Part shown: positions 1 to 64,000 of the stretch, piece after piece
Numbering within the stretch: position 1 is the stretch's first letter
Layout: each line of letters starts with the position of its first letter
Assembly: GCF_009649785.1 (NCBI RefSeq)
Contig: NZ_WJOK01000008.1
Location: forward strand, 124,001 to 188,000
Direction of reading: 5' to 3'
DNA length: 64,000 nt
Source: Agrobacterium tumefaciens
GTDB taxonomy: Bacteria > Pseudomonadota > Alphaproteobacteria > Rhizobiales > Rhizobiaceae
Notes under the pieces: model-generated
Seen by the model: only the letters and a program-made list of their open reading frames with translations
Told to the model about the DNA's origin: nothing
Databases searched by the model: none
Made by a program: the position numbers and the translations under genes

Positions 1-1230
1 CTTACGGTCGGAAATGTAGCGGGCCGACAATTCGACCGCAGCCTTGATCGCTTCGTTGGAATATCTGAGGTGATGATAATCCTCGAAGTAAGGCTTCAGG
101 CCTTTCATGATCGCGATAGCATCATCGATCGACGGCTCGTTGACGTCGATTTTCTGGAAGCGACGCACCAGCGCGCGGTCCTTCTCGAAGAACTGGCGAT
201 ATTCCTTGTAGGTGGTTGAACCGATGCAGCGGATCGCGCCTGACGACAGCGCCGGCTTCAACAGGTTCGATGCATCCATTGCGCCGCCAGACGTCGCACC
301 CGCACCGATGACGGTGTGGATTTCGTCGATAAACAGGACTGCGCCGGGATATTCCTCGAGCTCCTTGACGACCTGCTTCAGGCGTTCCTCAAAATCACCA
401 CGATAGCGGGTTCCGGCCAGAAGCGTGCCCATGTCGAGCGAGAAGATCGTGTCATTGGCCAGCGCTTCAGGCACCTTGCCTTCAACGATACGCTTGGCCA
501 AACCTTCGGCGATCGCCGTCTTGCCCACGCCCGGATCGCCCACATACAGCGGGTTGTTCTTGGAGCGGCGGCAGAGGATCTGGATGGTGCGGTTGACTTC
601 CTCATGACGGCCGATCAACGGGTCGATCTTGCCGTTTTTCGCCTTTTCATTGAGGTTGACGCAATAGGCCTTCAGCGCATCCTGCTGTTTCTTGGCGGAT
701 GAGCCTTCTTCCTCGGGATTGCTGCGTGCAGCCTTGGGGTCTGCTTCCGGCTCGTCTGCGCCACGCGGAGCGCGGGTCTGCGACGTGCCCGGACGCTTGC
801 CGATGCCGTGGGAGATATAATTGACCGCATCGTAACGGGTCATTTCCTGCTCCTGCAGGAAATAGGCAGCGTGGCTTTCGCGCTCGGCGAAAATGGCCAC
901 AAGCACGTTCGCTCCGGTCACTTCCTCGCGGCCGGACGACTGAACATGAATGACAGCCCGCTGGATAACCCGCTGGAAGCCGGATGTGGGCTTGGAATCC
1001 TCGTCATAACCGGTCACGAGGTTGGTCAGTTCGTTGTCGACGTAATCGCTGACAGTCTTGCGAAGCGCATCGAGATCGACATTACAGGCGCCCATCACGG
1101 CAGCGGCATCCGCGTCGTCGATCAGCGCCAGAAGGAGATGTTCCAGCGTCGCATATTCGTGGTGACGCTCATTTGCAAAGGTCAGTGCCTGGTGCAGCGC
1201 CTTCTCGAGACTTGGGGAAAAAGTTGGCAC
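1..1230 (-). CDS. clpA: ATP-dependent Clp protease ATP-binding subunit ClpA (5' part, 410 codons)
   Basis: This is the N-terminal half of the AAA+ unfoldase that feeds substrates to ClpP in the cytoplasm. The start is a GTG at 1230; the gene continues past the left edge. The Clp N-domain that docks ClpS covers roughly residues 1-145, and a charged linker follows. The first AAA+ module has Walker A (GDPGVGKT) near residue 230 and Walker B (LFIDEIHT) near residue 298. The second AAA+ module and the ClpP-binding loop lie outside the window. The start is 10 nt after the clpS stop, so the two form the usual clpS-clpA operon. ClpA rather than ClpB or ClpC is supported by the clpS partner and the N-domain type. 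Confidence 0.95.
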   Translation of the reverse strand, partial: MPTFSPSLEKALHQALTFANERHHEYATLEHLLLALIDDADAAAVMGACNVDLDALRKTVSDYVDNELTNLVTGYDEDSKPTSGFQRVIQRAVIHVQSSGREEVTGANVLVAIFAERESHAAYFLQEQEMTRYDAVNYISHGIGKRPGTSQTRAPRGADEPEADPKAARSNPEEEGSSAKKQQDALKAYCVNLNEKAKNGKIDPLIGRHEEVNRTIQILCRRSKNNPLYVGDPGVGKTAIAEGLAKRIVEGKVPEALANDTIFSLDMGTLLAGTRYRGDFEERLKQVVKELEEYPGAVLFIDEIHTVIGAGATSGGAMDASNLLKPALSSGAIRCIGSTTYKEYRQFFEKDRALVRRFQKIDVNEPSIDDAIAIMKGLKPYFEDYHHLRYSNEAIKAAVELSARYISDRK

Positions 1231-1240
1231 GTTGCGATCC

Positions 1241-1594
1241 TCATTTCTTTTCCATGACGCATTGCAGCGGATGCTGGTGCTGTCGGGCGAAATCCATGAC
1301 CTGGCTTACTTTCGTCTCTGCGACCTCATATGTAAACACCCCACATTCTCCTACGCCGTGCTGGTGCACGTGCAGCATGATGCGGGTCGCCGCTTCGCGA
1401 TCCTTCTGGAAAAAACGCTCCAGAATATGAATGACGAACTCCATTGGAGTGTAATCGTCATTCAGTAAAAGAACACGGTACAAATTCGGTCTTTTCGTCT
1501 TTGGCTTGACGCGGGTTATAACGGACGTTCCGCGGTTCGTACCGCCGTCTTCCCCGTCGCCCTCGCCCTGCATGTAGATCGGCTCAGCGATCAT
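1241..1594 (-). CDS. clpS: ATP-dependent Clp protease adaptor ClpS
   Basis: 117-residue adaptor that delivers N-degron substrates (bulky hydrophobic N-termini) to ClpAP. An extended N-terminal tail of about 35 residues precedes the ClpS core. The core carries the hallmark [16 protein letters not shown], whose NDDYTPM element forms the N-degron pocket, and the later LHVHQHG and AETKVSQV segments. The ATG at 1594 has a GGAG about 10 nt upstream; a second in-frame ATG at codon 8 has no visible ribosome site. It is first in an operon with clpA. The aat gene at 41021, which makes N-degrons, is in the same window. Confidence 0.96.
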
Positions 1595-1887
1595 CTTTCA
1601 TCATTCTCCAAACCGTTCTCAAACCGGCAGTCATCACCAGGAGGGAGAACTTCGCCTCTACATATCTAGGTCGTTAAGATCGGATTTTAAGCCCCCTGTG
1701 AAACGGTGCAATCACTATTGCGTTTGCGAAGAGGCAAACCTTGGGAAAAACAGGGGGCTTGCGATAGCACTGCGGGAAAGCGCGGTGCTATCCGCCTTTC
1801 CTGACGTGGTTTGAGCCTTGACGCGAAGCGCCTGCAAGGGAATCGCGAGCAACAGCGGACCTAATCTCACGCCCGCGCCATCCGCCG
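1595..1887. other. Intergenic region between cckA end and clpS start, with nested inverted repeat
   Basis: 293 bp without a gene. It holds a perfect 11-bp inverted repeat, AAGCCCCCTGT (1689-1699) and ACAGGGGGCTT (1750-1760). Between the arms sits a 6-bp stem, GTTTGC (1722-1727) and GCAAAC (1734-1739), with a 6-nt loop. Both flanking genes point left, so the structure could be the cckA transcript end, a clpS leader element or a small structured RNA. No run of T directly follows either arm, so a classical intrinsic terminator is doubtful. Confidence 0.5.
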
Positions 1888-4476
1888 TCATTCCTTGTTG
1901 TCGAGCATTTCGCGAACGGCGATCGCCAACTGTTTCAGCGAGAAGGGTTTTGGCAGGAAGCCGAACTTGGCATCCGCCGGAAGGTTTTTCGCAAACGCGT
2001 CCTCGGCATAACCAGAAACGAAGATGAATTTCAGGTCGGGATAGGATTTGCGCAATTCCCTCAGGAGTGAAGGACCGTCCATCTCGGGCATAACGACGTC
2101 CGACACGACGATATCGACCTTGCCTTCCAGCTCTTCCATCACCTCCAGCGCCTCGACACCCGAACCCGCCTCATGAACGGTGTAACCACGGGTTTCCAGC
2201 ATGCGTTTGCCGCCGCGCCGCACTGCTTCCTCGTCCTCCACCAGAAGGACGACGGCGGAGTTGCCGGTCAGATCCAGCGGCTCTTCCTTCACCGGTTCGG
2301 GCAGAGCCACAGGGGCGAGTGCCGCTTCACCGGGCTGCTGGCCCGGAACGTGCACCACTTCCACCACGTGGCGCGGCAAATAGATGCGGAACGCAGTGCC
2401 TTTGCCCACTTCCGATTCGGGATAGATGTAACCGCCGGACTGCTTCACGATGCCATAGACCATCGACAGGCCGAGACCGGTGCCCTTGCCGACATCCTTG
2501 GTGGTGAAGAAAGGCTCGAAGATCTTGTCCATGATCTCCGGGGGAATGCCGGTTCCGTTATCGGCGACCTCCACCATAACCATGTCTTCCGCCGGGACTT
2601 CCGGCCGACCGAGCGCTGCGGCTTCATCCGCATCCACATTGCGCGTGCGGATGGTGATCTTGCCGCCATCGGGCATGGCATCGCGCGCGTTGACGCAAAG
2701 ATTGATCAGCACCTGCTCAAATTGCGACAGGTCGGTCTTCACCGGCCAGAGATCGCGGCCGTAATCCACTTCCAACTTGACATTGGTGCCGGAAATCAAC
2801 CGGTCTACCAGCATGCGCAGGTCGCCGATAACGTCGGTCAGGTTGAGGATCGCCGGGCGCATCGTCTGTTTGCGCGAGAAAGCGAGAAGCTGTCGCACCA
2901 GCACCGCCGCGCGGTTGGCGTTGCGCTTGATCTCCATCAGGTCGGCGAAGCTCGGGTCTGCGGGCCGGGCCTGCAACAGCAGATGGTCTGATGACAACAG
3001 GATCGCAGTCAGCACATTGTTGAAATCGTGGGCGATGCCGCCTGCCAGCGTGCCGACGGCGTTCATCTTCTGCGTCTGCGCCATCTGGGTTTCGAGCGCC
3101 TTCTGCTCCGTCACCTCGATCGCATAAACGATTGCAACCTCTTCGGGCGCCTCGTCGTCCTGATCGATGACGGCATTGACGTAGAAACGGAAATGGCGGC
3201 CCTCGTCGCTCGGATGGCGGGAATCGAACGGGGCGATATCGCCCTGCCGGTCTTTCGCCTCGGCCAGCGCCTGCTCAAGCCTGGGTTTCTCATTGTCGTG
3301 GATGATGGCTTCGAGGGCAACGCCGCGATCGATATCGTCACGCCCGACGACGCCGGAGAACAGCTTGAGGAATGGCGCGTTGATACGAAGAATGCGGCCT
3401 TCGCCGTCGAGCGAGGCAATGGCCATCGGCGTATTGTTGAAGAAACGCGTGAAGCGCATGGCGGACGAGGATTCCGTATCCTCCTGCCCTTTCGGACGCA
3501 TCAGAACAATTGTCCGGCTTTCGCCGGGCGCGCCGTCCTTCGAGGTAACCTGATGCACGAGGCGGGCCGGCATGCTCTGGCCGTTGACCCGGCGCATGTC
3601 GAGATCGAGAATCTCGGTGCGCTTGGCTGAACCCTGCGGATGGACGGATTCGATCAGCGCCATACCCTCGCCGGCGACGATGTCCGACACAGTCATCGAA
3701 CCGGGCGAAAATTGCGCGAGATCGATGCCGAGCCATTCGGACAGGGTGGCGTTCAGATAAACGATCTCACCCTTGCGACCTGCGGAAAAGAAACCGGCCG
3801 GCGCATGGTCGAGATAATCGATGGCGTTCTGCAATTCGCGGAAGAAGCGTTCCTGATCTTCCCGCTCAGGCGTGATGTCGGCGATCTGGAAGACGTGCAG
3901 CGCCTCGCCGCCCGCATCCTTCAGCACCCGACCTTTCAGCCGGTACCAGTGCGGCCCGCCGGAAGTGGCCTCCCCGAGCGGCTTGAGCAGACGGAACTCC
4001 TCGTAACCGTCACGCCCCTCCCGCAAAACATTGATGAGGCGATAGAGCGCCTCGGTCGATTCCCGGCTGCGCGAGAGCAGCGTCTCCAGGCTCTGGATAT
4101 CGCTCGCCTTCGTGGTGCCGCTCATCCGGCAATAGGTGGCGTTGGCGTAGACCATATGCCCCTTGGCATCGGTAATCAGTGTGCCGTCCGGGTGTGCCGA
4201 CAGGAAACGGCGGGCCAGCCCGTCCGATTGCGACTGCGGCATGACCTCGATGAAACCGATGATCGACGACACCAGAAAAAAGATACCCATCATCGCCAGC
4301 ACGCCGAGAATGCCGAGCACGATTTCGTTTTCCAGCGAATCCTTGAAATAGACGAAAGCAGCAGCGGCAGCGATGAGCACCAGCGCCAGCAGCAGAATCC
4401 GCAAAACCGTGCCGGAACGGGCACGCCTGTCCACCAGCGGAAGGTCGTTGTCGCTTGTCTCGCGCACCCGTGTCAT
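1888..4476 (-). CDS. cckA: Cell-cycle hybrid histidine kinase CckA
   Basis: 862-residue membrane hybrid kinase. In alphaproteobacteria CckA passes phosphate through ChpT to the master regulator CtrA and to CpdR. Two hydrophobic segments (about 25-43 and 52-75) anchor it in the inner membrane. PAS-like sensor regions follow (about 90-450). The HisKA domain has the phospho-acceptor His483 in GGIAHDFNN. The ATPase domain has [17 protein letters not shown] and GKGTGLGLS, and the C-terminal receiver has the phospho-acceptor Asp793 in [12 protein letters not shown]. Domain order and length match CckA. It is transcribed alone. A CtrA-type box occurs in the same window at 50963. Confidence 0.93.
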
Positions 4477-4641
4477 CTTGGCCTCGCAGTCCTGCAGGTC
4501 GTCATTCGGTCAGCCCTATTTCCTCAACGGAATCGGGCAGTAGAATTTCTTGTAGCAACTCGCTTGACCGTCAAAAAGCTCCGCTGCACCACAAAGGCTT
4601 AAAATCGCACAGAGAAACGGCCCTAAAGAGGCGCAAATGCC

Positions 4642-4929
4642 TCAGAAGCCTATTTTGCGGCTGCAGGTCAGCGCTTTAACCTGGCATTGAATGCGCGGCG
4701 CGGAGCAGACGATATTGCCATCCGCAACCGTGCAAACCGAGCATCCATCCGTGAAATCGATACAGGATGGATTGTCTCTTACGAACTCAATCATGTTCGC
4801 AGGATTTTCGGACGCCTTGTCATCCGCCGTCGCGGCCTGAGCGGGAAAAACAAATCCCGGCAATCCAAATAAAACACCAAAAATGAAAACTCTTACCGGA
4901 AACCCGTCAACCAGCAATTTCGCAAGCAT
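4642..4929 (-). CDS. Small secreted Cys-containing protein of unknown function
   Basis: 95 residues. A hydrophobic N-terminal stretch (about 12-28) ends in FPAQAATA, which fits a Sec signal peptide with an AXA cleavage site near residue 33. The mature part is about 60 residues with six cysteines (CIDFTDGCSVC, VCSAP, QCQV, TCSRK), suggesting disulfides in the periplasm or outside. GGAG lies 9 nt before the ATG at 4929, which supports translation. I do not recognise a family. It stands alone between cckA and the FliO-like gene, with over 100 bp of noncoding sequence on each side. Confidence 0.6.
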   Translation of the reverse strand: MLAKLLVDGFPVRVFIFGVLFGLPGFVFPAQAATADDKASENPANMIEFVRDNPSCIDFTDGCSVCTVADGNIVCSAPRIQCQVKALTCSRKIGF

Positions 4930-5170
4930 TTACAATCGCTCCTTCGAAGAGAGAATTGCAACCTTCATTGCTCCCCGGCATTGAAGGGAAAGATATGGCG
5001 CTTTGGAGGCGCACGGCCGGCTGACGAGACGATCCTATGAAGCGATCCTGGGGACGAAATGAATAAACCTTGTATCACGCTTTAAAAAATCGTCTTTTCC
5101 TGCTTGACGTTCACATTATAAGAACCACGGCAATATTAATTGCACGAAAAAATCTGAAGGGATGATCTCC
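4930..5170. other. Divergent intergenic region
   Basis: 241 bp between the small secreted gene (minus) and the FliO-like gene (plus). It contains a GAAGGG ribosome site at 5156-5161 for the rightward gene and an AT-rich stretch around 5085-5150 suited to promoters. I see no strong repeat or hairpin. Confidence 0.35.
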
Positions 5171-6400
5171 ATGATGGAAGATTTTATCGGCACCTATGGA
5201 AACAATCTCATCGTCGCCGTCGTCGGTGTCGGTCTCGCCCTGCTTGTTCTGGCAATTGTTCTCTGGATACTGCGCAGGCGCGGCGGGGCGGCCCCGTTTA
5301 TCCGTGGCGGTCGCAACCGGCAGCCGCGCTTGCAGGTTCTCGATGCGACGGCGGTGGACGCCCGGCGCCGTCTGGTGCTGGTGCGCCGCGACAATGTCGA
5401 GCATCTTGTCATGATTGGAGGTCCAACCGATATCGTCATCGAGAGTGGTATCGGCGCGATCCCAATCGTCAGGGAAGTGCGCGAACCGCAGGAAGCGGAA
5501 CTCAAGGCGCTGCCGCGTCAGGACAGCGAACCTAAAAGGGCTGAACCGCCGATCCCTCGCGAAAGCCGCCCAGCTTTGCCACAGCAGCCAATCGCAGCGG
5601 CATCTCCAGCCTCCTTGCCGGAAGAACCCGTAAAGCAGCCGCAGCGGCCGGAACCGCCTGCCCCGGCTGCTCGTGCAGCACCCACCCCTGCACCGGCCGC
5701 ATCGCTGCCACCACGTCCGTCTACGCCGCCGCAACCCGTATCCACGCCCACGACGGCACGCGAGCCCGTTGCACCGATAAGACCAGCCGCTCCGGAAAGG
5801 GATATTACCCGTCCTGCGCCACCACCGGCATCGGTCATTGCGGCACCGGCCGCCGCTGTTCTGCCTCTCGCCGCCGCATCACTCGACATGCCCGCCGAGC
5901 GACCGGAACAGCGTCGCCCTGATCCCTTCGCGCCGGCTCCTCTACCCTCGGCGCCGCCCGCACCGCCTGTCCAGGCAACGGTTCCTGAAGAACGGCCGAC
6001 GGTCGTTGCGCCGCCGGTTTTTGCCGCGCGCGAACCGGTCATCGACCAAACGAATGCCGCAGATTTTCTGGATGCCGCGCGCGAGCGCGTTCTACCCGGC
6101 CTGAAACCAGGGCAAGATGCGCCTGCGCCCTTTGCGCCAAAGCCCGAAAATCCGCCCGTCGTCTCCGCTAATGCCGAGCCGAAATTTTCCGATGACCTTG
6201 CCAGCGATTTCGAAAGCTTTCTTGAGGCGGAGATCGCCAAGAGCAAGGATGCGGATAGCGAACAGGCAGTCGCCGCTGCTGCGGAAAAGCCAAAAACCGA
6301 ACCCGTCTCGCCGCCTGTTACCGGTGCAACGCCGGATGGCGACATGCAGAAGGAAATGGCGCGTATTTTCGGCGAACTTTCCGTTACCCGCGACCGCTGA
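5171..6400 (+). CDS. FliO/MopB-like membrane protein with long Pro/Ala-rich tail
   Basis: About 409 residues. A single transmembrane helix near the N-terminus (LIVAVVGVGLALLVLAIVLWIL) is followed by RRRGG and a compact domain of about 70 residues (LQVLDATAVDARRRLVLVRRDNVEHLVMIGG). This resembles FliO, a flagellar export-gate assembly protein. The remaining 280 residues are low-complexity Pro/Ala/Glu-rich, with a short conserved-looking patch near the end (FSDDLASDFESFLEAEIAK). Of three possible ATGs (5162, 5171, 5174) the one at 5171 has the best spacing to GAAGGG at 5156-5161. No flagellar gene lies nearby, so a flagellar role is uncertain; it may be a general membrane scaffold. Confidence 0.7.
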   Translation: MMEDFIGTYGNNLIVAVVGVGLALLVLAIVLWILRRRGGAAPFIRGGRNRQPRLQVLDATAVDARRRLVLVRRDNVEHLVMIGGPTDIVIESGIGAIPIVREVREPQEAELKALPRQDSEPKRAEPPIPRESRPALPQQPIAAASPASLPEEPVKQPQRPEPPAPAARAAPTPAPAASLPPRPSTPPQPVSTPTTAREPVAPIRPAAPERDITRPAPPPASVIAAPAAAVLPLAAASLDMPAERPEQRRPDPFAPAPLPSAPPAPPVQATVPEERPTVVAPPVFAAREPVIDQTNAADFLDAARERVLPGLKPGQDAPAPFAPKPENPPVVSANAEPKFSDDLASDFESFLEAEIAKSKDADSEQAVAAAAEKPKTEPVSPPVTGATPDGDMQKEMARIFGELSVTRDR

Positions 6401-6440
6401 CAGGTTCACATCTGTCGGCAGACAGACATTCAAAACAAAA

Positions 6441-6475
6441 AAAGGGCGCGGAAACAAATCCGTGCCCTTTGTCAT
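6441..6475. terminator. Bidirectional intrinsic terminator between convergent genes
   Basis: AAAGGGCGCGG (6441-6451) pairs with CCGTGCCCTTT (6460-6470) with one G-U pair, loop AAACAAAT, and A and T runs on the outer sides. It lies between the FliO-like gene and the convergent dksA. Confidence 0.75.
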
Positions 6476-6527
6476 TTTGGTTTTGTTCATTGGCCGGCTC
6501 GCCGAAGCGCCCGGAACAACGCTGGCT

Positions 6528-6947
6528 TTATTCGTCGCGGTAGACTTTTTCACGACGCTCGTGACGTTCCTGCGCCTCGATGGACAGGGTCGCTATCGGT
6601 CGTGCGTCGAGGCGCTTGAGGCCAATAGGCTCACCCGTTTCTTCACAGTAACCGTAAGTGCCGTCATCAATCCGCTGAAGGGCAGAGTCGATCTTGGAGA
6701 TCAACTTGCGCTGGCGGTCACGGGCGCGAAGTTCGATCGCCCGGTCAGTTTCCGAAGATGCCCGATCGGCTAGGTCGGGATGGTTGGCGCTTTCTTCGGC
6801 GAGATGTCCGAGGGTCTCGCGCGCTTCTCTCAGGATGTCGTTTCTCCAGGCCACCAGCTTCGCGCGGAAGTAGGCACGCTGGTTTGCATTCATGAACTCG
6901 TCGTCTTCCGAGAGCACATATTTGCTAAGATCGATCTTCTCACTCAA
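6528..6947 (-). CDS. dksA: DksA/TraR-family RNA polymerase-binding regulator, zinc-less type
   Basis: 139 residues from a TTG start at 6947, which has GAGGAG 7 nt upstream; the first in-frame ATG upstream (6974) has no such site. DksA binds the RNA polymerase secondary channel and acts with ppGpp in the stringent response. The coiled-coil is about residues 20-97. In the zinc-finger region only Cys101 of the four canonical cysteines remains; the other positions are Thr104, Ser122 and Ala125, so zinc cannot be bound in the E. coli manner. The flanking GYC, IGLKRLDARP and RHERR are conserved. It is convergent with the FliO-like gene and divergent from sixA. Confidence 0.92.
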   Translation of the reverse strand: MSEKIDLSKYVLSEDDEFMNANQRAYFRAKLVAWRNDILREARETLGHLAEESANHPDLADRASSETDRAIELRARDRQRKLISKIDSALQRIDDGTYGYCEETGEPIGLKRLDARPIATLSIEAQERHERREKVYRDE

Positions 6948-7021
6948 CGCGATTCTCCTCGAAGAACATCTCAATGCGGCGGTGTATACTCCAATGATAT
7001 AGGCTGATTCAAGTCTACAGA

Positions 7022-7048
7022 TCAGTTTTCAGGCATTTTTAAAACTGA
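7022..7048. promoter_or_regulatory. Perfect 8-bp inverted repeat in the dksA-sixA divergent region
   Basis: TCAGTTTT (7022-7029) and AAAACTGA (7041-7048), 11 nt apart, in an AT-rich region between divergent genes. It could be an operator or a weak hairpin. A sequence one base from the CtrA box (TTAA, 7 nt, TTAC) lies at 7117-7131. Confidence 0.35.
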
Positions 7049-7155
7049 CACAAAAATCATCTAAATGACTAATTTTTATCCTTTATTCGTATTCAAGCGA
7101 TCTCTTCTTAAATCACTTAAACGCGACTTACCAACAGGAAAGAGGACTTGCGGTC

Positions 7156-7725
7156 ATGCAACCCTATCCTGTAGCATTCCTCCATTGCCTCCCAATCGAA
7201 CGTCGGTCCCCGCCCTTGACAGCATCTTCTCCGAGCCGAGTGTATCTTTTGCGCCACGCCAAGGCCGCCTGGGCGGCACCGGGAGAACGCGATTTCGACC
7301 GGGGATTGAACGAGGCCGGTTTTGCCGAGGCGGAGATCATCGCCGACCTTGCCGCAGACCGGCGCTACCGCCCGGACGTGCTCTTGTCTTCCACGGCCAC
7401 GCGCTGCCGGCAGACCACGCAGGCCTGGCAGCGGGCCTTCAACGAGGGCATCGACATCGTCTATATCGACGAAATGTACAATGCGCGCAGCGAAACCTAT
7501 CTTTCTCTCATCGCCGCGCAAACGGACGCACAGTCCGTGATGCTGGTCGGGCACAACCCCACAATGGAGGCGACGCTGGAGGCGATGATTGGCGAGGACC
7601 TGCTGCATGCCGCCCTGCCCTCCGGTTTTCCGACATCCGGTCTTGCGGTTCTCGATCACGACGACAGTGCCGGGAATGGTAAAAATCGCTGGCGGCTGGT
7701 CGATTTTCTCTCGCCCGGCAAATAG
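7156..7725 (+). CDS. SixA-type histidine phosphatase family protein
   Basis: 189-residue member of the phosphoglycerate-mutase-like (RHG) superfamily, closest in look to SixA phosphohistidine phosphatase. The catalytic RHA motif is at Arg33-His34 (VYLLRHAKAAW) and the second His is in MLVGHNPTME. SSTATRCRQT supplies the second Arg. The ATG at 7156 has an AGAGG about 10 nt upstream, but leaves a poorly conserved first 25 residues; a TTG at 7216 is an alternative. The substrate cannot be named from sequence: in E. coli SixA acts on phosphorylated Hpt or NPr proteins. Confidence 0.82.
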   Translation: MQPYPVAFLHCLPIERRSPPLTASSPSRVYLLRHAKAAWAAPGERDFDRGLNEAGFAEAEIIADLAADRRYRPDVLLSSTATRCRQTTQAWQRAFNEGIDIVYIDEMYNARSETYLSLIAAQTDAQSVMLVGHNPTMEATLEAMIGEDLLHAALPSGFPTSGLAVLDHDDSAGNGKNRWRLVDFLSPGK

Positions 7726-7856
7726 CCGCAGCAGCGTGTGACCAATGCGTTGCCGACGCCGGACTCGTTGAAAATCCATTGGCGCGCTTCTTTTTTGGGC
7801 AACCGCCCCTTCCTATATTGCAGCTGTGACCGTGAAAAATAGCTGGGAAACTGCCA

Positions 7857-9335
7857 TTGCCGCCTTCTCTTACGTCCCTGACAGACAGTGCGCTCATCGC
7901 ATTCGACAATCTGGCCGACCGTGCGAGCACCCTTACAAATCCGACATTGCGGCTTGGCGTCACCGGTCTTTCGCGGGCGGGCAAGACGGTTTTCATCTCC
8001 TCGCTCGTCCACAATCTTCTGAATGGCGGTCGTCTGCCGCTGTTTGAGGCCATGCGTTCCGGGCGCGTCTCGAATGTGCGTCTGGAGCCGCAACCGGACG
8101 ATGCCATTCCCCGGTTTCAGTATGAGGATCATATTCAGGCTCTGGTACGCGACAGGCTCTGGCCGGATTCGACACGGGCAATCTCTGAACTGCGGATCAC
8201 GCTCGACTACCAGAGCGCAAGCGGTTGGGGCCGTTGGTTTTCCGCGGGCAAGCTCTCCATCGATATCGTCGATTATCCCGGCGAATGGCTGCTCGACCTG
8301 CCGCTGCTTTCGCAGGACTACAAGAGCTTCAGCGACAGTACCGTCGCGCTGGCGCAAAATGGCATCCGCGCCGAACTCGCGCAGGAATGGTTGGCAATAG
8401 CCTCCTCGCTCGACATCAATGCGCCCGCCGACGAGATGACGGCGCGACGCCTCGCGGAAAGCTTCGCCGCCTATCTGAAGGCCTGCAAATCCGATGAGCG
8501 GTCGCTCTCCACCTTGCCGCCGGGCCGTCTGCTGATGCCGGGGGATCTCGAAGGATCACCGGCGCTGACCTTTGCGCCCCTGCCGGGCCTGACAGACGAC
8601 AAGGCACCAAAGGGGTCGCTGCGCGCCATGATGGAGCGGCGCTACGACGCCTACAAGGCAATCGTGGTGAAACCCTTCTTCCGCGAACATTTCGCCCGCC
8701 TCGACCGGCAGATCGTGCTGATCGACACTCTTCAGGCGGTCAATCGCGGCCCCGAGGCGGTGCAGGATCTGGAACGGGCGCTGGGCGATGTTCTCGCCTG
8801 TTTCCGCCCTGGCACCAACAGTCTTTTGTCATCACTGCTGGGCCGGCGTATCGACAAGGTGTTGATTGCCGCTACCAAGGCCGACCACCTGCATCATGAA
8901 AGCCACGACCGGCTGGAACGGCTAACCCGCCGTCTGGTGGACCGCGCCATTACCACCATCGGCATGAATGGCGCCGGCATCGAGGTCATGGCGCTGGCTT
9001 CCGTGCGCGCTACGCGGGAAGCAAGCGTGAGACAGGACGGTCACGAGCTTCCGGTCATCGTCGGCACGCCGATGGCGGGTGAAACCATCAACGGCGAGAT
9101 ATTTGACGGCAACCGTAAGACGGCGATCTTTCCCGGCGACCTGCCCGAAGACCCGGAGCCGTTTTTCCGCAGCATCGACAGGGATGGCGACAAGGCGACG
9201 TTGCCGGACGTCAATGTCGTGCGTTTCCGCCCGCCCAATATCGATGAACCGGGCAGCGGCGGCATCCGGCTTTCCGTTCCCCACATAAGGCTCGACCGCG
9301 CCATGCAGTTCCTGTTTGGAGACAAGCTCGCATGA
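7857..9335 (+). CDS. ycjX: YcjX-family P-loop GTPase/ATPase
   Basis: 492 residues from a TTG start at 7857, with a TGGGAA ribosome site just upstream. The Walker A motif is GLSRAGKT near residue 42, and VDYPGEWLLDLPL fits the following switch and Walker B region. Length and motifs match YcjX/DUF463, a family of stress-linked P-loop proteins, usually paired with the membrane protein YcjF. The stop overlaps the ycjF start by 4 nt (ATGA), so the pair is translationally coupled. Biochemical function is not established for most members. Confidence 0.88.
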   Translation: MPPSLTSLTDSALIAFDNLADRASTLTNPTLRLGVTGLSRAGKTVFISSLVHNLLNGGRLPLFEAMRSGRVSNVRLEPQPDDAIPRFQYEDHIQALVRDRLWPDSTRAISELRITLDYQSASGWGRWFSAGKLSIDIVDYPGEWLLDLPLLSQDYKSFSDSTVALAQNGIRAELAQEWLAIASSLDINAPADEMTARRLAESFAAYLKACKSDERSLSTLPPGRLLMPGDLEGSPALTFAPLPGLTDDKAPKGSLRAMMERRYDAYKAIVVKPFFREHFARLDRQIVLIDTLQAVNRGPEAVQDLERALGDVLACFRPGTNSLLSSLLGRRIDKVLIAATKADHLHHESHDRLERLTRRLVDRAITTIGMNGAGIEVMALASVRATREASVRQDGHELPVIVGTPMAGETINGEIFDGNRKTAIFPGDLPEDPEPFFRSIDRDGDKATLPDVNVVRFRPPNIDEPGSGGIRLSVPHIRLDRAMQFLFGDKLA

Positions 9336-10411
9336 AGGCTCCCACACCAAACGATCCGCAGGCACGCCGCCCGGCGGCTTTCACGCTCGAAACCGAAGAA
9401 ACGGCACGGCCAACCGTCGCGCAAAAACGCGCACCGCGCAGCTTCGACACCGAGATTTCCCTCACGCCCGATGAGGATGATCCATTTTTAGCACCTGAAG
9501 AGACGGATGCCGCCGCATTGCCGGTGGCCGTGCCAAAGAAAGGCCGCTTCTCCTTCGGCAAGCTCGCGCTTGGTGCACTCGGCGTGCTGTTCTCGCTGGC
9601 CTTCGGGCTCTGGGCGGATCAGCTTATCCGCAATCTCTTTTCCCGCTCCGACTGGCTGGGTTACACGGCGAGCATTGCGCTCCTTGTTGCGCTTTTTGCC
9701 GTCCTCGTTCTGGTCGGACGAGAAGTGTTCGGCATCATGAGGCTCAACGCCGTTCAATCGCTGAAAGCCGATGCGGAGACAGCCAGCCTCGACAAGAGCT
9801 CGAAACCCGCCCGCGCCATCGTTACCCGCCTCAATGCAGTTCTCTCCCACCGCGCGGAAACTGCCAAGGGGCGCGCCGCACTCAAGGACACCGAAAACGA
9901 CGTGATCGACGGGCCGCATCTGATCGAGCTTGCCGAACGCGAATTGCTGGTGCCGCTCGACCGGCAGGCTCGCGCGCTGATCCTCAACTCCTCCAAACGC
10001 GTCTCCGTCGTTACCGCCGTCAGCCCACGCGCCGTGGTCGATCTCGCCTATGTGCTGTTCGAGGTGACAAGGCTGGTGCGCGCCATGGCGGAACTTTACG
10101 GCGGCCGGCCGGGCACGCTCGGCATGCTGAGGCTTTTGCGTGACGTCGTCGCTCATCTCGCGGTCACAGGTTCGATCGCCGTCGGTGATGGGCTTGCCCA
10201 GCAGGTTCTCGGTCACGGGCTTGCCTCAAAACTCTCTGCACGCCTGGGTGAAGGTGTCATCAACGGTCTGATGACGGCGCGAATCGGCATTGCGGCGATG
10301 GATCTGTGCCGCCCGCTACCCTTCAAGGCGGTAAAGCGACCCGGCATAGGTGATTTCATGTCTGACCTCACGCCCGATCTTGGTGGCGGAAAAACCGGTC
10401 AAAAAGCCTGA
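9332..10411 (+). CDS. ycjF: YcjF-family (DUF697) inner-membrane protein
   Basis: 359 residues. A disordered charged N-terminus (about 1-65) is followed by two transmembrane helices (LALGALGVLFSLAFGLWA and ASIALLVALFAVLVLVG). The C-terminal DUF697 domain contains hydrophobic and glycine-rich stretches (VVAHLAVTGSIAVGDGL, NGLMTARIGIAAMDLCRPLPF). It overlaps ycjX by 4 nt. The family is the standard genetic partner of YcjX, and the two probably work together at the inner membrane. Confidence 0.88.
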   Translation: MKAPTPNDPQARRPAAFTLETEETARPTVAQKRAPRSFDTEISLTPDEDDPFLAPEETDAAALPVAVPKKGRFSFGKLALGALGVLFSLAFGLWADQLIRNLFSRSDWLGYTASIALLVALFAVLVLVGREVFGIMRLNAVQSLKADAETASLDKSSKPARAIVTRLNAVLSHRAETAKGRAALKDTENDVIDGPHLIELAERELLVPLDRQARALILNSSKRVSVVTAVSPRAVVDLAYVLFEVTRLVRAMAELYGGRPGTLGMLRLLRDVVAHLAVTGSIAVGDGLAQQVLGHGLASKLSARLGEGVINGLMTARIGIAAMDLCRPLPFKAVKRPGIGDFMSDLTPDLGGGKTGQKA

Positions 10412-10540
10412 TCAGCCGGACTTGTACGGCTCAAAAGGTTACGGACAAAGCTGTAAATAAAGCCGAAATAAACCAAGCATTAACCATTCCGCCGGTAGAT
10501 TGCCGATTATCGAACAGGCTTCTTCGCCGGGGAAAGTATC

Positions 10541-11101
10541 ATGTATTCGCGCTTCTTTTCGCTTGTGGGCGGACTTGCCGCCATATTGTCCGTCAGCGGC
10601 AGCTTCGGCCTGTCTGACGTCCATGCCGCATCGCGCGATCGCGACGACGTGTTTTTCCGTTCCGTTGCGGGAAGCTGGAAAGGTCCGGGCGAAATCGTCG
10701 CCGGCAAGTACAAGGGTACCAAGTTCACCTGCGACCTGACGGGCGAACCGCTCGACGACAAGCAGACGGGCATCAAGCTCGCCGGCACCTGCCGCGTCGG
10801 CGTCTTCAGCCAGCCCATGTCCGCGGTCATCAGCCAAAAGGGCGGCTCTTACGAGGGCAAGTTCCTAGACGGCGCCGAAGGCAAGGGACTGGACATCATT
10901 TCCGGGCAGGTCAGCGGCGACAAGGTCGTTGTGGGCATCAATCGCGCCAAGCTCAACGGTGCCATGGTCGCCCGCGTCTCGAACGATAATTCGATGAACA
11001 TCACCATTTCCGTCAAGGTCGCCGACCAGATGATCCCGGTTATCGGCGTCACACTCGCGCGCGACATCGACCAGATCGCCGTCGGTTCGATCAAGCCGTA
11101 A
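10541..11101 (+). CDS. Secreted protein of unknown function
   Basis: 186 residues with a signal peptide (hydrophobic core about 8-22, likely cleavage after VHA near residue 29). The mature part is soluble and rich in beta-forming sequence (VAGSWKGPGEIVAGKYKGTK, CDLTGEPL, LAGTCRVGVF); its two cysteines could form a disulfide. I do not recognise a named family, though it looks like the conserved periplasmic hypothetical proteins common in Rhizobiales. GGGGAAAG lies just before the ATG. The gene stands alone and is convergent with folK. Confidence 0.7.
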   Translation: MYSRFFSLVGGLAAILSVSGSFGLSDVHAASRDRDDVFFRSVAGSWKGPGEIVAGKYKGTKFTCDLTGEPLDDKQTGIKLAGTCRVGVFSQPMSAVISQKGGSYEGKFLDGAEGKGLDIISGQVSGDKVVVGINRAKLNGAMVARVSNDNSMNITISVKVADQMIPVIGVTLARDIDQIAVGSIKP

Positions 11102-11115
11102 AACCCGCGACTTCT

Positions 11116-11631
11116 TCAGCCATCGCCAAGCGGGAGTGTCCACCACTCCCGTTTTTCGTTTGCGCTGATGATGCCGGTTTTATCCGCCTGCCGCAGCCAT
11201 TCCCGCACGGGCTTGCCCCGGACATCGAGATCGGGTGCGATATCGGCTAGCGGCATCAGCACGAAGGCACGCTCCGTCATGCGCGGATGCGGCACTTCAA
11301 TGCTTTCCGTAACGACAACATCATTACCATAGGTCAGCACGTCGATATCGATGGTGCGTGGCCCCCAGCGCTCCGTTCTGACCCGTTTCATGCCCTTTTC
11401 GATATCGAGGCACAATTGCAGCAGTGCGGGTGCTGAAAGCGAGGTTTCGACCAGCGCACAGCAATTGAAAAAATCCGCCTGGTCCGTCTTACCCCAGGGC
11501 GGCGTGCGATAAAGCCCGGAGACAGACAGCACCCGGCAATCGCCGTGTGCATCCAGTTCGCGCAAGGCTCTGGCCATTGCAGCGGCGGGGTCACCGATAT
11601 TCCCGCCAAGGCCTAGTGCGGCAACTGTCAT
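11116..11631 (-). CDS. folK: 2-amino-4-hydroxy-6-hydroxymethyldihydropteridine pyrophosphokinase
   Basis: About 171 residues. HPPK moves pyrophosphate from ATP to 6-hydroxymethyl-7,8-dihydropterin in folate synthesis. LGLGGNIGDP at the N-terminus and RWGPRTIDIDVLTYG are the family signatures; the two Asp of DIDVL bind magnesium. VPHPRMTERAFVLMPL is the conserved C-terminal block. The start is uncertain: the ATG at 11631 fits homologues, while a GTG at 11655 would overlap the end of folB. It is last in folP-folB-folK, reading leftward. Confidence 0.92.
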   Translation of the reverse strand: MTVAALGLGGNIGDPAAAMARALRELDAHGDCRVLSVSGLYRTPPWGKTDQADFFNCCALVETSLSAPALLQLCLDIEKGMKRVRTERWGPRTIDIDVLTYGNDVVVTESIEVPHPRMTERAFVLMPLADIAPDLDVRGKPVREWLRQADKTGIISANEKREWWTLPLGDG

Positions 11632-11635
11632 CCTG

Positions 11636-12001
11636 TCAGGCACGGTGTTCAACACTCACCTGCGCATAGTCGAGAATGCCGGGAACCGGCGCAGAGGGCT
11701 TGCGAACCGTGATACGCAGCCAGACAATCTGCGGATAACGCGCGCGCAGGGCCTTGGCGATATCGTTCGCGAGGGCCTCGATCAGGTAACGGCGCTGGCC
11801 GACGACGATCTTTTCGATAACGGCGAAGGCGACGCCATAATCGACGGTATTTTCGATATCGTCGGTCTCGAGCGCGTTACCCGCTTCAACCTCCATCTCG
11901 GCATCGACGAAAAAGCGCTGGCCCAGCACCTCCTCCTGCTCGAGAAGGCCATGACGGGCGAAAAAGGAACAGTTTTTCAGAATAATGGTGTAGCGGCTCA
12001 T
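11636..12001 (-). CDS. folB: Dihydroneopterin aldolase
   Basis: 121 residues, matching the small FolB family. It converts 7,8-dihydroneopterin to 6-hydroxymethyl-dihydropterin and glycolaldehyde. ILKNCSFFARHGLLEQEEVLGQ holds the FxxHG signature; VDYGVAFAVIEKIV and LIEALANDIAKAL supply the Tyr and Glu used in catalysis. GGAGG lies 7 nt before the ATG at 12001. It is the middle gene of the folate group. Confidence 0.93.
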   Translation of the reverse strand: MSRYTIILKNCSFFARHGLLEQEEVLGQRFFVDAEMEVEAGNALETDDIENTVDYGVAFAVIEKIVVGQRRYLIEALANDIAKALRARYPQIVWLRITVRKPSAPVPGILDYAQVSVEHRA

Positions 12002-12078
12002 CGCATCGCCTCCATGGCGGGGTTATACCGGAATAGCCGGCCTCTTTTAAGGCATGCGGCACTCCGGCATCTATTGAT

Positions 12079-12939
12079 CTATGCATCGGGCCTTGCCGAC
12101 GCTTTGGCAAGAACCGCGTCGGCAATTGCCAGCGCATCGCGTGTTACGGCGACATTGTGCACGCGAAAAATCGCGGCACCCGCCAGCCTGAGGATCACTG
12201 TCGTCGCTGCTGTTCCGATATCGCGTTCGTGGGCCGCATCCCTGCCCGTCAGCGACCCGATGAACCGCTTGCGCGACGTCCCGGCCAGAACAGGCAGGTC
12301 AAACGCGGCAAGTTCGCCAAAGCGCGCCATCAGCTCGACATTTTCACGCTCGTCCTTGGCAAAACCGAAACCGGGATCGAGCACGATGGCGTCGCGGGCG
12401 ATTCCCGCAGCTTCCGCCATCTCAAGCGAACGATTGAGGAATTCGAACTGATCCTCGATAACATCGGCGCGCTTCTGCCTGTCGCGCCCGGTATGCATGA
12501 TGCAGACGCCCGCGCGCGCGGCGGCAACCACGCCCGCCATGTTCCCGTCCTTCTGCAGGCCGAAAACATCGTTGACGATATGGGCGCCCGCCTCGATCGC
12601 CAGCCTTGCTGTGGATGCGCGGTAGGTGTCGACGGAAATCAGAACATCAGTCTCGCGACGGAGCCGTTCGATAACCGGCAGCACGCGATCCTGTTCCTCA
12701 CCCTCGGTCACCTCGGCCGCGCCAGGGCGGGTGGATTCGCCGCCGATATCAATGATATCCGCCCCCTCCTCAACACATGTCAGAGCATGGGAAAAAGCCG
12801 CATCAACGGCAAGATAACGGCCGCCATCCGAAAAGGAATCGGGCGTCGCATTGACGATGGCCATAATACGGCCACGTCCATCAAGTTTCAGGGAGCGACC
12901 ATGGGCCGCTTGCCACACATTGCTGCCGGCTGTTATCAC
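12079..12939 (-). CDS. folP: Dihydropteroate synthase
   Basis: About 286 residues from a GTG at 12939, with AAGG about 10 nt upstream; an upstream start at 13011 would add 24 poorly conserved residues. DHPS joins hydroxymethyl-dihydropterin pyrophosphate to p-aminobenzoate and is the sulfonamide target. MAIVNATPDSFSDGG is the pterin and pyrophosphate loop, and IIDIGGESTRPGA, SVDTYRA, IVNDVFGL, LDPGFGFAK and GTSRKRFIG follow in the expected order. It is first of the folate genes, 77 nt before folB. Confidence 0.94.
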   Translation of the reverse strand: MITAGSNVWQAAHGRSLKLDGRGRIMAIVNATPDSFSDGGRYLAVDAAFSHALTCVEEGADIIDIGGESTRPGAAEVTEGEEQDRVLPVIERLRRETDVLISVDTYRASTARLAIEAGAHIVNDVFGLQKDGNMAGVVAAARAGVCIMHTGRDRQKRADVIEDQFEFLNRSLEMAEAAGIARDAIVLDPGFGFAKDERENVELMARFGELAAFDLPVLAGTSRKRFIGSLTGRDAAHERDIGTAATTVILRLAGAAIFRVHNVAVTRDALAIADAVLAKASARPDA

Positions 12940-13043
12940 GTAACACGCGCCTTTCGGGAATAACGGAGTGTTATGCCAATTCTTATAAGTTCCGCTCCGC
13001 CTATGCAGCAAACGTTTTTCAAGTTCAACCGGAAGGCCGGGTT

Positions 13044-13670
13044 ATGACCATATCTTCACGTGCTCTTTGCGCCGTTTTCGCTGGCGCATTAGCCCTTTCC
13101 ATGCCCGGATCGGCCTTTTCCGAAACCATCGTCAGCAAGACCTATTCCTATTTTTCGATCAGCGGTAAAACCGCCGCTGACCTCGACAAGCAGCTTTCCA
13201 AGCATGGCCCGCTGACGCGCAACACCGGCGCACGCCATCCCGGAGCCACCGAGATCAAATTCGGCGGCGAACTCACCTATGTCGAGAAAAACGGCATGTG
13301 CAGCGTTGGAAGCACCAAGGTGTTGCTGAACACCCGTATTCTCCTGCCGCAATGGAAAAACCGCCGCCGCACCACGGCGGAACTGGCCTTCATCTGGGAT
13401 ACGTTGCTTGCAGATATCAAGCGCCACGAGGAACGGCACGCGGAAATCGCCCGCACCCATGCCCGCTCGCTCGAAAGGCAACTGACGGCGCTTCGTCCGC
13501 AAAAAGACTGTGAAACGCTACAGGCAATGGTCGGCAAGATCACCCAGACCGTCATGGACGAGCACGACAAGGATCAGTTGAGGTTCGATATCGTGGAATC
13601 CAAAAACTTCGACGAGCGCATGACCCGGCTTTTGAAGAACCGGATCGAACAGGGCCAGAACCGGCGCTGA
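13044..13670 (+). CDS. Secreted DUF922-family protein (putative zinc protease)
   Basis: 208 residues with a signal peptide (hydrophobic core about 8-24, cleavage near SAFSE). The mature part has the DUF922 pattern: YSYFSISGKTAADL near the N-terminus, then a helix with HEERHAEIA, an HExxH-like histidine pair that led to the family being described as a predicted secreted Zn-dependent protease. Two cysteines could form a disulfide. Activity is unproven. GGAAGG precedes the ATG. Confidence 0.72.
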   Translation: MTISSRALCAVFAGALALSMPGSAFSETIVSKTYSYFSISGKTAADLDKQLSKHGPLTRNTGARHPGATEIKFGGELTYVEKNGMCSVGSTKVLLNTRILLPQWKNRRRTTAELAFIWDTLLADIKRHEERHAEIARTHARSLERQLTALRPQKDCETLQAMVGKITQTVMDEHDKDQLRFDIVESKNFDERMTRLLKNRIEQGQNRR

Positions 13671-13714
13671 GCCGCCTTTCCGCCCATACTCCCCTGGACG
13701 CGAAACGCAACGCT

Positions 13715-13735
13715 AACATGACGTTACGTCATGTT
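13715..13735. promoter_or_regulatory. Perfect 21-bp palindrome
   Basis: AACATGACGT and ACGTCATGTT are exact reverse complements around a single central T. It starts 45 bp after the DUF922 stop. A 1-nt centre is too tight for an RNA hairpin with full arms, and no T run follows, so a dimeric DNA-binding site is more likely than a terminator. The regulator is unknown. Confidence 0.55.
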
Positions 13736-13789
13736 CGATATCACCCGTGACTTCTCGTCATGGTGCGGTCAACGAGACTCATTGTAGCT

Positions 13790-13953
13790 TGTTCACATGG
13801 TTTTTAACGGTGGTGATCCGCAGGGGTCCGGCGTTCGAAACCACCTCCGGTTCTCCCGGTGCGCACTTGAGGCTCGCAGGTGTTTCCTCCCTCGCTTGCA
13901 TGCTGCGTACCCGCCTCGCCCCGCTCCCCGCTAACAGGTGAGCGGGGCTTTTT
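13790..13953 (+). ncRNA. Putative small RNA (approximate 5' end)
   Basis: A GC-rich, structured stretch ends in a strong intrinsic terminator and lies downstream of a palindrome that could be an operator. It has CU-rich patches (TTCTCCC, TTTCCTCCC) of the anti-Shine-Dalgarno kind often exposed in rhizobial small RNAs. The 5' end is a guess because I found no clear promoter. I could not match it to tmRNA, 6S, SRP or RNase P RNA. It could also be only the 3' untranslated region of the DUF922 gene. Confidence 0.35.
13918..13953 (+). terminator. Strong intrinsic terminator
   Basis: GCCCCGCTC (13918-13926) pairs perfectly with GAGCGGGGC (13940-13948), and TTTTT follows at 13949-13953. Confidence 0.85.
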
Positions 13954-13978
13954 CTGTGCCGTATAATTCGGCTTGCCG

Positions 13979-14299
13979 TCAGCCCTGACGTTCGGGAACG
14001 TGAACGACTAGGCCGTCAAGCTCGTCCTTCATCTTGATCTGACAGGAAAGACGCGAGGTAGGGCGTACTTCGAAGGCGAAGTCCAGCATGTCCTCTTCCA
14101 TCGGCTCGGGTCCGCCGACACGTTCCGCCCATGCGTCATCCACATAGACATGACAGGTCGCACAGGCACAGGCGCCGCCGCATTCCGCATCGATGCCGGG
14201 TATGGAGTTGCGCACGGCATTCTCCATGACGGTGGAACCGTTGCTTACGTCGAGTTCATGGGGCGTGCCGTCAAAGGCAACAATGGTCAGTTTTGTCAT
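13979..14299 (-). CDS. 2Fe-2S ferredoxin, adrenodoxin type
   Basis: 106 residues. The cluster ligands follow the vertebrate/putidaredoxin pattern: Cys40, Cys46, Cys49 and Cys86 ([11 protein letters not shown] then RLSCQIKM), with an extra Cys44. Such ferredoxins carry electrons in the cytoplasm to monooxygenases or iron-sulfur assembly; the partner is not encoded nearby. Acidic residues around EPMEEDML fit a reductase-binding face. It resembles the stand-alone FdxB-like ferredoxins of Rhizobiales rather than the isc-operon Fdx. Confidence 0.9.
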
Positions 14300-14351
14300 G
14301 CCGGAGATCCAAAATGGTGTCTAAGAACTGTTCTAAACAAACACATAGAAA

Positions 14352-14403
14352 GGCCGGTTCGCCTTGGCAACCCGCTTCTCGCAGGCGCCAAGCGCAACCG
14401 GCC
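14352..14403 (-). terminator. Long hairpin, probable terminator of the Hpt gene
   Basis: GGCCGGTT (14352-14359) pairs with AACCGGCC (14396-14403), and the stem continues inward through TTGGC and GCCAA. Read leftward it is followed by TTTCT. It lies between the Hpt gene and the ferredoxin gene, both leftward. Confidence 0.6.
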
Positions 14404-14426
14404 CTGTAAAACAGACTGGATTCGCC

Positions 14427-14795
14427 TTAGCGGCAGAGCTTGAGGATGAAATTTTCCGCTTCGACAATCGCTGCCGCAAGTCTGGCTACGGCCGCGCTAT
14501 CGTTGCCCTTGTCCTCCACTGCCGCCGCCGCCGTGGAAACGGTGGAGGCACCAACCGCCTGCGCGGCCCCCTTCAGACGATGGGCAGTTGCCTTGACGGT
14601 CTTGTCGTCAGCGCCGGCCATTTCATGCAGAGCAGCACGGGCGTTACGGCTGAAGAGTTGCAGCACCTCGATTTCAAGTTCCTTGTCGCCCATCGTCTGG
14701 CGCGCGAGATGTTCGAAATCGATTGGTCTTGTCGCGGCGGCCGGCGCACCACCAAAATTATCCGGAGCTTCGAAAGCAATACTGACGGCTGCCAT
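14427..14795 (-). CDS. Histidine phosphotransfer (Hpt) domain protein
   Basis: 122 residues from the ATG at 14795, which has a GGA about 9 nt upstream; an upstream ATG at 14858 adds a basic stretch with no visible ribosome site. The Hpt signature ATAHRLKGAAQAVGA places the phospho-acceptor at His72. The rest is helical and fills the four-helix bundle. Such stand-alone proteins move phosphate between hybrid kinases and response regulators. It is not ChpT, the known CckA partner, which has a histidine-kinase-like dimer fold. Its partners are unknown. Confidence 0.85.
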   Translation of the reverse strand: MAAVSIAFEAPDNFGGAPAAATRPIDFEHLARQTMGDKELEIEVLQLFSRNARAALHEMAGADDKTVKATAHRLKGAAQAVGASTVSTAAAAVEDKGNDSAAVARLAAAIVEAENFILKLCR

Positions 14796-15274
14796 ATCTG
14801 AAATTCCTTTGTCTCGCCGTTTCCTGTTTCGTGTCACATCTGTGTCGTATTTACGCATTGAAGCCGGTGCTATCAGCTTAAATTACGGCGTGACGCGGGC
14901 GAAAATCTTCTGCTATGGTTAATTTATGCTAAACTTATGCGAAACAAGGCGTTCAGCGTGAAACTCAGGTTTAAAAACTGTTAAAAAGCCGACACTTCGC
15001 TGCTGCGGCAAACCCGCATTAATTGTTTCGAACACCTAAATGTGTCACTACGGTACTGCCGTTCCGACGAGGCTTATGCTCAAGCTTTGTTATTCCGGCA
15101 CAGTGATGTAATTTCGCCCGAAAGCTGGACCACCAGCAATTCGGGATTGGTAATGGCGGAATTGTTCTCTTTAACGGGATAATGTTCCGCTGGCATGATG
15201 GCGGCAGTCCATTTGCGGGTCGCAGATGGTCAAACGGCATGAAGCCGGGCGTATGTGTAACGAGGCGTAACCGC
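14796..15274. promoter_or_regulatory. Divergent regulatory region between hpt and gpr, with CtrA-like box
   Basis: 479 bp without a convincing gene. It must hold the promoters of both flanking genes. TTTA, 7 nt, TTAA at 14970-14984 matches seven of eight bases of the CtrA consensus, and TTAA, 7 nt, TAAA near 14918 is another partial match. GAGG at 15262-15265 is the ribosome site for gpr at 15275. I see no long hairpin. Confidence 0.4.
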
Positions 15275-18200
15275 ATGGCGAATAACAAGATCAGCGACTC
15301 TGTCGACGAGACTGCATTTCAGGCGTTGGAAGACGCCCTGCAGCTTGGTGCTTTCGAAGACAAGCCGGAATCGCGGAAGACGACAGCGCCAAAGCAGCCG
15401 GAGGCCAGATTGAAGGAAGCAAGCAGACAGCCCCCTGCTCCCGAGGCCGCGCGCGCGCCTGCCGAACAGGCGCCCAGATCCCCCAATCTGGAAGCTGCCA
15501 ACGACGGCTCCAAGCGCAGCCCGGCCATGATCCTGAAATCGCTCGAAGGCGGCTCCATCGGCGGCGCGCTCAGAAACGCGACGATCATGTCGGTGATCTG
15601 GGCGCTCGGCGGCCTCGGCATCGCGCATCTTATCTACGGCAGTGCACTCTGGAACATCGGCTCGGTTGCCGATCTCGCCGCAATACCTGGGCTGATGGCG
15701 ATCGTCGTCGGCATCGTCGTTCCGATCATGCTGTTCTTCGCCTTCGCGATCATGATGGCGCGTGCCCGCGATCTGCGCAACGCTGCCCGGTCGATGGCAG
15801 AAGTCGCCCTTCGTCTTGCCGAACCCGAAACTGTCGCCTCCGACCGGATCATGTCCGTCGGCCAGGCGGTTCGCCGAGAAGTCTCGGCCATGAACGACGG
15901 CATCGAGCGCACCATTGCCCGCGCGACCGAACTCGAAACGCTCGTCCATTCTGAAGTCAACGCGCTTGAGCGCAGCTATGCAGACAATGAACTGCGCGTG
16001 CGCAGCCTCGTGCAGGAACTGAGCGCCGAGCGTGACGCTATCGTCAACCATGCGGAGCGCATCCGCTCCTCCATTGTAGGCGCGCAAGAACAGATCAAGG
16101 AAGAGCTTTCCATCGTCGGCGAAGAGCTTTCGATGCGGCTTTCCACGACCGGTGAGGCCTTCGCCTCGATGATCGACACACGCTCGGCCGCGCTGCTCGA
16201 AAAATCGCGCGCCTCGACCGAGGCGATGGGCAGCCTGATTGCCGCCAAGACCGAAAACCTGCTTCAGGCACTGAATTCCTCGGGCGCAACGCTATCGAGC
16301 GAATTCGACATGCGTCTGCACAACCTCACCTCGACGCTGGACGAGCGCGGCGAAGTGCTGCTGGAACGCTTCGCGATCCACGCCTCGACGCTGGACAGCG
16401 GCGCGGAAAGCCTCAACAGCGCACTCGAGGAACGCACCCGCCAGCTCAACGAGACCCTTTCCACCCGCACGCTCGAACTCAACCGCAATATCGATCGCGG
16501 CCAGCAGATCATCGGCGGTTCGCTGGATAACGTGCTCGACAAGCTGTCCACGACGCTTGAAGAAAAAGGCCTGTCTTTCCGCCAGAGCCTGCAAAGCACG
16601 GCTGATGACGCGATCATGGATCTCGATCTTCGCTCGGGCCTCTATGAAGAACGCCTGCAGGCGACGGTCGGCCAGGTCAACTCCGCCTTCGACGAACATG
16701 TGGCGGATTTCGCCAGTGCCTTCGACCAGCGCGCCGGCAGCCTCGACAGTAAGCTGATGGAGAGCCTCGCCCGGATCAACGAAACCGTTGCTGGCGGCTC
16801 CGAAGCCCTCGACACCATGCTGACCAGCGGACTTGAGCGCATCGGCAACACCATGACCGACCAGTCGCTTGCTCTTGCAACCGCACTGGGCACCGGCCAG
16901 GAAATGCTCGAAAGCGCGCTTGAGACCCGTACCCGCGCGTTCAGCGACGCAATCGGCCAGCGCACCGCTGAAATCACCGATGCCTTCGCCAATTCGCACG
17001 AGAAGATCGACGGCGTGCTGGCGGAGCGCAGCAATGCCCTGTTTGGCGCGCTTTCGGCAAGCCAGGACCGTTTCGACGAGGCGCTCGCCAGCCGTTCGCT
17101 GGCCATTACCGGCTCGGTCTCCGGCACGGCGGAACGTCTAGCCGCGATGCTTGAGGAGCGTGCAGCCGCAATCAACAGCGTCGTTGCCGATGTCGAGCGC
17201 CGTCTTTCGGAAACGCTCGAAACCCGCGCCGCCGCCATCACCGGCACCGTTTCCGGCATTGAGGACCGCATTTCCGATACGCTGGAAAGCCGCACGGCTG
17301 CCCTGCACGACGTCGTATCCGGTGCGGAAAACCGTATTGCCGAGACGCTGGATGGCCGCACGGCCGCTCTTTCCAGCGCCATTTCCGGCGTCGAGGAACG
17401 CATCGCCGACACGATGGACAGCCGCACGCTGTCGCTCGACATGACCTTCGCCAATGTCGAGGAGAGGCTGTCGGAAACGCTCGACAACCGTACCTCCGCT
17501 CTGTCCGGCATTGTGGCAAGTGCCGAAGAGAGGATTGCGGGCGCACTCGACAGCCGCACGTCCACCTTCGGCGACGTGGTTGCCGGTGCCGAGAGCCGTA
17601 TCGCGGAAACGCTTGATGGTCGCACGGCAGCACTCAACGCCGTCGTTTCGGGGGCTGAAGAACGCATTGCGGATGCACTCGACAGCCGCACCATGGCACT
17701 CGACATGGCGTTTTCCGGCGCCGAGGAAAAAATTACCGAAGCACTCGATACCCGCACCGCCGTCCTTGGCGAATTGGTGGCCGGTGCAGAGACCCGTATC
17801 GCAGAAACGCTTGATGGCCGCACGGCGGCGCTTAACGCCGTCGTCTCCGGCGTTGAAGAACGCATTGCAGATGCACTCGACAGCCGCACCATGGCATTTG
17901 ACATGGCGTTTTCCGGCGCCGAGGAAAAAATTACCGAAGCGCTCGATACCCGCACCGCCGTTCTTGGCGAATTGGTGGCCGGTGCCGAGACCCGCATTGC
18001 CAGCGCACTCGACAGCCGCACGGCTTCGCTCAAAAACGTCGTATCCGGCGCGGAAGAGCGGATCACGGACGTGCTCGACAGCCGCACCATGGCGCTCGAC
18101 CTGAGCTTCTCCGGTGTCGAGGAAAAGATCGCCGACATCCTCGACGGACGCACTGCTGCGCTTCACTCGGCGGTTTCCGGGGTCGAAGATCGTATTGCCG

Positions 18201-21200
18201 ATGCCCTGGACAGCCGCACTGCCACCCTTTCCGGCATTGTCTCCAGTGCGGAAGAACGCATCGCGGACGCTCTCGACAGCCGCACCATGGCGCTCGACAT
18301 GACGATTTCTGGCGTTGAGGAGCGTATCTCCGAGGCGATGGATGCCAGAACCGCATCACTGTCGCTCGCGGCCGCAGGCGTCGGCCAGCGACTGGAATCG
18401 ACGGCTTTCACGCTTGAAAACGCACTCGCCAGCGGCCACGAGCGGCTGGAGACCATGCTCGGTTCGCAGGCCGAACGCATTGCCGGCTCGCTTGAGCGCA
18501 ATAGCGGCCTGATCGAGCAGAGCGTCTCCGGCGCGGCCAGCCGCATCGAAAGCGTCGTGGAAGACGGCAGCAGCCGTTTTGCGCAGACGGTGGAAGAAGG
18601 CGTCTCCCGCCTCGAAAACAACCTCTCGCAATCGCATGAAGACATCCGTACCGCGCTCGAGCAGCGCCAGGCGGATATCGCCGCGACGTTGAGCTCAGCC
18701 ACGACCCAGATGGGCGACATGCTCTCCGAGCAGGCGATGATGATCGGCACCACCGTTGCATCCAGCGCCAGCATGCTCGAACTCTCGCTCGAAACCCAGC
18801 AGGAGACGTTACAGAAGGCCATAGACGGCAGTGCAGCCACGCTGGAACAGCGTCTTCGCAACAGCGCCGGTGATATTGCCGTCAAGATCGGTGAGGCCGC
18901 CCGCGAAATTGGCGGTGCGACCGATGCTCTCTCCTCGCGGATCGAAACCTCGATCGGAAGCGTCACGGGCAGGCTCGACGAGACCGGCACCCGCATCGAG
19001 ACCTCGCTCGGAGCGCTGCAGGAGCGTGTGTCGAGCGATCTCGGCAACGTCAACACGTCGATCGAGGATGCCGGACGTCGCTTTGCCGACGCGCTGGAAG
19101 ACAAGACAGCCGCCTTCGCCCGCACCAGCGACGATGCTGCTCAACGTATCACCGGCATTCTGGACGAGCAGACGATACGGGTTGCCGACACCTTCGAAAG
19201 CCGCACCAGCCGTCTGGCGGAAACCTTCGATGCCGGTTCGGCCCGCATCGATGAACGCCTCGGCACCATGGACCGCGCGCTGACGATCGGCCTCGAAAAC
19301 GTCAACCGAACCATCGAAGGCAAGGCGAGCGAGCTCGCGGTCGGCCTGCGTGGCGCAGTCATTTCCGCCACCCAGAGTATCGACGAAGAAGCCGTTCGTT
19401 CCACTGCCCTGCTTGCGAAAACCGGCTCGGAATTCGCCGAACAGGTGCAGGCGCAGAACGACGCCTTCACCAAGGCGATCGAAGAACGCTCCGGCGAGAT
19501 CGTCAATCGCATCTCGGATGCACAGACGCGCCTGTCCGGCCAGGCGGCAGCCGTCGCCCAGACCTTCTCCGAGGCGGGCAACATCATCGTCAACAAGGTT
19601 GCCGAGGCCGAAGCGGTCGTGCGCTCGCAGGTGGGCGTCATTTCCGAGACCCTGACCGGTGTCGAATCCGCTCTCGATGCGCGCGGCGAATCCATCCGCT
19701 CGGCGCTGGACAACCGCACTCGCGAACTCAACTCGATGCTGGCCAGCCGTTCTGCTGAACTGTCGCGTCTGATCGAAGAGAAGGCAAAGCCTGTCGTCGA
19801 CGAATACGCCACCATCGGTCGCGAAGCCGCCGAAAAGATCGTCTCCGCCGCCCAGCAGAGCGCCGAACTTCTGTCGCAGAGCAACAGCGGCATGGTCGGC
19901 ATGGTGGAACAGGCGATCAGCGATTATGCCAATGCCGGAAGCGAGGCAGCAAGCAAGCTTGTCGCGGCAACCCGCCAGAGCACGGACATGCTGTCGCAGA
20001 CGCATACGGCCATGGCCGACGCCGTCGAAGAAGGTATCGACAAATACACCCGCACGGGAAGCGATGTGGCAAACAAGCTTGTCGCCGCCACGCGCCAGAG
20101 CACGGATATGCTGTCGCAGACCCATAACAGCATGGCCGAAATCGTCGAAAAGTCGGCAAACAACTTCAACTCTGCGGTTGAGCGCGCCGCGCAGGAATTC
20201 GGCACGGCCGACGAAGCGTTGAACGCATCGGCCACCCGTTTCTCCGAATCCGCCTCGCAGGCCGCCGACATGGTGTCCAGCTCCAGCCGTCTGCTGGAAG
20301 GAAAGATTGATCGTCTGTCGAATATTTCTGGCCAGACACTGGCGCAGGTTGCCGGCATCGTCGGACGTTTCGAGGAACATTCAAAGGTTCTGAGCCAGGC
20401 GTCCGAACTGCTCAATGCCGCGCAGTCTAGCCTTGTCGGTACGCTGGAAGAGCGTCAGGATGCACTTCGCAGCCTGTCTGTCGGACTAGTCAAGCGTTCC
20501 GAGGAAATCGAAACCGCCATGCGCGGCGTCGTCAGCGTGGTGGAAACCACGCTCAACGAGGCCGAGGAGCGTTCGCAGAACGTCGCCGGCAACCTGCGTG
20601 ACAATCTGCAAGCATCCTTCTCCGATATCGGCCGTTCGCTCGACGAGACGGAACAGCGCGCCCGCTCGGCAGCACAGACCATGCGGGGCGCCCTGCTCGC
20701 CGCTGGTCAGGATGCCAGCCGTTCGATCGAGAGCACGCTTTCCGACGCGCAGAAATATTCCGACGAGCTGGTCAACCGCCTGCGTGGCGGTGTCGAATCC
20801 TCGCTTTCGGAAGTCGACAACCTGCTCGGCAGTGCCTCGGAAAAATCGAATGCCGCCGCCGCCAACCTCAAGGAAACGTTGCGTCAGGCAGTTGAGGAAG
20901 CTGTCAGCCGTTTTGCCGGCGCGACGGACGAAATCCGCCGCTCCAGCCACGATATCCGCCGCGAGCTGGATGCGACCCGTGCCGAACTGAAGCGTGGCGC
21001 GTTCGACCTGCCGGAAGAGGCCAAGGAAAGCGCCGCAGCGATGCGCCGCGCCGTTTCCGAGCAGATCAAGGCCCTGCAGGATATTTCCCAGCTTGTCGGT
21101 CGCTCGACCCAACAGATGGAAGTTTCCGAACCCGTCGCCCGCGCCATTGCAGCGACCCAGCCTGCCGCTGAACGCCGTGTCGAAGCGCGTCCGCAGCCGG

Positions 21201-21826
21201 CAGCAGCCACGCCGGCACAGCCACCACGCCCGGCTCAGCCGCAGCCGGCAGCCGCACCCGCCTTGCGTGGCACCCTGCCGCTTGAGAACCGCCAGGTCGA
21301 AAACCGTCAGGCGCCTGCCCCGTCCCAGGCGGCTGCGGCGCCTGCCGCACGCCGCGAAGAAGGCGGTGGCTGGATCAGCGATCTTCTGCGCGGTGCCTCG
21401 CAGGAATCAGCCGCCGCTTCCGCACCCCGCGCAAGCGGCGATCAGCAGCCGACCCGTGCTGCCGATACCCGCAATCCGCGTCACATGGTGGAATCGCTGA
21501 ACTCGCTGTCCGTCGACATCGCCCGCGCGATCGACCACGATGCGTCGGTGGAACTGTGGCGCCGGTACCAGCGCGGCGAACGTGACGTCTTCACCCGTCG
21601 CCTCTATACGCTGAAGGGCCAGACGACGTTTGACGAGATCAAGCGCAAATACGAGCGGGAGGCCGAATTCCGCACCGCCGTGGACCGCTACATCACCGAT
21701 TTCGAAAAGCTGCTCGCTGATGTCGCCCGCACGGACCGTGACCGGACAGTCACCCAGTCCTACCTCACCTCCGATACCGGCAAGGTCTACACGATGCTTG
21801 CCCATGCGGCGGGTCGGTTCAACTGA
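15275..21826 (+). CDS. gpr: Growth Pole Ring protein homologue, giant apolipoprotein-like coiled-coil protein
   Basis: 2183 residues from the ATG at 15275 (GAGG 9 nt upstream; an ATG at 15182 lacks a site). In A. tumefaciens, GPR forms a ring at the growing pole and is needed for polar growth and rod shape. Here a Pro-rich N-terminus precedes two transmembrane helices (about 15585-15755). About 1,700 mostly helical residues follow, including some 21 consecutive 22-residue repeats (17021-18406) and three 40-residue repeats (19817-20176). Next come a Pro/Ala/Gln-rich linker (about 21160-21470) and a conserved-looking C-terminal domain with SVELWRRYQRGERDVFTRRL. The distance to PBP1a, and neighbours phzF, nadK and prfB, match my memory of the C58 locus. 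Kinesin-like names given to such proteins reflect only coiled-coil similarity. Confidence 0.85.
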   Translation: MANNKISDSVDETAFQALEDALQLGAFEDKPESRKTTAPKQPEARLKEASRQPPAPEAARAPAEQAPRSPNLEAANDGSKRSPAMILKSLEGGSIGGALRNATIMSVIWALGGLGIAHLIYGSALWNIGSVADLAAIPGLMAIVVGIVVPIMLFFAFAIMMARARDLRNAARSMAEVALRLAEPETVASDRIMSVGQAVRREVSAMNDGIERTIARATELETLVHSEVNALERSYADNELRVRSLVQELSAERDAIVNHAERIRSSIVGAQEQIKEELSIVGEELSMRLSTTGEAFASMIDTRSAALLEKSRASTEAMGSLIAAKTENLLQALNSSGATLSSEFDMRLHNLTSTLDERGEVLLERFAIHASTLDSGAESLNSALEERTRQLNETLSTRTLELNRNIDRGQQIIGGSLDNVLDKLSTTLEEKGLSFRQSLQSTADDAIMDLDLRSGLYEERLQATVGQVNSAFDEHVADFASAFDQRAGSLDSKLMESLARINETVAGGSEALDTMLTSGLERIGNTMTDQSLALATALGTGQEMLESALETRTRAFSDAIGQRTAEITDAFANSHEKIDGVLAERSNALFGALSASQDRFDEALASRSLAITGSVSGTAERLAAMLEERAAAINSVVADVERRLSETLETRAAAITGTVSGIEDRISDTLESRTAALHDVVSGAENRIAETLDGRTAALSSAISGVEERIADTMDSRTLSLDMTFANVEERLSETLDNRTSALSGIVASAEERIAGALDSRTSTFGDVVAGAESRIAETLDGRTAALNAVVSGAEERIADALDSRTMALDMAFSGAEEKITEALDTRTAVLGELVAGAETRIAETLDGRTAALNAVVSGVEERIADALDSRTMAFDMAFSGAEEKITEALDTRTAVLGELVAGAETRIASALDSRTASLKNVVSGAEERITDVLDSRTMALDLSFSGVEEKIADILDGRTAALHSAVSGVEDRIADALDSRTATLSGIVSSAEERIADALDSRTMALDMTISGVEERISEAMDARTASLSLAAAGVGQRLESTAFTLENALASGHERLETMLGSQAERIAGSLERNSGLIEQSVSGAASRIESVVEDGSSRFAQTVEEGVSRLENNLSQSHEDIRTALEQRQADIAATLSSATTQMGDMLSEQAMMIGTTVASSASMLELSLETQQETLQKAIDGSAATLEQRLRNSAGDIAVKIGEAAREIGGATDALSSRIETSIGSVTGRLDETGTRIETSLGALQERVSSDLGNVNTSIEDAGRRFADALEDKTAAFARTSDDAAQRITGILDEQTIRVADTFESRTSRLAETFDAGSARIDERLGTMDRALTIGLENVNRTIEGKASELAVGLRGAVISATQSIDEEAVRSTALLAKTGSEFAEQVQAQNDAFTKAIEERSGEIVNRISDAQTRLSGQAAAVAQTFSEAGNIIVNKVAEAEAVVRSQVGVISETLTGVESALDARGESIRSALDNRTRELNSMLASRSAELSRLIEEKAKPVVDEYATIGREAAEKIVSAAQQSAELLSQSNSGMVGMVEQAISDYANAGSEAASKLVAATRQSTDMLSQTHTAMADAVEEGIDKYTRTGSDVANKLVAATRQSTDMLSQTHNSMAEIVEKSANNFNSAVERAAQEFGTADEALNASATRFSESASQAADMVSSSSRLLEGKIDRLSNISGQTLAQVAGIVGRFEEHSKVLSQASELLNAAQSSLVGTLEERQDALRSLSVGLVKRSEEIETAMRGVVSVVETTLNEAEERSQNVAGNLRDNLQASFSDIGRSLDETEQRARSAAQTMRGALLAAGQDASRSIESTLSDAQKYSDELVNRLRGGVESSLSEVDNLLGSASEKSNAAAANLKETLRQAVEEAVSRFAGATDEIRRSSHDIRRELDATRAELKRGAFDLPEEAKESAAAMRRAVSEQIKALQDISQLVGRSTQQMEVSEPVARAIAATQPAAERRVEARPQPAAATPAQPPRPAQPQPAAAPALRGTLPLENRQVENRQAPAPSQAAAAPAARREEGGGWISDLLRGASQESAAASAPRASGDQQPTRAADTRNPRHMVESLNSLSVDIARAIDHDASVELWRRYQRGERDVFTRRLYTLKGQTTFDEIKRKYEREAEFRTAVDRYITDFEKLLADVARTDRDRTVTQSYLTSDTGKVYTMLAHAAGRFN
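17021..18406. repeat. About 21 tandem 66-bp repeats encoding 22-residue helical units in gpr
   Basis: Units read like DSRTMALDMAFSGAEEKITEAL or DGRTAALNAVVSGAEERIADAL, each exactly 22 residues with no gaps. A 22-residue (2 x 11) period is that of apolipoprotein amphipathic helices. Arg-Thr at positions 3-4 and Glu-x-x-Ile/Leu near positions 15-18 are the most constant positions. Confidence 0.9.
17615..18010. repeat. Recent 198-bp tandem duplication inside the gpr repeat array
   Basis: 17615-17812 and 17813-18010 each encode three 22-residue units and differ at only three amino-acid positions. Long nucleotide tracts are identical, including silent positions, unlike the more divergent neighbouring units. 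This indicates a young in-frame duplication. Confidence 0.85.
19817..20176. repeat. Three 120-bp repeats encoding 40-residue units in gpr
   Basis: Units begin at the glycines of GREAAEK, GSEAASK and GSDVANK and are spaced 120 bp apart (19817, 19937, 20057). The second and third share KLVAATRQSTDMLSQTH exactly. The first is diverged. The period is distinct from that of the 22-residue array. Confidence 0.85.
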
Positions 21827-21850
21827 TCTCTGGTTAAGACCAGAAACAAT

Positions 21851-21880
21851 AAAACCCCGGTCATGGCCGGGGTTTTTCGT
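21851..21880 (+). terminator. Intrinsic terminator after gpr
   Basis: AAAACCCCGG (21851-21860) pairs with CCGGGGTTTT (21867-21876), loop TCATGG, followed by more T. It begins 25 bp after the gpr stop and can also serve the convergent phzF gene. Confidence 0.9.
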
Positions 21881-21930
21881 TTTGGTCGGCAGGTAGCTTT
21901 TCGACTGTAGTTCAGTCGCTCACGTTGAAA

Positions 21931-22848
21931 TCAGATCTCGAACGTACCCGATGCTACACGGACCGCGTGGCCACCGATGCGGGCGCGGGCGATTTCGTTG
22001 TCCTTGATGTCCATGCGCAGATGGATGTGGGAAGGACGTTCCATCTCCACGCCCTGCTCTATCAAGAGCGGATAGTGACCGTCTGTCAGGCCGTCGAAAT
22101 GATGGATTGCACCGGAAAGGGCGGCGGCGGCGGAACCGGTGGCGGGGTCTTCCGAAATCCCCATTTCCGGGGAAAACATGCGGGCATGGAACTTTGCCGC
22201 GTGATTGACGCCGCCGCGACAGTAGATATAGGCCGCCGTCAGGCGCCCCTCCACCAGCGGTGCGGTGCGCAGCCAGAGATTGGCGTCGAAATCCATTTCG
22301 CTGATAGCGGCAATATTGTGCAGCGGCACGAGCAGGAACGGCACACCGGCCGTCCAGATCGACGGTACGTGGTTCTCAAAGCCGAGATGGCCTTCGCTCA
22401 CGCCCAGCGCATCGGCAAGTGCGGCATGATCGAGCGGCAGGGTGACGCGGGACGATTTGCGCGGCAGGTCGAATTCGGCGAAGCTGACCGAACCGGCGCG
22501 CATTTTCACCGCACAGCGGACCGGACCCACCTTTTCCTCCAGCACACAGACCATATCGATATCGTCGTCACCTTCATTGCGATTGCGCTCGGCAATCGCG
22601 ATCGCTGCGCCAACAGTCGGGTGGCCCGCGAAAGGCAACTCGCCCGAAGGCGTGAAGATACGCAGCGAAGCCGCGTGGGCCGGGTTGCCCGAGCGGTTGA
22701 CGAAAACGGTCTCGGAGAGGTTCATTTCTCTGGCTATTGCCTGCATCGTCACTTGGTCGAGGCCATCCGCGTCATACATGACTGCCAGCGGATTTCCCGC
22801 CATTTTGGTCTCGGTAAAGACATCGTAGATATTGTAATTCAGCACCAC
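21931..22848 (-). CDS. PhzF-family isomerase/epimerase-like protein
   Basis: About 305 residues from a GTG at 22848 (or the adjacent GTG at 22845) with GGAG 6-9 nt upstream; upstream frames continue open but look noncoding. The PhzF fold is that of diaminopimelate epimerase. The conserved acid is the Glu in MNLSETVFV; FTPSGELPFAGHPTVGAA and the C-terminal EDPATGSAAAAL are the other signatures. Members isomerise small metabolites. No phenazine genes are present, so the real substrate is unknown. It is convergent with gpr and divergent from nadK. Confidence 0.88.
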   Translation of the reverse strand: MVLNYNIYDVFTETKMAGNPLAVMYDADGLDQVTMQAIAREMNLSETVFVNRSGNPAHAASLRIFTPSGELPFAGHPTVGAAIAIAERNRNEGDDDIDMVCVLEEKVGPVRCAVKMRAGSVSFAEFDLPRKSSRVTLPLDHAALADALGVSEGHLGFENHVPSIWTAGVPFLLVPLHNIAAISEMDFDANLWLRTAPLVEGRLTAAYIYCRGGVNHAAKFHARMFSPEMGISEDPATGSAAAALSGAIHHFDGLTDGHYPLLIEQGVEMERPSHIHLRMDIKDNEIARARIGGHAVRVASGTFEI

Positions 22849-23154
22849 GCCCGTCTCCTGCCACTCGCCGTTCCGCTTGTTTCGCGCAAGTTGCCTCACG
22901 TCGCGCCGCATCGCAACCCTTGTCGAAGGCCGGAAACCAAGAAGCTGTGGACCGCACGCGGGCAAACCCGCCTGCTGCGAACGCCTGTCCGCCGGAAAGG
23001 CCTTGTCGCCTGCTGCCGTCTTCATGTACCAAGGATGCGTCTTGTGGCTTGCGATCGACCGTTTTATCGACGTTTGGAGATTATGAGCTGCTTCAACAGG
23101 TTACAGCATCGTCCGCATATCGATTCCGGTATGCGTCGTTGCCGAGGGAAGCGA

Positions 23155-23928
23155 ATGTCGCATTCTAACTGTTCACTATCCTTCGTGGCCTCCGCAACCG
23201 AGGAGGCGCAGAGGGCGCTGGAGGAGCTGAAAGGCGCTTACGGCAACACACCCTTCGACGAGGCGGAAGTGATCGTGGCGCTCGGCGGCGATGGCTTCAT
23301 GCTGCAAATTCTCAACGAAACGATGAATTCCGGCAAGCGGGTCTATGGCATGAACCGGGGATCGGTCGGCTTTCTGATGAACGACTACCGGGTAGACGGC
23401 CTGGTCGAGCGTATTGCGGTGGCGACCGGCAATGATTTTCATCCGCTGCGCATGACGACGACGGATTCCGACGGCGATGAATTTACGGCGCTTGCCATGA
23501 ACGAGGTCAGCCTGTTCCGGCAATCGCATCAGGCCGCCAAGCTTCGTGTCGAGGTGGACGGCAAGACGCGGCTTGAAGAATTGATTTGCGACGGCATGAT
23601 GGTTGCGACACCGGCGGGGTCAACAGCTTATAACTTCTCAGCCCATGGACCGATCCTGCCGTTGGAATCACCGCTGCTGGCGCTCACACCCGTCAGCGCC
23701 TTCCGGCCAAGGCGTTGGCGCGGCGCACTTTTACCCAACAAGGTGACGGTCGATATTCACGTTCTGGAGCGCGACAAGCGTCCGGTGAACGCGGTCGCCG
23801 ACCATACGGAGGTGAAATCCGTACGGCATGTGCGGATTGCGCAATCGCAGGATAGGACGGCCAGAATTCTCTCGGACCCAGACCGTTCATGGTCAGACCG
23901 CGTACTCGCCGAACAATTCAACAATTGA
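23155..23928 (+). CDS. nadK: NAD kinase
   Basis: 257 residues, the short form common in Rhizobiales. It phosphorylates NAD to NADP. VIVALGGDGFMLQ holds the GGDG motif; ALAMNEVSLFR has the NE/D motif; DGMMVATPAGSTAYNFSAHGPILP is the glycine-rich binding region. The ATG at 23155 has GAGG 7 nt upstream. The frame stays open for over 1.2 kb upstream but that part is antisense to phzF and is not this protein. The downstream secreted-protein gene starts 12 nt after the stop. Confidence 0.94.
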   Translation: MSHSNCSLSFVASATEEAQRALEELKGAYGNTPFDEAEVIVALGGDGFMLQILNETMNSGKRVYGMNRGSVGFLMNDYRVDGLVERIAVATGNDFHPLRMTTTDSDGDEFTALAMNEVSLFRQSHQAAKLRVEVDGKTRLEELICDGMMVATPAGSTAYNFSAHGPILPLESPLLALTPVSAFRPRRWRGALLPNKVTVDIHVLERDKRPVNAVADHTEVKSVRHVRIAQSQDRTARILSDPDRSWSDRVLAEQFNN

Positions 23929-23940
23929 CACCAACCACTG

Positions 23941-24450
23941 ATGATGGCCATGCCCCTGAAAAAACCTCTTCTCGCCGCCCTCATTTTCGCCGCCACAGCG
24001 CTTCCCGTGCGGGCGCAAACGGAGGCCATCGACAACTTGCCGGTATCGGCGATCTTCGTTGTCAGCAGCGGCATGTGGGAAGAGCATAATCTTGAGCCGG
24101 TGAAAGGTCCTGACGGCCAGTTGCGGCCGCCGCCAGCGACACCCTCGCGCGGTTATTACAAGGTGGTTGCAATCCGCCAGGGCGATGGCACCGCTAAAGT
24201 CTATCTGCAGCGCATCGCCACTACCGCAAACGGACCGAACCTTCTCGAAAACATCGAGCTGGAAGAGTTCAACCAGATGAAGTCCTACGTCACGGATATT
24301 CGCCCCGAAAGCTCAAACGGTGCATCGGCCTCGCCCGGCCTGTTCGTGACCGTCTATCTGAAAACCGATCCGCAGATCAGGGAAGCGGAAAGCTGGACGA
24401 TCCTGATCGACGAACTCGGCGAGATGAAGATCGAAAAGGCCTCGAACTGA
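23941..24450 (+). CDS. Secreted protein of unknown function
   Basis: 169 residues. A signal peptide (KKPLLAALIFAATALPVRAQ, cleavage after about residue 25) is followed by a soluble domain with FVVSSGMWEEHN, a Pro-rich turn (LRPPPATPSRGYYKVVAIRQ) and alternating polar/hydrophobic strands. I do not recognise the family. It starts 12 nt after nadK and is probably co-transcribed, although no clear ribosome site precedes the ATG. In-frame ATGs at 23944 and 23950 are alternatives. Confidence 0.65.
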   Translation: MMAMPLKKPLLAALIFAATALPVRAQTEAIDNLPVSAIFVVSSGMWEEHNLEPVKGPDGQLRPPPATPSRGYYKVVAIRQGDGTAKVYLQRIATTANGPNLLENIELEEFNQMKSYVTDIRPESSNGASASPGLFVTVYLKTDPQIREAESWTILIDELGEMKIEKASN

Positions 24451-24530
24451 GGGCGAGAGAACGTCGGTTTGAACGGAATCGTTGGAGGTTCTCTACCTCG
24501 TGGATTATACGCAGTTTTACTGGAACCTCT

Positions 24531-25001
24531 CTACGCGTTAAGCTCATGCGGCCCGGCCAGAATCGCACCGAAATGATGTTTCCATAGTCTGGCGCCGAGT
24601 TCGCCGCTGCGATCGAGGCTGGAGCCCACCGTCAGCCACGGCAGAAGCGTGGGATGAAGCCCCGCATCGAACAGGGCAAAACCCGCAGCCAGCACGCAGG
24701 TATCGGCCTGAATGCCGCAGACCAGCACCCTGTCGAGCTTTAGAGACAGGAGGTGGTCGATAGCCGCCCTTGGCGGAGCGTAGCCGTGCTTTATGAAAAT
24801 CCAGTCCGCCGCAACCAGCGAGCAGTCGTCCCTGCCCGGCTTCCAGCCGAGTTGCCGCTCGAAAGGTGTGACGCTTTCATTATGGCGCTCGACGCTGGCA
24901 ACGCTTGGCATGGTGGCGGCCAGCACGGATATGTCCGCCACAAGCGCAGCCGGCGGATTGAAGCTCGGCTGAACGTCGACGATGTAAAGCGCCTGTTTCA
25001 T
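24531..25001 (-). CDS. Isochorismatase-like cysteine hydrolase
   Basis: 156 residues from the ATG at 25001 (GGAGG 6 nt upstream; an upstream ATG at 25058 would run through a terminator hairpin). The fold is indicated by ALYIVDVQPSF (catalytic Asp), the conserved Lys in IFIKHGY, and VCGIQADTCVLAAGF with the nucleophilic Cys after the cis-peptide region. These enzymes hydrolyse amides or vinyl ethers such as nicotinamide, N-carbamoylsarcosine or isochorismate. It is shorter than most (about 180-210), and the substrate is unknown. Confidence 0.82.
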   Translation of the reverse strand: MKQALYIVDVQPSFNPPAALVADISVLAATMPSVASVERHNESVTPFERQLGWKPGRDDCSLVAADWIFIKHGYAPPRAAIDHLLSLKLDRVLVCGIQADTCVLAAGFALFDAGLHPTLLPWLTVGSSLDRSGELGARLWKHHFGAILAGPHELNA

Positions 25002-25020
25002 GCATCTCCTCCAACGAAAA

Positions 25021-25055
25021 ACCCCTCGCAATGGGTTTGCGAGGGGTGATTTTTT
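25021..25055. terminator. Bidirectional intrinsic terminator after prfB
   Basis: ACCCCTCGCAA (25021-25031) pairs perfectly with TTGCGAGGGGT (25037-25047). T and A runs lie outside both arms. It separates prfB from the isochorismatase-like gene, both leftward. Confidence 0.88.
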
Positions 25056-25074
25056 CAAGCGACGCTGTGGCGCG

Positions 25075-26206
25075 TCAGTCGATATCAGCCACTTCCACGT
25101 CTGCGCCGCCGCTGATGCGGTGCGCGAGGGCCGCTTCCATGAACTGGTTCAGATCGCCATCCAGCACGTTGCCGGGTGCGGTGCTTTCCACGCCGGTGCG
25201 CAGGTCCTTGATCAACTGGTAGGGTTGCAGAACGTAGGAACGGATCTGGTGGCCCCAGCCGATATCCGTCTTGGATGCGGCCTGAGCGTTTGCCGCATCT
25301 TCCCGCTTTTGCAGTTCCACCTCGTAGAGACGGGCGCGCAGCATGTCCCACGCCTTGGCGCGGTTCTTGTGCTGGGAACGCTCCTGCTGGCAGGCCACGG
25401 CAATACCGGTCGGTATGTGGGTAATACGCACGGCCGAATCGGTGGTGTTGACGTGCTGGCCGCCTGCACCGGACGAACGATAGGTATCGATGCGGCAATC
25501 GCTCTCGTTGATGTCGATCTGGATCGAATCATCGACCACCGGGTAAACCCAGACGGAGGAGAACGATGTGTGGCGACGCGCATTGCTGTCATAGGGCGAT
25601 ATGCGGACGAGGCGGTGTACGCCTGATTCCGTCTTCAGCCAGCCGAAGGCATTGTGGCCCTTGACGAGGATCGTCGCGGACTTGATGCCGGCCTCTTCAC
25701 CGTCATGAACTTCCAGCACTTCAACCTTGAAGCCTTCGCGGTCAGCCCAGCGGGTATACATGCGCAGCAGCATGTTGGCCCAGTCCTGGCTTTCCGTACC
25801 GCCGGCGCCGGAATGAACTTCGAGATAGGTATCGTTGCTATCAGCTTCACCGGAAAGCATGGCTTCCACCTGACGGCGGTTCGCCTCGCTCCTCAGCGCC
25901 TTCAGCGCATCTTCGGCGTCCTTGACAATCTCGTCGTCGCCTTCCATCTCGCCTAGTTCTATCAGCTCGACATTGTCCTTGAGCTGCTGCTCAAGCGCCT
26001 TCACGCCATTGATGCTGTCATCCAGCTGCTGGCGCTCGCGCATCAATTTCTGCGCTTCGGTGGCATCGTTCCAGAGGGTCGGGTCCTCTGCCTTGTTATT
26101 CAACCAGTCCAGTCGTCTTATCGCCTGGTCCCAGTCAAAGATGCCTCCTCAGCAGGCTTATGGCCTGCTTGATTTCGTCGACTACGTTCACAATTTCATT
26201 GCGCAT
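25075..26206 (-). CDS. prfB: Peptide chain release factor 2, with programmed +1 frameshift
   Basis: RF2 ends translation at UGA and UAA. Frame one starts at the ATG at 26206 and runs 23 codons to an in-frame UGA at 26137-26135. A +1 shift at CUU-UGA-C joins frame two (26136-25075, 353 codons), giving about 376 residues in all. An AGGAGG lies just upstream of the shift site, as in the autoregulated prfB of many bacteria. The domains are intact: the helical domain 1, the GGQ motif ([20 protein letters not shown]) and an [13 protein letters not shown] block. The tripeptide region that reads UGA/UAA in RF2 lies between them. A long open frame from a TTG at 26103 is only the post-shift part. Confidence 0.94.
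26134..26151 (-). promoter_or_regulatory. RF2 programmed +1 frameshift signal
   Basis: Read leftward, AGGAGG is followed by CAT, then CTT TGA C. The Shine-Dalgarno-like hexamer 3 nt before the CUU slippery codon plus the UGAC stop context is the textbook prfB shift element. Low RF2 stalls at UGA and favours the shift. Confidence 0.93.
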
Positions 26207-26251
26207 TTCGCTGGTTCTTCGCCTTCAATTAAACTGGTAGCTCAAATAAAT

Positions 26252-26287
26252 GCGGGGGGCGCGGATGTAAAGACCCGCGCCCCCCGC
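26252..26287. terminator. Very stable hairpin, terminator of PBP1a gene
   Basis: GCGGGGGGCGCGG (26252-26264) pairs perfectly over 13 bp with CCGCGCCCCCCGC (26275-26287). Read leftward it is followed by ATTTATTTG. It lies between the PBP1a stop and the prfB start. Confidence 0.8.
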
Positions 26288-26304
26288 CAAACATAAGACT
26301 GGTA

Positions 26305-28749
26305 TCAATAAAGACCGCCGCCACCGCCGGTGATGGCCTGCTGGGCCTGTGGCGAGGTCTTCAGAATATCCTCCTGCGACATGCCTTCCGCGCCGATCAC
26401 CGAGAAGGTATCGGCCGGGCCGGTGCCCGGCTTGAAGGCTTCCATGATCGTATCAGGTTCGCCTTCCGAAGCGGCCATGCCGGTCTTGCGGTTGACGGCG
26501 ATGAACTTCATGCCTTCAGGCACGATGAACTTGCTCGGTTCAAGGTGCTTGGCCGCATCGGCGATGAACTCGCCGAAGATCGGTGCCGACAGCGAACCAC
26601 CGGTGCCGCCGCGCCCAAGCGGTGCGGGCGAATCGAAGCCGATATAAAGACCGGCAACCATGTCCGGCGTGTAACCGACGAACCAGGCGTCCTTTTCATC
26701 GTTGGTGGTGCCCGTCTTGCCAGCAACCGGCAGATCGACCTTGATCTTGCCCGCCGCCGTGCCGCGCTGCACGACACCTTCAAGCATGGAGGTCGTCTGG
26801 TAAGCGGTCATCGGGTCGAGAACCTGCTCGCGGTTATCAACGATGACCGGCTCGTCCTGATTTTGCCAGCTGGTGGCGTTGCAGCCCTCGCAGGCACGCT
26901 CCTCATGCCGGAAGATCGTCTTGCCGTAACGGTCCTGGATGCGGTCGATCAGCGTCGGCTTGATCTGCTTGCCGCCATTGGCGATCACAGAATAGGCCGA
27001 GACCATGCGCATGATGGTTGTTTCACCCGAACCGAGCGACATTGCCAGAAGCGGCGGCATCTTGTCGTAGATGCCGAAGCGTTCGGCATATTCAGCGACC
27101 AGATTCATGCCCATGTCCTGCGCCAGACGCACTGTCATGAGGTTACGGGATTTTTCGATGCCGAGACGCAGGGTCGAAGGACCGGCGGAACCCCCGCCGT
27201 AATTCTGCGGCTTCCAGACCTGGCCGCCCGAAACAACCTCGATTGGCGCGTCGAGAATGACCGAGGCCGGGGTATAGCCGTTGTCGAGTGCAGCCGCATA
27301 GATGAACGGCTTGAAGGAGGAGCCGGGCTGGCGCATCGCCTGCGTGGCGCGGTTGAATTCCGATTGCGCATAGGAGAAGCCGCCGACCATGGCCAGAACG
27401 CGGCCAGTGTGCGGATCCATCACCATCATGCCGCCCTGCACCTTCGGGGGCTGGCGCAGACGATATTCGTTGCCGGAACCGGACAGCGGCTGTGCGTAAA
27501 CGACGTCACCAACAGCCAGAACGCCAACCGGCGACTTAGCCGTCGGCTTTTTGCCTGTGGCATCGCGATAGGCCCAACGCATGTTTTCAGCGGAGATATG
27601 GCCGCGTGTGCGCTTGTCGCCATCCTCGGCATCGGGATCGACCTGCACGCCAATATCGATGCCATCGGCAGCAACGGCGAGGACAACTGCGATCTTCCAT
27701 TCGGGAACGTCGCGAAGGCCCTTTACCTTGGCGAGCGCCGCAGTCCAGTCACCGGTTGTCTCGATCTTTTCGACGGGTCCACGGAAACCGCGACGCTCGT
27801 CATATTGCACCAGACCGTCCTGAAGCGCCTTGCGCGCCTCCATCTGGATCTGCGGATCGAAAGAGGTGCGAACCGAAAGGCCGCCTTCAAGAAGCGCCTG
27901 CTCGCCGTATTTCTCGACGATCTGGCGGCGGACTTCCTCGGCGAAATAGTCAGACGCGAAGATATGCGCGCCGCCACGGCGCAGATTGACGCCAAGCGGC
28001 TGCTTCTTTGCGTCCTCGGCATCGCCGACCGTGATGTAGCCGTTCTCGGCCATGCGGTCGATCACCCAGTTGCGGCGTTCCAGCGCAGCCTTCTCGCGGC
28101 GGATCGGATGGTAGTTGGCCGGGCCCTTCGGCAGCGATGCGAGATAGGCGGTTTCCGCAATCGTCAGTTCCGTGACCGATTTGTTGAAATAGGTGAGTGC
28201 CGCACCGGCGATACCGTAGGAATTCAGGCCGAAAAAAATCTCGTTGAGATAAAGCTCGAGGATCTTGTCCTTGGAATAGGTCTGCTCAATGCGGAAGGAC
28301 AGAAGCGCTTCCTTGAGCTTGCGGTCGAAGGTCTGGTCGTTGGTGAGCAGGAAGTTCTTTGCCACCTGCTGGGTGATTGTGGACGCGCCGACCGGACGAC
28401 GGCCGGAGCCGATATTCTGGAGGTTGACGAGAACGGCACGGCCGAGACCCCAGATGTCCACACCCGGATGGTTGTAGAAATTCTTGTCTTCCGCCGAAAG
28501 GAAAGCTGCCTTCACACGGTCCGGGATAGCCTGGATCGGCAGGAACAGGCGTTTTTCATGGGCGTATTCCGCCATTAGCGCGCCGTTGCCGGCGTGCACT
28601 CGGGTCGTCACCGGCGGCTCATAAGTGCTCAGAACTGCGTAATCCGGCAGGTCCTTCGTCACGCCGTGCAAATAAATCGCACCGGCGGCGGCGGCGCACA
28701 GGAAGAGCACGCTGGCCAAGCCGAAAAAATATCCAATCAGTCTGATCAT
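26305..28749 (-). CDS. mrcA: Penicillin-binding protein 1A, bifunctional peptidoglycan synthase
   Basis: 814 residues. One N-terminal transmembrane helix anchors it in the inner membrane. The glycosyltransferase domain has AEDKNFYNHPGVD with the catalytic Glu, GASTITQQVAKN and ELYLNEIFFG. The transpeptidase domain has SxxK in PGSSFKPFIYA (near residue 475), SxN, and KTG in GKTGTTNDEKDAW (near residue 678), as in class A enzymes. In A. tumefaciens PBP1a is the main, essential polar-growth synthase. It is downstream of amiC with a 326-bp gap and probably has its own promoter. The GPR gene is about 5 kb away. Confidence 0.95.
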   Translation of the reverse strand: MIRLIGYFFGLASVLFLCAAAAGAIYLHGVTKDLPDYAVLSTYEPPVTTRVHAGNGALMAEYAHEKRLFLPIQAIPDRVKAAFLSAEDKNFYNHPGVDIWGLGRAVLVNLQNIGSGRRPVGASTITQQVAKNFLLTNDQTFDRKLKEALLSFRIEQTYSKDKILELYLNEIFFGLNSYGIAGAALTYFNKSVTELTIAETAYLASLPKGPANYHPIRREKAALERRNWVIDRMAENGYITVGDAEDAKKQPLGVNLRRGGAHIFASDYFAEEVRRQIVEKYGEQALLEGGLSVRTSFDPQIQMEARKALQDGLVQYDERRGFRGPVEKIETTGDWTAALAKVKGLRDVPEWKIAVVLAVAADGIDIGVQVDPDAEDGDKRTRGHISAENMRWAYRDATGKKPTAKSPVGVLAVGDVVYAQPLSGSGNEYRLRQPPKVQGGMMVMDPHTGRVLAMVGGFSYAQSEFNRATQAMRQPGSSFKPFIYAAALDNGYTPASVILDAPIEVVSGGQVWKPQNYGGGSAGPSTLRLGIEKSRNLMTVRLAQDMGMNLVAEYAERFGIYDKMPPLLAMSLGSGETTIMRMVSAYSVIANGGKQIKPTLIDRIQDRYGKTIFRHEERACEGCNATSWQNQDEPVIVDNREQVLDPMTAYQTTSMLEGVVQRGTAAGKIKVDLPVAGKTGTTNDEKDAWFVGYTPDMVAGLYIGFDSPAPLGRGGTGGSLSAPIFGEFIADAAKHLEPSKFIVPEGMKFIAVNRKTGMAASEGEPDTIMEAFKPGTGPADTFSVIGAEGMSQEDILKTSPQAQQAITGGGGGLY

Positions 28750-29075
28750 ACCAAGCTACCGATAATTCGAATCGTAACCATCAACGCCCGATGATACGGG
28801 CGCATCCTTGCATATCGCGTGCCGTTTTGCACACCATACCTTCGATGACAAGCCGGAACGACAGCATTCGCTGATATGTTACCGGGCCGACTGCCGCAAT
28901 TGCGGTTCCAGCCGCAATGGCGGATCACCACAGAATCCGCTTCCGCAATAACGCGGCGAATGTGAGTAAAATAGGGCTTCGCCAACGTAATCGTCCGCAA
29001 GGCCCAAGAATTGAACAGCTTTTCGGCAGCAAGGGGCACGGCGACAACGGGGGCGCCGCTCGCCCGCCCGGCCCT
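28750..29075. promoter_or_regulatory. PBP1a leader region with small hairpins
   Basis: 326 bp between amiC and the PBP1a gene, both leftward. It holds CGCCCG (28785-28790) / CGGGCG (28797-28802), a hairpin 36 nt before the PBP1a start, and a 12-bp palindrome CCGCAATTGCGG near 28893-28904. A GC-rich stretch at about 29046-29075 may end the amiC transcript. I see no gene. Confidence 0.4.
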
Positions 29076-30377
29076 TTAGCCGCCGTTCGCCATGGCCTTG
29101 GTGCGGTATCGTCCGACCGCAGTTGCAAGCGTATCGGCGACCTTCTTGCGCCATTCCGCATCAAGAAGGAGTTTTTCATCTTCCGGATTGGAGAGAAAGC
29201 CGAGTTCCAGCAACACCGATGGCACGTCATGGGCGCGCAGCACCATGAAACCGGCATAACGATGCGGATTGTTGATGAGGCCGACCTGTCCCTCGAAGGA
29301 CGACACGATATTTTCTGCCAGCGTCACAGAGAAGGCCTGTGTTTCGCGCCGGGTGAAATCGAGAAGGATATCGGCCACCTCAGGCGGCTCGCTGGAGGCT
29401 GCCACACCGGCAATCTGGTCGGACTTGTTTTCGCGCTCGGCCAGCTCCTGCGCCCTGCGGTCTGAGGCGCGGTCTGACAATGTATAGACGGTCGCGCCCC
29501 GGATGCCCTTCTGCTTCAGTGTATCGGCGTGCAATGAAATAAACAGGTTGGCATTGTTCTGCCGGGCGATCGTCACCCGCTCGGACAAAGCGAGAAACGT
29601 GTCGGAATCACGCGTCAGGAACGCCTTGATGCCGGGCTCCCGGTTCATCCGCTCCACAAGTTCCTTGGCAAAGGTCAGCGTGATGACCTTTTCCTCCGTG
29701 CCGGTTACGCCGCCGGAAGCGCCGGCATCGATGCCCCCATGGCCGGCATCAACAGCGATGACGAAATCCGTCTGCCGCGATGTCTTGTCGTCAGGTGTGA
29801 TCGCCGCTGTCGAGACCGGCGCCGGCGCGCGCCATTGCTGCTCTTTCACCAGTTCGGCGAATTTGGCTTTGGTGGTGATCTCCGCATCCAGGACGAAACG
29901 GAACGATGTGCCGTCCTCGCTCTTCTTGGTTTCGGCAACCGCCACCTGAACCGGTTTTTTTGCCGTCAGCACGATGCGGGCGCTGTCTTGCCCCATGCTA
30001 CCGAAGCGAATGTCCGAGAAAAGGCCGGTTGGCGCCAGAGCCGATGCGGGGAACGCAAAATTCACCGCCGGAAAGTCCACGACGATGCGGGCGGGCGAAT
30101 CGAGATAGTGAATGTCGAATTCCGGCTCCTCGGCAAAATCGAGAACGATGCGCGTACGCGCCTCGTCGCCGATGATGCGTGCCTGATTGGCGATGAGCGG
30201 CTCCACGGCGAAGGCCTGTGGAACGCAGGAGACGAATGCGGCGACCGAAAAGACAACCGGCAAGACAAGGGCACCCGCAAGCCGCGCGATTCGCGCGCCA
30301 AGCGGCACTGCCCCATCGAATATCGCTGCGCTGCGCGTGAAATTCATGGTCTTCAAGAAATTCCGTATTTCAGTCAT
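29076..30377 (-). CDS. amiC: N-acetylmuramoyl-L-alanine amidase AmiC type (AMIN + Amidase_3)
   Basis: 433 residues. It cleaves the amide between MurNAc and the peptide stem, mainly at septation. A basic N-terminus and hydrophobic segment (about 28-57, ending SCVPQAFAVEP) form an export signal. The AMIN targeting domain spans about 60-165. The zinc amidase domain spans about 200-425, with ligands in VDAGHGGID, the Glu of TGTEEKV, and ISLHADT, and the catalytic Glu in LLELGFLSN. The ATG at 30377 has no clear ribosome site; the ATG at 30347 is possible. It lies upstream of the PBP1a gene. Confidence 0.92.
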   Translation of the reverse strand: MTEIRNFLKTMNFTRSAAIFDGAVPLGARIARLAGALVLPVVFSVAAFVSCVPQAFAVEPLIANQARIIGDEARTRIVLDFAEEPEFDIHYLDSPARIVVDFPAVNFAFPASALAPTGLFSDIRFGSMGQDSARIVLTAKKPVQVAVAETKKSEDGTSFRFVLDAEITTKAKFAELVKEQQWRAPAPVSTAAITPDDKTSRQTDFVIAVDAGHGGIDAGASGGVTGTEEKVITLTFAKELVERMNREPGIKAFLTRDSDTFLALSERVTIARQNNANLFISLHADTLKQKGIRGATVYTLSDRASDRRAQELAERENKSDQIAGVAASSEPPEVADILLDFTRRETQAFSVTLAENIVSSFEGQVGLINNPHRYAGFMVLRAHDVPSVLLELGFLSNPEDEKLLLDAEWRKKVADTLATAVGRYRTKAMANGG

Positions 30378-30992
30378 TTTTCATAAATGGTGCGGCAAAG
30401 TGCCGGGAACGTCGTAATTTCGGCCACGCCGGACGCGTGTTTGTGCGTTTGCGCCCCACAATCGCAGGCGTTGGTGAACCAATTGTTAACCCGGAAATTC
30501 CACCAACAATATGGCATATTTAGCCAGCCTATTGCTATTATGACAGAGAAAACATACAACAAGGATGAGGGTTAAAAGTGTTGACGGGATAGATGCCCGC
30601 CGGCTGCCAATCGAAAAAGACGCTGGCGCTGCAAAACGGGCAATCATCTGCCGTCGTTACATTTATCCTGAAACTGGATCAATTCCGGCCGTGGTCGGAG
30701 ACCTACCCGGTGGCAATGCCACCGCTGCTCTGAGGAGAGCAAATTCATCGGACCCCAAGGGGTCTATATATTATTGTCGTTCCGCCTGGCCAATGATGTC
30801 GCAGCAGTTTTCATATGAACCGGATACCAGGAGCAGGCCAAGCGCCTCGCCGTCGGTCCGGATGCTGCCAGTTTACAGAGGCCCGGCTGGAGACTTCATT
30901 TCCGGCACATCCTTGCACTCATATGAAAGGCTCGTCCGTGTGGCGGGCCTGTTCTCGTATAAAACAAGGCTGCGCCGAGGAGCACAGCTTAC
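30378..30992 (+). promoter_or_regulatory. Long rne leader and amiC-rne divergent region
   Basis: 615 bp without a credible gene. Three perfect hairpins lie in a row: CGGTGGC/GCCACCG (30708-30724), GCTCT/AGAGC (30727-30740) and GACCCC/GGGGTC (30751-30764). CTATATATTATTG follows directly and could be a -10 region. In E. coli the long rne leader has hairpins through which RNase E controls its own mRNA; this arrangement suggests the same. GAGGAG precedes the rne ATG by 10 nt. Confidence 0.5.
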
Positions 30993-33950
30993 ATGGCAGA
31001 CAAAATGCTTATCGACGCCTCCCACGAAGAGGAGACACGCGTAGTCGTTGTCCGTGGGAACCGGATCGAGGAATTCGACTTCGAATCGGAGCACAAGAAA
31101 CAGATCCGCGGCAATATCTACCTTGCCAAGGTCACGAGGGTTGAGCCCTCCCTTCAGGCGGCGTTCGTCGATTACGGTGGAAATCGCCACGGGTTTCTCG
31201 CTTTTGCGGAAATCCACCCTGACTATTACCAGATCCCGCTCGCCGACCGTCAGGCGCTCCTCAAGGCGGAAGCCGAGGATCATCGCCGCAGCGACGACTT
31301 TGAATCGGCTGACGCCCCCGAGCCCGGCGCACCGGCTGTCGATCTATCGCAGGCGGACCAGCCGGATGTCGGCATCGTTGCCGTCAGCGAGACGACTGAC
31401 GCCGTGGTCGTGGACGAAACCGTTGCCGCTGCCGCTGCCGAAGAGGTATCCGAAGACGTGACTGCTGTGGCCGTCGAGGCCGTTGCGGAAGAAGCACCGA
31501 AGAAGCGTACCCGCCGCCCCCGCGCCAAGAAGAAGGTCGCGGAAGAAGAAGCCGTTTCCGACACTACTGCTGAGGCCTCTTCCGAAGAAGACGGCAGCAC
31601 GGGCGGCGAAATGGCTGCCATGGTCGATACAGATACGATTTCCGAGGAAGTCGAGGGTCTTCGCCGTGGCAATGACGATGATGACGACGACGATGATGAC
31701 GATCATCACGAAAAGGAAGTGATCGAATCCGTCGGCGCCGAAGACGCCATGGAAGAGGTTCCCGATCGCGTTGCCCGCAAGCCGCGCAAGCAGTATCGCA
31801 TTCAGGAAGTCATCAAGCGCCGCCAGATCCTTCTCGTGCAGGTTGCCAAGGAAGAACGCGGCAATAAGGGTGCCGCACTCACCACCTATCTGTCGCTTGC
31901 CGGCCGTTATTCCGTGCTGATGCCGAATACCGCACGCGGCGGTGGCATTTCCCGCAAGATCACCCAGCCGACCGACCGCAAGCGCCTGAAGGAAATCGCG
32001 CGCGATCTGGAAGTTCCGCAGGGCATGGGCGTCATTCTGCGTACCGCAGGCGCCAACCGCACCCGCGTCGAGATCAAGCGCGACTTCGAATATCTGATGC
32101 GCCTGTGGGAAAACGTCCGCACGCTGACGCTGAACTCCACGGCCCCCTGCCTCGTTTACGAGGAAGGCTCCCTCATCAAGCGTTCGATCCGCGATCTCTA
32201 CAACAAGGATATCAGCGAGATCATCGTTTCGGGCGAAGAAGGCTACCGTGAAGCAAAAGACTTCATGAAGATGCTGATGCCGAGCCATGCCAAGGTGGTT
32301 CAGCCTTACCGCGACATCCACCCGATCTTCTCGCGCTCGGGCATCGAAGCCCAGCTCGACCGCATGCTGCAGCCGCAGGTTACGCTGAAATCGGGCGGTT
32401 ACCTCATCATCAACCAGACGGAAGCTCTGGTTGCCATCGACGTGAACTCCGGTCGTTCGACCCGCGAGCATTCCATTGAAGAAACGGCGCTGACGACCAA
32501 TCTGGAAGCGGCGGAAGAAGTGGCTCGCCAGCTGCGTCTTCGCGACCTTGCCGGTCTTGTTGTCATCGACTTCATCGACATGGAAGAAAAGCGCAACAAC
32601 CGCTCCGTCGAGAAGAAGCTCAAGGACTGCCTGAAAAACGACCGGGCGCGCATCCAGGTCGGCCGTATCTCGCATTTCGGTCTTCTGGAAATGTCGCGCC
32701 AGCGCATCCGCGCTTCGGTGCTGGAATCGACCACGCAGGTCTGCCAGCATTGCGGCGGCACGGGTCACGTTCGCTCGGAATCCTCCATCGCGCTGCACGT
32801 GCTGCGCGGCGTTGAGGAATATCTGCTGCGCAACACGACCCACAATATCACCGTGCGCTGCACGCCGGAAACGGCTCTCTATCTGCTCAACCACAAGCGC
32901 GGCACGATTGTCGATTATGAAGGCCGCTTCGGTGTGGCGATCATCATTGCGGCCGATGCCGGCGTCGGCGCGCAGCATTTCGCCATCGATCGTGGTGAAG
33001 CGGTTGAAAATCCGGTGAAGATCGAAAGCCTTATCCAGATGCTCCCGAGCTTCGTGGAAGAGGAAGACGATTTCGTTGTTGAGGTGGAAGAGGACGAAGA
33101 AGAGGAAGAAATCGTCAAGGCGCAGGCTAGCGAGCCGCGCCAGCAACAGCAGCAGGGCGACAATGGTGAAGACGGCAAGCGCAAGCGCAAGCGTCGTCGT
33201 CGCCGTCGTGGCAAGGGCGGACAGAACGACCAGAACGGTGCAGTTGATGCGCAGGCTGGCGATGACACCGGCGCTGATGATGCGGACGACGAAGATGGCG
33301 TCGAAACCGATGAAGCCGCAGACGACGCTGATGAAAACGGTGTGAACGAAGCTGCAAGCTCTGATGAAGAGGGTAAGCGCAAGCGTCGCCGTCGTGGCAA
33401 GCGTGGCGGCCGTCGCAACCGTGCTGAAGACGAGGCTCTCGATGCCGCAGGCACTGAGTCCGGCGAAGAAGGCGAAACGGAAGGCGAAAGCGAAGAGGTT
33501 TCCGCCGCAGCATCCGTAACCGAAGAGCCTACCGCTGCCGAAGTGGTGGAAGGTGTGGTTGCCGACGTCGTGGAAGCGGAAGCCCCGAAGAAACCGCGCC
33601 GCACCCGCAAGGCGAAGGCCAAGAACGAAGACGTACCGCCGGCTGAAGCGGCACCGCAGGCTGAAGTCGCAGCCAAAACCGTTGAAACGGTCGAGCCGGT
33701 GATCGTCGAGCCCGCAGTCGTTGTGGAAACCGTCGTCGATGTCGCCCTCGACGAAGTGGGTGAAGCCTCGGCCGATCTGGGTTCGGAAGCGGTAGCACCG
33801 GCGACGGAAGAAAAGGTTCGCGCGAACCGGGGCAGCAATGTTTCGAGTTCGGAGCCGGTCGTGACCTCGTCGGGCACGCCCGCCAACCCTGACGGCGACG
33901 AGCCGAAGCCGCGCAAGGGCGGCTGGTGGCAGCGCAAAGGCTTCTTTTGA
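30993..33950 (+). CDS. rne: Ribonuclease E (RNase E/G family), degradosome scaffold
   Basis: 985 residues. The endonuclease processes rRNA and tRNA and starts mRNA decay. The S1 domain begins near residue 35 (IYLAKVTRVEPSLQAAFVDYG) and is split by an acidic insertion of about 170 residues containing a run of about ten Asp (GAY codons, about 31674-31703). The catalytic core has VAIDVNSGRST, DLAGLVVIDFIDME and the Zn-link motif CQHCGGTGH. The C-terminal 280 residues are disordered, alternating acidic and Arg/Lys-rich (KRKRRRRRRGK) patches that fit RNA and partner binding. The final GGWWQRKGFF resembles the Caulobacter GWW motif that binds PNPase. Confidence 0.95.
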   Translation: MADKMLIDASHEEETRVVVVRGNRIEEFDFESEHKKQIRGNIYLAKVTRVEPSLQAAFVDYGGNRHGFLAFAEIHPDYYQIPLADRQALLKAEAEDHRRSDDFESADAPEPGAPAVDLSQADQPDVGIVAVSETTDAVVVDETVAAAAAEEVSEDVTAVAVEAVAEEAPKKRTRRPRAKKKVAEEEAVSDTTAEASSEEDGSTGGEMAAMVDTDTISEEVEGLRRGNDDDDDDDDDDHHEKEVIESVGAEDAMEEVPDRVARKPRKQYRIQEVIKRRQILLVQVAKEERGNKGAALTTYLSLAGRYSVLMPNTARGGGISRKITQPTDRKRLKEIARDLEVPQGMGVILRTAGANRTRVEIKRDFEYLMRLWENVRTLTLNSTAPCLVYEEGSLIKRSIRDLYNKDISEIIVSGEEGYREAKDFMKMLMPSHAKVVQPYRDIHPIFSRSGIEAQLDRMLQPQVTLKSGGYLIINQTEALVAIDVNSGRSTREHSIEETALTTNLEAAEEVARQLRLRDLAGLVVIDFIDMEEKRNNRSVEKKLKDCLKNDRARIQVGRISHFGLLEMSRQRIRASVLESTTQVCQHCGGTGHVRSESSIALHVLRGVEEYLLRNTTHNITVRCTPETALYLLNHKRGTIVDYEGRFGVAIIIAADAGVGAQHFAIDRGEAVENPVKIESLIQMLPSFVEEEDDFVVEVEEDEEEEEIVKAQASEPRQQQQQGDNGEDGKRKRKRRRRRRGKGGQNDQNGAVDAQAGDDTGADDADDEDGVETDEAADDADENGVNEAASSDEEGKRKRRRRGKRGGRRNRAEDEALDAAGTESGEEGETEGESEEVSAAASVTEEPTAAEVVEGVVADVVEAEAPKKPRRTRKAKAKNEDVPPAEAAPQAEVAAKTVETVEPVIVEPAVVVETVVDVALDEVGEASADLGSEAVAPATEEKVRANRGSNVSSSEPVVTSSGTPANPDGDEPKPRKGGWWQRKGFF

Positions 33951-33970
33951 TAGAAGACACTGAAACAAAA

Positions 33971-34000
33971 AACGCCCGCAACCATGTTGCGGGCGTTTTG
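33971..34000 (+). terminator. Intrinsic terminator after rne
   Basis: AACGCCCGCAA (33971-33981) pairs with TTGCGGGCGTT (33987-33997), followed by TT. It begins 21 bp after the rne stop. Confidence 0.88.
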
Positions 34001-34156
34001 CCTTGTTGGCGGATGTTAGGTTTATCTCATGCCGTAATCGATCCGGCATCCAGCCACGGCGCGTCTGCGCCGTGAAAGAAATATCTCGCGATCAAGGATT
34101 TGACCGCGTTGGCAAAGGACCAAGTCCGGGGTGACGGAAGCCCGATATGCCAATCG

Positions 34157-34861
34157 TCAAACAGACCGTGTCAGACCACCATCGACGCGGATGTTCTGGC
34201 CAGTGATGTAACCCGCACCTTCCGAGGCGAGGAAGGCAACGGTTGCGGCTATCTCCTCGCTCGTTCCGTAACGCTGCATCGGCACACCCTGGCGGCGCTC
34301 TTCCGTGGCTGGCAGGCTATCGATCCAACCGGGCAGAACATTGTTCATGCGCACATTGTCGGCCGCATAGGTATCGGAAAAAATCTTGGTGTAGGAAGCA
34401 AGGCCGGCGCGGAACACTGCAGAAGTCGGGAACATGCTGCTCGGCTCGAAAGCCCAGGCAGTCGAGATGTTGATGATCGACCCGGCTTTCTGTTTCACCA
34501 TGAATGGAGCCACAATCCGTGTCGGGCGGATGACGTTCATCAGGTAGACATCGAGACCCGTGTGCCATTGCTCATCGGTGATATCGAGGATGGAGGCGCG
34601 CGGGCCATGGCCTGCACTGTTCACGAGAACGTCGATACGGCCGAATTTTTCGAGCGTCAGCTCCACCAGTCGATTGAGATCGTCGTTGGACTGGTTGGAG
34701 CCGGTGACGCCGATGCCGCCCAGTTCCTTCGCCAGCGCCTCTCCCTTGCCGGAGGACGACAGGATCGCGAGCTTGTAACCATCAGCGCTTAGACGTTTCG
34801 CCACGGCCGCGCCCATGCCGCTGCCGCCTGCCGTCACAATCGCCACTTTTTCTGCCGACAT
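34157..34861 (-). CDS. Atypical short-chain dehydrogenase/reductase lacking the YxxxK pair
   Basis: 234 residues from the ATG at 34861 (GAGAG upstream; an ATG at 34882 is possible). It has the SDR Rossmann start VTAGGSGMGAAVA, the NSAG motif and a C-terminal GYITGQNIRVDGG like ketoreductases. Ser133 of the catalytic triad is present (INISTAW), but the Tyr and Lys positions 13 and 17 residues later are Thr146 and Phe150 (PTSAVFRAGL). It therefore may not work as a normal SDR, or may use another residue. Function is unknown. It is downstream of, and same strand as, the ABM gene, with a hairpin in between. Confidence 0.85.
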   Translation of the reverse strand: MSAEKVAIVTAGGSGMGAAVAKRLSADGYKLAILSSSGKGEALAKELGGIGVTGSNQSNDDLNRLVELTLEKFGRIDVLVNSAGHGPRASILDITDEQWHTGLDVYLMNVIRPTRIVAPFMVKQKAGSIINISTAWAFEPSSMFPTSAVFRAGLASYTKIFSDTYAADNVRMNNVLPGWIDSLPATEERRQGVPMQRYGTSEEIAATVAFLASEGAGYITGQNIRVDGGLTRSV

Positions 34862-34920
34862 CGTTCTTCTCTCCATGTCCAATCGGGCGGACCGCCGCGT
34901 GGCAGCCCTTCTCCATCCAT

Positions 34921-34946
34921 AACCCGCTCCTTCTATAGCGGGTTTT
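34921..34946. terminator. Hairpin between ABM and SDR genes
   Basis: AACCCGCT (34921-34928) pairs with AGCGGGTT (34937-34944), 8-nt loop. On the plus strand TT follows; on the minus strand the tail is weak. It probably ends or attenuates the ABM transcript before the SDR gene. Confidence 0.5.
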
Positions 34947-35008
34947 GGCAGCGAGTTCGAACCAGAAAGCCTTGGACCGGCTTGAAGAAAAACTGATCTG
35001 AAGGCCCG

Positions 35009-35374
35009 TCAACGCCGCACTTGATCATCCGCCGCATGGGCCTGTCTGCTGTCGATCGGGGCCTCCTCCCTCTCCTTCAAACCATAGTCCCGCATCACGG
35101 TGGCGATACGCAGGCGATAATTGCAAAAGACGCCGGACCGTCCCAGCGACTGTGCTGCGCGATGCGACGCGGTGTTGCGCCATGCCTTCACCGCCTCCTC
35201 ATCCCTGAAGAATGACAGCGAAAGCATCTTGTCGGGATTGCCGATGCTCTGAAAGCGTTCGACGGACAGGAAGCCGTCGATGGTTTCGAGCTCGGCGCGC
35301 AGGCTGGCGGCAATATCGAGATAATGCTGTTTTTCGCCCTCAGCCGGCCATACCTCGAATATGACGGCGATCAT
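35009..35374 (-). CDS. Antibiotic biosynthesis monooxygenase (ABM) domain protein
   Basis: 121 residues with the dimeric alpha/beta-barrel ABM look: MIAVIFEVWPAEGEKQHYL, DGFLSVERFQSI, MLSLSFFRDEEAVKAWR and HRAAQ. ABM proteins range from cofactor-free monooxygenases to haem-degrading or merely ligand-binding proteins, and nothing here fixes the reaction. Its ATG overlaps the stop of the NIPSNAP gene by 4 nt, so the two are coupled. The last 20 residues are charged and look nonconserved. Confidence 0.82.
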   Translation of the reverse strand: MIAVIFEVWPAEGEKQHYLDIAASLRAELETIDGFLSVERFQSIGNPDKMLSLSFFRDEEAVKAWRNTASHRAAQSLGRSGVFCNYRLRIATVMRDYGLKEREEAPIDSRQAHAADDQVRR

Positions 35375-35697
35375 CGTTCGCCTCCGCCGTGCGGCGCAGA
35401 TGCCAGCCTCAGGAACAGCCGGTCCTCACGGCGGATGAATTGCTCGCGCCGGGCGAATTCATAATTTTCCCGCCCTGCCGGGTCGGCGGCAAGTCGCGCC
35501 CGGTAGGCTTCGTACGCGGCAAGGTTTTCGATGTTATAGACGCCGTAGGCAATAGTGCTCGATCCCTCTTTCGGCGCGTAATAGCCGATCAGATCGGCGC
35601 CGCAGCGCGGTATCGCCTCACCCCAGTTGCGGGCATATTGATCGAAAGAATCGGCCTTGAAGGGGTCGATCTCGTAACGGATGAAACAGGTCAGCAT
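35371..35697 (-). CDS. NIPSNAP-family protein
   Basis: 108 residues from the ATG at 35697 (GAGGAG 7 nt upstream; an ATG at 35745 lacks one). MLTCFIRYEIDPFKADSFDQY, IPRCGADLIGYYAPKEGS and AYEAYRARLAADP are typical of NIPSNAP proteins, which share the ABM-like dimeric ferredoxin fold. No enzyme activity is established for the family. It is the first gene of the NIPSNAP-ABM pair, divergent from an ArsR-type regulator 74 bp away that is its likely controller. Confidence 0.82.
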   Translation of the reverse strand: MLTCFIRYEIDPFKADSFDQYARNWGEAIPRCGADLIGYYAPKEGSSTIAYGVYNIENLAAYEAYRARLAADPAGRENYEFARREQFIRREDRLFLRLASAPHGGGER

Positions 35698-35771
35698 CGG
35701 CAGTCTCCTCGTGTTCTGCCTTCCCTGTCTACGCCATTGCCTCACATCAATGCTTCGGCTATCATCGAACT

Positions 35772-36455
35772 ATGAAAGACGGACCCTTGATCGCAAATGT
35801 CGCCGCCCTGATCGGCGACCCCGCACGCGCCAACATATTGACGGCGCTGATGGACGGACGCGCGCTGACGGCAAGCGAGCTTGCCGAAGCCGCCGGCGTG
35901 ACACTGCAGACCGCTAGCGGGCATCTGTCAAAACTCTCCGACGCCCAATTGCTCAAAGCGGAAAAACAGGGGCGGCATCGCTATTTCCGGCTTTCCGACG
36001 CGGATGTGGCGCAGGTTCTTGAAGCGCTGATGGGACTTGCGCAGCGCACCGGGGCCGTGCGCGTGCGTACCGGACCAAAGGACACCGCGCTTCGCGAGGC
36101 GCGCATCTGTTACGATCATCTGGCCGGAGAAAGTGGCGTGGCACTGCTTTCGACTATCACCGCAAAAGGTCTCGTCACGTCAGGCGACGATCCCGCACTT
36201 ACGGATAGCGGGCGGGATTTCTTCTCAAGCTTCGGCATTGATCTTTCGCCGCTGGAAAAGGCAAGGCGCCCGGTTTGCCTGCATTGCCTGGACTGGAGCG
36301 AACGTCGTCACCACCTCGGGGGCGGGCTCGGCGCATCGCTTCTGAAAGCCATGCAGCAGCGCGACTGGCTGCGGCAAGGAAACGGGCGTGTGCTGACCTT
36401 CACCACAAAGGGTGAAAAGGCCTTTGCCAGCACCTTCGGTTGCTCGCCCGCCTGA
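35772..36455 (+). CDS. ArsR-type HTH regulator with extra C-terminal domain
   Basis: 227 residues, about twice the usual ArsR length. The winged helix lies at about 10-90 (IGDPARANILTALMDGRALTASELA, then TLQTASGHLSKLSDAQLL and GRHRYFRL). The classical metal-binding ELCVCDL motif in the recognition region is missing, so metal sensing of the SmtB kind is unlikely. The C-terminal 120 residues carry RPVCLHCLDWSERRHHLGGG, a Cys/His/Trp-rich patch that could sense a ligand or redox state. It is divergent from NIPSNAP-ABM; the shared 74-bp gap has a short TTCG...CGAA repeat at about 35753-35768. Confidence 0.82.
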   Translation: MKDGPLIANVAALIGDPARANILTALMDGRALTASELAEAAGVTLQTASGHLSKLSDAQLLKAEKQGRHRYFRLSDADVAQVLEALMGLAQRTGAVRVRTGPKDTALREARICYDHLAGESGVALLSTITAKGLVTSGDDPALTDSGRDFFSSFGIDLSPLEKARRPVCLHCLDWSERRHHLGGGLGASLLKAMQQRDWLRQGNGRVLTFTTKGEKAFASTFGCSPA

Positions 36456-36486
36456 TCCCCGCCAAAGGGGAGAAAAACCCAAGGGC

Positions 36487-37650
36487 TTATTTCAGCCAAC
36501 CAGCAATGCGCCCAACGGCCTCGGCAATATCCGACACCGAACCCGCATAGGAAATGCGCAGCGCCCTGTGGCCCTCCTCTGGATCGAAATCCATGCCGGG
36601 CGTCGCCGCAACGTCGATTTCCGCCAGCATGCGTTTGGCGAAATCCATGCTGTCATTAGAGAAGCGGCTGGTATCGACATAGGCGTAAAATGCGCCATCC
36701 ATGGGAGACGCCAGCGGCAGGCCTATTTCCGGAAGGCGCGTCATCAGGAAATCGCGGTTCGTGCGGTAGCTTTCCCGGTAGACGTCGAGTTCCTCCGCCG
36801 CCGAAAAGGCTGCGGTTGCCGCCAGCTGGGATAGTTCCGGCGGTGAAATATACAGGCTCTGAGCAAGACATTCGACCGGACGGACGAGTTTTTCCGGCAG
36901 GACCATCCAGCCGATGCGCCAGCCGGTCATGCAATAATATTTCGAGAAGGAATTGATGACGACGGCATTGTCGGTGAGTTCGAGCGCGCTCGTTTCCTCG
37001 CCGACGAAAGTCAGGCCGTGGTATATCTCGTCGGAAATGAAGGCGATATCCCGGCTTTCACAATAGTTTGCCAGCCGTTTCAGCGCTTCGCGACCGGTGA
37101 CCGTGCCGGTTGGGTTGGCCGGGCTTGCCAGGAGCACGCCCTTCAACTTGCAGCCCGCCCTGGTTTCAGCCCGCTCGAGGCTGGCAGGCGTCAGAGTATA
37201 GCCGGTTTCCGCTGTTACCGGCACTTCCACGACATTGAGGCCAAGAGCTTTCAAGATATTGCGATAGGCGGGATAACCGGGCCTTGCGATCGCGACATGA
37301 TCACCGGCATCGAAAAGGCTGAGGAAGGCGAGGTTGAAAGCGGCAGAAGACCCGGTGGTGACGGCAATGCGCGCCGGATCGACGATAACCTGGTGGCGCA
37401 GCCGGTAGTGGCCGGCAATCGCTTCGCGCAGTTCACGCAGGCCCAGCGCATCGGTATAGCCGATCCGCCCATGCTTCAGCGCCTCCTGCGCGGCCGCCAG
37501 AGAGGCTTTCGGTGCGGGATGGGAAGGCTGCCCGACAGCCATGGAAATGACGGGGCGTCCCGCCTGCCGTCGCCGGTTCGCCTCCGCCAGAATATCCATG
37601 GCGTGAAAGGGTTCGACTGCGCTCCGCTTCGACATCGTTATCAAGGGCAT
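36487..37650 (-). CDS. Pyridoxal-phosphate aminotransferase, class I/II
   Basis: 387 residues, fold type I. The Schiff-base lysine is in NSFSKYYCMTGWRIGW. ASPANPTGTVT, ISDEIYHGLTF and RISYAG with the carboxylate-binding Arg are in the expected positions. GGAAAGAG precedes the ATG at 37650. The donor and acceptor cannot be told from sequence; the best comparison is with aspartate/aromatic-type aminotransferases. It is single and divergent from the DsbA-like gene. Confidence 0.9.
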   Translation of the reverse strand: MPLITMSKRSAVEPFHAMDILAEANRRRQAGRPVISMAVGQPSHPAPKASLAAAQEALKHGRIGYTDALGLRELREAIAGHYRLRHQVIVDPARIAVTTGSSAAFNLAFLSLFDAGDHVAIARPGYPAYRNILKALGLNVVEVPVTAETGYTLTPASLERAETRAGCKLKGVLLASPANPTGTVTGREALKRLANYCESRDIAFISDEIYHGLTFVGEETSALELTDNAVVINSFSKYYCMTGWRIGWMVLPEKLVRPVECLAQSLYISPPELSQLAATAAFSAAEELDVYRESYRTNRDFLMTRLPEIGLPLASPMDGAFYAYVDTSRFSNDSMDFAKRMLAEIDVAATPGMDFDPEEGHRALRISYAGSVSDIAEAVGRIAGWLK

Positions 37651-37815
37651 GCTCTTTCCTGAACCGTATTTCAGAGACTTGCCCCAGAATCACACGCTTC
37701 ACAATCGTGCGACCATAATGCGGACAACTATTTTTGGCGTATGGCATTTGGCTTAAAGTAAGGTAATTGCATCATAACATTCATGAGGCATTGGCCGCAC
37801 AGTATGAGGACCGAT

Positions 37816-38583
37816 ATGGCGCATCTTCTCCGTTCAACCCTTCTCGCCAGCGTAACGGCCCTTTCCATGGCTTTCGCTTCTCTGCCCGCCCATGCCCTCG
37901 ATGACAAGCAGAAGAAGGAATTGGGTGAGTTCATCAAGCAATATCTGATCGAGAACCCCGAGATCATGCTTGAAGTTCAGGACGCGCTTGAACGCAAGCA
38001 ATATGCGACCCGCAACGCCAAGGCGGCGGAAGCCGTGGCCGACAACCAGAAGACCATCTTCGAATCGAAATACGATCTGGCGCTCGGCAATCCGGACGGC
38101 GACGTCACGCTGGTCGAGTTCTTCGATTACAATTGCGGTTATTGCAAACGCGCCATGGGCGACATGGACAATATTCTGAAGACGGACAAGAAAGTACGCG
38201 TCGTGCTCAAGGAATTCCCGATCCTCGGGCCGGAATCGGTCGCAGCGCATCGGGTCTCCAACGCCGTCAAGCTGCTTGCACCTGCCAAATATCCCGAATT
38301 CCAGCGCGCCTTGCTGGGCGGCCGCGGACGGGCGAATGAAGACAGCGCCATGGAAGTCGCGACGTCGCTCGGTCTCAAGGAGGCCGATATCCGCAAATCG
38401 ATGGCAGAAAACCCCAACGACGCGCAGGTGCAGGAAACCTACAAGCTCGCCAACAGCCTCGGCATAACAGGAACACCGTCCTATATCGTCGGCAACGAGG
38501 CCGTTTTCGGCGCTGTTGGTGCGGACCCGTTGAAGGAAAAAATCGCCAATATGCGCAGCTGCGGAAAAGCCACCTGCTCCTGA
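37816..38583 (+). CDS. DsbA-like periplasmic thiol:disulfide oxidoreductase
   Basis: 255 residues from the ATG at 37816 (GAGG 7 nt upstream). A signal peptide (LLRSTLLASVTALSMAFASLPAHA) is followed by a charged helical segment (about 30-80) and then the thioredoxin fold with CGYC in FFDYNCGYCKRAM. The cis-Pro loop is GTPSYIVG. The helical N-terminal extension is typical of ScsC/BcfH-like, oligomerising DsbA relatives (DsbA/ComM-like in alphaproteobacteria). A Cys pair near the C-terminus (MRSCGKATCS) is an extra feature. Confidence 0.88.
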   Translation: MAHLLRSTLLASVTALSMAFASLPAHALDDKQKKELGEFIKQYLIENPEIMLEVQDALERKQYATRNAKAAEAVADNQKTIFESKYDLALGNPDGDVTLVEFFDYNCGYCKRAMGDMDNILKTDKKVRVVLKEFPILGPESVAAHRVSNAVKLLAPAKYPEFQRALLGGRGRANEDSAMEVATSLGLKEADIRKSMAENPNDAQVQETYKLANSLGITGTPSYIVGNEAVFGAVGADPLKEKIANMRSCGKATCS

Positions 38584-38707
38584 TTCCGCAAAAAGCCGCT
38601 GCATTCCCTGTGGATGCCGGGCCTGCCGGCTGTTTACGGCTTTCGGGGGCTTTTCCTTGAAGGCTGCGCAGTCTATAGGTGTCGCTGATTTTCTTATGGA
38701 AACACGA

Positions 38708-39145
38708 ATGGGCAACATCATCATCGTCATCAACGGCCCCAATCTCAACATGCTGGGAAAAAGGGAACCGGGTATCTATGGTGGCAAGACGCTGAAAGAC
38801 ATCGAGAATGATTGTCTCGCTGCTGGTGCAGATCTCGGGTTCGCTGTGGAATTCCGCCAGTCCAACCACGAAGGCGTGCTCGTGGACTGGTTGCATGAGG
38901 CGGGAGAGAGAGCGGCAGGTGTCGTCATCAATCCCGGCGCCTACAGCCACACCTCGATCGCGCTGCATGACGCCATTCGTGCGATTTCCACGCCCGTCGT
39001 GGAAGTGCATATTTCCAACATCCACGCGCGGGAAGAGTTCCGTCACAAATCGATGGTATCGCCCGCCGCGAAGGGCATGGTCTGCGGTTTCGGACCATAT
39101 GGCTACATCATGGCGCTTCACGCGCTGAAGAACATCACGGCATAA
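38708..39145 (+). CDS. aroQ: 3-dehydroquinate dehydratase, type II
   Basis: 145 residues. It dehydrates 3-dehydroquinate to 3-dehydroshikimate in aromatic amino-acid synthesis. [19 protein letters not shown] contains the flexible lid with the catalytic Arg and Tyr; [18 protein letters not shown] and [15 protein letters not shown], with the catalytic His, follow in order. The ATG at 38696 four codons upstream is possible. It starts the group aroQ-accB-accC-aat, 25 nt before accB. The aroQ-accBC arrangement is common in proteobacteria. Confidence 0.94.
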
Positions 39146-39170
39146 AAAGAAACAAAGAATAGGGTTTGTC

Positions 39171-39656
39171 ATGTCTGAAAAGAAACAGGGTATCGACAAG
39201 GAACTGATCCGCGAGCTCGCGAATATCCTCAACGATACCGACCTTTCGGAAATCGAAGTGGAGCAGGAAGACCTGCGCATCCGCGTTTCCCGCGCCGCTC
39301 CGCCCACCACGGTATATGCCGCAGCGCCCACCGGTTACGCAGCACCGGCACCAGCCCCTGCAGCGGCGGCAGTTGCCGCTCCGGCAGCACCTGCGGTCGC
39401 CGCAGCACCTGCCCGCAACCCGGCCAATACCGTTACCTCGCCAATGGTCGGCACGGTTTACCTGTCGCCTGCTCCGGGCGCACGTCCGTTCGTCGAAGTG
39501 GGCGCGACCGTCAAGGAAGGCCAGACCATCCTCATCGTCGAAGCCATGAAGACCATGAACCAGATCCCGGCTCCGAAGTCCGGCAAGGTCGTGGAAATCG
39601 TCGTCAACGACTCACAGCCCGTGGAGTATGGTGAAGCTCTCGTGGTCATCGAATAA
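39171..39656 (+). CDS. accB: Biotin carboxyl carrier protein of acetyl-CoA carboxylase
   Basis: 161 residues. An N-terminal helix ([23 protein letters not shown]) is joined by an Ala/Pro-rich linker (about 45-85) to the biotinyl domain. The biotin lysine is in [10 protein letters not shown], the thumb region in [16 protein letters not shown]. It carries the carboxyl group between AccC and the carboxyltransferase. It lies 25 nt after aroQ and 12 nt before accC. Confidence 0.96.
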
Positions 39657-39668
39657 AGGCGGTTCAGC

Positions 39669-41015
39669 ATGGTTTCGAAGATCCTCATAGCCAACCGCGG
39701 CGAGATTGCGCTGCGCGTCCTGCGCGCTGCCAAGGAGCTTGGCATTCCGACAGTCGCCGTGCATTCCACCGCAGACGCGGACGCCATGCATGTGCGCCTT
39801 GCCGACGAAAGTGTGTGCATCGGCCCGCCGCCTTCGCGTGACAGCTACCTCAACATCCACCAGATCGTTGCGGCCTGCGAAATCACCGGTGCGGACGCCG
39901 TTCACCCCGGTTACGGCTTCCTGTCGGAAAACGCCAAGTTCGCCGATATCCTCGACGCGCACGGCATTACCTTCATCGGACCGACCGCAGAGCATATCCG
40001 CCTCATGGGCGACAAGATCACCGCCAAGCAGACGGCGCAGGAACTCGGTATTCCCGTGGTTCCCGGCTCCGACGGCGAAGTGAAGCCCGAGAATGCGCTC
40101 GAAATCGCCCGGACGATCGGCTTCCCGGTCCTGATCAAGGCGACGGCAGGCGGCGGCGGTCGCGGCATGAAGGTGGCGAAGACGGAAGCGGATCTCGACG
40201 AGGCGGTCTCGACGGCCCGCTCCGAAGCGGCAGCTGCCTTCGGCAACGACGCCGTTTATATGGAAAAATACCTCGGCAAGCCGCGCCATATCGAAGTGCA
40301 GGTTTTCGGCGACGGCGAAGGCAACGCCATTCATCTTGGCGAACGCGACTGCTCGCTGCAGCGCCGTCACCAGAAGGTGCTGGAAGAGGCGAACTCCCCG
40401 GCCCTCACCGTTGAACAGCGCATGAAGATCGGCGAAATTTGTGCAAGCGCCATGCGCAAGCTGAAATATCGCGGTGCCGGCACCATCGAGTTCCTTTACG
40501 AAAACGGCGAGTTCTATTTCATTGAAATGAACACGCGTCTTCAGGTGGAACATCCAGTCACGGAAGCGATCACCGGCATGGACCTCGTGCAGGAACAGAT
40601 CAGGGTTGCTTCGGGACAGGGCCTGTCGGTCACGCAGGCGGATATCGAATTCCATGGCCATGCCATCGAATGCCGTATCAATGCCGAGGACCCGCGCACA
40701 TTCGTTCCCTCCCCCGGCACGTTGACCTATTTCCATACGCCGGGCGGCCTTGGCGTGCGCGTCGATTCGGGTGCCTATCAGGGCTACAAGATCCCGCCTT
40801 ATTACGACAGCATGATCGGCAAGCTTATCGTTCACGGTCGCGACCGTGACGAATGCATCCGCCGTCTACGCCGGGCACTGGACGAGTTCGTCGTCGACGG
40901 CATCAAGACCACGCTCCCGCTTTTCCAGGATCTTCTTCAGAACGAAGATATCCTCAGCGGCAATTACGACATTCACTGGCTGGAAAAATACCTGGCCGGT
41001 GATGCGTCTCACTAA
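39669..41015 (+). CDS. accC: Biotin carboxylase subunit of acetyl-CoA carboxylase
   Basis: 448 residues, full length. The ATP-grasp enzyme uses ATP and bicarbonate to carboxylate biotin on Acc[15 protein letters not shown] opens the N-domain; [14 protein letters not shown] is the glycine-rich ATP lid; [21 protein letters not shown] and [16 protein letters not shown] hold metal- and bicarbonate-binding residues. It is 12 nt after accB and 5 nt before aat. Confidence 0.97.
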
Positions 41016-41020
41016 GAGAT

Positions 41021-41635
41021 ATGGTTGGGCGGCGCAGCAAAAATAACGGCATAACCGTCGATATATTGCTGCGCGCCTATTCCGCCGGCCTGTTCCCGAT
41101 GGCCGATTCGGCTGATGATCCCGAGCTTTTCTGGGTCGAGCCGGAAATACGCGGAATCATTCCGCTCAACGATTTCCACATTTCCAAAAGCCTCGCCAAG
41201 GCGATGCGCAAGAAGCCGTTCGAGATACGCTTCAATACCGCTTTCGAAGCGGTGATGGCAGGATGTGCGGCTGAAGCGCCGGACAGGCCGAGCACCTGGA
41301 TCAACGCCACAATTCGCAAACTCTACACCGAACTGCACCAGATCGGCCATGCCCATAGTGTCGAGGCGTGGGATGGCAAGGAACTTGTCGGCGGACTTTA
41401 CGGCGTATCGCTTGGGGCCGCATTCTTCGGCGAGAGCATGTTTTCCCGCCGCACCAACGCCTCGAAAATTTGCCTCGTGCATCTGGTGGAGCGGCTGAGA
41501 GCAAGCGGTTTCGTGTTGCTCGACACTCAATTCACCACCGAGCATCTGAAGACATTCGGCGCGATCGACGTGCCGAAGCAGCAATACGCGAAAATGCTCG
41601 ATCAGGCCGTCAACCAGCCAGACCTGCAATTCTAA
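41021..41635 (+). CDS. aat: Leucyl/phenylalanyl-tRNA-protein transferase
   Basis: 204 residues. It adds Leu or Phe to proteins beginning with Arg or Lys, making N-degrons for ClpS-ClpAP. [36 protein letters not shown] is the N-terminal signature. [32 protein letters not shown] is the family core, and [16 protein letters not shown] closes it. It is 5 nt after accC, so probably in the same operon. ClpS and ClpA are at the left end of the window. Confidence 0.95.
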
Positions 41636-41651
41636 AAATCATAACGTAACG

Positions 41652-42089
41652 TTATTTGCTTGCCGTTGAGGGAGCGGGAACTTCGGAGTCCTGCTTGCAG
41701 CCCGTCAGCCATACGTCGTAGATCGGGTGCTCGACGGCATTGAGGCCGGGGCTGTCGGCGAACATCCAGCCAGTGAAAATCCGCTTTATCTTGCGGTCGA
41801 GAGTGATTTCATCCACCTCGATGAAAGCATCGATCTTCTGGGCTTCCGTCTGGTCGCGCGAGTAACAGACCTTAGGCGTCACCTGGAGCGCGCCGAACTG
41901 AACCGTTTCGTCGATATAGACATCGAAAGACGTAATGCGGCCGGTGATCTTGTCGATGCCGGAAAACACTGCCACGCGGTTTTCAAGACGGGCGGCGGAG
42001 ACGGGCGATACGAGGATGACAGCAGAGACCGCTGCAAACAGCGAGACTGTCAGCGCACGCAAAGAACGATCCCGCGTGAATATCCTCAT
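41652..42089 (-). CDS. DUF2155-family secreted protein
   Basis: 145 residues from the ATG at 42089 (GGAGA 8 nt upstream). A signal peptide (LRALTVSLFAAVSAVILVSP) precedes the DUF2155 core: AVFSGIDKITGRITSFDVYI, FGALQVTPKVCYSR, AFIEVDE and IFTGWMFADSPGLNAVEHPIYDVWLTGC. The two conserved cysteines could pair. Function is unknown. It follows the NDUFA12-like gene on the same strand; this pairing next to aat or accBC is common in Rhizobiales. Confidence 0.85.
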   Translation of the reverse strand: MRIFTRDRSLRALTVSLFAAVSAVILVSPVSAARLENRVAVFSGIDKITGRITSFDVYIDETVQFGALQVTPKVCYSRDQTEAQKIDAFIEVDEITLDRKIKRIFTGWMFADSPGLNAVEHPIYDVWLTGCKQDSEVPAPSTASK

Positions 42090-42234
42090 ACGATATGTCT
42101 CCAAAAAATTGCCTGTGTCGGGACGACTACCGGATCAACGCGTAAGGGCGGAATGTGGCAAAAACCGGTGAGGTCGGGTGCCAAGCGCGGCGTTTTGCAC
42201 AACACCGCGCATCGCAATGCTCATTTTGCTCTGC

Positions 42235-42633
42235 TCAGTTGCCGGGGGTCCAGGCGTCGTAGTCGCCGGTTACGCGTGGACGCTCGCCTGCGACCGCCAG
42301 CGATCCCTGTGGGCGATAGGCCTTGGATGTGCCGGTAAGGTTGGCCTGATGCGCCTTCTGCCATTCCCGCGGAACATATGTTTCCTGGCTCGGCGGCACG
42401 TCGGTGCGGTAGTGCATCCAGCCATGCCAGCCGGGCGGAATGGCCGAAGCTTCGGCATAACCGTTATAGATCACCCAACGGCGCGGCATACCCCAGGAGG
42501 TGGTGCCGCCTTCGTAATAGGTGTTGCCCAACTCGTCCTGTCCGACCTTCTTGCCGAAACGCCAGGTGTGAAACCGCGTTCCGATCGTCTGGCCATTCCA
42601 CCAGGTGAAGATTTGCGTCAGGAGAGTCTTCAT
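42235..42633 (-). CDS. NDUFA12-like accessory subunit of NADH:ubiquinone oxidoreductase
   Basis: 132 residues from the ATG at 42633 (GAGGAACG upstream). The motif GTRFHTWRFGKKVGQDELGNTYYE, the PRRWVIYNG box and PPGWHGWMHY match the mitochondrial B17.2/NDUFA12 family, one of the few accessory complex I subunits shared with alphaproteobacteria. It likely sits on the peripheral arm of complex I. The nuo operon is not in the window. The next gene downstream is DUF2155, after 145 bp. Confidence 0.92.
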   Translation of the reverse strand: MKTLLTQIFTWWNGQTIGTRFHTWRFGKKVGQDELGNTYYEGGTTSWGMPRRWVIYNGYAEASAIPPGWHGWMHYRTDVPPSQETYVPREWQKAHQANLTGTSKAYRPQGSLAVAGERPRVTGDYDAWTPGN

Positions 42634-42742
42634 TATGCGTTCCTCGGGCTTGAATGCGCCGCAGCGATTTTCCGTGCACGGCACAAGACAAGCTTATGCC
42701 GCCCCTCACGGCGATTGTCCAGTATTTCCCGATATATCCGCG

Positions 42743-43216
42743 CTATTTCAGCTTCATCCTGAAACCGAAATGCCGCTTCTCGAAACCCAGCCGCTCGTAA
42801 AAGCGATGGGCATCGAGCCTCGCCACGTTGGAGGTGAGCTGCACGGCTTTCATGCCCCTGGCGCGCGCTTCATCAAGGCAATAGTTGATCATGACCGCAC
42901 CTATGCCACGGCCGCGCATGTCGGGCCGCGTCTGCACCGCTTCAATCACCATGGATTTGGCGCCGCGCCCGATAAGCTTGGTCAGGATGGCCGTCTGGAA
43001 AGTGCCGACGATCTCGCCGTCCAGTTCCGCCACGTAAAGCGTCTCGGTGGGTGACGCCTCGATGTCGCGGAAGGCCGCGAGATAGTCCGGCAGCGCCGAT
43101 TCGTCGGCCGTATCGCCGTGGCCTCCGATTTCGTCAGCGGCATAGATGGCCGCGAGTGCGGGAACATCCTCTTGCCGTGCCGCGCGGATTACCAGCGTAT
43201 CTAATGTCGCATTCAT
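42743..43216 (-). CDS. GNAT-family N-acetyltransferase
   Basis: 157 residues. VIRAARQEDVPALAAIY opens the fold, LYVAELDGEIVGTFQTA is strand 4, and VIEAVQTRPDMRGRGIGAVMINY is motif A that binds acetyl-CoA. ARLDAHRFYERLGFEKRHFGFRMKL closes it. The substrate is unknown. Its start overlaps the stop of the upstream GNAT gene by 4 nt, so two unrelated-looking acetyltransferases are translationally coupled. Confidence 0.9.
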   Translation of the reverse strand: MNATLDTLVIRAARQEDVPALAAIYAADEIGGHGDTADESALPDYLAAFRDIEASPTETLYVAELDGEIVGTFQTAILTKLIGRGAKSMVIEAVQTRPDMRGRGIGAVMINYCLDEARARGMKAVQLTSNVARLDAHRFYERLGFEKRHFGFRMKLK

Positions 43217-43710
43217 CGTTTCAGGCTCTTTTCCATGACGATACCGGGAAAACCATCGATACCCGCCATGCGCTCGATTCGGTCAACCTCGGTAAATCCG
43301 ACGCCTTCATAAAAGGCTATTGCGACAGTATTTTTGGGCTCCACTTCCAGACGCATGATTTCCGCATCCGGAAAGCAGGTTTCAAGCTCGGCGAAGAGAT
43401 CGCGGCCGACGCCCTGACGCTGGAATTCAGGTGCAACATAAAGCTGGTGCAACAGGGCTGTCTTGCTCATCTTCGCAGACATGGAAGCATAAGCCATACC
43501 GCCGATCTGCCGGCCATTATCGGCCACCAGAAATTCGCCGCCCTTTTTCTCGATGCGGTCCTTCATGGCCTGTGGCGAATGCCATGCGGCAATCAGCTCC
43601 TTCACCTTGTCTGCGCCGTAGATCGCGTCGTAGGTCGCATGCCAGGTGGTAGCCAGAAGCGCCCGGACCGGCTCGATATCGCGCTGGCTTGCCGTGCGTA
43701 TGAAAAACAT
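43213..43710 (-). CDS. GNAT-family N-acetyltransferase
   Basis: 165 residues from the ATG at 43710 (GGAG 9 nt upstream; an ATG at 43758 would run through a hairpin element). FIRTASQRDIEPVRALLATTWHATYD, LLHQLYVAPEFQRQGVGRDLF (acetyl-CoA loop) and NTVAIAFYEGVGFTEVDR are the typical motifs. The substrate is unknown. It is the first gene of a two-GNAT operon with the gene ending at 42743. Confidence 0.9.
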   Translation of the reverse strand: MFFIRTASQRDIEPVRALLATTWHATYDAIYGADKVKELIAAWHSPQAMKDRIEKKGGEFLVADNGRQIGGMAYASMSAKMSKTALLHQLYVAPEFQRQGVGRDLFAELETCFPDAEIMRLEVEPKNTVAIAFYEGVGFTEVDRIERMAGIDGFPGIVMEKSLKR

Positions 43711-43736
43711 GATGTTTGCTCCGTCTCGAAACAGAA

Positions 43737-43814
43737 ATGCCGGGCGTGATCCCGGCATAAATCAATGTCAGTACCAGTGCTCGACGTCATCCTCGGGCTT
43801 ATGCCGAGAATGAC
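43737..43814. repeat. REP-like double hairpin element
   Basis: Two inverted repeats sit side by side: ATGCCGGG (43737-43744) / CCCGGCAT (43751-43758), perfect, and GTCATCCTCGG (43786-43796) / CCGAGAATGAC (43804-43814), one mismatch. CGTCATCCTCGGGCTT-type hairpins recur as extragenic palindromes in Rhizobiaceae. It lies between gatB and the GNAT operon and may also end the gatB transcript. Confidence 0.55.
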
Positions 43815-43869
43815 GGATGAGAACTTGCTACTTCAATGCCATTGTACCGGCACGGGAAGCAGCGTCCGC

Positions 43870-45375
43870 TTACTCGTCCTCGATGCCGAGCTTGGCCTTC
43901 ACCAGCGCCTGCACGGCCTGCGGGTTGGCCTTGCCGCCCGTCGCCTTCATGACCTGGCCGACGAACCAACCGGCAAGCGCCGGCTTCGCCTTCACCTTCT
44001 CGACCTGATCTGGGTTGGCGGCGATGATCTCGTCCACGGCCTTTTCGATGGCGCCGGTATCCGTCACCTGCTTCATGCCGCGCGTCTCGACGATTTCGGC
44101 CGGGTTGCCACCCTCGTTCCAGACGATTTCGAACACATCCTTGGCGATCTTGCCCGAAATGGTCTCGGACTTGATGAGATCGATAATGCCGCCCAGCTGG
44201 TCGGGAGAAACCGGCGTCGTCTCGATGTCCTTGCCTGACTTGTTCAGCGCACCGAGAAGATCGTTGATGATCCAGTTGGCGGCGGCCTTAGGGTCGCGGC
44301 CGGCAGCAACAGACTCGTAGTAATCGGCGATCGCCTTTTCCGAAACGAGGATCGAGGCGTCGTAGACCGACAGGCCAAGATCGGCGACGAAACGGGCCTT
44401 CTTGTCATCAGGCAGTTCCGGCAGATCGACCTTCAGCGCATCGACGAAAGCATCGTCGAATTCGAGCGGCAGCAGGTCCGGATCAGGGAAATAGCGATAG
44501 TCATGCGCGTCTTCCTTGGAGCGCATGGAACGCGTCTCACCCTTGCCGGGATCGAACAGGCGAGTTTCCTGATCGATGACACCGCCGTCTTCGAGAATGG
44601 CGATCTGGCGGCGCGCCTCATATTCGATGGCCTGGCCGACGAAGCGGATGGAGTTGACGTTCTTGATCTCGCAGCGCGTGCCGAAACCTTCGCCGGGACG
44701 GCGCACGGAGACGTTGACGTCGGCGCGCATTGAGCCTTCGTCCATGTTGCCGTCGCAGGTGCCGAGATAACGCACGATGGACCGCAGCTTGGTGAGATAG
44801 GCCTTTGCCTCATCCGACGAGCGCATGTCGGGCTTGGAGACGATTTCCATCAGCGCCACGCCCGAACGGTTCAGGTCCACGAAGGACATGGTCGGGTGCT
44901 GGTCGTGCATGGACTTGCCGGCGTCCTGCTCCAGATGCAGGCGCTCGATGCCGATCTCGATGTCCTCGAAATTGCCCTGACGATCCGGACCGAGTGAAAT
45001 CGTGATGATGCCCTCGCCGACGATCGGGTCCTTGAACTGCGAAATCTGGTAGCCCTGCGGCAAATCCGGATAGAAATAGTTCTTGCGGTCGAAGATCGAA
45101 CGGTTGTTGATCTTGGCCTTCAGGCCGAGACCGGTGCGCACCGCCTGCTTGACGCATTCCTCGTTGATGACGGGAAGCATGCCGGGCATGGCGGCGTCCA
45201 CCAGCGACACGTTGGAGTTCGGCGCATTGCCGAAAGTGGTCGAAGCGCCGGAAAACAGCTTGGAATTGGAGAGAACCTGCGCATGCACCTCCAGGCCGAT
45301 CACGATTTCCCAATCGCCGGTGGCGCCGGGAATGAAGCGTTTCGGGTCGGGGGTGCGCACGTCTACAAGGGTCAT
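43870..45375 (-). CDS. gatB: Asp/Glu-tRNA amidotransferase subunit B
   Basis: 501 residues from the ATG at 45375; the open frame upstream to 45444 is unlikely to be translated. GatB phosphorylates mischarged Glu-tRNA(Gln) or Asp-tRNA(Asn) within Gat[26 protein letters not shown] is the N-terminal signature, with [29 protein letters not shown] and MEGSM-like [14 protein letters not shown]. The C-terminal YqeY-like tail domain binds tRNA ([19 protein letters not shown] onward). gatC and gatA are 1.6-4.9 kb away on the same strand but not adjacent. Confidence 0.96.
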
Positions 45376-45526
45376 ATGAAGCTCACGATATACGGGTTCT
45401 TTGGCCTTGGTGGGTAGAACAAATGGAGCGCGGGCGCAAGACATCTTGCACCCTGTCGCGCCAGGCGCCGGATTTTCGCCGGAACCTGATACGCGTTTTT
45501 TACGGTTCTCAGTTTCAATTCACGTC

Positions 45527-45859
45527 ATGACCATGATCGCTCTCTGCTTCATGACCTATATGGCCTTCAATCTTTTCGTCTTTCTTGTCTATTGGTGGGA
45601 CAAGGAGGCGGCAAGAAACGGTGGCTGGCGCATTCGGGAAAGTACTCTGTTATTGCTTGCTTTCATTGGCGGCAGCTTGGGCGCAGTCTCGGCTCAACAA
45701 CTGCTGCGCCACAAAACCCGCAAGGAACCCTTCCGCAGCATCCTGATATCCATCGTAATTCTACAGGTGGGCCTTGTCGCGTCCCTCGCCATCATGCCGG
45801 ACTGGCCGATACGGCTTGTAACCGGCTTGCAGACGCTCTCTCAGAACCCCGGCCCATAA
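45527..45859 (+). CDS. DUF1294-family small membrane protein
   Basis: 110 residues from the ATG at 45527, chosen because the family begins just before a hydrophobic helix; the upstream frame is open to 45401. MTYMAFNLFVFLVYWWDKEAA, then RIRESTLLLLAFIGGSLGA and RHKTRKEPFRSIL are the DUF1294 pattern, with three or four membrane helices. Function is unknown. Its last 19 nt overlap the end of the convergent GNAT gene. No strong ribosome site is visible. Confidence 0.78.
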   Translation: MTMIALCFMTYMAFNLFVFLVYWWDKEAARNGGWRIRESTLLLLAFIGGSLGAVSAQQLLRHKTRKEPFRSILISIVILQVGLVASLAIMPDWPIRLVTGLQTLSQNPGP

Positions 45860-46350
45860 AGGCCGCTCTCGACCTCGACCAGCTGCTTTTGCAGGCCGAC
45901 GGATTGCACGTCGCGATCAAGCTTCGGCGCATAGGAGACGGAGAGCCAGTGGACGCTGTAACCGTGATGACGGAAAAAGGCGACCGCCGGTTCGTTCTGC
46001 GCATGGGTTTCAAGCCGGATGGTTTCGAAATCACGTTGCAATATCTGCCGTTCGATATCCGCAAGCAGGAGGCTGCCTATACCCCTGCGCTGAAAATCCG
46101 GATCGATCCAGAAATCGGAAATCGCCTCGTTGAAATGTTCCCGTGCCGCCCATCCGGCAACCGCGCCGCCGAACTCGGCCACGCGGATGGCAAGCCAGGA
46201 CGAGCGGGTGAAATTGGAAAAGGCACTGGCTGCGTTATCGTAAAGCGTCGTGGTAATGCCGAGCGCCGTTGTGGCCTGCCGCCATGCCCTGAGGCCGATG
46301 GCTGCCAGAACCTCCGCTTCCTGCTCCTGCGCATTGCGAATGACGATCAA
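45841..46350 (-). CDS. GNAT-family N-acetyltransferase divergent from yjhX
   Basis: 169 residues from a TTG at 46350, with GGAGGG 6 nt upstream; the open frame continues to an ATG at 46416. IVIRNAQEQEAEVLAAI opens the fold, FWIDPDFQRRGIGSLLLADIE is the acetyl-CoA motif, and EPAVAFFRHHGYSVHWLSV closes it. Its neighbour on the other strand is a YjhX homologue; in E. coli YjhX is reported to be paired with the GNAT protein YjhQ as its antitoxin, so this gene is a candidate counterpart. Orthology with YjhQ is not shown. Confidence 0.85.
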   Translation of the reverse strand: MIVIRNAQEQEAEVLAAIGLRAWRQATTALGITTTLYDNAASAFSNFTRSSWLAIRVAEFGGAVAGWAAREHFNEAISDFWIDPDFQRRGIGSLLLADIERQILQRDFETIRLETHAQNEPAVAFFRHHGYSVHWLSVSYAPKLDRDVQSVGLQKQLVEVESGLYGPGF

Positions 46351-46533
46351 GCCGCGCCCTCCATGGCCCAACGAAGTAAAGCACCGGCGGCGCGATTCGG
46401 CCAGTGCGGTTTCCACACGCCCTGCCCGCCCGGTCGGGTGATGCCCGTGGGACTTGACCGCACACGTCTCCCCCGCTAACCAAAAAGAGCAAACAAGGAG
46501 CTTTTATGTTCGCTCAATCGGAGTCCCGGTAAC

Positions 46534-46566
46534 GGCCCTGCCCGCAAGTTTCTTGCGCGCCGGGCC
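46534..46566. promoter_or_regulatory. Strong hairpin in the GNAT-yjhX divergent region
   Basis: GGCCC (46534-46538) and GGGCC (46562-46566) close a stem that continues inward to CGCAAG (46543-46548) / CTTGCG (46552-46557) with a 3-nt loop. It lies 82 bp before the yjhX ATG and could be an operator, a leader hairpin or a transcript end. Confidence 0.4.
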
Positions 46567-46647
46567 ATGATGAAACCGACCTGGATGCCTTAACGGCACC
46601 CGGACTTGTTTTCATGCGTCTAGAAGACGCCGACCGGATTTCCGACA

Positions 46648-46905
46648 ATGGACATTTCCCGCGCCGAACAGCGCATTCTTCACCTGCTCGCCCAGGGCGG
46701 CAGCATCGAACTCGTTCGAGACGACCATCACAAAATCGAAAAACTCGCGCTCTATACGCGCGACGGCTGGATTTTCAGCGGCCTCGATCTCCTCACCTTC
46801 CGCAAACTGAAGCAGAAGAGAGCCATCGCCTCCTCGGGCGGCAAGCCTTACCGCATCACGACGCGTGGTTTGGAACTCGTACGGGGTGAGCTGGACAATC
46901 GATAA
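46648..46905 (+). CDS. yjhX: YjhX/TopAI family (UPF0386) protein
   Basis: 85 residues, the same length as E. coli YjhX. MDISRAEQRILHLLAQGG, the middle LYTRDGWIF, then LTFRKLKQKRAIASS and the C-terminal GKPYRITTRGLELVRGELDNR align along the whole E. coli protein as I recall it. E. coli YjhX was reported to bind and inhibit DNA topoisomerase I and to be toxic when overproduced. The predicted fold is a small winged helix. The ribosome site is weak. It is divergent from a GNAT gene, and topA lies 12 kb downstream. Chromosomal copies are widespread in Rhizobiales, so a housekeeping role is possible. Confidence 0.9.
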   Translation: MDISRAEQRILHLLAQGGSIELVRDDHHKIEKLALYTRDGWIFSGLDLLTFRKLKQKRAIASSGGKPYRITTRGLELVRGELDNR

Positions 46906-46911
46906 AAACAA

Positions 46912-46936
46912 ACGGGCGGCACTTGATGCCGCCCGT
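46912..46936. terminator. Terminator between convergent yjhX and gatA
   Basis: ACGGGCGGC (46912-46920) pairs perfectly with GCCGCCCGT (46928-46936), 7-nt loop. On the minus strand TTTGTTTTT follows, so it works best for gatA. Confidence 0.82.
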
Positions 46937-46964
46937 GACAATTATAGAGCTTTTGTTCAGCCGC

Positions 46965-48446
<1,482 letters not shown>

Positions 48447-48501
48447 GGTCGGCAACGGCTTTCGAAATCTTGGAAAAATCGGGCGGCAAACGGCGGTCGG
48501 A

Positions 48502-48789
48502 TTACTCGACCACTTTCGGAACCATGAAGAAGTCCCGGTCGGTCGCAGGCGCATTGGCGACGATGTCTTCCGCCTTGTTGCCGTCGGTGACGACGTCGGC
48601 ACGCTTTTTCATATCCACGGGGGTAACGGAGGTCATCGGCTCGACGCCGTCAACATTCACTTCCGAAAGCTGCTCCACAAAACCGAGTATGCCGTTCAAC
48701 TGGCCAAGCATATTTTGTGCTTCGTCTTCAGTAACAGCGATACGGGCAAGGCGCGCAACGCGCTTTACGGTGGCGAGATCGACGGACAT
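48502..48789 (-). CDS. gatC: Asp/Glu-tRNA amidotransferase subunit C
   Basis: 95 residues. GatC wraps around the GatA-GatB interface and is needed to assemble the complex. [45 protein letters not shown] and the C-terminal [10 protein letters not shown] are the family pattern. GGAG lies 10 nt before the ATG at 48789. It is the first gene of gatCA. Confidence 0.95.
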
Positions 48790-48819
48790 GGTTCTACTCC
48801 GGTCAGAATTTTCCTAACC

Positions 48820-48848
48820 GCTATAATCACCATGTCCGCCATTCGCAA
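48820..48848 (-). promoter_or_regulatory. Candidate promoter for gatCA
   Basis: Read leftward: TTGCGA (48848-48843), 17-nt spacer, TATAGC (48825-48820). Each hexamer matches four of six bases of the general sigma-70 consensus. The predicted start is about 25 nt before the gatC ATG. Confidence 0.4.
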
Positions 48849-48914
48849 CGGTAGAAAGCATGTCGCGTAAAACTGTGTAGCGGTTTTGCTGTAGCGACAT
48901 GCGTCAGCAAAATG

Positions 48915-49619
48915 TCAGAAGGACAGTATTTCGCCCGGCTTCGGCGTGTGGACGCGCGCATCCGAGCCTTCCATGCCGGCCACGAACTTCTCCGGCGTCT
49001 GGTCAACGATCGGGAAGGAACCATAGTGGCAGGGAATGACGTTGGCGAATTTGAAAAAGCGCTGGCAGGCGAGTGCAGCCACCGCACCACCCATCGTGAA
49101 GCGGTCGCCGATTGGCACGAGACCGATATCCGGCTGGTGCAATTCGTTGATGAGCTTCATGTCGGAGAAAATATCCGTATCGCCCATATGATAGACGGCC
49201 GGACCGTCTTCGAAATGCAGCATCAGTCCATTGGCGTTGCCGAGTGAATGGGAAACGCCATCCTCAGTGATCTGGGCGGATGAATGCAGCGCATTGGTAA
49301 AGGTTACGGAAAAACCGTCGAAATGTACCGTGCCGCCAGTATTACCCATATCGACCTTCGCCACGCCCTTGGTGGAAAGCCAGGCGGCGAGATCGGCATT
49401 GGCAAGCACCGTCGCGCCCGTTTCGCGAGCAAGCTGGACGGTATCCCCCACATGATCGCCGTGGCCGTGGGTCAGGAGAATATGGGTGATGCCTTCAGCC
49501 GCGCTTTTCGCATCCTGTCCGGCAAAACCGGGATTGCCGGTGAAAAACGGATCGATAAGGATCTTCGCGCTGCCGTTTTCAAGGCGGAAGGCGGAATGGC
49601 CGAGCCAGGTGATTTTCAT
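48915..49619 (-). CDS. UPF0173 metal-dependent hydrolase (metallo-beta-lactamase fold)
   Basis: 234 residues. [30 protein letters not shown] opens the fold; [14 protein letters not shown] is the HxHxDH metal site; [12 protein letters not shown] and [11 protein letters not shown] supply the remaining Asp and His ligands. The family is related to YtkL/UlaG-like hydrolases, and the substrate is unknown. GGAG lies 9 nt before the ATG at 49619. It is divergent from the PhnA-like gene. Confidence 0.92.
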
Positions 49620-49703
49620 GGGAAGTTCTCCTTTGTATTGCCCGTATATTATGACATAGGACGGCTTGAACAACCGCACTACCGATATTTCAGAGAGGCG
49701 ACA

Positions 49704-50006
49704 ATGGCCGCGGATAATGACGATTACGTGTATGACGAGGCGACCGGCGAATGGCGGCCTGCGTCCGAGCTGGCCGCAGAAGCTTTGCGCGCGAACGAAG
49801 TGCGCGATGCGGCAGGCAACGTGCTTGCGGATGGTGACCAGGTAACGCTGATCAAGGATCTGAAGGTCAAAGGCACCAATACGGTCATCAAGCAGGGCAC
49901 TGTCATCAAATCGATCCGCCTGACCGGAAATCCGGAAGAAATCGATTGCAGGCACGAGACGGTCAAGGGTCTGGTGCTGCGCACCGAATTCGTCCGAAAA
50001 AGATAA
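49704..50006 (+). CDS. PhnA/YjdM-like domain protein without zinc ribbon
   Basis: 100 residues. The C-terminal PhnA domain is intact: [44 protein letters not shown] and [12 protein letters not shown]. The N-terminal zinc ribbon with four Cys of E. coli YjdM is replaced by [16 protein letters not shown] with no cysteine. The old link to alkylphosphonate use is regarded as a misnaming, and function is unknown. GAGAGG precedes the ATG. It is 15 nt before ruvX, probably one operon. Confidence 0.85.
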
Positions 50007-50021
50007 AGGACAGCGTACGAC

Positions 50022-50501
50022 ATGGCGATACTTACCATCGAGGAGCTCGCGGAAACGCTTCAGCCGGCGCAGGCGATTGCGGGCCTCGACCTTGGGACGA
50101 AAACCATCGGACTTGCCATGTCGGACCTGTCGCGGCGCTTCGCCACGCCGCGCCCCGTCATCAAACGGGTCAAATTCACTCGGGATGCCGAGGTGCTGCT
50201 GGCCTTTGCCGAAAAGGAAAAGGTATCAGCTTTCATCATCGGCCTGCCCATAAACATGGATGGATCGGCCGGACCACGCGCGCAGGCAACACGCGCCTTC
50301 GTTCGTACCATGGGGGAAAAAACCGCCCTGCCCTTCATTTTCTGGGATGAACGGCTTTCAACGGTCGCCGCCGAACGTGTGCTTCTGGAAATGGATGTCT
50401 CACGCGCCAAACGGGCCGAACGCATCGATTCGGCAGCCGCAAGCTTCATTCTTCAGGGCGCGCTGGACAGGCTTTCGGCACTCGCCCGCGCAACGGGCTG
50501 A
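50022..50501 (+). CDS. ruvX: YqgF/RuvX-type Holliday-junction resolvase or pre-16S rRNA nuclease
   Basis: 159 residues with the RNase H-like YqgF fold. [18 protein letters not shown] holds the first catalytic Asp; [23 protein letters not shown] and [18 protein letters not shown] hold the next acidic residue; [19 protein letters not shown] has the last Asp. Members are described as Holliday-junction resolvases or as the nuclease that finishes the 16S 5' end. The last 49 nt overlap the convergent small membrane-protein gene. Confidence 0.93.
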
Positions 50502-50770
50502 CGTCCCTGCCACCAATTGGCAATCTGTTTTCGCTTGCGGAAAGCAAGGATCGCAAAAACGATCAGGCTGTCGACCGCTATGGCGCGCGCGACCAGCGGC
50601 GGCAGGCTTTCCGGCGGCAGGCCGAGGATATTGCCGTAAATCTGGAATACCAGATCATGCGTCTGGCGCGTCAGCATGAAGAAGCCGAAGCTCAAGTCGT
50701 AATAGGATAGCCAGTACCAGCTGCCGAGCAATGCGACGGGACCGGCCCAGAGGATCAAAAACCACTTCAT
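50453..50770 (-). CDS. Small two-helix membrane protein (DUF6105-like)
   Basis: 105 residues from the ATG at 50770. [41 protein letters not shown] opens with a membrane helix; a second helix is [30 protein letters not shown] is a basic cytoplasmic tail. I believe it belongs to a rhizobial family called DUF6105, but this is from memory. Its ATG overlaps the stop of an upstream 53-residue gene by 4 nt, and its 3' end overlaps ruvX by 49 nt. Confidence 0.75.
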
Positions 50771-50928
50771 GCAGTCTGCTCCCGCGTGAAAATCGTATCG
50801 GGAATGCCAGCAAGCACCGCCCAGCGCACCAGAGCCATCAGGCAAAGGTTAAACGCTGGCGCGTCAATATCCAACGGCAGCATAGCAAAAAACGTCATCA
50901 TGACGCCCAAAGCTGTCCAGCGGCTCAC
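50767..50928 (-). CDS. 53-residue hydrophobic protein, translationally coupled to the next gene
   Basis: The frame starts with a GTG at 50928 with GGGAG 6 nt upstream, and stops in the ATGA that also starts the 105-residue membrane gene. It reads from VSRWTALGVMMTFFAMLP through FNLCLMALVRWAVLAGIPD to FTREQTA, so one or two short membrane helices are likely. Coupling, ribosome site and a CtrA-type box 35 bp upstream of the start together support a real gene. I do not recognise a family. Confidence 0.65.
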   Translation of the reverse strand: MSRWTALGVMMTFFAMLPLDIDAPAFNLCLMALVRWAVLAGIPDTIFTREQTA

Positions 50929-50962
50929 TTGCGGCTCCCTTATACGCAGTCATTGCGCATGG

Positions 50963-50977
50963 TTAACATTTTGTTAA
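50963..50977. promoter_or_regulatory. CtrA-type binding site
   Basis: TTAACATTTTGTTAA is an exact TTAA-N7-TTAA, the full CtrA consensus of alphaproteobacteria. It begins 35 bp upstream of the GTG of the 53-residue gene, where CtrA would overlap or lie beside the promoter. The CtrA kinase cckA is in the same window. Confidence 0.6.
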
Positions 50978-51186
50978 TGCACACTGGACCGGTAACCATG
51001 GCTAAGCAAATGAAAGCTGTCGGTATGGTTAACGGTGGCGGGTTCGGCTGTGGAAAACACCCCTCACGAAGCCAACGGCATGCGATGCCGCAAGGTTGCC
51101 GGACCACTGAAAACATGGTTGATTTTTCGTCAAATAACGGCCGATTTTGTTAAGGCGACCGTCTCGCCCGGCTCGTTACGCCGCGC

Positions 51187-51831
51187 TCAGCCGTAAACGC
51201 CGCGCACCAGTCTTTTGACGGCGGTTGCAATCTTGTCCCAGTCCTTGTCCGACTTCAACGGCACGCCGGCGAACTGGCCGCTGGTGGCGGCGGAAATCAC
51301 GAGATGCTGGATGGCGGCGAACAACACGGCATTGACGGCTGCGGTATCTACGCCCTTGGGTGCTGCCAGCGATCCGCGCATGCGCTCCAGCCATTTGCCG
51401 AGCGATTTGGCACGGGCTTCGGCAAGCTGCCTGACCTGCGGCGAGCCATCCGACACTTCCCAGGCAATGATCTTGCAGACGAGAGGATCGCTGCGCAGCG
51501 CATCCATGAAATAAAGCGCCAGCTTTTCCATGAGATCGCCATAGGTCAACAGGAACATGCCGCCGGTATCTTCAGGAATACGGTCCTTCACCCAGGATCC
51601 GAGATCCTCGCCGATCGCCTCGATCAACCCTTCCAGACCGCCGAAATAACGGTAGATCAGCTGCTTGTCGCATCCGGCGCGGCGGGCAACGGCATTGATG
51701 CCAAAACCCTGAAAGCCCTCTTCGGCCAGAAGCGACCGGGCCGCCTCAAAAATCGCCTTCTCGGTCGCAGCGCGATCCTTGATGCGCTTTTCCGGCTTGT
51801 CGGCTGAAATCACCTCTGCGGTCGCCAGCAT
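51187..51831 (-). CDS. TetR-family transcriptional regulator
   Basis: 214 residues. The N-terminal HTH is clear: KDRAATEKAIFEAARSLLAEEGFQGFGINAVARRAGCDKQLIYRYFGGLEGLI. The helical C-terminal domain (residues 80-210) carries the ligand pocket, with no recognisable effector. No obvious target gene is divergent from it; the nearest neighbour is a leftward GNAT gene upstream. GGGAAGC precedes the ATG at 51831. Confidence 0.9.
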   Translation of the reverse strand: MLATAEVISADKPEKRIKDRAATEKAIFEAARSLLAEEGFQGFGINAVARRAGCDKQLIYRYFGGLEGLIEAIGEDLGSWVKDRIPEDTGGMFLLTYGDLMEKLALYFMDALRSDPLVCKIIAWEVSDGSPQVRQLAEARAKSLGKWLERMRGSLAAPKGVDTAAVNAVLFAAIQHLVISAATSGQFAGVPLKSDKDWDKIATAVKRLVRGVYG

Positions 51832-51966
51832 GCTTCCCTACCCGTCTTTTAAAAGGCCTGACCCAACGGGTTAACAAAGCATGAAGACGAGGACAATGCA
51901 GCGCAGCAGCTGGGGAGAAGGTTCCTGTGGATGAATGAAGATCGAGGACCCGTACCCCGCAAATAA

Positions 51967-52578
51967 TCACTCCAGCGCCATTCCAAACCACACGGTGCCT
52001 GTTGTGTCGTGAGTTTCGAGACGTTTGAAGCCGCGGGTTTCCCAAAAGCGGATACCCGCCTGGTTGCGCTCGCTGGCGCCGAGGTGGATGCCATAGACGT
52101 TGTTTTGTCTCGCCATATCCAGCCAGCGCGACAAAAGCCGCGTGCCGCCGCCCTTGCCCTGTGTGCGTGGCAGAAGGTTCAGGTGGATATGGGCCGGAAA
52201 CGGATCGGTCAGCCAGGTTGGCGTGTGGCGCGGGTGGTGGATGAAATGTGCACGGCGCTGATCGGCGTCCCATGTTTGCTGGTCGCCAACGGGGTCGGGA
52301 TAAAGGGCGCGCAGATGCGGCCACCACTCACGCTCCAGCCGCTCATCATGCAAGGCGGTATCGAGCGCGCCGGCGATGTAACCGCAGACACCCTCTTCGT
52401 CTTCCGCCACAAAAACGGCATCGGGCCACAGATGCAGATAAGGCACGGAATAAATATGCCCCACCATGCGGCCATCGCGATAAAGCGGGGTGGCATCCTG
52501 CCCGGCATCGCCGGTGGCAAGACTGATGGCGTAGAGCGCCTCTTCATCTTCAGGACGGGCGGAGCGGAAGGTCAGCAT
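51967..52578 (-). CDS. GNAT-family N-acetyltransferase
   Basis: 203 residues. MLTFRSARPEDEEALYAISLATGD opens the fold; DAVFVAEDEEGVCGYIAGALD is the central sheet; HLNLLPRTQGKGGGTRLLSRWLDMAR is the acetyl-CoA loop and GIHLGASERNQAGIRFWETRGFKRLE closes it. The pattern resembles acetyltransferases next to glycoside hydrolases in other bacteria, but no such gene is here. The substrate is unknown. Confidence 0.88.
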   Translation of the reverse strand: MLTFRSARPEDEEALYAISLATGDAGQDATPLYRDGRMVGHIYSVPYLHLWPDAVFVAEDEEGVCGYIAGALDTALHDERLEREWWPHLRALYPDPVGDQQTWDADQRRAHFIHHPRHTPTWLTDPFPAHIHLNLLPRTQGKGGGTRLLSRWLDMARQNNVYGIHLGASERNQAGIRFWETRGFKRLETHDTTGTVWFGMALE

Positions 52579-52717
52579 CTGCTATCGACCTCCATCTTCA
52601 TGCGCGCGCACGCGCCCAACGACTTAAAGACAGAAATACGCCCCACGCCAACGCCTTTTCTCAAATCCGATACCCCTCCCACAGGGACTGCAACAACAGC
52701 TTTCCACCCTTTATCGG

Positions 52718-54370
52718 TCAGGACGCGGGCGGATACAATAAATCGATTATATAATTCGGATCAAAGCGAGAATCGAGCATGCCGTAAGTATGTCGCCAAC
52801 CACCCGCCAGACGGGTTTCGAGGAAGGCGTCTGCGATCTTGCCGGCGCCGAGCCGGCAAAGCTCTGCGGCAGCGGCAGCAAGTGCGAATTGCTCCACCAG
52901 CAGGCGGGCAGCACCCTCATCGCGTTCGGCAAGCGCGATTGCGGCGCGCAGCACATCCGTGGTCTTTTTTCCGGCGGGTCCGAGGTCGCGCTCCAGCGTC
53001 TGGAAAACGAGATCGAACAGATCCTTGCCGCGCTGAAGAACACGCAGCACATCCAGCGCCATGACGTTGCCGGAGCCTTCCCAGATGGCATTGACCGGCG
53101 CTTCGCGGTAGTGGCGGGCAATCGGCCGTTCTTCCACATATCCGTTGCCGCCAAGGCACTCCATCGCCTCGTAGATCAACGCCGGCGCGATCTTGCAGCA
53201 CCAGTATTTCACAATCGGCGTCATCACCCGCGCATAGGCCGCCTCGGCGGCATTGTTGCGGGCGGCATCGAATGCCGATGCCAGCCGGAAGGAGAGTGCC
53301 GTTGCGGCTGCGACATCCAGCGCCATATCGGCGAGAACGCGCGTCATGATCGGCTGGCTCACCAGCGTCTTGCCGAAGACAGAACGGCCGCGTGCGAAAT
53401 GCACGGCTTCGGCGAGCGAAGCGCGCATCATGCCTGATGATGCCAAAGCGCAGTCGAGCCGCGTCAGCGTCACCATGTCGAGAATGGTGCGCACACCGCT
53501 GCCGGGTTCACCCAGAAGATAACCGAAAGCATCGGTGAACTCGACTTCGGCGGAGGCATTGGAGCGGTTGCCTAGCTTGTCCTTCAGGCGCTGGAAATGC
53601 AGGCCGTTGGCGGAACCGTCTTCCAGATAACGCGGCACCAGGAAACAGCCCATGCCGTCGCCCATCTGCGCCAGCATGACGAAACCGTCGCTCATCGGCG
53701 CGGACAGGAACCATTTGTGGCCGGACAGGCGATAGATGCCCTCGCCCACCCGCTCCGCCGTGCTGCGGTTGGCGCGCACATCCGTGCCGCCCTGTTTTTC
53801 CGTCATGCCCATGCCGACGGTGACGGCGGTTTTCTGCAAGGCCGGCTTCTGCGAGGAATCATATTTCCGCGACAGTATCTTCGGCACCCATTCCTTCTGC
53901 ACACGCGACGAGGTCATGATGGCGGCGACGGAGGCGCTGGTCATGGTCAACGGGCAGAGATGCCCGGCCTCGAGCTGCGAGGTCAGATAAAATTTGGTGG
54001 CGCGCGCCTTGTGTTCATTGCCGCGCGTTTCGGCTGCATTTTCCCAGACGCTGGAATGAAGACCCGATGACATGGAACGGCGCATCAGTGCGTGCCATGC
54101 GGGATGGAACTCAACCTGATCGAGACGTTCCCCGCGCGGGCCATGCGTGTGCAGCTGCGGCACGCCTTGATTGGCCATGCGCGCCAGTTCCTGCGCCTCG
54201 TGCGAGGTGACGTAACGGCCGAGCTGGTCGAACTCGTCCCTCAGATTGCGTGACAGGCCGGATGTGAGGTCGACGATCAGCGGATCGGAACGATAGGCAT
54301 TAATACCGGACCATAGGCTAGGCTGGTTTAGTTCGGCGAGCGATTCTTCTGTCCGGTTCATGCCTGTCAT
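52718..54370 (-). CDS. aidB: AidB-like acyl-CoA dehydrogenase family flavoprotein
   Basis: About 550 residues from the ATG at 54370 (GAAGG 6 nt upstream; another at 54376). AidB is an FAD protein induced in the E. coli adaptive response to alkylation that binds [59 protein letters not shown] and [40 protein letters not shown] follow the AidB rather than the shorter catabolic acyl-CoA dehydrogenase pattern. The C-terminal extension of about 120 residues is present. It is divergent from pyrB. Confidence 0.88.
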
Positions 54371-54499
54371 TCGCATCCTTCTATCGGGATTCGTGCTTTA
54401 TTGCGTGTATATGCCAAAACCCGGCTTATCGCATGCTTGCCCGCAAAGCCACCTGTCTTTATAGACCCGTTGACTATTGCGACCCGGAGGACAATTTCC

Positions 54500-55441
54500 A
54501 TGGTCTATTTTCCCCACCGCCATCTCCTCGGCATAAAGGGGCTTTCCCATCAGGATATAACCCTGCTTCTCGACAAGGCCGACGAAGCGGTGAAAATCAG
54601 CCGTCAGCGCGAGAAAAAAACCTCGACGCTTCGGGGCCTCACGCAGATCAACCTGTTCTTCGAAGCTTCGACCCGGACACAATCCTCCTTCGAACTTGCC
54701 GGAAAACGGCTTGGCGCCGATGTGATGAACATGTCGGTCAGCAATTCCTCGGTGAAGAAGGGCGAAACGCTGATCGACACGGCGATGACGCTGAACGCCA
54801 TGCGCCCCGATGTGCTGATCGTGCGTCACTCCTCGGCCGGTGCCGCAGCCCTTCTCGCGCAGAAGGTTGCCTGCTCCGTGGTCAATGCCGGCGACGGCCA
54901 GCATGAACACCCGACGCAGGCCCTTCTCGACGCGCTGACCATTCGCCGCGCCAAGGGTGATCTTTCGGGAATAACGGTGGCGATCTGCGGCGACGTACTG
55001 CATTCGCGCGTTGCCCGCTCCAACATCATCCTGCTCAACCAGATGGGCGCGCGCGTGCGCGTCGTGGCTCCCGCGACGCTTCTTCCCTCCGGCATTCGCG
55101 ACATGAGCGTCGAGGTCTTCCATGACATGAAGGAAGGCCTGAAGAACGCCGATGTTGTGATGATGCTGCGCCTGCAGCGCGAGCGCATGTCCGGCTCCTT
55201 CGTGCCTTCGGTGCGCGAATATTTCCACTATTACGGTCTCGATGCCGAAAAGTTGAAGGCAGCGAAAGAAGATGCGCTGGTCATGCATCCCGGCCCGATG
55301 AACCGTGGCGTGGAAATCTCATCCGAAGTGGCTGATGGTCCGCAAAGCGTCATCGAAAGCCAGGTGGAAATGGGGGTTGCCGTGCGCATGGCTGTCATGG
55401 AAACCCTGCTTGTCTCGCAAAATCAGGGTGAGCGCGTATGA
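54500..55441 (+). CDS. pyrB: Aspartate carbamoyltransferase catalytic subunit
   Basis: 313 residues from the ATG at 54500 (GGAGGA 9 nt upstream). It joins carbamoyl phosphate and aspartate in pyrimidine synthesis. [20 protein letters not shown] is the carbamoyl-phosphate site; [16 protein letters not shown] and [11 protein letters not shown] follow; [12 protein letters not shown] closes the active site. No PyrI-type regulatory subunit is visible. The stop overlaps the pyrC-like start by 4 nt, as in the Pseudomonas pyrBC' pair. Confidence 0.96.
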
Positions 55442-56730
55442 GTGCCGTGACCGTTCTCAAAAACCTTCGCATCGTTGATCCCTCCCGCAATCTGGACGAG
55501 GTGGGCAGCATCGTCATCGGTGCCGACGGCACGATCCTCGCCTCCGGCGGGCAGGCACACAACCAGGGTGCGCCCGAGGGTGCGACGGTTCGCGACTGCA
55601 AGGGGCTGCTGGCCGTTCCCGGTCTGGTGGATGCCCGCGTCTTTGTCGGTGAGCCGGGCGGCGAACACCGTGAAACCATCGAATCCGCATCGCGCGCGGC
55701 AGCGGCCGGCGGCGTCACCAGCATCATCGTCATGCCGGACACCGACCCCGTTATCGACGACATTGCGCTGGTCGAATATGTGAAAAAGGCGGCACGCGAC
55801 AAGGCGCTCGTCAATGTGCATCCCGCCGCAGCACTGACCAAGGGCCTCAACGGCGAGGAAATGACCGAGATCGGCATGCTGAAGGAAGCCGGTGCGGTTG
55901 CCTTCACCAATGGACGCAGGGCGCTTTCCGACACGCTGGTGCTGCGCCGCGCCATGACCTATGCGCGCGAATTGGGTGCGGTGATTGCACTTGAGACCCG
56001 CGACAAATATATCGGCGGCGGCGACATGAACGAGGGGCTTTTCGCAAGCTGGCTCGGTCTGTCCGGAATCCCCAAGGAAGCCGAGATCATTCCGCTCGAG
56101 CGCGACCTGCGCATTGCCGGTTTGACGCAAGCGATCTATCACGCCGCCAAGATTTCCGTGCCGGAGTCGGCGGAAGCGATCCGTCTTGCCCGGCAGCGGG
56201 GCGTCAAGGCGACCTGCGGCATCTCGATCAACCATCTGACGCTGAACGAGAACGATATCGGCGAATACCGTACGTTCTTCAAGCTCTCACCTCCCTTGCG
56301 CGCAGAAGACGACCGCAAGGCCATGGTCGAGGCGCTGAAGGATGGCACGATCGACATCATCGTTTCCTCGCACGACCCGCAGGACGTGGACACCAAGCGC
56401 CTGCCCTTTTCGGATGCGGCAAGCGGTGCGGTGGGGCTGGAAACCATGCTGGCGGCGGCGCTTCGCCTTCACCATAGCGGCGAAGTTCCGCTGATGCGGC
56501 TGATCGATGCGCTTTCCACCCGCCCGGCGAAAATCTTCGGACTGGATGCGGGATCGCTTAAAGCCGGCGCGAAGGCTGATATCACGCTGATCGACCTGGA
56601 CGAGCCTTGGCTGGTTGCGAGAGATCAACTGGTGTCGAAATCCAAGAATACGCCGTTTGAGGATGCCCGTTTCAGCGGCCGCGCTGTCGCCACTTATGTG
56701 GCTGGCAAAGCGGTTCATTCCTTGGCATAA
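55438..56730 (+). CDS. Dihydroorotase-like protein, probably catalytically inactive (PyrC'/PyrX type)
   Basis: 430 residues, class I dihydroorotase length. The metal-binding DxHxH is lost: [14 protein letters not shown] has Arg67 and Phe69 where active enzymes have His, and Gly replaces the substrate Arg. Later metal positions are also altered: ALETRD where a His-Cys-Glu-Asp type segment is expected, ISINHL (Asn for the first His of HH), and SSHDPQD around 312. Overlap with pyrB by 4 nt fits the noncatalytic PyrC' that assembles with PyrB in Pseudomonas. A separate active dihydroorotase would be needed elsewhere in the genome. Annotation as pyrC is common but likely misleading. Confidence 0.85.
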
Positions 56731-56778
56731 GATCACGGACATGGGATCACGCAGGCGCGCGACGAGAGGGAACGTTGA

Positions 56779-57396
56779 ATGAGTGCTTTGACTGACTGGC
56801 AGACGGCGCCTGCCCTTCTCGCGCTTGCGGCGCTGATTGGCTATCTATTCGGCTCGATACCCTTCGGCCTGCTTCTTACCCGCATGGCGGGGCTGGGCGA
56901 TGTGCGCAAGATTGGTTCCGGCAATATTGGCGCCACCAATGTGCTGCGCACCGGCAACAAGAAGCTCGCCGCAGCGACATTGCTGCTGGATGCGCTGAAG
57001 GGCACCGCCGCAGTGCTCGTCGCCAATGCGCTCTGGGGTTACGAGGCGTCGCTGGTTGCCGGTTTCTTTGCCTTTCTCGGCCATCTGTTTCCGGTGTGGC
57101 TCGGTTTCAAGGGCGGCAAGGGCGTGGCGACCTATATCGGCGTGCTTTTAGGCGCTGCCCCCCTGATGATGCTGGCTTTTGCGCTGATCTGGCTCGCAAC
57201 CGCGTTCATCACCCGGTATTCCTCGCTGTCGGCGCTGGTTGCCATGCTTGTGATCCCGGTCGCCCTCTGGATAGTCGGGCCTGAAAAGACGGCGCTTCTG
57301 GTAACGTTGCTGAGCGTGATTTCCTGGTGGAAACACCGGGAAAACATCGCACGGCTTCTGGCCGGCACGGAAAGCAGGATCGGGCAAAAGGGCTAA
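56779..57396 (+). CDS. plsY: Acyl-phosphate:glycerol-3-phosphate acyltransferase
   Basis: 205 residues, an integral inner-membrane enzyme with about five to seven helices that makes lysophosphatidic acid from acyl-phosphate. The three loop motifs are present: [53 protein letters not shown] and [18 protein letters not shown]. It begins 48 nt after the pyrC-like gene and ends 21 nt before dprA. Confidence 0.96.
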
Positions 57397-57417
57397 GGCC
57401 AGCTTTAGGGATACGTC

Positions 57418-58557
57418 ATGCCGCATGAGGAAACGACACGGCAGGGCATAGAGCTTTCCGCGCGGCAGCGGGTCGCATGGCTTCGGCTGATCCGCAGCGA
57501 CAATATCGGCCCCGTCACCTTCCGCGAACTCATCAATCATTTTGGCAGCGCTGAAAAAGCGCTCTCTGCCCTGCCCGAGCTTTCAAGGCGCGGCGGTTCA
57601 TTGCGCAGTCCGCGCATTGCCACACAGGCGGAAGCGGAAGGTGAAATCGAAACGGCTGAAAGATTCGGCGCTCGCTTCGTCGGCATCGGTGAGCCAGACT
57701 ATCCGCCTGCCCTGCGACAGCTCGACGGCGCGCCGCCACTGATCGCCATGAAGGGATCAGCATCCACCGCAACAAGACCTTGCGTCGGCATCGTCGGATC
57801 ACGCAACGCCTCCATCAACGGCGCGAAATTCGCCGCGATGCTGGCGCGCGATTGCGGTCGTGCGGGCTATACGATCGCTTCCGGGCTGGCGCGCGGCATC
57901 GATGCGGCAGCGCACCGGGCAAGCCTTGCAACCGGCACGGTGGCCATGCTGGCGGGCGGTCTCGACCGTCCCTACCCGCAGGAAAATTTCGGGCTCTTGC
58001 AGGACATCTACGAACAGGGCGGCGCGACGATCAGCGAAATGCCCTTCGGCTGGGAGCCCCGCGCTCGGGATTTCCCCCGCCGCAACCGGCTGATATCGGG
58101 CGTCTCGCTCGGCGTCGTCATAGTGGAAGCGGCAGAACGATCCGGTTCGCTCATCACGGCGCGTCTTGCCGGCGAAGCGGGGCGGCTGGTTTTCGCCGTA
58201 CCAGGCTCCCCACTCGATGCGCGCTGCGAAGGCACCAACCGGCTGATCAAGGAAGGCGCGATGCTGACCACGGGGGCGGCCGATATTCTCGATGCGCTAC
58301 GACCGCTGATGGAACCGCAATTGCCCTATGACCGCAAGGTCGAGGAACCACGATCCGATGAGGAAATGTCACCACCGGGAGATGACGAGCGTAGCATCGT
58401 TGCCGCCGCTCTCGGGCACTCGCCCGTCGAAACGGACGATATCATTCGCCACACGGGTTTTTCCGCAGCCACGGTTCACATGGTGCTGCTGGAACTCGAT
58501 ATTGCCGGGCGGTTAAACCGGCACGCCGGGGGGCGGGTTTCGCTCCTCGCGGATTGA
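57418..58557 (+). CDS. dprA: DNA-processing protein DprA
   Basis: 379 residues. DprA loads RecA onto incoming single-stranded DNA in transformation. An N-terminal SAM-like region (WLRLIRSDNIGPVTFRELINHFG) is followed by the extended Rossmann domain: VGIVGSRNASINGAKFA, IASGLARGIDAAAHRASL, NRLISGVSLGVVIVEAAERSGSLITA and AVPGSPLD. The C-terminal winged helix (VETDDIIRHTGFSAATVHMVL) is the DML1-like domain. Its last 45 nt overlap the convergent small gene. Confidence 0.95.
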   Translation: MPHEETTRQGIELSARQRVAWLRLIRSDNIGPVTFRELINHFGSAEKALSALPELSRRGGSLRSPRIATQAEAEGEIETAERFGARFVGIGEPDYPPALRQLDGAPPLIAMKGSASTATRPCVGIVGSRNASINGAKFAAMLARDCGRAGYTIASGLARGIDAAAHRASLATGTVAMLAGGLDRPYPQENFGLLQDIYEQGGATISEMPFGWEPRARDFPRRNRLISGVSLGVVIVEAAERSGSLITARLAGEAGRLVFAVPGSPLDARCEGTNRLIKEGAMLTTGAADILDALRPLMEPQLPYDRKVEEPRSDEEMSPPGDDERSIVAAALGHSPVETDDIIRHTGFSAATVHMVLLELDIAGRLNRHAGGRVSLLAD

Positions 58558-58743
58558 AAGCTTGCGCCGCCCGCTCTGGATATCGCCGACTTCCACATAG
58601 GCCATTTCAATCAGATAGCACAGCATGTCGGCGCCCTCGCGATTGGCGACGAGCCTCAGTTCCGCGAGCATCTGGCGAATGTAAGCCAAGTTCTCTCTGG
58701 TCCCTTCATTATCGGCATTATTGTTTGTTGCGTTCGGGACCAT
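58513..58743 (-). CDS. Small hypothetical protein overlapping the dprA 3' end
   Basis: 76 residues from the ATG at 58743 (AGGA 7 nt upstream; an ATG at 58764 is less well placed). The central helices ENLAYIRQMLAELRLVANREGADMLCYLIEMAYVEVGDI look like a compact helical protein; the N-terminus is Asn-rich. There is no signal peptide or membrane helix. I believe close homologues occur across Rhizobiaceae, but I do not recognise a named family. The 45-nt convergent overlap with dprA is antisense in both mRNAs. Confidence 0.68.
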   Translation of the reverse strand: MVPNATNNNADNEGTRENLAYIRQMLAELRLVANREGADMLCYLIEMAYVEVGDIQSGRRKLSIREERNPPPGVPV

Positions 58744-58894
58744 ATATCTATCCTGGAATTTCAACCTGAAACAAAGATCATTACGTCAATTCAAATCATG
58801 TTGGTCACTATAACAAATTTACCAAAGATTGCAATACAACGACAGATTATCCATAGGTTGCAATTGCCTTGGAGCGATAAAATCGGGCTTGCCT

Positions 58895-58923
58895 CTTGAC
58901 CCGCGCGCATTACCTGTCCATGT
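58895..58923 (+). promoter_or_regulatory. Candidate promoter for topA
   Basis: CTTGAC (58895-58900), 17-nt spacer and CCATGT (58918-58923). CTTGAC is the full alphaproteobacterial -35 consensus; the -10 matches four of six bases of CTATAT. It lies about 80 nt before the topA ATG. Confidence 0.45.
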
Positions 58924-59001
58924 CGAATTATAAAGAAGGCGAATTGCGGCATTATGCCGTGATCCGGCTATGTTAACGGACCAGTTCCAGAGAAAAACAA
59001 T

Positions 59002-61686
59002 ATGAATGTCGTCGTCGTAGAATCTCCTGCCAAAGCCAAGACGATCAACAAGTATCTTGGTCCGGGCTACAAGGTTCTTGCATCCTTTGGCCACGTCCGG
59101 GACCTTCCTGCCAAGGACGGATCTGTGCTGCCCGACCAGGACTTCGAAATGTCCTGGGAGGTCGATAGCGCATCCGCCAAGCGCATGAAGGACATTGCCG
59201 ACGCGGTGAAATCCTCCGACGGCCTGTTTCTCGCAACCGACCCGGATCGCGAGGGTGAAGCAATTTCCTGGCATGTGCTTGATCTCTTGAAGAAGAAGCG
59301 CGTTCTCGGCGACAAGCCGGTGAAGCGCGTGGTCTTCAACGCCATCACCAAAAAGGCGGTACTGGACGCGATGGCGAACCCGCGCGACATCGACGTGCCG
59401 CTGGTCGATGCCTATCTTGCCCGCCGTGCGCTGGATTATCTTGTCGGTTTCAACCTGTCGCCGGTTTTGTGGCGCAAGCTGCCGGGCGCCCGTTCCGCCG
59501 GCCGCGTGCAGTCCGTTTCGCTACGTCTCGTCTGCGACCGCGAAGCCGAGATCGAGCGTTTCGTCTCCGAGGAATACTGGAACATCAGCGCGCTGTTGAA
59601 GACACCGCGCGGTGACGAGTTCGAGGCGAAGCTGGTTTCCGCCGATGGCAAGAAGCTGCAAGGCCGTTCGATCAAGACAGGAGATGACGCCAACCGCCTG
59701 AAGGCGCTCCTGGAAGGCGCGACCTATATTGTCGATACGGTCGAGGCGAAACCCGTCAAGCGCAATCCCGGCCCGCCCTTCACCACCTCGACGCTGCAGC
59801 AGGCTGCCTCCTCGCGCATGGGCTTTTCGGCCTCGCGCACCATGCAGGTGGCCCAGAAGCTTTATGAAGGTATCGACATCGGCGGCGAAACCGTTGGTTT
59901 GATCACCTATATGCGTACCGACGGCGTGCAGATGGCGCCGGAAGCGATCGATGCCGCACGCCGCGCCATCGGCGAGCAGTTCGGCGACCGCTATGTGCCG
60001 GAAAAGGCGCGCTTCTACTCGACCAAGGCAAAGAACGCGCAGGAAGCGCACGAAGCTATCCGTCCGACCGATTTTAACCGCACACCGGATCAGGTGAAGC
60101 GTTACCTCGATGCCGACCAGTTGCGTCTTTACGACCTGATCTGGAAGCGCGGCATTGCGAGCCAGATGGCATCTGCCGAAATCGAACGTACCACCGTGGA
60201 AATCCTTGCCGACAAGGACGGTGAAAAGGCCGGGCTTCGTGCCGTCGGTTCCGTCATCCGCTTCGACGGCTTCATTGCCGCCTATACCGACCAGAAAGAA
60301 GATGGCGAGCAGAGCGACGACGGTGACGATGAAGGCCGCCTGCCGCAGATCAATGCGCGCGAGAACCTCGCCAAGCAGAAGATCAACGCCAGCCAGCACT
60401 TCACCGAGCCGCCGCCGCGTTATTCGGAAGCATCGCTCATCAAGAAGATGGAAGAACTCGGCATCGGCCGTCCTTCCACCTATGCGGCAACACTGAAGAC
60501 TCTAAGCGACCGCGAATATATCATCATCGACAAGCGCAAGCTCATTCCCCATTCGCGCGGACGGCTGGTGACGGCTTTCCTCGAAAGCTTCTTTGCCAAA
60601 TATGTCGAATACGACTTCACCGCCGATCTGGAAGAAAAGCTCGACCGCATTTCCGCGGGCGAACTGGACTGGAAGCAGGTGCTGCGCGATTTCTGGAAGG
60701 ATTTCTTCGCGCAGATCGAAGATACCAAGGAATTGCGCGTTACCAACGTGCTGGATGCGCTCAATGAAGTTCTGGCCCCGCTGGTCTTCCCCAAGCGTGA
60801 GGACGGCTCCGATCCGCGCATCTGTCAGGTTTGCGGCACCGGCAACCTTTCGCTGAAGCTCGGCAAATATGGCGCTTTCGTCGGTTGCTCCAATTACCCG
60901 GAGTGCAACTTCACCCGCCAGCTCACGTCCGATGGCTCGGAAGCCGAAGCTTCCGTATCCAATGAGCCGAAAGCGCTGGGTGCCGATCCGATGACCGGCG
61001 AGGAGTTGACGCTTCGGTCTGGCCGTTTCGGCCCGTACATCCAGCGCGGCGATGGCAAGGAAGCCAAGCGCTCCTCGCTGCCCAAGGGCTGGAAGCCTGA
61101 GGACATCGACCACGAAAAGGCGCTGGCGCTCATCAACCTGCCGCGCGATATCGGCAAGCATCCCGAAACCGGCAAGATGATTTCCGCCGGGCTTGGCCGC
61201 TACGGACCCTTCCTGTTGCATGACGGTTCCTATGCGAACCTCGAAAGCATCGAAGACGTGTTCTCGATCGGCCTCAACCGTGCCGTTACCGTCATTGCCG
61301 AGAAGCAGAGCAAGGGACCGGGGCGCGGCCGCAACGGCACGCCTGCGGCGCTGAAGGAACTGGGTGATCACCCCGATGGCGGCCCGATCACTGTCCGCGA
61401 CGGGCGTTACGGCGCTTACGTCAACTGGGGCAAAGTTAACGCCACCATTCCAAAGGGGCAGGATCCGACCTCCGTGACGCTGGACGAATCGCTGGTGCTG
61501 ATTGCCGAGCGTATCGCCAAGACAGGAACCGGCGGCAAGCCCGCCAAGGCCAAGAAACCTGCTGCCAAGAAGGCCGATGGCGACACAGCCGCAAAGCCGA
61601 AGGCGACAAAAGCCAAGGCCGCAACGAAAAGCAAGACGGCTGCCAAGCCGAAGGCCGCAGCCAAACCCAAGAAGGCAGAATCGTGA
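59002..61686 (+). CDS. topA: DNA topoisomerase I
   Basis: 894 residues. The type IA enzyme relaxes negative supercoils. The Toprim domain is at the N-terminus (MNVVVVESPAKAKTINKYLG, ATDPDREGEAISWHV). The active-site Tyr is in GLITYMRTDGVQ. DIGRPSTYAATLKTL-like GIGRPSTYAATLKTLSDR follows. One zinc ribbon remains (CQVCGTGNLSLKLGKYGAFVGC with YPEC), followed by topoisomerase C-terminal repeats (LRSGRFGPYIQRGDG, GLGRYGPFLLHDG, VRDGRYGAYVNWG) and a Lys/Ala-rich tail. The stop overlaps the rnr GTG by 4 nt. A YjhX (TopAI) homologue is at 46648. Confidence 0.96.
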   Translation: MNVVVVESPAKAKTINKYLGPGYKVLASFGHVRDLPAKDGSVLPDQDFEMSWEVDSASAKRMKDIADAVKSSDGLFLATDPDREGEAISWHVLDLLKKKRVLGDKPVKRVVFNAITKKAVLDAMANPRDIDVPLVDAYLARRALDYLVGFNLSPVLWRKLPGARSAGRVQSVSLRLVCDREAEIERFVSEEYWNISALLKTPRGDEFEAKLVSADGKKLQGRSIKTGDDANRLKALLEGATYIVDTVEAKPVKRNPGPPFTTSTLQQAASSRMGFSASRTMQVAQKLYEGIDIGGETVGLITYMRTDGVQMAPEAIDAARRAIGEQFGDRYVPEKARFYSTKAKNAQEAHEAIRPTDFNRTPDQVKRYLDADQLRLYDLIWKRGIASQMASAEIERTTVEILADKDGEKAGLRAVGSVIRFDGFIAAYTDQKEDGEQSDDGDDEGRLPQINARENLAKQKINASQHFTEPPPRYSEASLIKKMEELGIGRPSTYAATLKTLSDREYIIIDKRKLIPHSRGRLVTAFLESFFAKYVEYDFTADLEEKLDRISAGELDWKQVLRDFWKDFFAQIEDTKELRVTNVLDALNEVLAPLVFPKREDGSDPRICQVCGTGNLSLKLGKYGAFVGCSNYPECNFTRQLTSDGSEAEASVSNEPKALGADPMTGEELTLRSGRFGPYIQRGDGKEAKRSSLPKGWKPEDIDHEKALALINLPRDIGKHPETGKMISAGLGRYGPFLLHDGSYANLESIEDVFSIGLNRAVTVIAEKQSKGPGRGRNGTPAALKELGDHPDGGPITVRDGRYGAYVNWGKVNATIPKGQDPTSVTLDESLVLIAERIAKTGTGGKPAKAKKPAAKKADGDTAAKPKATKAKAATKSKTAAKPKAAAKPKKAES

Positions 61687-64000
61687 GCAAGGCGCCGCGT
61701 CAGAGACAGGGTTCCGCCAGCGACGGCTTCGGACGTACCGGGCGCGGCAAGCGGGCAAATGAAGGTGAAGGCATCATCCATGGCGAGGTGCCTTCCCGCG
61801 AAGTGCTGCTGAAATTCATCGCCGAGCATCCGCAGCAGGCCTCCAAGCGCGAAATCGCCAAGGCTTTCGGGCTGAAGGGCGACGACCGCGTTGTGCTCAA
61901 GGCACTGCTGAAGGAGCTTGAAACCGATGGCATGGTGCAGAAGAGCCGCAAGACGCTGACGCGACCGGGTGGCCTGCCGCCGGTGACGGTTCTCGACATC
62001 ACCACCCGCGACAAGGACGGCGAATTGATCGGCCGGCCTGCCGAATGGCCTGAAGATCAGGGCGCGGCCCCCGCCGTGCTCATCCGCCAGTCCTCGCAGG
62101 ATCGCAGTAAGAAAGCCCCTGCCGCCGGTCTCGGCGATCGCATTCTGGCAAAAATATTCCCGTCCAAGGACAGCGTCGGCCCGGCCTACACGGCCCGCGT
62201 CGTCAAGCTGATCGACCGCCGTCAGAACGCACTGCTTGGCGTGTTCAAGGAAACGGAAGGCGGCGGCGGACGCCTGATGCCGATCGACCGGCGCGGCGAG
62301 GAAATGGTCATCGACCCCGAGAGTGTGGGCGATGCCAAGGACGGCGACCTGATCGAGGTGGAAACCTCGCGCAACAGCGGTCGTTACGGCCTGACGCGCG
62401 CAAAGGTTCTTTCGGTCGTCGGCTCAGTCGCCTCGGAAAAGGCGATCTCGATGATCGCGATCCATGCCCACGGTATTCCGCACATCTTCCCGCCGAATGT
62501 TCTGGCCGAGGCGGATGCCGCAAAACCCGCGACCATGTCGCACCGTGAAGACTGGCGCGACCTGCCGCTGATCACGATCGATCCGGCCGACGCCAAGGAC
62601 CATGACGACGCGGTCTATGCCGAACTCGACCCCTCGCCCGACAATCCTGATGGAGTGATCGTCACCGTCGCTATCGCCGACGTGTCCTGGTATGTGCGAT
62701 CAGGCGCACCGCTCGACCGCGAGGCGCTGAAGCGTGGTAACTCCGTCTATTTCCCTGATCGTGTCGTGCCGATGCTGCCGGAACGCATCTCCAACGACCT
62801 CTGCTCGCTGAAGGAAGGCGTCGACCGCCCTGCCCTTGCTGTGCGGATGACGTTCTCGAAGGAAGGCCGCAAGGCGAGCCACACTTTCCATCGCATCATG
62901 ATGAAGAGTGCCGCCAAGCTCTCCTACCAGCAGGCGCAGGCCGCAATCGACGGCCGCCCGGACGACAAGACCGGCACGCTGCTGGAGCCGATCCTGAAGC
63001 CGCTGTGGCACGCCTATGCCGTGATGAAGCGCGGCCGCGATCGCCGCCAGCCGCTGGAACTCGACATGCCGGAGCGCAAGATCCAGCTCAGGCCCGACGG
63101 CACTGTGGACAAGGTCATCATTCCCGAACGCCTCGACGCGCACAAGCTGATCGAGGAAATGATGATTCAGGCGAACGTCGCCGCCGCAGAGACCCTGGAA
63201 AAGAAAAAGCAGCGGCTGGTCTACCGCGTGCATGACGCCCCCACACTTACCAAGCAGGAAGTGCTGCGCGAATTCCTCGGCACCATCGGCATTTCCATGG
63301 CCAAGGGTGTCGCGATGCGCGCCAATTCCTTCAACGGCATTCTGGCGCGCGCACTCGACACGCCGCACCAGATCATGGTCAACGAGATGGTGCTGCGCAG
63401 CCAGAGCCAGGCGATCTACAGCCCGGAAAATATCGGCCATTTCGGCCTCAACCTGATGAAGTACGCGCATTTCACCTCACCGATCCGCCGTTATGCCGAC
63501 CTGATCGTGCATCGGGCGCTGGTCGGATCGCTAGGCCTCGGCGAAGGCGGCATCACCCCGCATGAAGAGGCGACGCTGGACGATATAGCCGCCGAAATCT
63601 CGACCTTCGAGCGCCGCGCCATGGCCGCAGAGCGCGACACCATCAACCGGCTGATCGCGCACCATCTTTCCGAGCGCGTCGGTGAGGAGTTCGATGGCCG
63701 CGTCGCGGGTGTCACCAAGGCGGGACTATTTGTCGCGCTGCCGCAGTTTGGCGCCGACGGGTTTGTTCCTATATCTACACTTGGAACCGACTATTTCCTC
63801 TACGACGAAGCCCATCAGGCTCTGACGGGGGAAAAGACGGGTCTCGGTTATCAACTCGGCGATACGGTTCAGGTGCGGCTTGCAGAAGCGGTACCCTTGG
63901 CTGGTGCGCTGCGGTTCGAAATGCTGAGCCCGGGGCGCAAGATGCCGGTCGGCTCGCGGTCGTTCCACAAGGCAGGCCGGCGGACATCACGTCCTTCCGC
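61683..64000 (+). CDS. rnr: Ribonuclease R (5' part, about 772 codons)
   Basis: The 3'-5' exoribonuclease digests structured RNA. It starts with a GTG at 61683 overlapping the topA stop and continues past the right edge. A winged-helix-like N-terminus (SREVLLKFIAEHPQQASKREIAKAF) and cold-shock domains precede the RNB catalytic domain: ITIDPADAKDHDDAVYAE with the metal-binding Asp residues, PDRVVPMLPERISNDLCSL and YAHFTSPIRRYADLIVHRAL. The S1 domain begins near 63690 (DGRVAGVTKAGLFVALP). Overlap with topA is the usual arrangement in Rhizobiales. Confidence 0.95.
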   Translation, partial: MSKAPRQRQGSASDGFGRTGRGKRANEGEGIIHGEVPSREVLLKFIAEHPQQASKREIAKAFGLKGDDRVVLKALLKELETDGMVQKSRKTLTRPGGLPPVTVLDITTRDKDGELIGRPAEWPEDQGAAPAVLIRQSSQDRSKKAPAAGLGDRILAKIFPSKDSVGPAYTARVVKLIDRRQNALLGVFKETEGGGGRLMPIDRRGEEMVIDPESVGDAKDGDLIEVETSRNSGRYGLTRAKVLSVVGSVASEKAISMIAIHAHGIPHIFPPNVLAEADAAKPATMSHREDWRDLPLITIDPADAKDHDDAVYAELDPSPDNPDGVIVTVAIADVSWYVRSGAPLDREALKRGNSVYFPDRVVPMLPERISNDLCSLKEGVDRPALAVRMTFSKEGRKASHTFHRIMMKSAAKLSYQQAQAAIDGRPDDKTGTLLEPILKPLWHAYAVMKRGRDRRQPLELDMPERKIQLRPDGTVDKVIIPERLDAHKLIEEMMIQANVAAAETLEKKKQRLVYRVHDAPTLTKQEVLREFLGTIGISMAKGVAMRANSFNGILARALDTPHQIMVNEMVLRSQSQAIYSPENIGHFGLNLMKYAHFTSPIRRYADLIVHRALVGSLGLGEGGITPHEEATLDDIAAEISTFERRAMAAERDTINRLIAHHLSERVGEEFDGRVAGVTKAGLFVALPQFGADGFVPISTLGTDYFLYDEAHQALTGEKTGLGYQLGDTVQVRLAEAVPLAGALRFEMLSPGRKMPVGSRSFHKAGRRTSRPS

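Follow-up and report, generated by a model that had tools for sequence, protein, structure and literature searches.

The closest described relatives of the locus studied here are GPR of Agrobacterium tumefaciens C58 (Atu1348) and RgsE of Sinorhizobium meliloti, which at 2,115 and 2,089 amino acids are described as membrane-anchored, cytoplasmic proteins located at the growing pole (PMC8262873, PMC7327166). The account of the C58 protein reports that Agrobacterium requires GPR for its rod shape and for polar growth, that GPR appears as six foci in a ring of ~200 nm at the growth pole, that two transmembrane domains are predicted near its N terminus, and that internal deletions remove residues 232-494 and 1036-1381 (PMC8262873). 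RgsE is described as a large, repeat-containing protein for which a length filter was widened (PMC7327166), and this fits the wide range of gpr lengths that we report below. We analysed a 64,000-nucleotide stretch of A. tumefaciens DNA, hereafter the window, whose GPR is orthologous to that of C58 but carries three extra 22-residue units. These units belong to an array (residues 583-1022 in the window protein) that lies between the two domains deleted in C58 and is untouched by either of the deletions described there (PMC8262873).

Three other groups of proteins share features with GPR. Scy and FilP of Actinobacteria are, like GPR, long hendecad rods tied to cell division or to the poles, with lengths in this group given as under 200 to over 1000 residues; they are described as having a DivIVA-like N-terminal motif (PMC9858780), whereas GPR has N-terminal membrane segments (PMC8262873). 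DivIVA was absent from the three Pfam families matched at E 0.001 when the whole window protein was scanned. The likeness between GPR and the Scy/FilP group is probably convergent.

GPR also matches the same Pfam family as the animal exchangeable apolipoproteins (PF01442), which consist of 22-residue units made of two 11-mers and have grown by duplication of a 66-bp unit. Their units are commonly punctuated by proline, whereas the window GPR has one proline in a rod of 1706 residues and none in the 20 units of its array. Phage tape measure proteins are long helical proteins whose length sets a physical dimension, a role that would be hypothetical for GPR.

The gpr gene and its helical rod

By sequence, the 6.55-kb frame at the head of Table 1 is the growth pole ring gene gpr, because its product matches PF01442 (Apolipoprotein; E 3.4e-49, 167.6 bits against a cut-off of 90 in a whole-protein scan), it has orthologues throughout the genus (39 of 39 genomes, the window's own included, by match to the N-terminal 475 amino acids), and the orthologue in a C58-like genome, G007, which we take to be strain C58, encodes 2115 amino acids as published for GPR. 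The MANNK start gives exactly this length in G007; an upstream ATG at 15182 would give the longest reading of the window gene, 2214 amino acids. When we aligned 23 Agrobacterium proteins (the window and 22 others), GPR was colinear with its C58-like counterpart over the full length, and 1535 of 1640 aligned rod residues were identical between the window and G007. Two hydrophobic stretches are visible by eye near the N terminus, followed by the rod and then the tail.

Table 1. Coordinates of gpr, its parts and nearby genes in the window.
Feature	Position	Strand	Description
gpr, growth pole ring protein gene	15275-21826	+	2183 aa from the MANNK start; Pfam PF01442; orthologues
Helical rod	15884-21001	+	1706 aa, one proline; anchors SAMNDGIE to FDLPEEAKES
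Array of 22-residue (66-bp) units	17021-18340	+	20 units, proline-free, hydrophobic period 3.666
Copy 1 of the 198-bp block, best register	17596-17793	+	15/198 bases differ from copy 2
Copy 2 of the 198-bp block, best register	17794-17991	+	15/198 bases differ from copy 1
Recombination joint	17781-17796	+	16-bp tract coding part of VAGAETR, inside chimeric unit 17747-17812
C-terminal tail	21002-21826	+	proline-rich, low-complexity stretch; small arbitrary length changes; internal control
Hpt domain protein	14427-14858	-	close to gpr; Pfam
PhzC/PhzF-like protein	21931-23025	-	close to gpr; Pfam
DUF922 protein	13044-13670	+	close to gpr; Pfam

GPR also hits two further Pfam families: PF04513 (Baculo_PEP_C) scores 46.2 bits, over a cut-off of 38, and PF07464 (ApoLp-III) falls just short of its own; both matches probably reflect a common amphipathic-helix pattern rather than kinship. 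A search of plasmid records with positions 17000-18600 gave zero matches.

The hydrophobic residues of the rod recur with the period of a hendecad repeat. The spectrum of the whole rod, from which we derived the period independently of any length comparison, peaks at 3.659 residues (power 95.7, compared with 58.4 at 11/3 and 0.6 at 3.5), and the period of the array is close to 11/3 and not to 7/2. AlphaFold2 models of the array were mostly helical with one break each (mean pLDDT 68.6 and 64.5, pTM 0.22). The first model was broken over residues 226-271, a stretch in which 44 of 46 positions are gapped in 16 of the 22 alignment rows; the second model, built from two full-length sequences only, was helical at 226-271 and had a short break at 360-363. 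Because confidence was low in both, we take the models as weak support for a long helix, with which they are consistent. A sequence search of the PDB at E 0.001 found no solved relative of GPR.

A three-unit block in the repeat array

A previous, sequence-only reading of the window had proposed that gpr contains a 198-bp tandem duplication with three repeat units in each copy. The duplication is real: the copies at 17615-17812 and 17813-18010 are adjacent and in frame, each encodes three 22-residue units, and Tandem Repeats Finder reports a period of 198 at 17543-18126 (2.9 copies, 83% matches, score 763). In this register there are 23 differences between the copies in 198 bases, comprising 15 silent codons and 4 residues rather than the three residues counted before, and in the best register (Table 1) they differ by 12 silent codons and 2 residues. 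The same reading had described the silent sites as largely the same, which is true of most codons, but 15 of the 66 (23%) differ silently. This is about the same proportion as the 464 of 2115 codons (21.9%) that differ silently between the window gpr and its closest sister gene, that of A. arsenijevicii (G001, whose protein is the same as that at locus L002).

The window protein had been estimated to exceed the 2,115 residues of C58 GPR by 66-68. We found 2183 residues compared with 2115 in G007, a difference of 68, of which 66 are the duplicated block and the other two stem from small indels in the C-terminal tail, so the excess lies almost wholly at the block and does not come from the choice of start codon.

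Rods in the 23 aligned genes are 1640 residues long in 18, 1706 in three (the window, G034 and G035) and 1816 in two (G023 and G024). The block itself is present in the window and in G034, which belong to the same species, and is missing from 18 of the 21 remaining genes, all with the 1640-residue rod, including the sister gene from A. arsenijevicii and the C58-like gene; the same two copies are thus not a property of all strains. The two longest rods have eight units more than the 1640-residue rod, and the position of their gaps is ambiguous, with one alignment placing gaps at the block and another having no gap there. That the array changes length, as had been suggested, therefore holds between species, the difference from C58 being the block, and does not extend to the window and G034, whose rods are equal. 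In a sister clade (A. rubi, A. rosae, A. larrymoorei and others) the rod lengths are 1732, 1754, 1776, 1798, 1820 and 1842 residues, spaced by 22, and one of its branches (A. cavarae, L018 and G010) has rods of 1813 and 1835, again 22 apart.

Length changes are distributed very differently along the protein. The rod has five distinct gap intervals in the 23-gene alignment, every one a multiple of 22, and shows no other indel outside the array; the much shorter C-terminal tail has 15 gap intervals (12 of 1-5 residues, the others of 11, 15 and 16), and the N-terminal head has three gaps of one residue each.

Unequal recombination between units predicts a chimeric unit at the joint, the first part of which should resemble the unit three positions downstream and the second part the unit three positions upstream. 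We observed this pattern. Across 17681-17780, informative sites favour the downstream over the upstream copy by 39 to 3, and across 17797-17878 the preference is reversed, with 22 sites matching upstream and 4 downstream; in the 16 bases between these segments, the upstream and downstream tracts differ at one position. The switch is identical in G034 (37 to 4, then 23 to 5 informative sites). Since the joint unit combines parts of two units three places apart, we conclude that the block arose by unequal homologous recombination. G035, which is placed elsewhere in the tree, carries a three-unit expansion of its own with a similar switch at another place; its copies differ at 30 of 198 bases, a divergence older than that of the window block.

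We considered whether recombination prefers steps of three units, as mean identity peaked at a lag of three in 8 of the 10 arrays examined, and dropped the idea because steps of 1, 2, 3, 4, 5 and 8 units occur. The best 150-nt self-match lies at three units (198 bp) in the window, G034, G035 and G007, and at two units (132 bp), from residue 758 onward, in G023 and G024 (loci L103 and L102). Averaged over the G024 array, a lag of two units does about as well as one of three.

Length steps of the rod

We compared rod lengths along a tree built from the flanking parts of the protein, from which we drew 45 edge-disjoint pairs comprising 90 distinct proteins, nearly all from Rhizobiaceae by record title; disjoint paths were used so that a single length change was not counted many times. 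This first set leaves out 4 of 119 loci in which no gene was found (L001, L017, L029 and L116) and 4 of 94 distinct proteins that failed the anchors (L035, L061, L063 and L077). Rods were equal in 16 pairs and differed in 29. Among these 29 differences, 18 were multiples of 11 (2.6 expected; binomial p 2e-12), made up of 13 multiples of 22 and 5 odd multiples of 11, and 11 were not multiples of 11. The flanking parts of the same pairs served as controls: multiples of 11 accounted for 1 of 29 non-zero differences in the C-terminal tail (42 usable pairs, after exclusion of those with L033, L043 and L045, which run off the contig after the rod) and for 0 of 13 in the N-terminal head (37 usable pairs).

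As the first set suggested the 11-residue rule, only a second set counts as out-of-sample. For this set we sampled 120 genomes across the order, including 4 of the family to which the window belongs; 118 of them yielded gpr at E 1e-20, in open frames of 713 to 2940 amino acids. Of 60 genes retrieved, 57 were compared, in 23 groups (G059, G062 and G143 entered no pair); 22 groups contained a same-genus pair and one a same-family pair, and one group came from the window's family. Using the closest pair per group, which was picked by N-terminal identity after the output had been seen, we obtained 17 non-zero rod differences, of which 11 were multiples of 11 (p 3e-8), 4 of these being odd multiples, and 6 were not. 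In one group (g39) three pairs were tied with differences of 80, 80 and 0; we took 80, which does not fit the rule. Over all 45 pairs of the second set, 21 of 36 non-zero differences were multiples of 11, and one of the misses is a failed anchor (10 of 40 residues identical). Within this sampling, a family of small genomes (f4: G041, G088, G121 and G151; 1.3-1.4 Mb) had short gpr open frames of 939 and 846 amino acids in two members and no gpr at E 1e-20 in the other two of four.

Across the two sets, 17 differences fall outside the multiples of 11; these group close to whole helical turns at the period of 3.659 residues, a fit equalled by 29 of 50,000 random sets. Clearly out of phase were -6 (from a deep pair) and 163, together with 9, 210 and -16 (twice) among non-representative pairs. 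Recent duplications with spacings other than multiples of 11 (36, 51, 58, 62, 69, 94, 138 and 146 residues) also clustered in phase (Rayleigh p 0.003), centring on -0.16 turn and not on zero. Steps of whole heptads were rejected: multiples of 7 made up 1 of 29 differences in the first set and 0 of 17 in the second, and the power at period 3.5 is negligible. Rod differences in this family are therefore mostly exact multiples of 11 or 22, and the rest lie mostly near whole turns of 3.66 residues.

Together, these data lead us to propose, with a probability of roughly 0.8, that the feature in the window is a three-unit (66-residue, 198-bp) expansion of the GPR rod array, that recombination between units supplies the length steps and that helical phase constrains them. 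The rod would form one continuous, almost straight hendecad helix or coiled coil. Changes in its length would be supplied by recombination between 66-bp units, and selection would weed out those changes that shift the 11-residue hydrophobic stripe out of phase. If phase-breaking changes are removed in this way, the protein can lengthen or shorten without loss of its packing surface, and the phase of the stripe is likely the constraint behind the 11-residue steps.

The alternative to be taken most seriously is that recombination between 66-bp units simply adds or drops whole units and that helical phase is not selected at all. The modulus alone does not prove selection, because unit recombination by itself would already yield multiples of 22, and indeed 13 of the 18 multiples of 11 in the first set are multiples of 22; the chimeric joint, moreover, documents unit recombination directly. 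Supply without selection accounts less readily for the odd multiples of 11 in both sets, although homology between half-units could still give 33-bp steps, and it does not predict that differences other than multiples of 11 should still cluster near whole turns, nor that the rod outside the array should be free of other indels in 23 genes when the tail has 15 gap intervals. We consider this explanation a serious rival, if on balance the less likely one.

Under our preferred reading, in which phase constrains the steps, rod length would alter how far the scaffold extends, by ~10 nm for every 66 residues (0.15 nm per residue); 66 residues are 4% of the rod, and a straight helix would gain that ~10 nm. 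One might go further and regard GPR as a quantised molecular ruler, in which only in-phase lengths are allowed, recombination shifts species between them, and unit number determines how wide the ring is or how far it lies from the pole tip. We regard this extension as speculative and rather unlikely; if it were true, pole geometry would evolve in steps. The phase-keeping length steps are the part worth following. Steps of 11 and 22 residues make an effect of rod length on the growth ring testable, and nature supplies a series of variants set apart by whole units: one clade has rods of 1640, 1706 and 1816 residues, and its sister clade runs from 1732 to 1842 in 22-residue steps. The phase rule also predicts which deletions in GPR should be tolerated, and the array is a part of GPR left intact by the deletions described for C58 (PMC8262873). 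A literature search by title and start of abstract, a scope outside which most subscription journals lie, found no report of variation in GPR unit number.

Divergence of the copies and pace of change

The duplication had been called young, a description that, on the scale of strains, the divergence of its copies does not support. The copies are 7.6-11.6% apart, compared with 8.9% for the whole gene between the window and G001, and they are shared by two conspecific genomes, the window's and G034, which differ by only 0.96% over the gene (copy 2 identical, copy 1 with 4 differences). As the copies are far more diverged than the conspecific genomes, the duplication is much older than the split between these two.

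Divergence between the copies is uneven, with 9 of 60 bases differing in the left part and 6 of 138 in the right. Because of this heterogeneity, gene conversion or recombination probably acted on the copies at a later time, as judged from their sequences. An explanation of a different kind is that the duplication arose or was reshaped through recombination with another Agrobacterium lineage, so that part of one copy is foreign. The left part differs to a degree seen between species (a mean of 8.6 sites from copy 1 and 10.5 from copy 2), that of copy 1 being closest to G012 (4 of 60 bases), while in the right part 19 other genes differ from copy 1 at 14-27 sites, against 6 between the copies. 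No single donor emerges, however: the other species fall about evenly into copy-1-like and copy-2-like states at the 23 positions that distinguish the copies. We hold a foreign contribution to be less likely than not.

We also asked whether gpr behaves as a contingency locus, with rapid length variation among strains. A self-match of at least 90% over 150 nt is present in 36 of 154 genes, so gpr expands repeatedly, and some close relatives do differ: two Rhizobium mongolense records (L072 and L076; path 0.004) by 11 residues and a Neorhizobium pair (L045 and L070; path 0.012) by 22. Against such a rapid pace, rods are equal in 10 of the 12 closest disjoint pairs (path under 0.015), one of these pairs being the window and G034, and the copies in the window are as far apart as given above; the comparison of near-identical strains draws on few strains per species. 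Fast strain-level variation is accordingly quite improbable, and the sequences suggest that the rod changes mostly between species, the R. mongolense pair being near the level of strains.

An assembly artefact can be set aside: the window's genome is in 63 contigs, but the copies differ at 23 sites and the block recurs in G034, a separate assembly of ~6 contigs, with the 4 differences in copy 1 noted above.

In the gene at locus L048, a recent self-match around residue 688 has a spacing of 51 residues (153 nt), with 94% matching over 150 nt; 51 residues is also the unit length of Streptomyces Scy.
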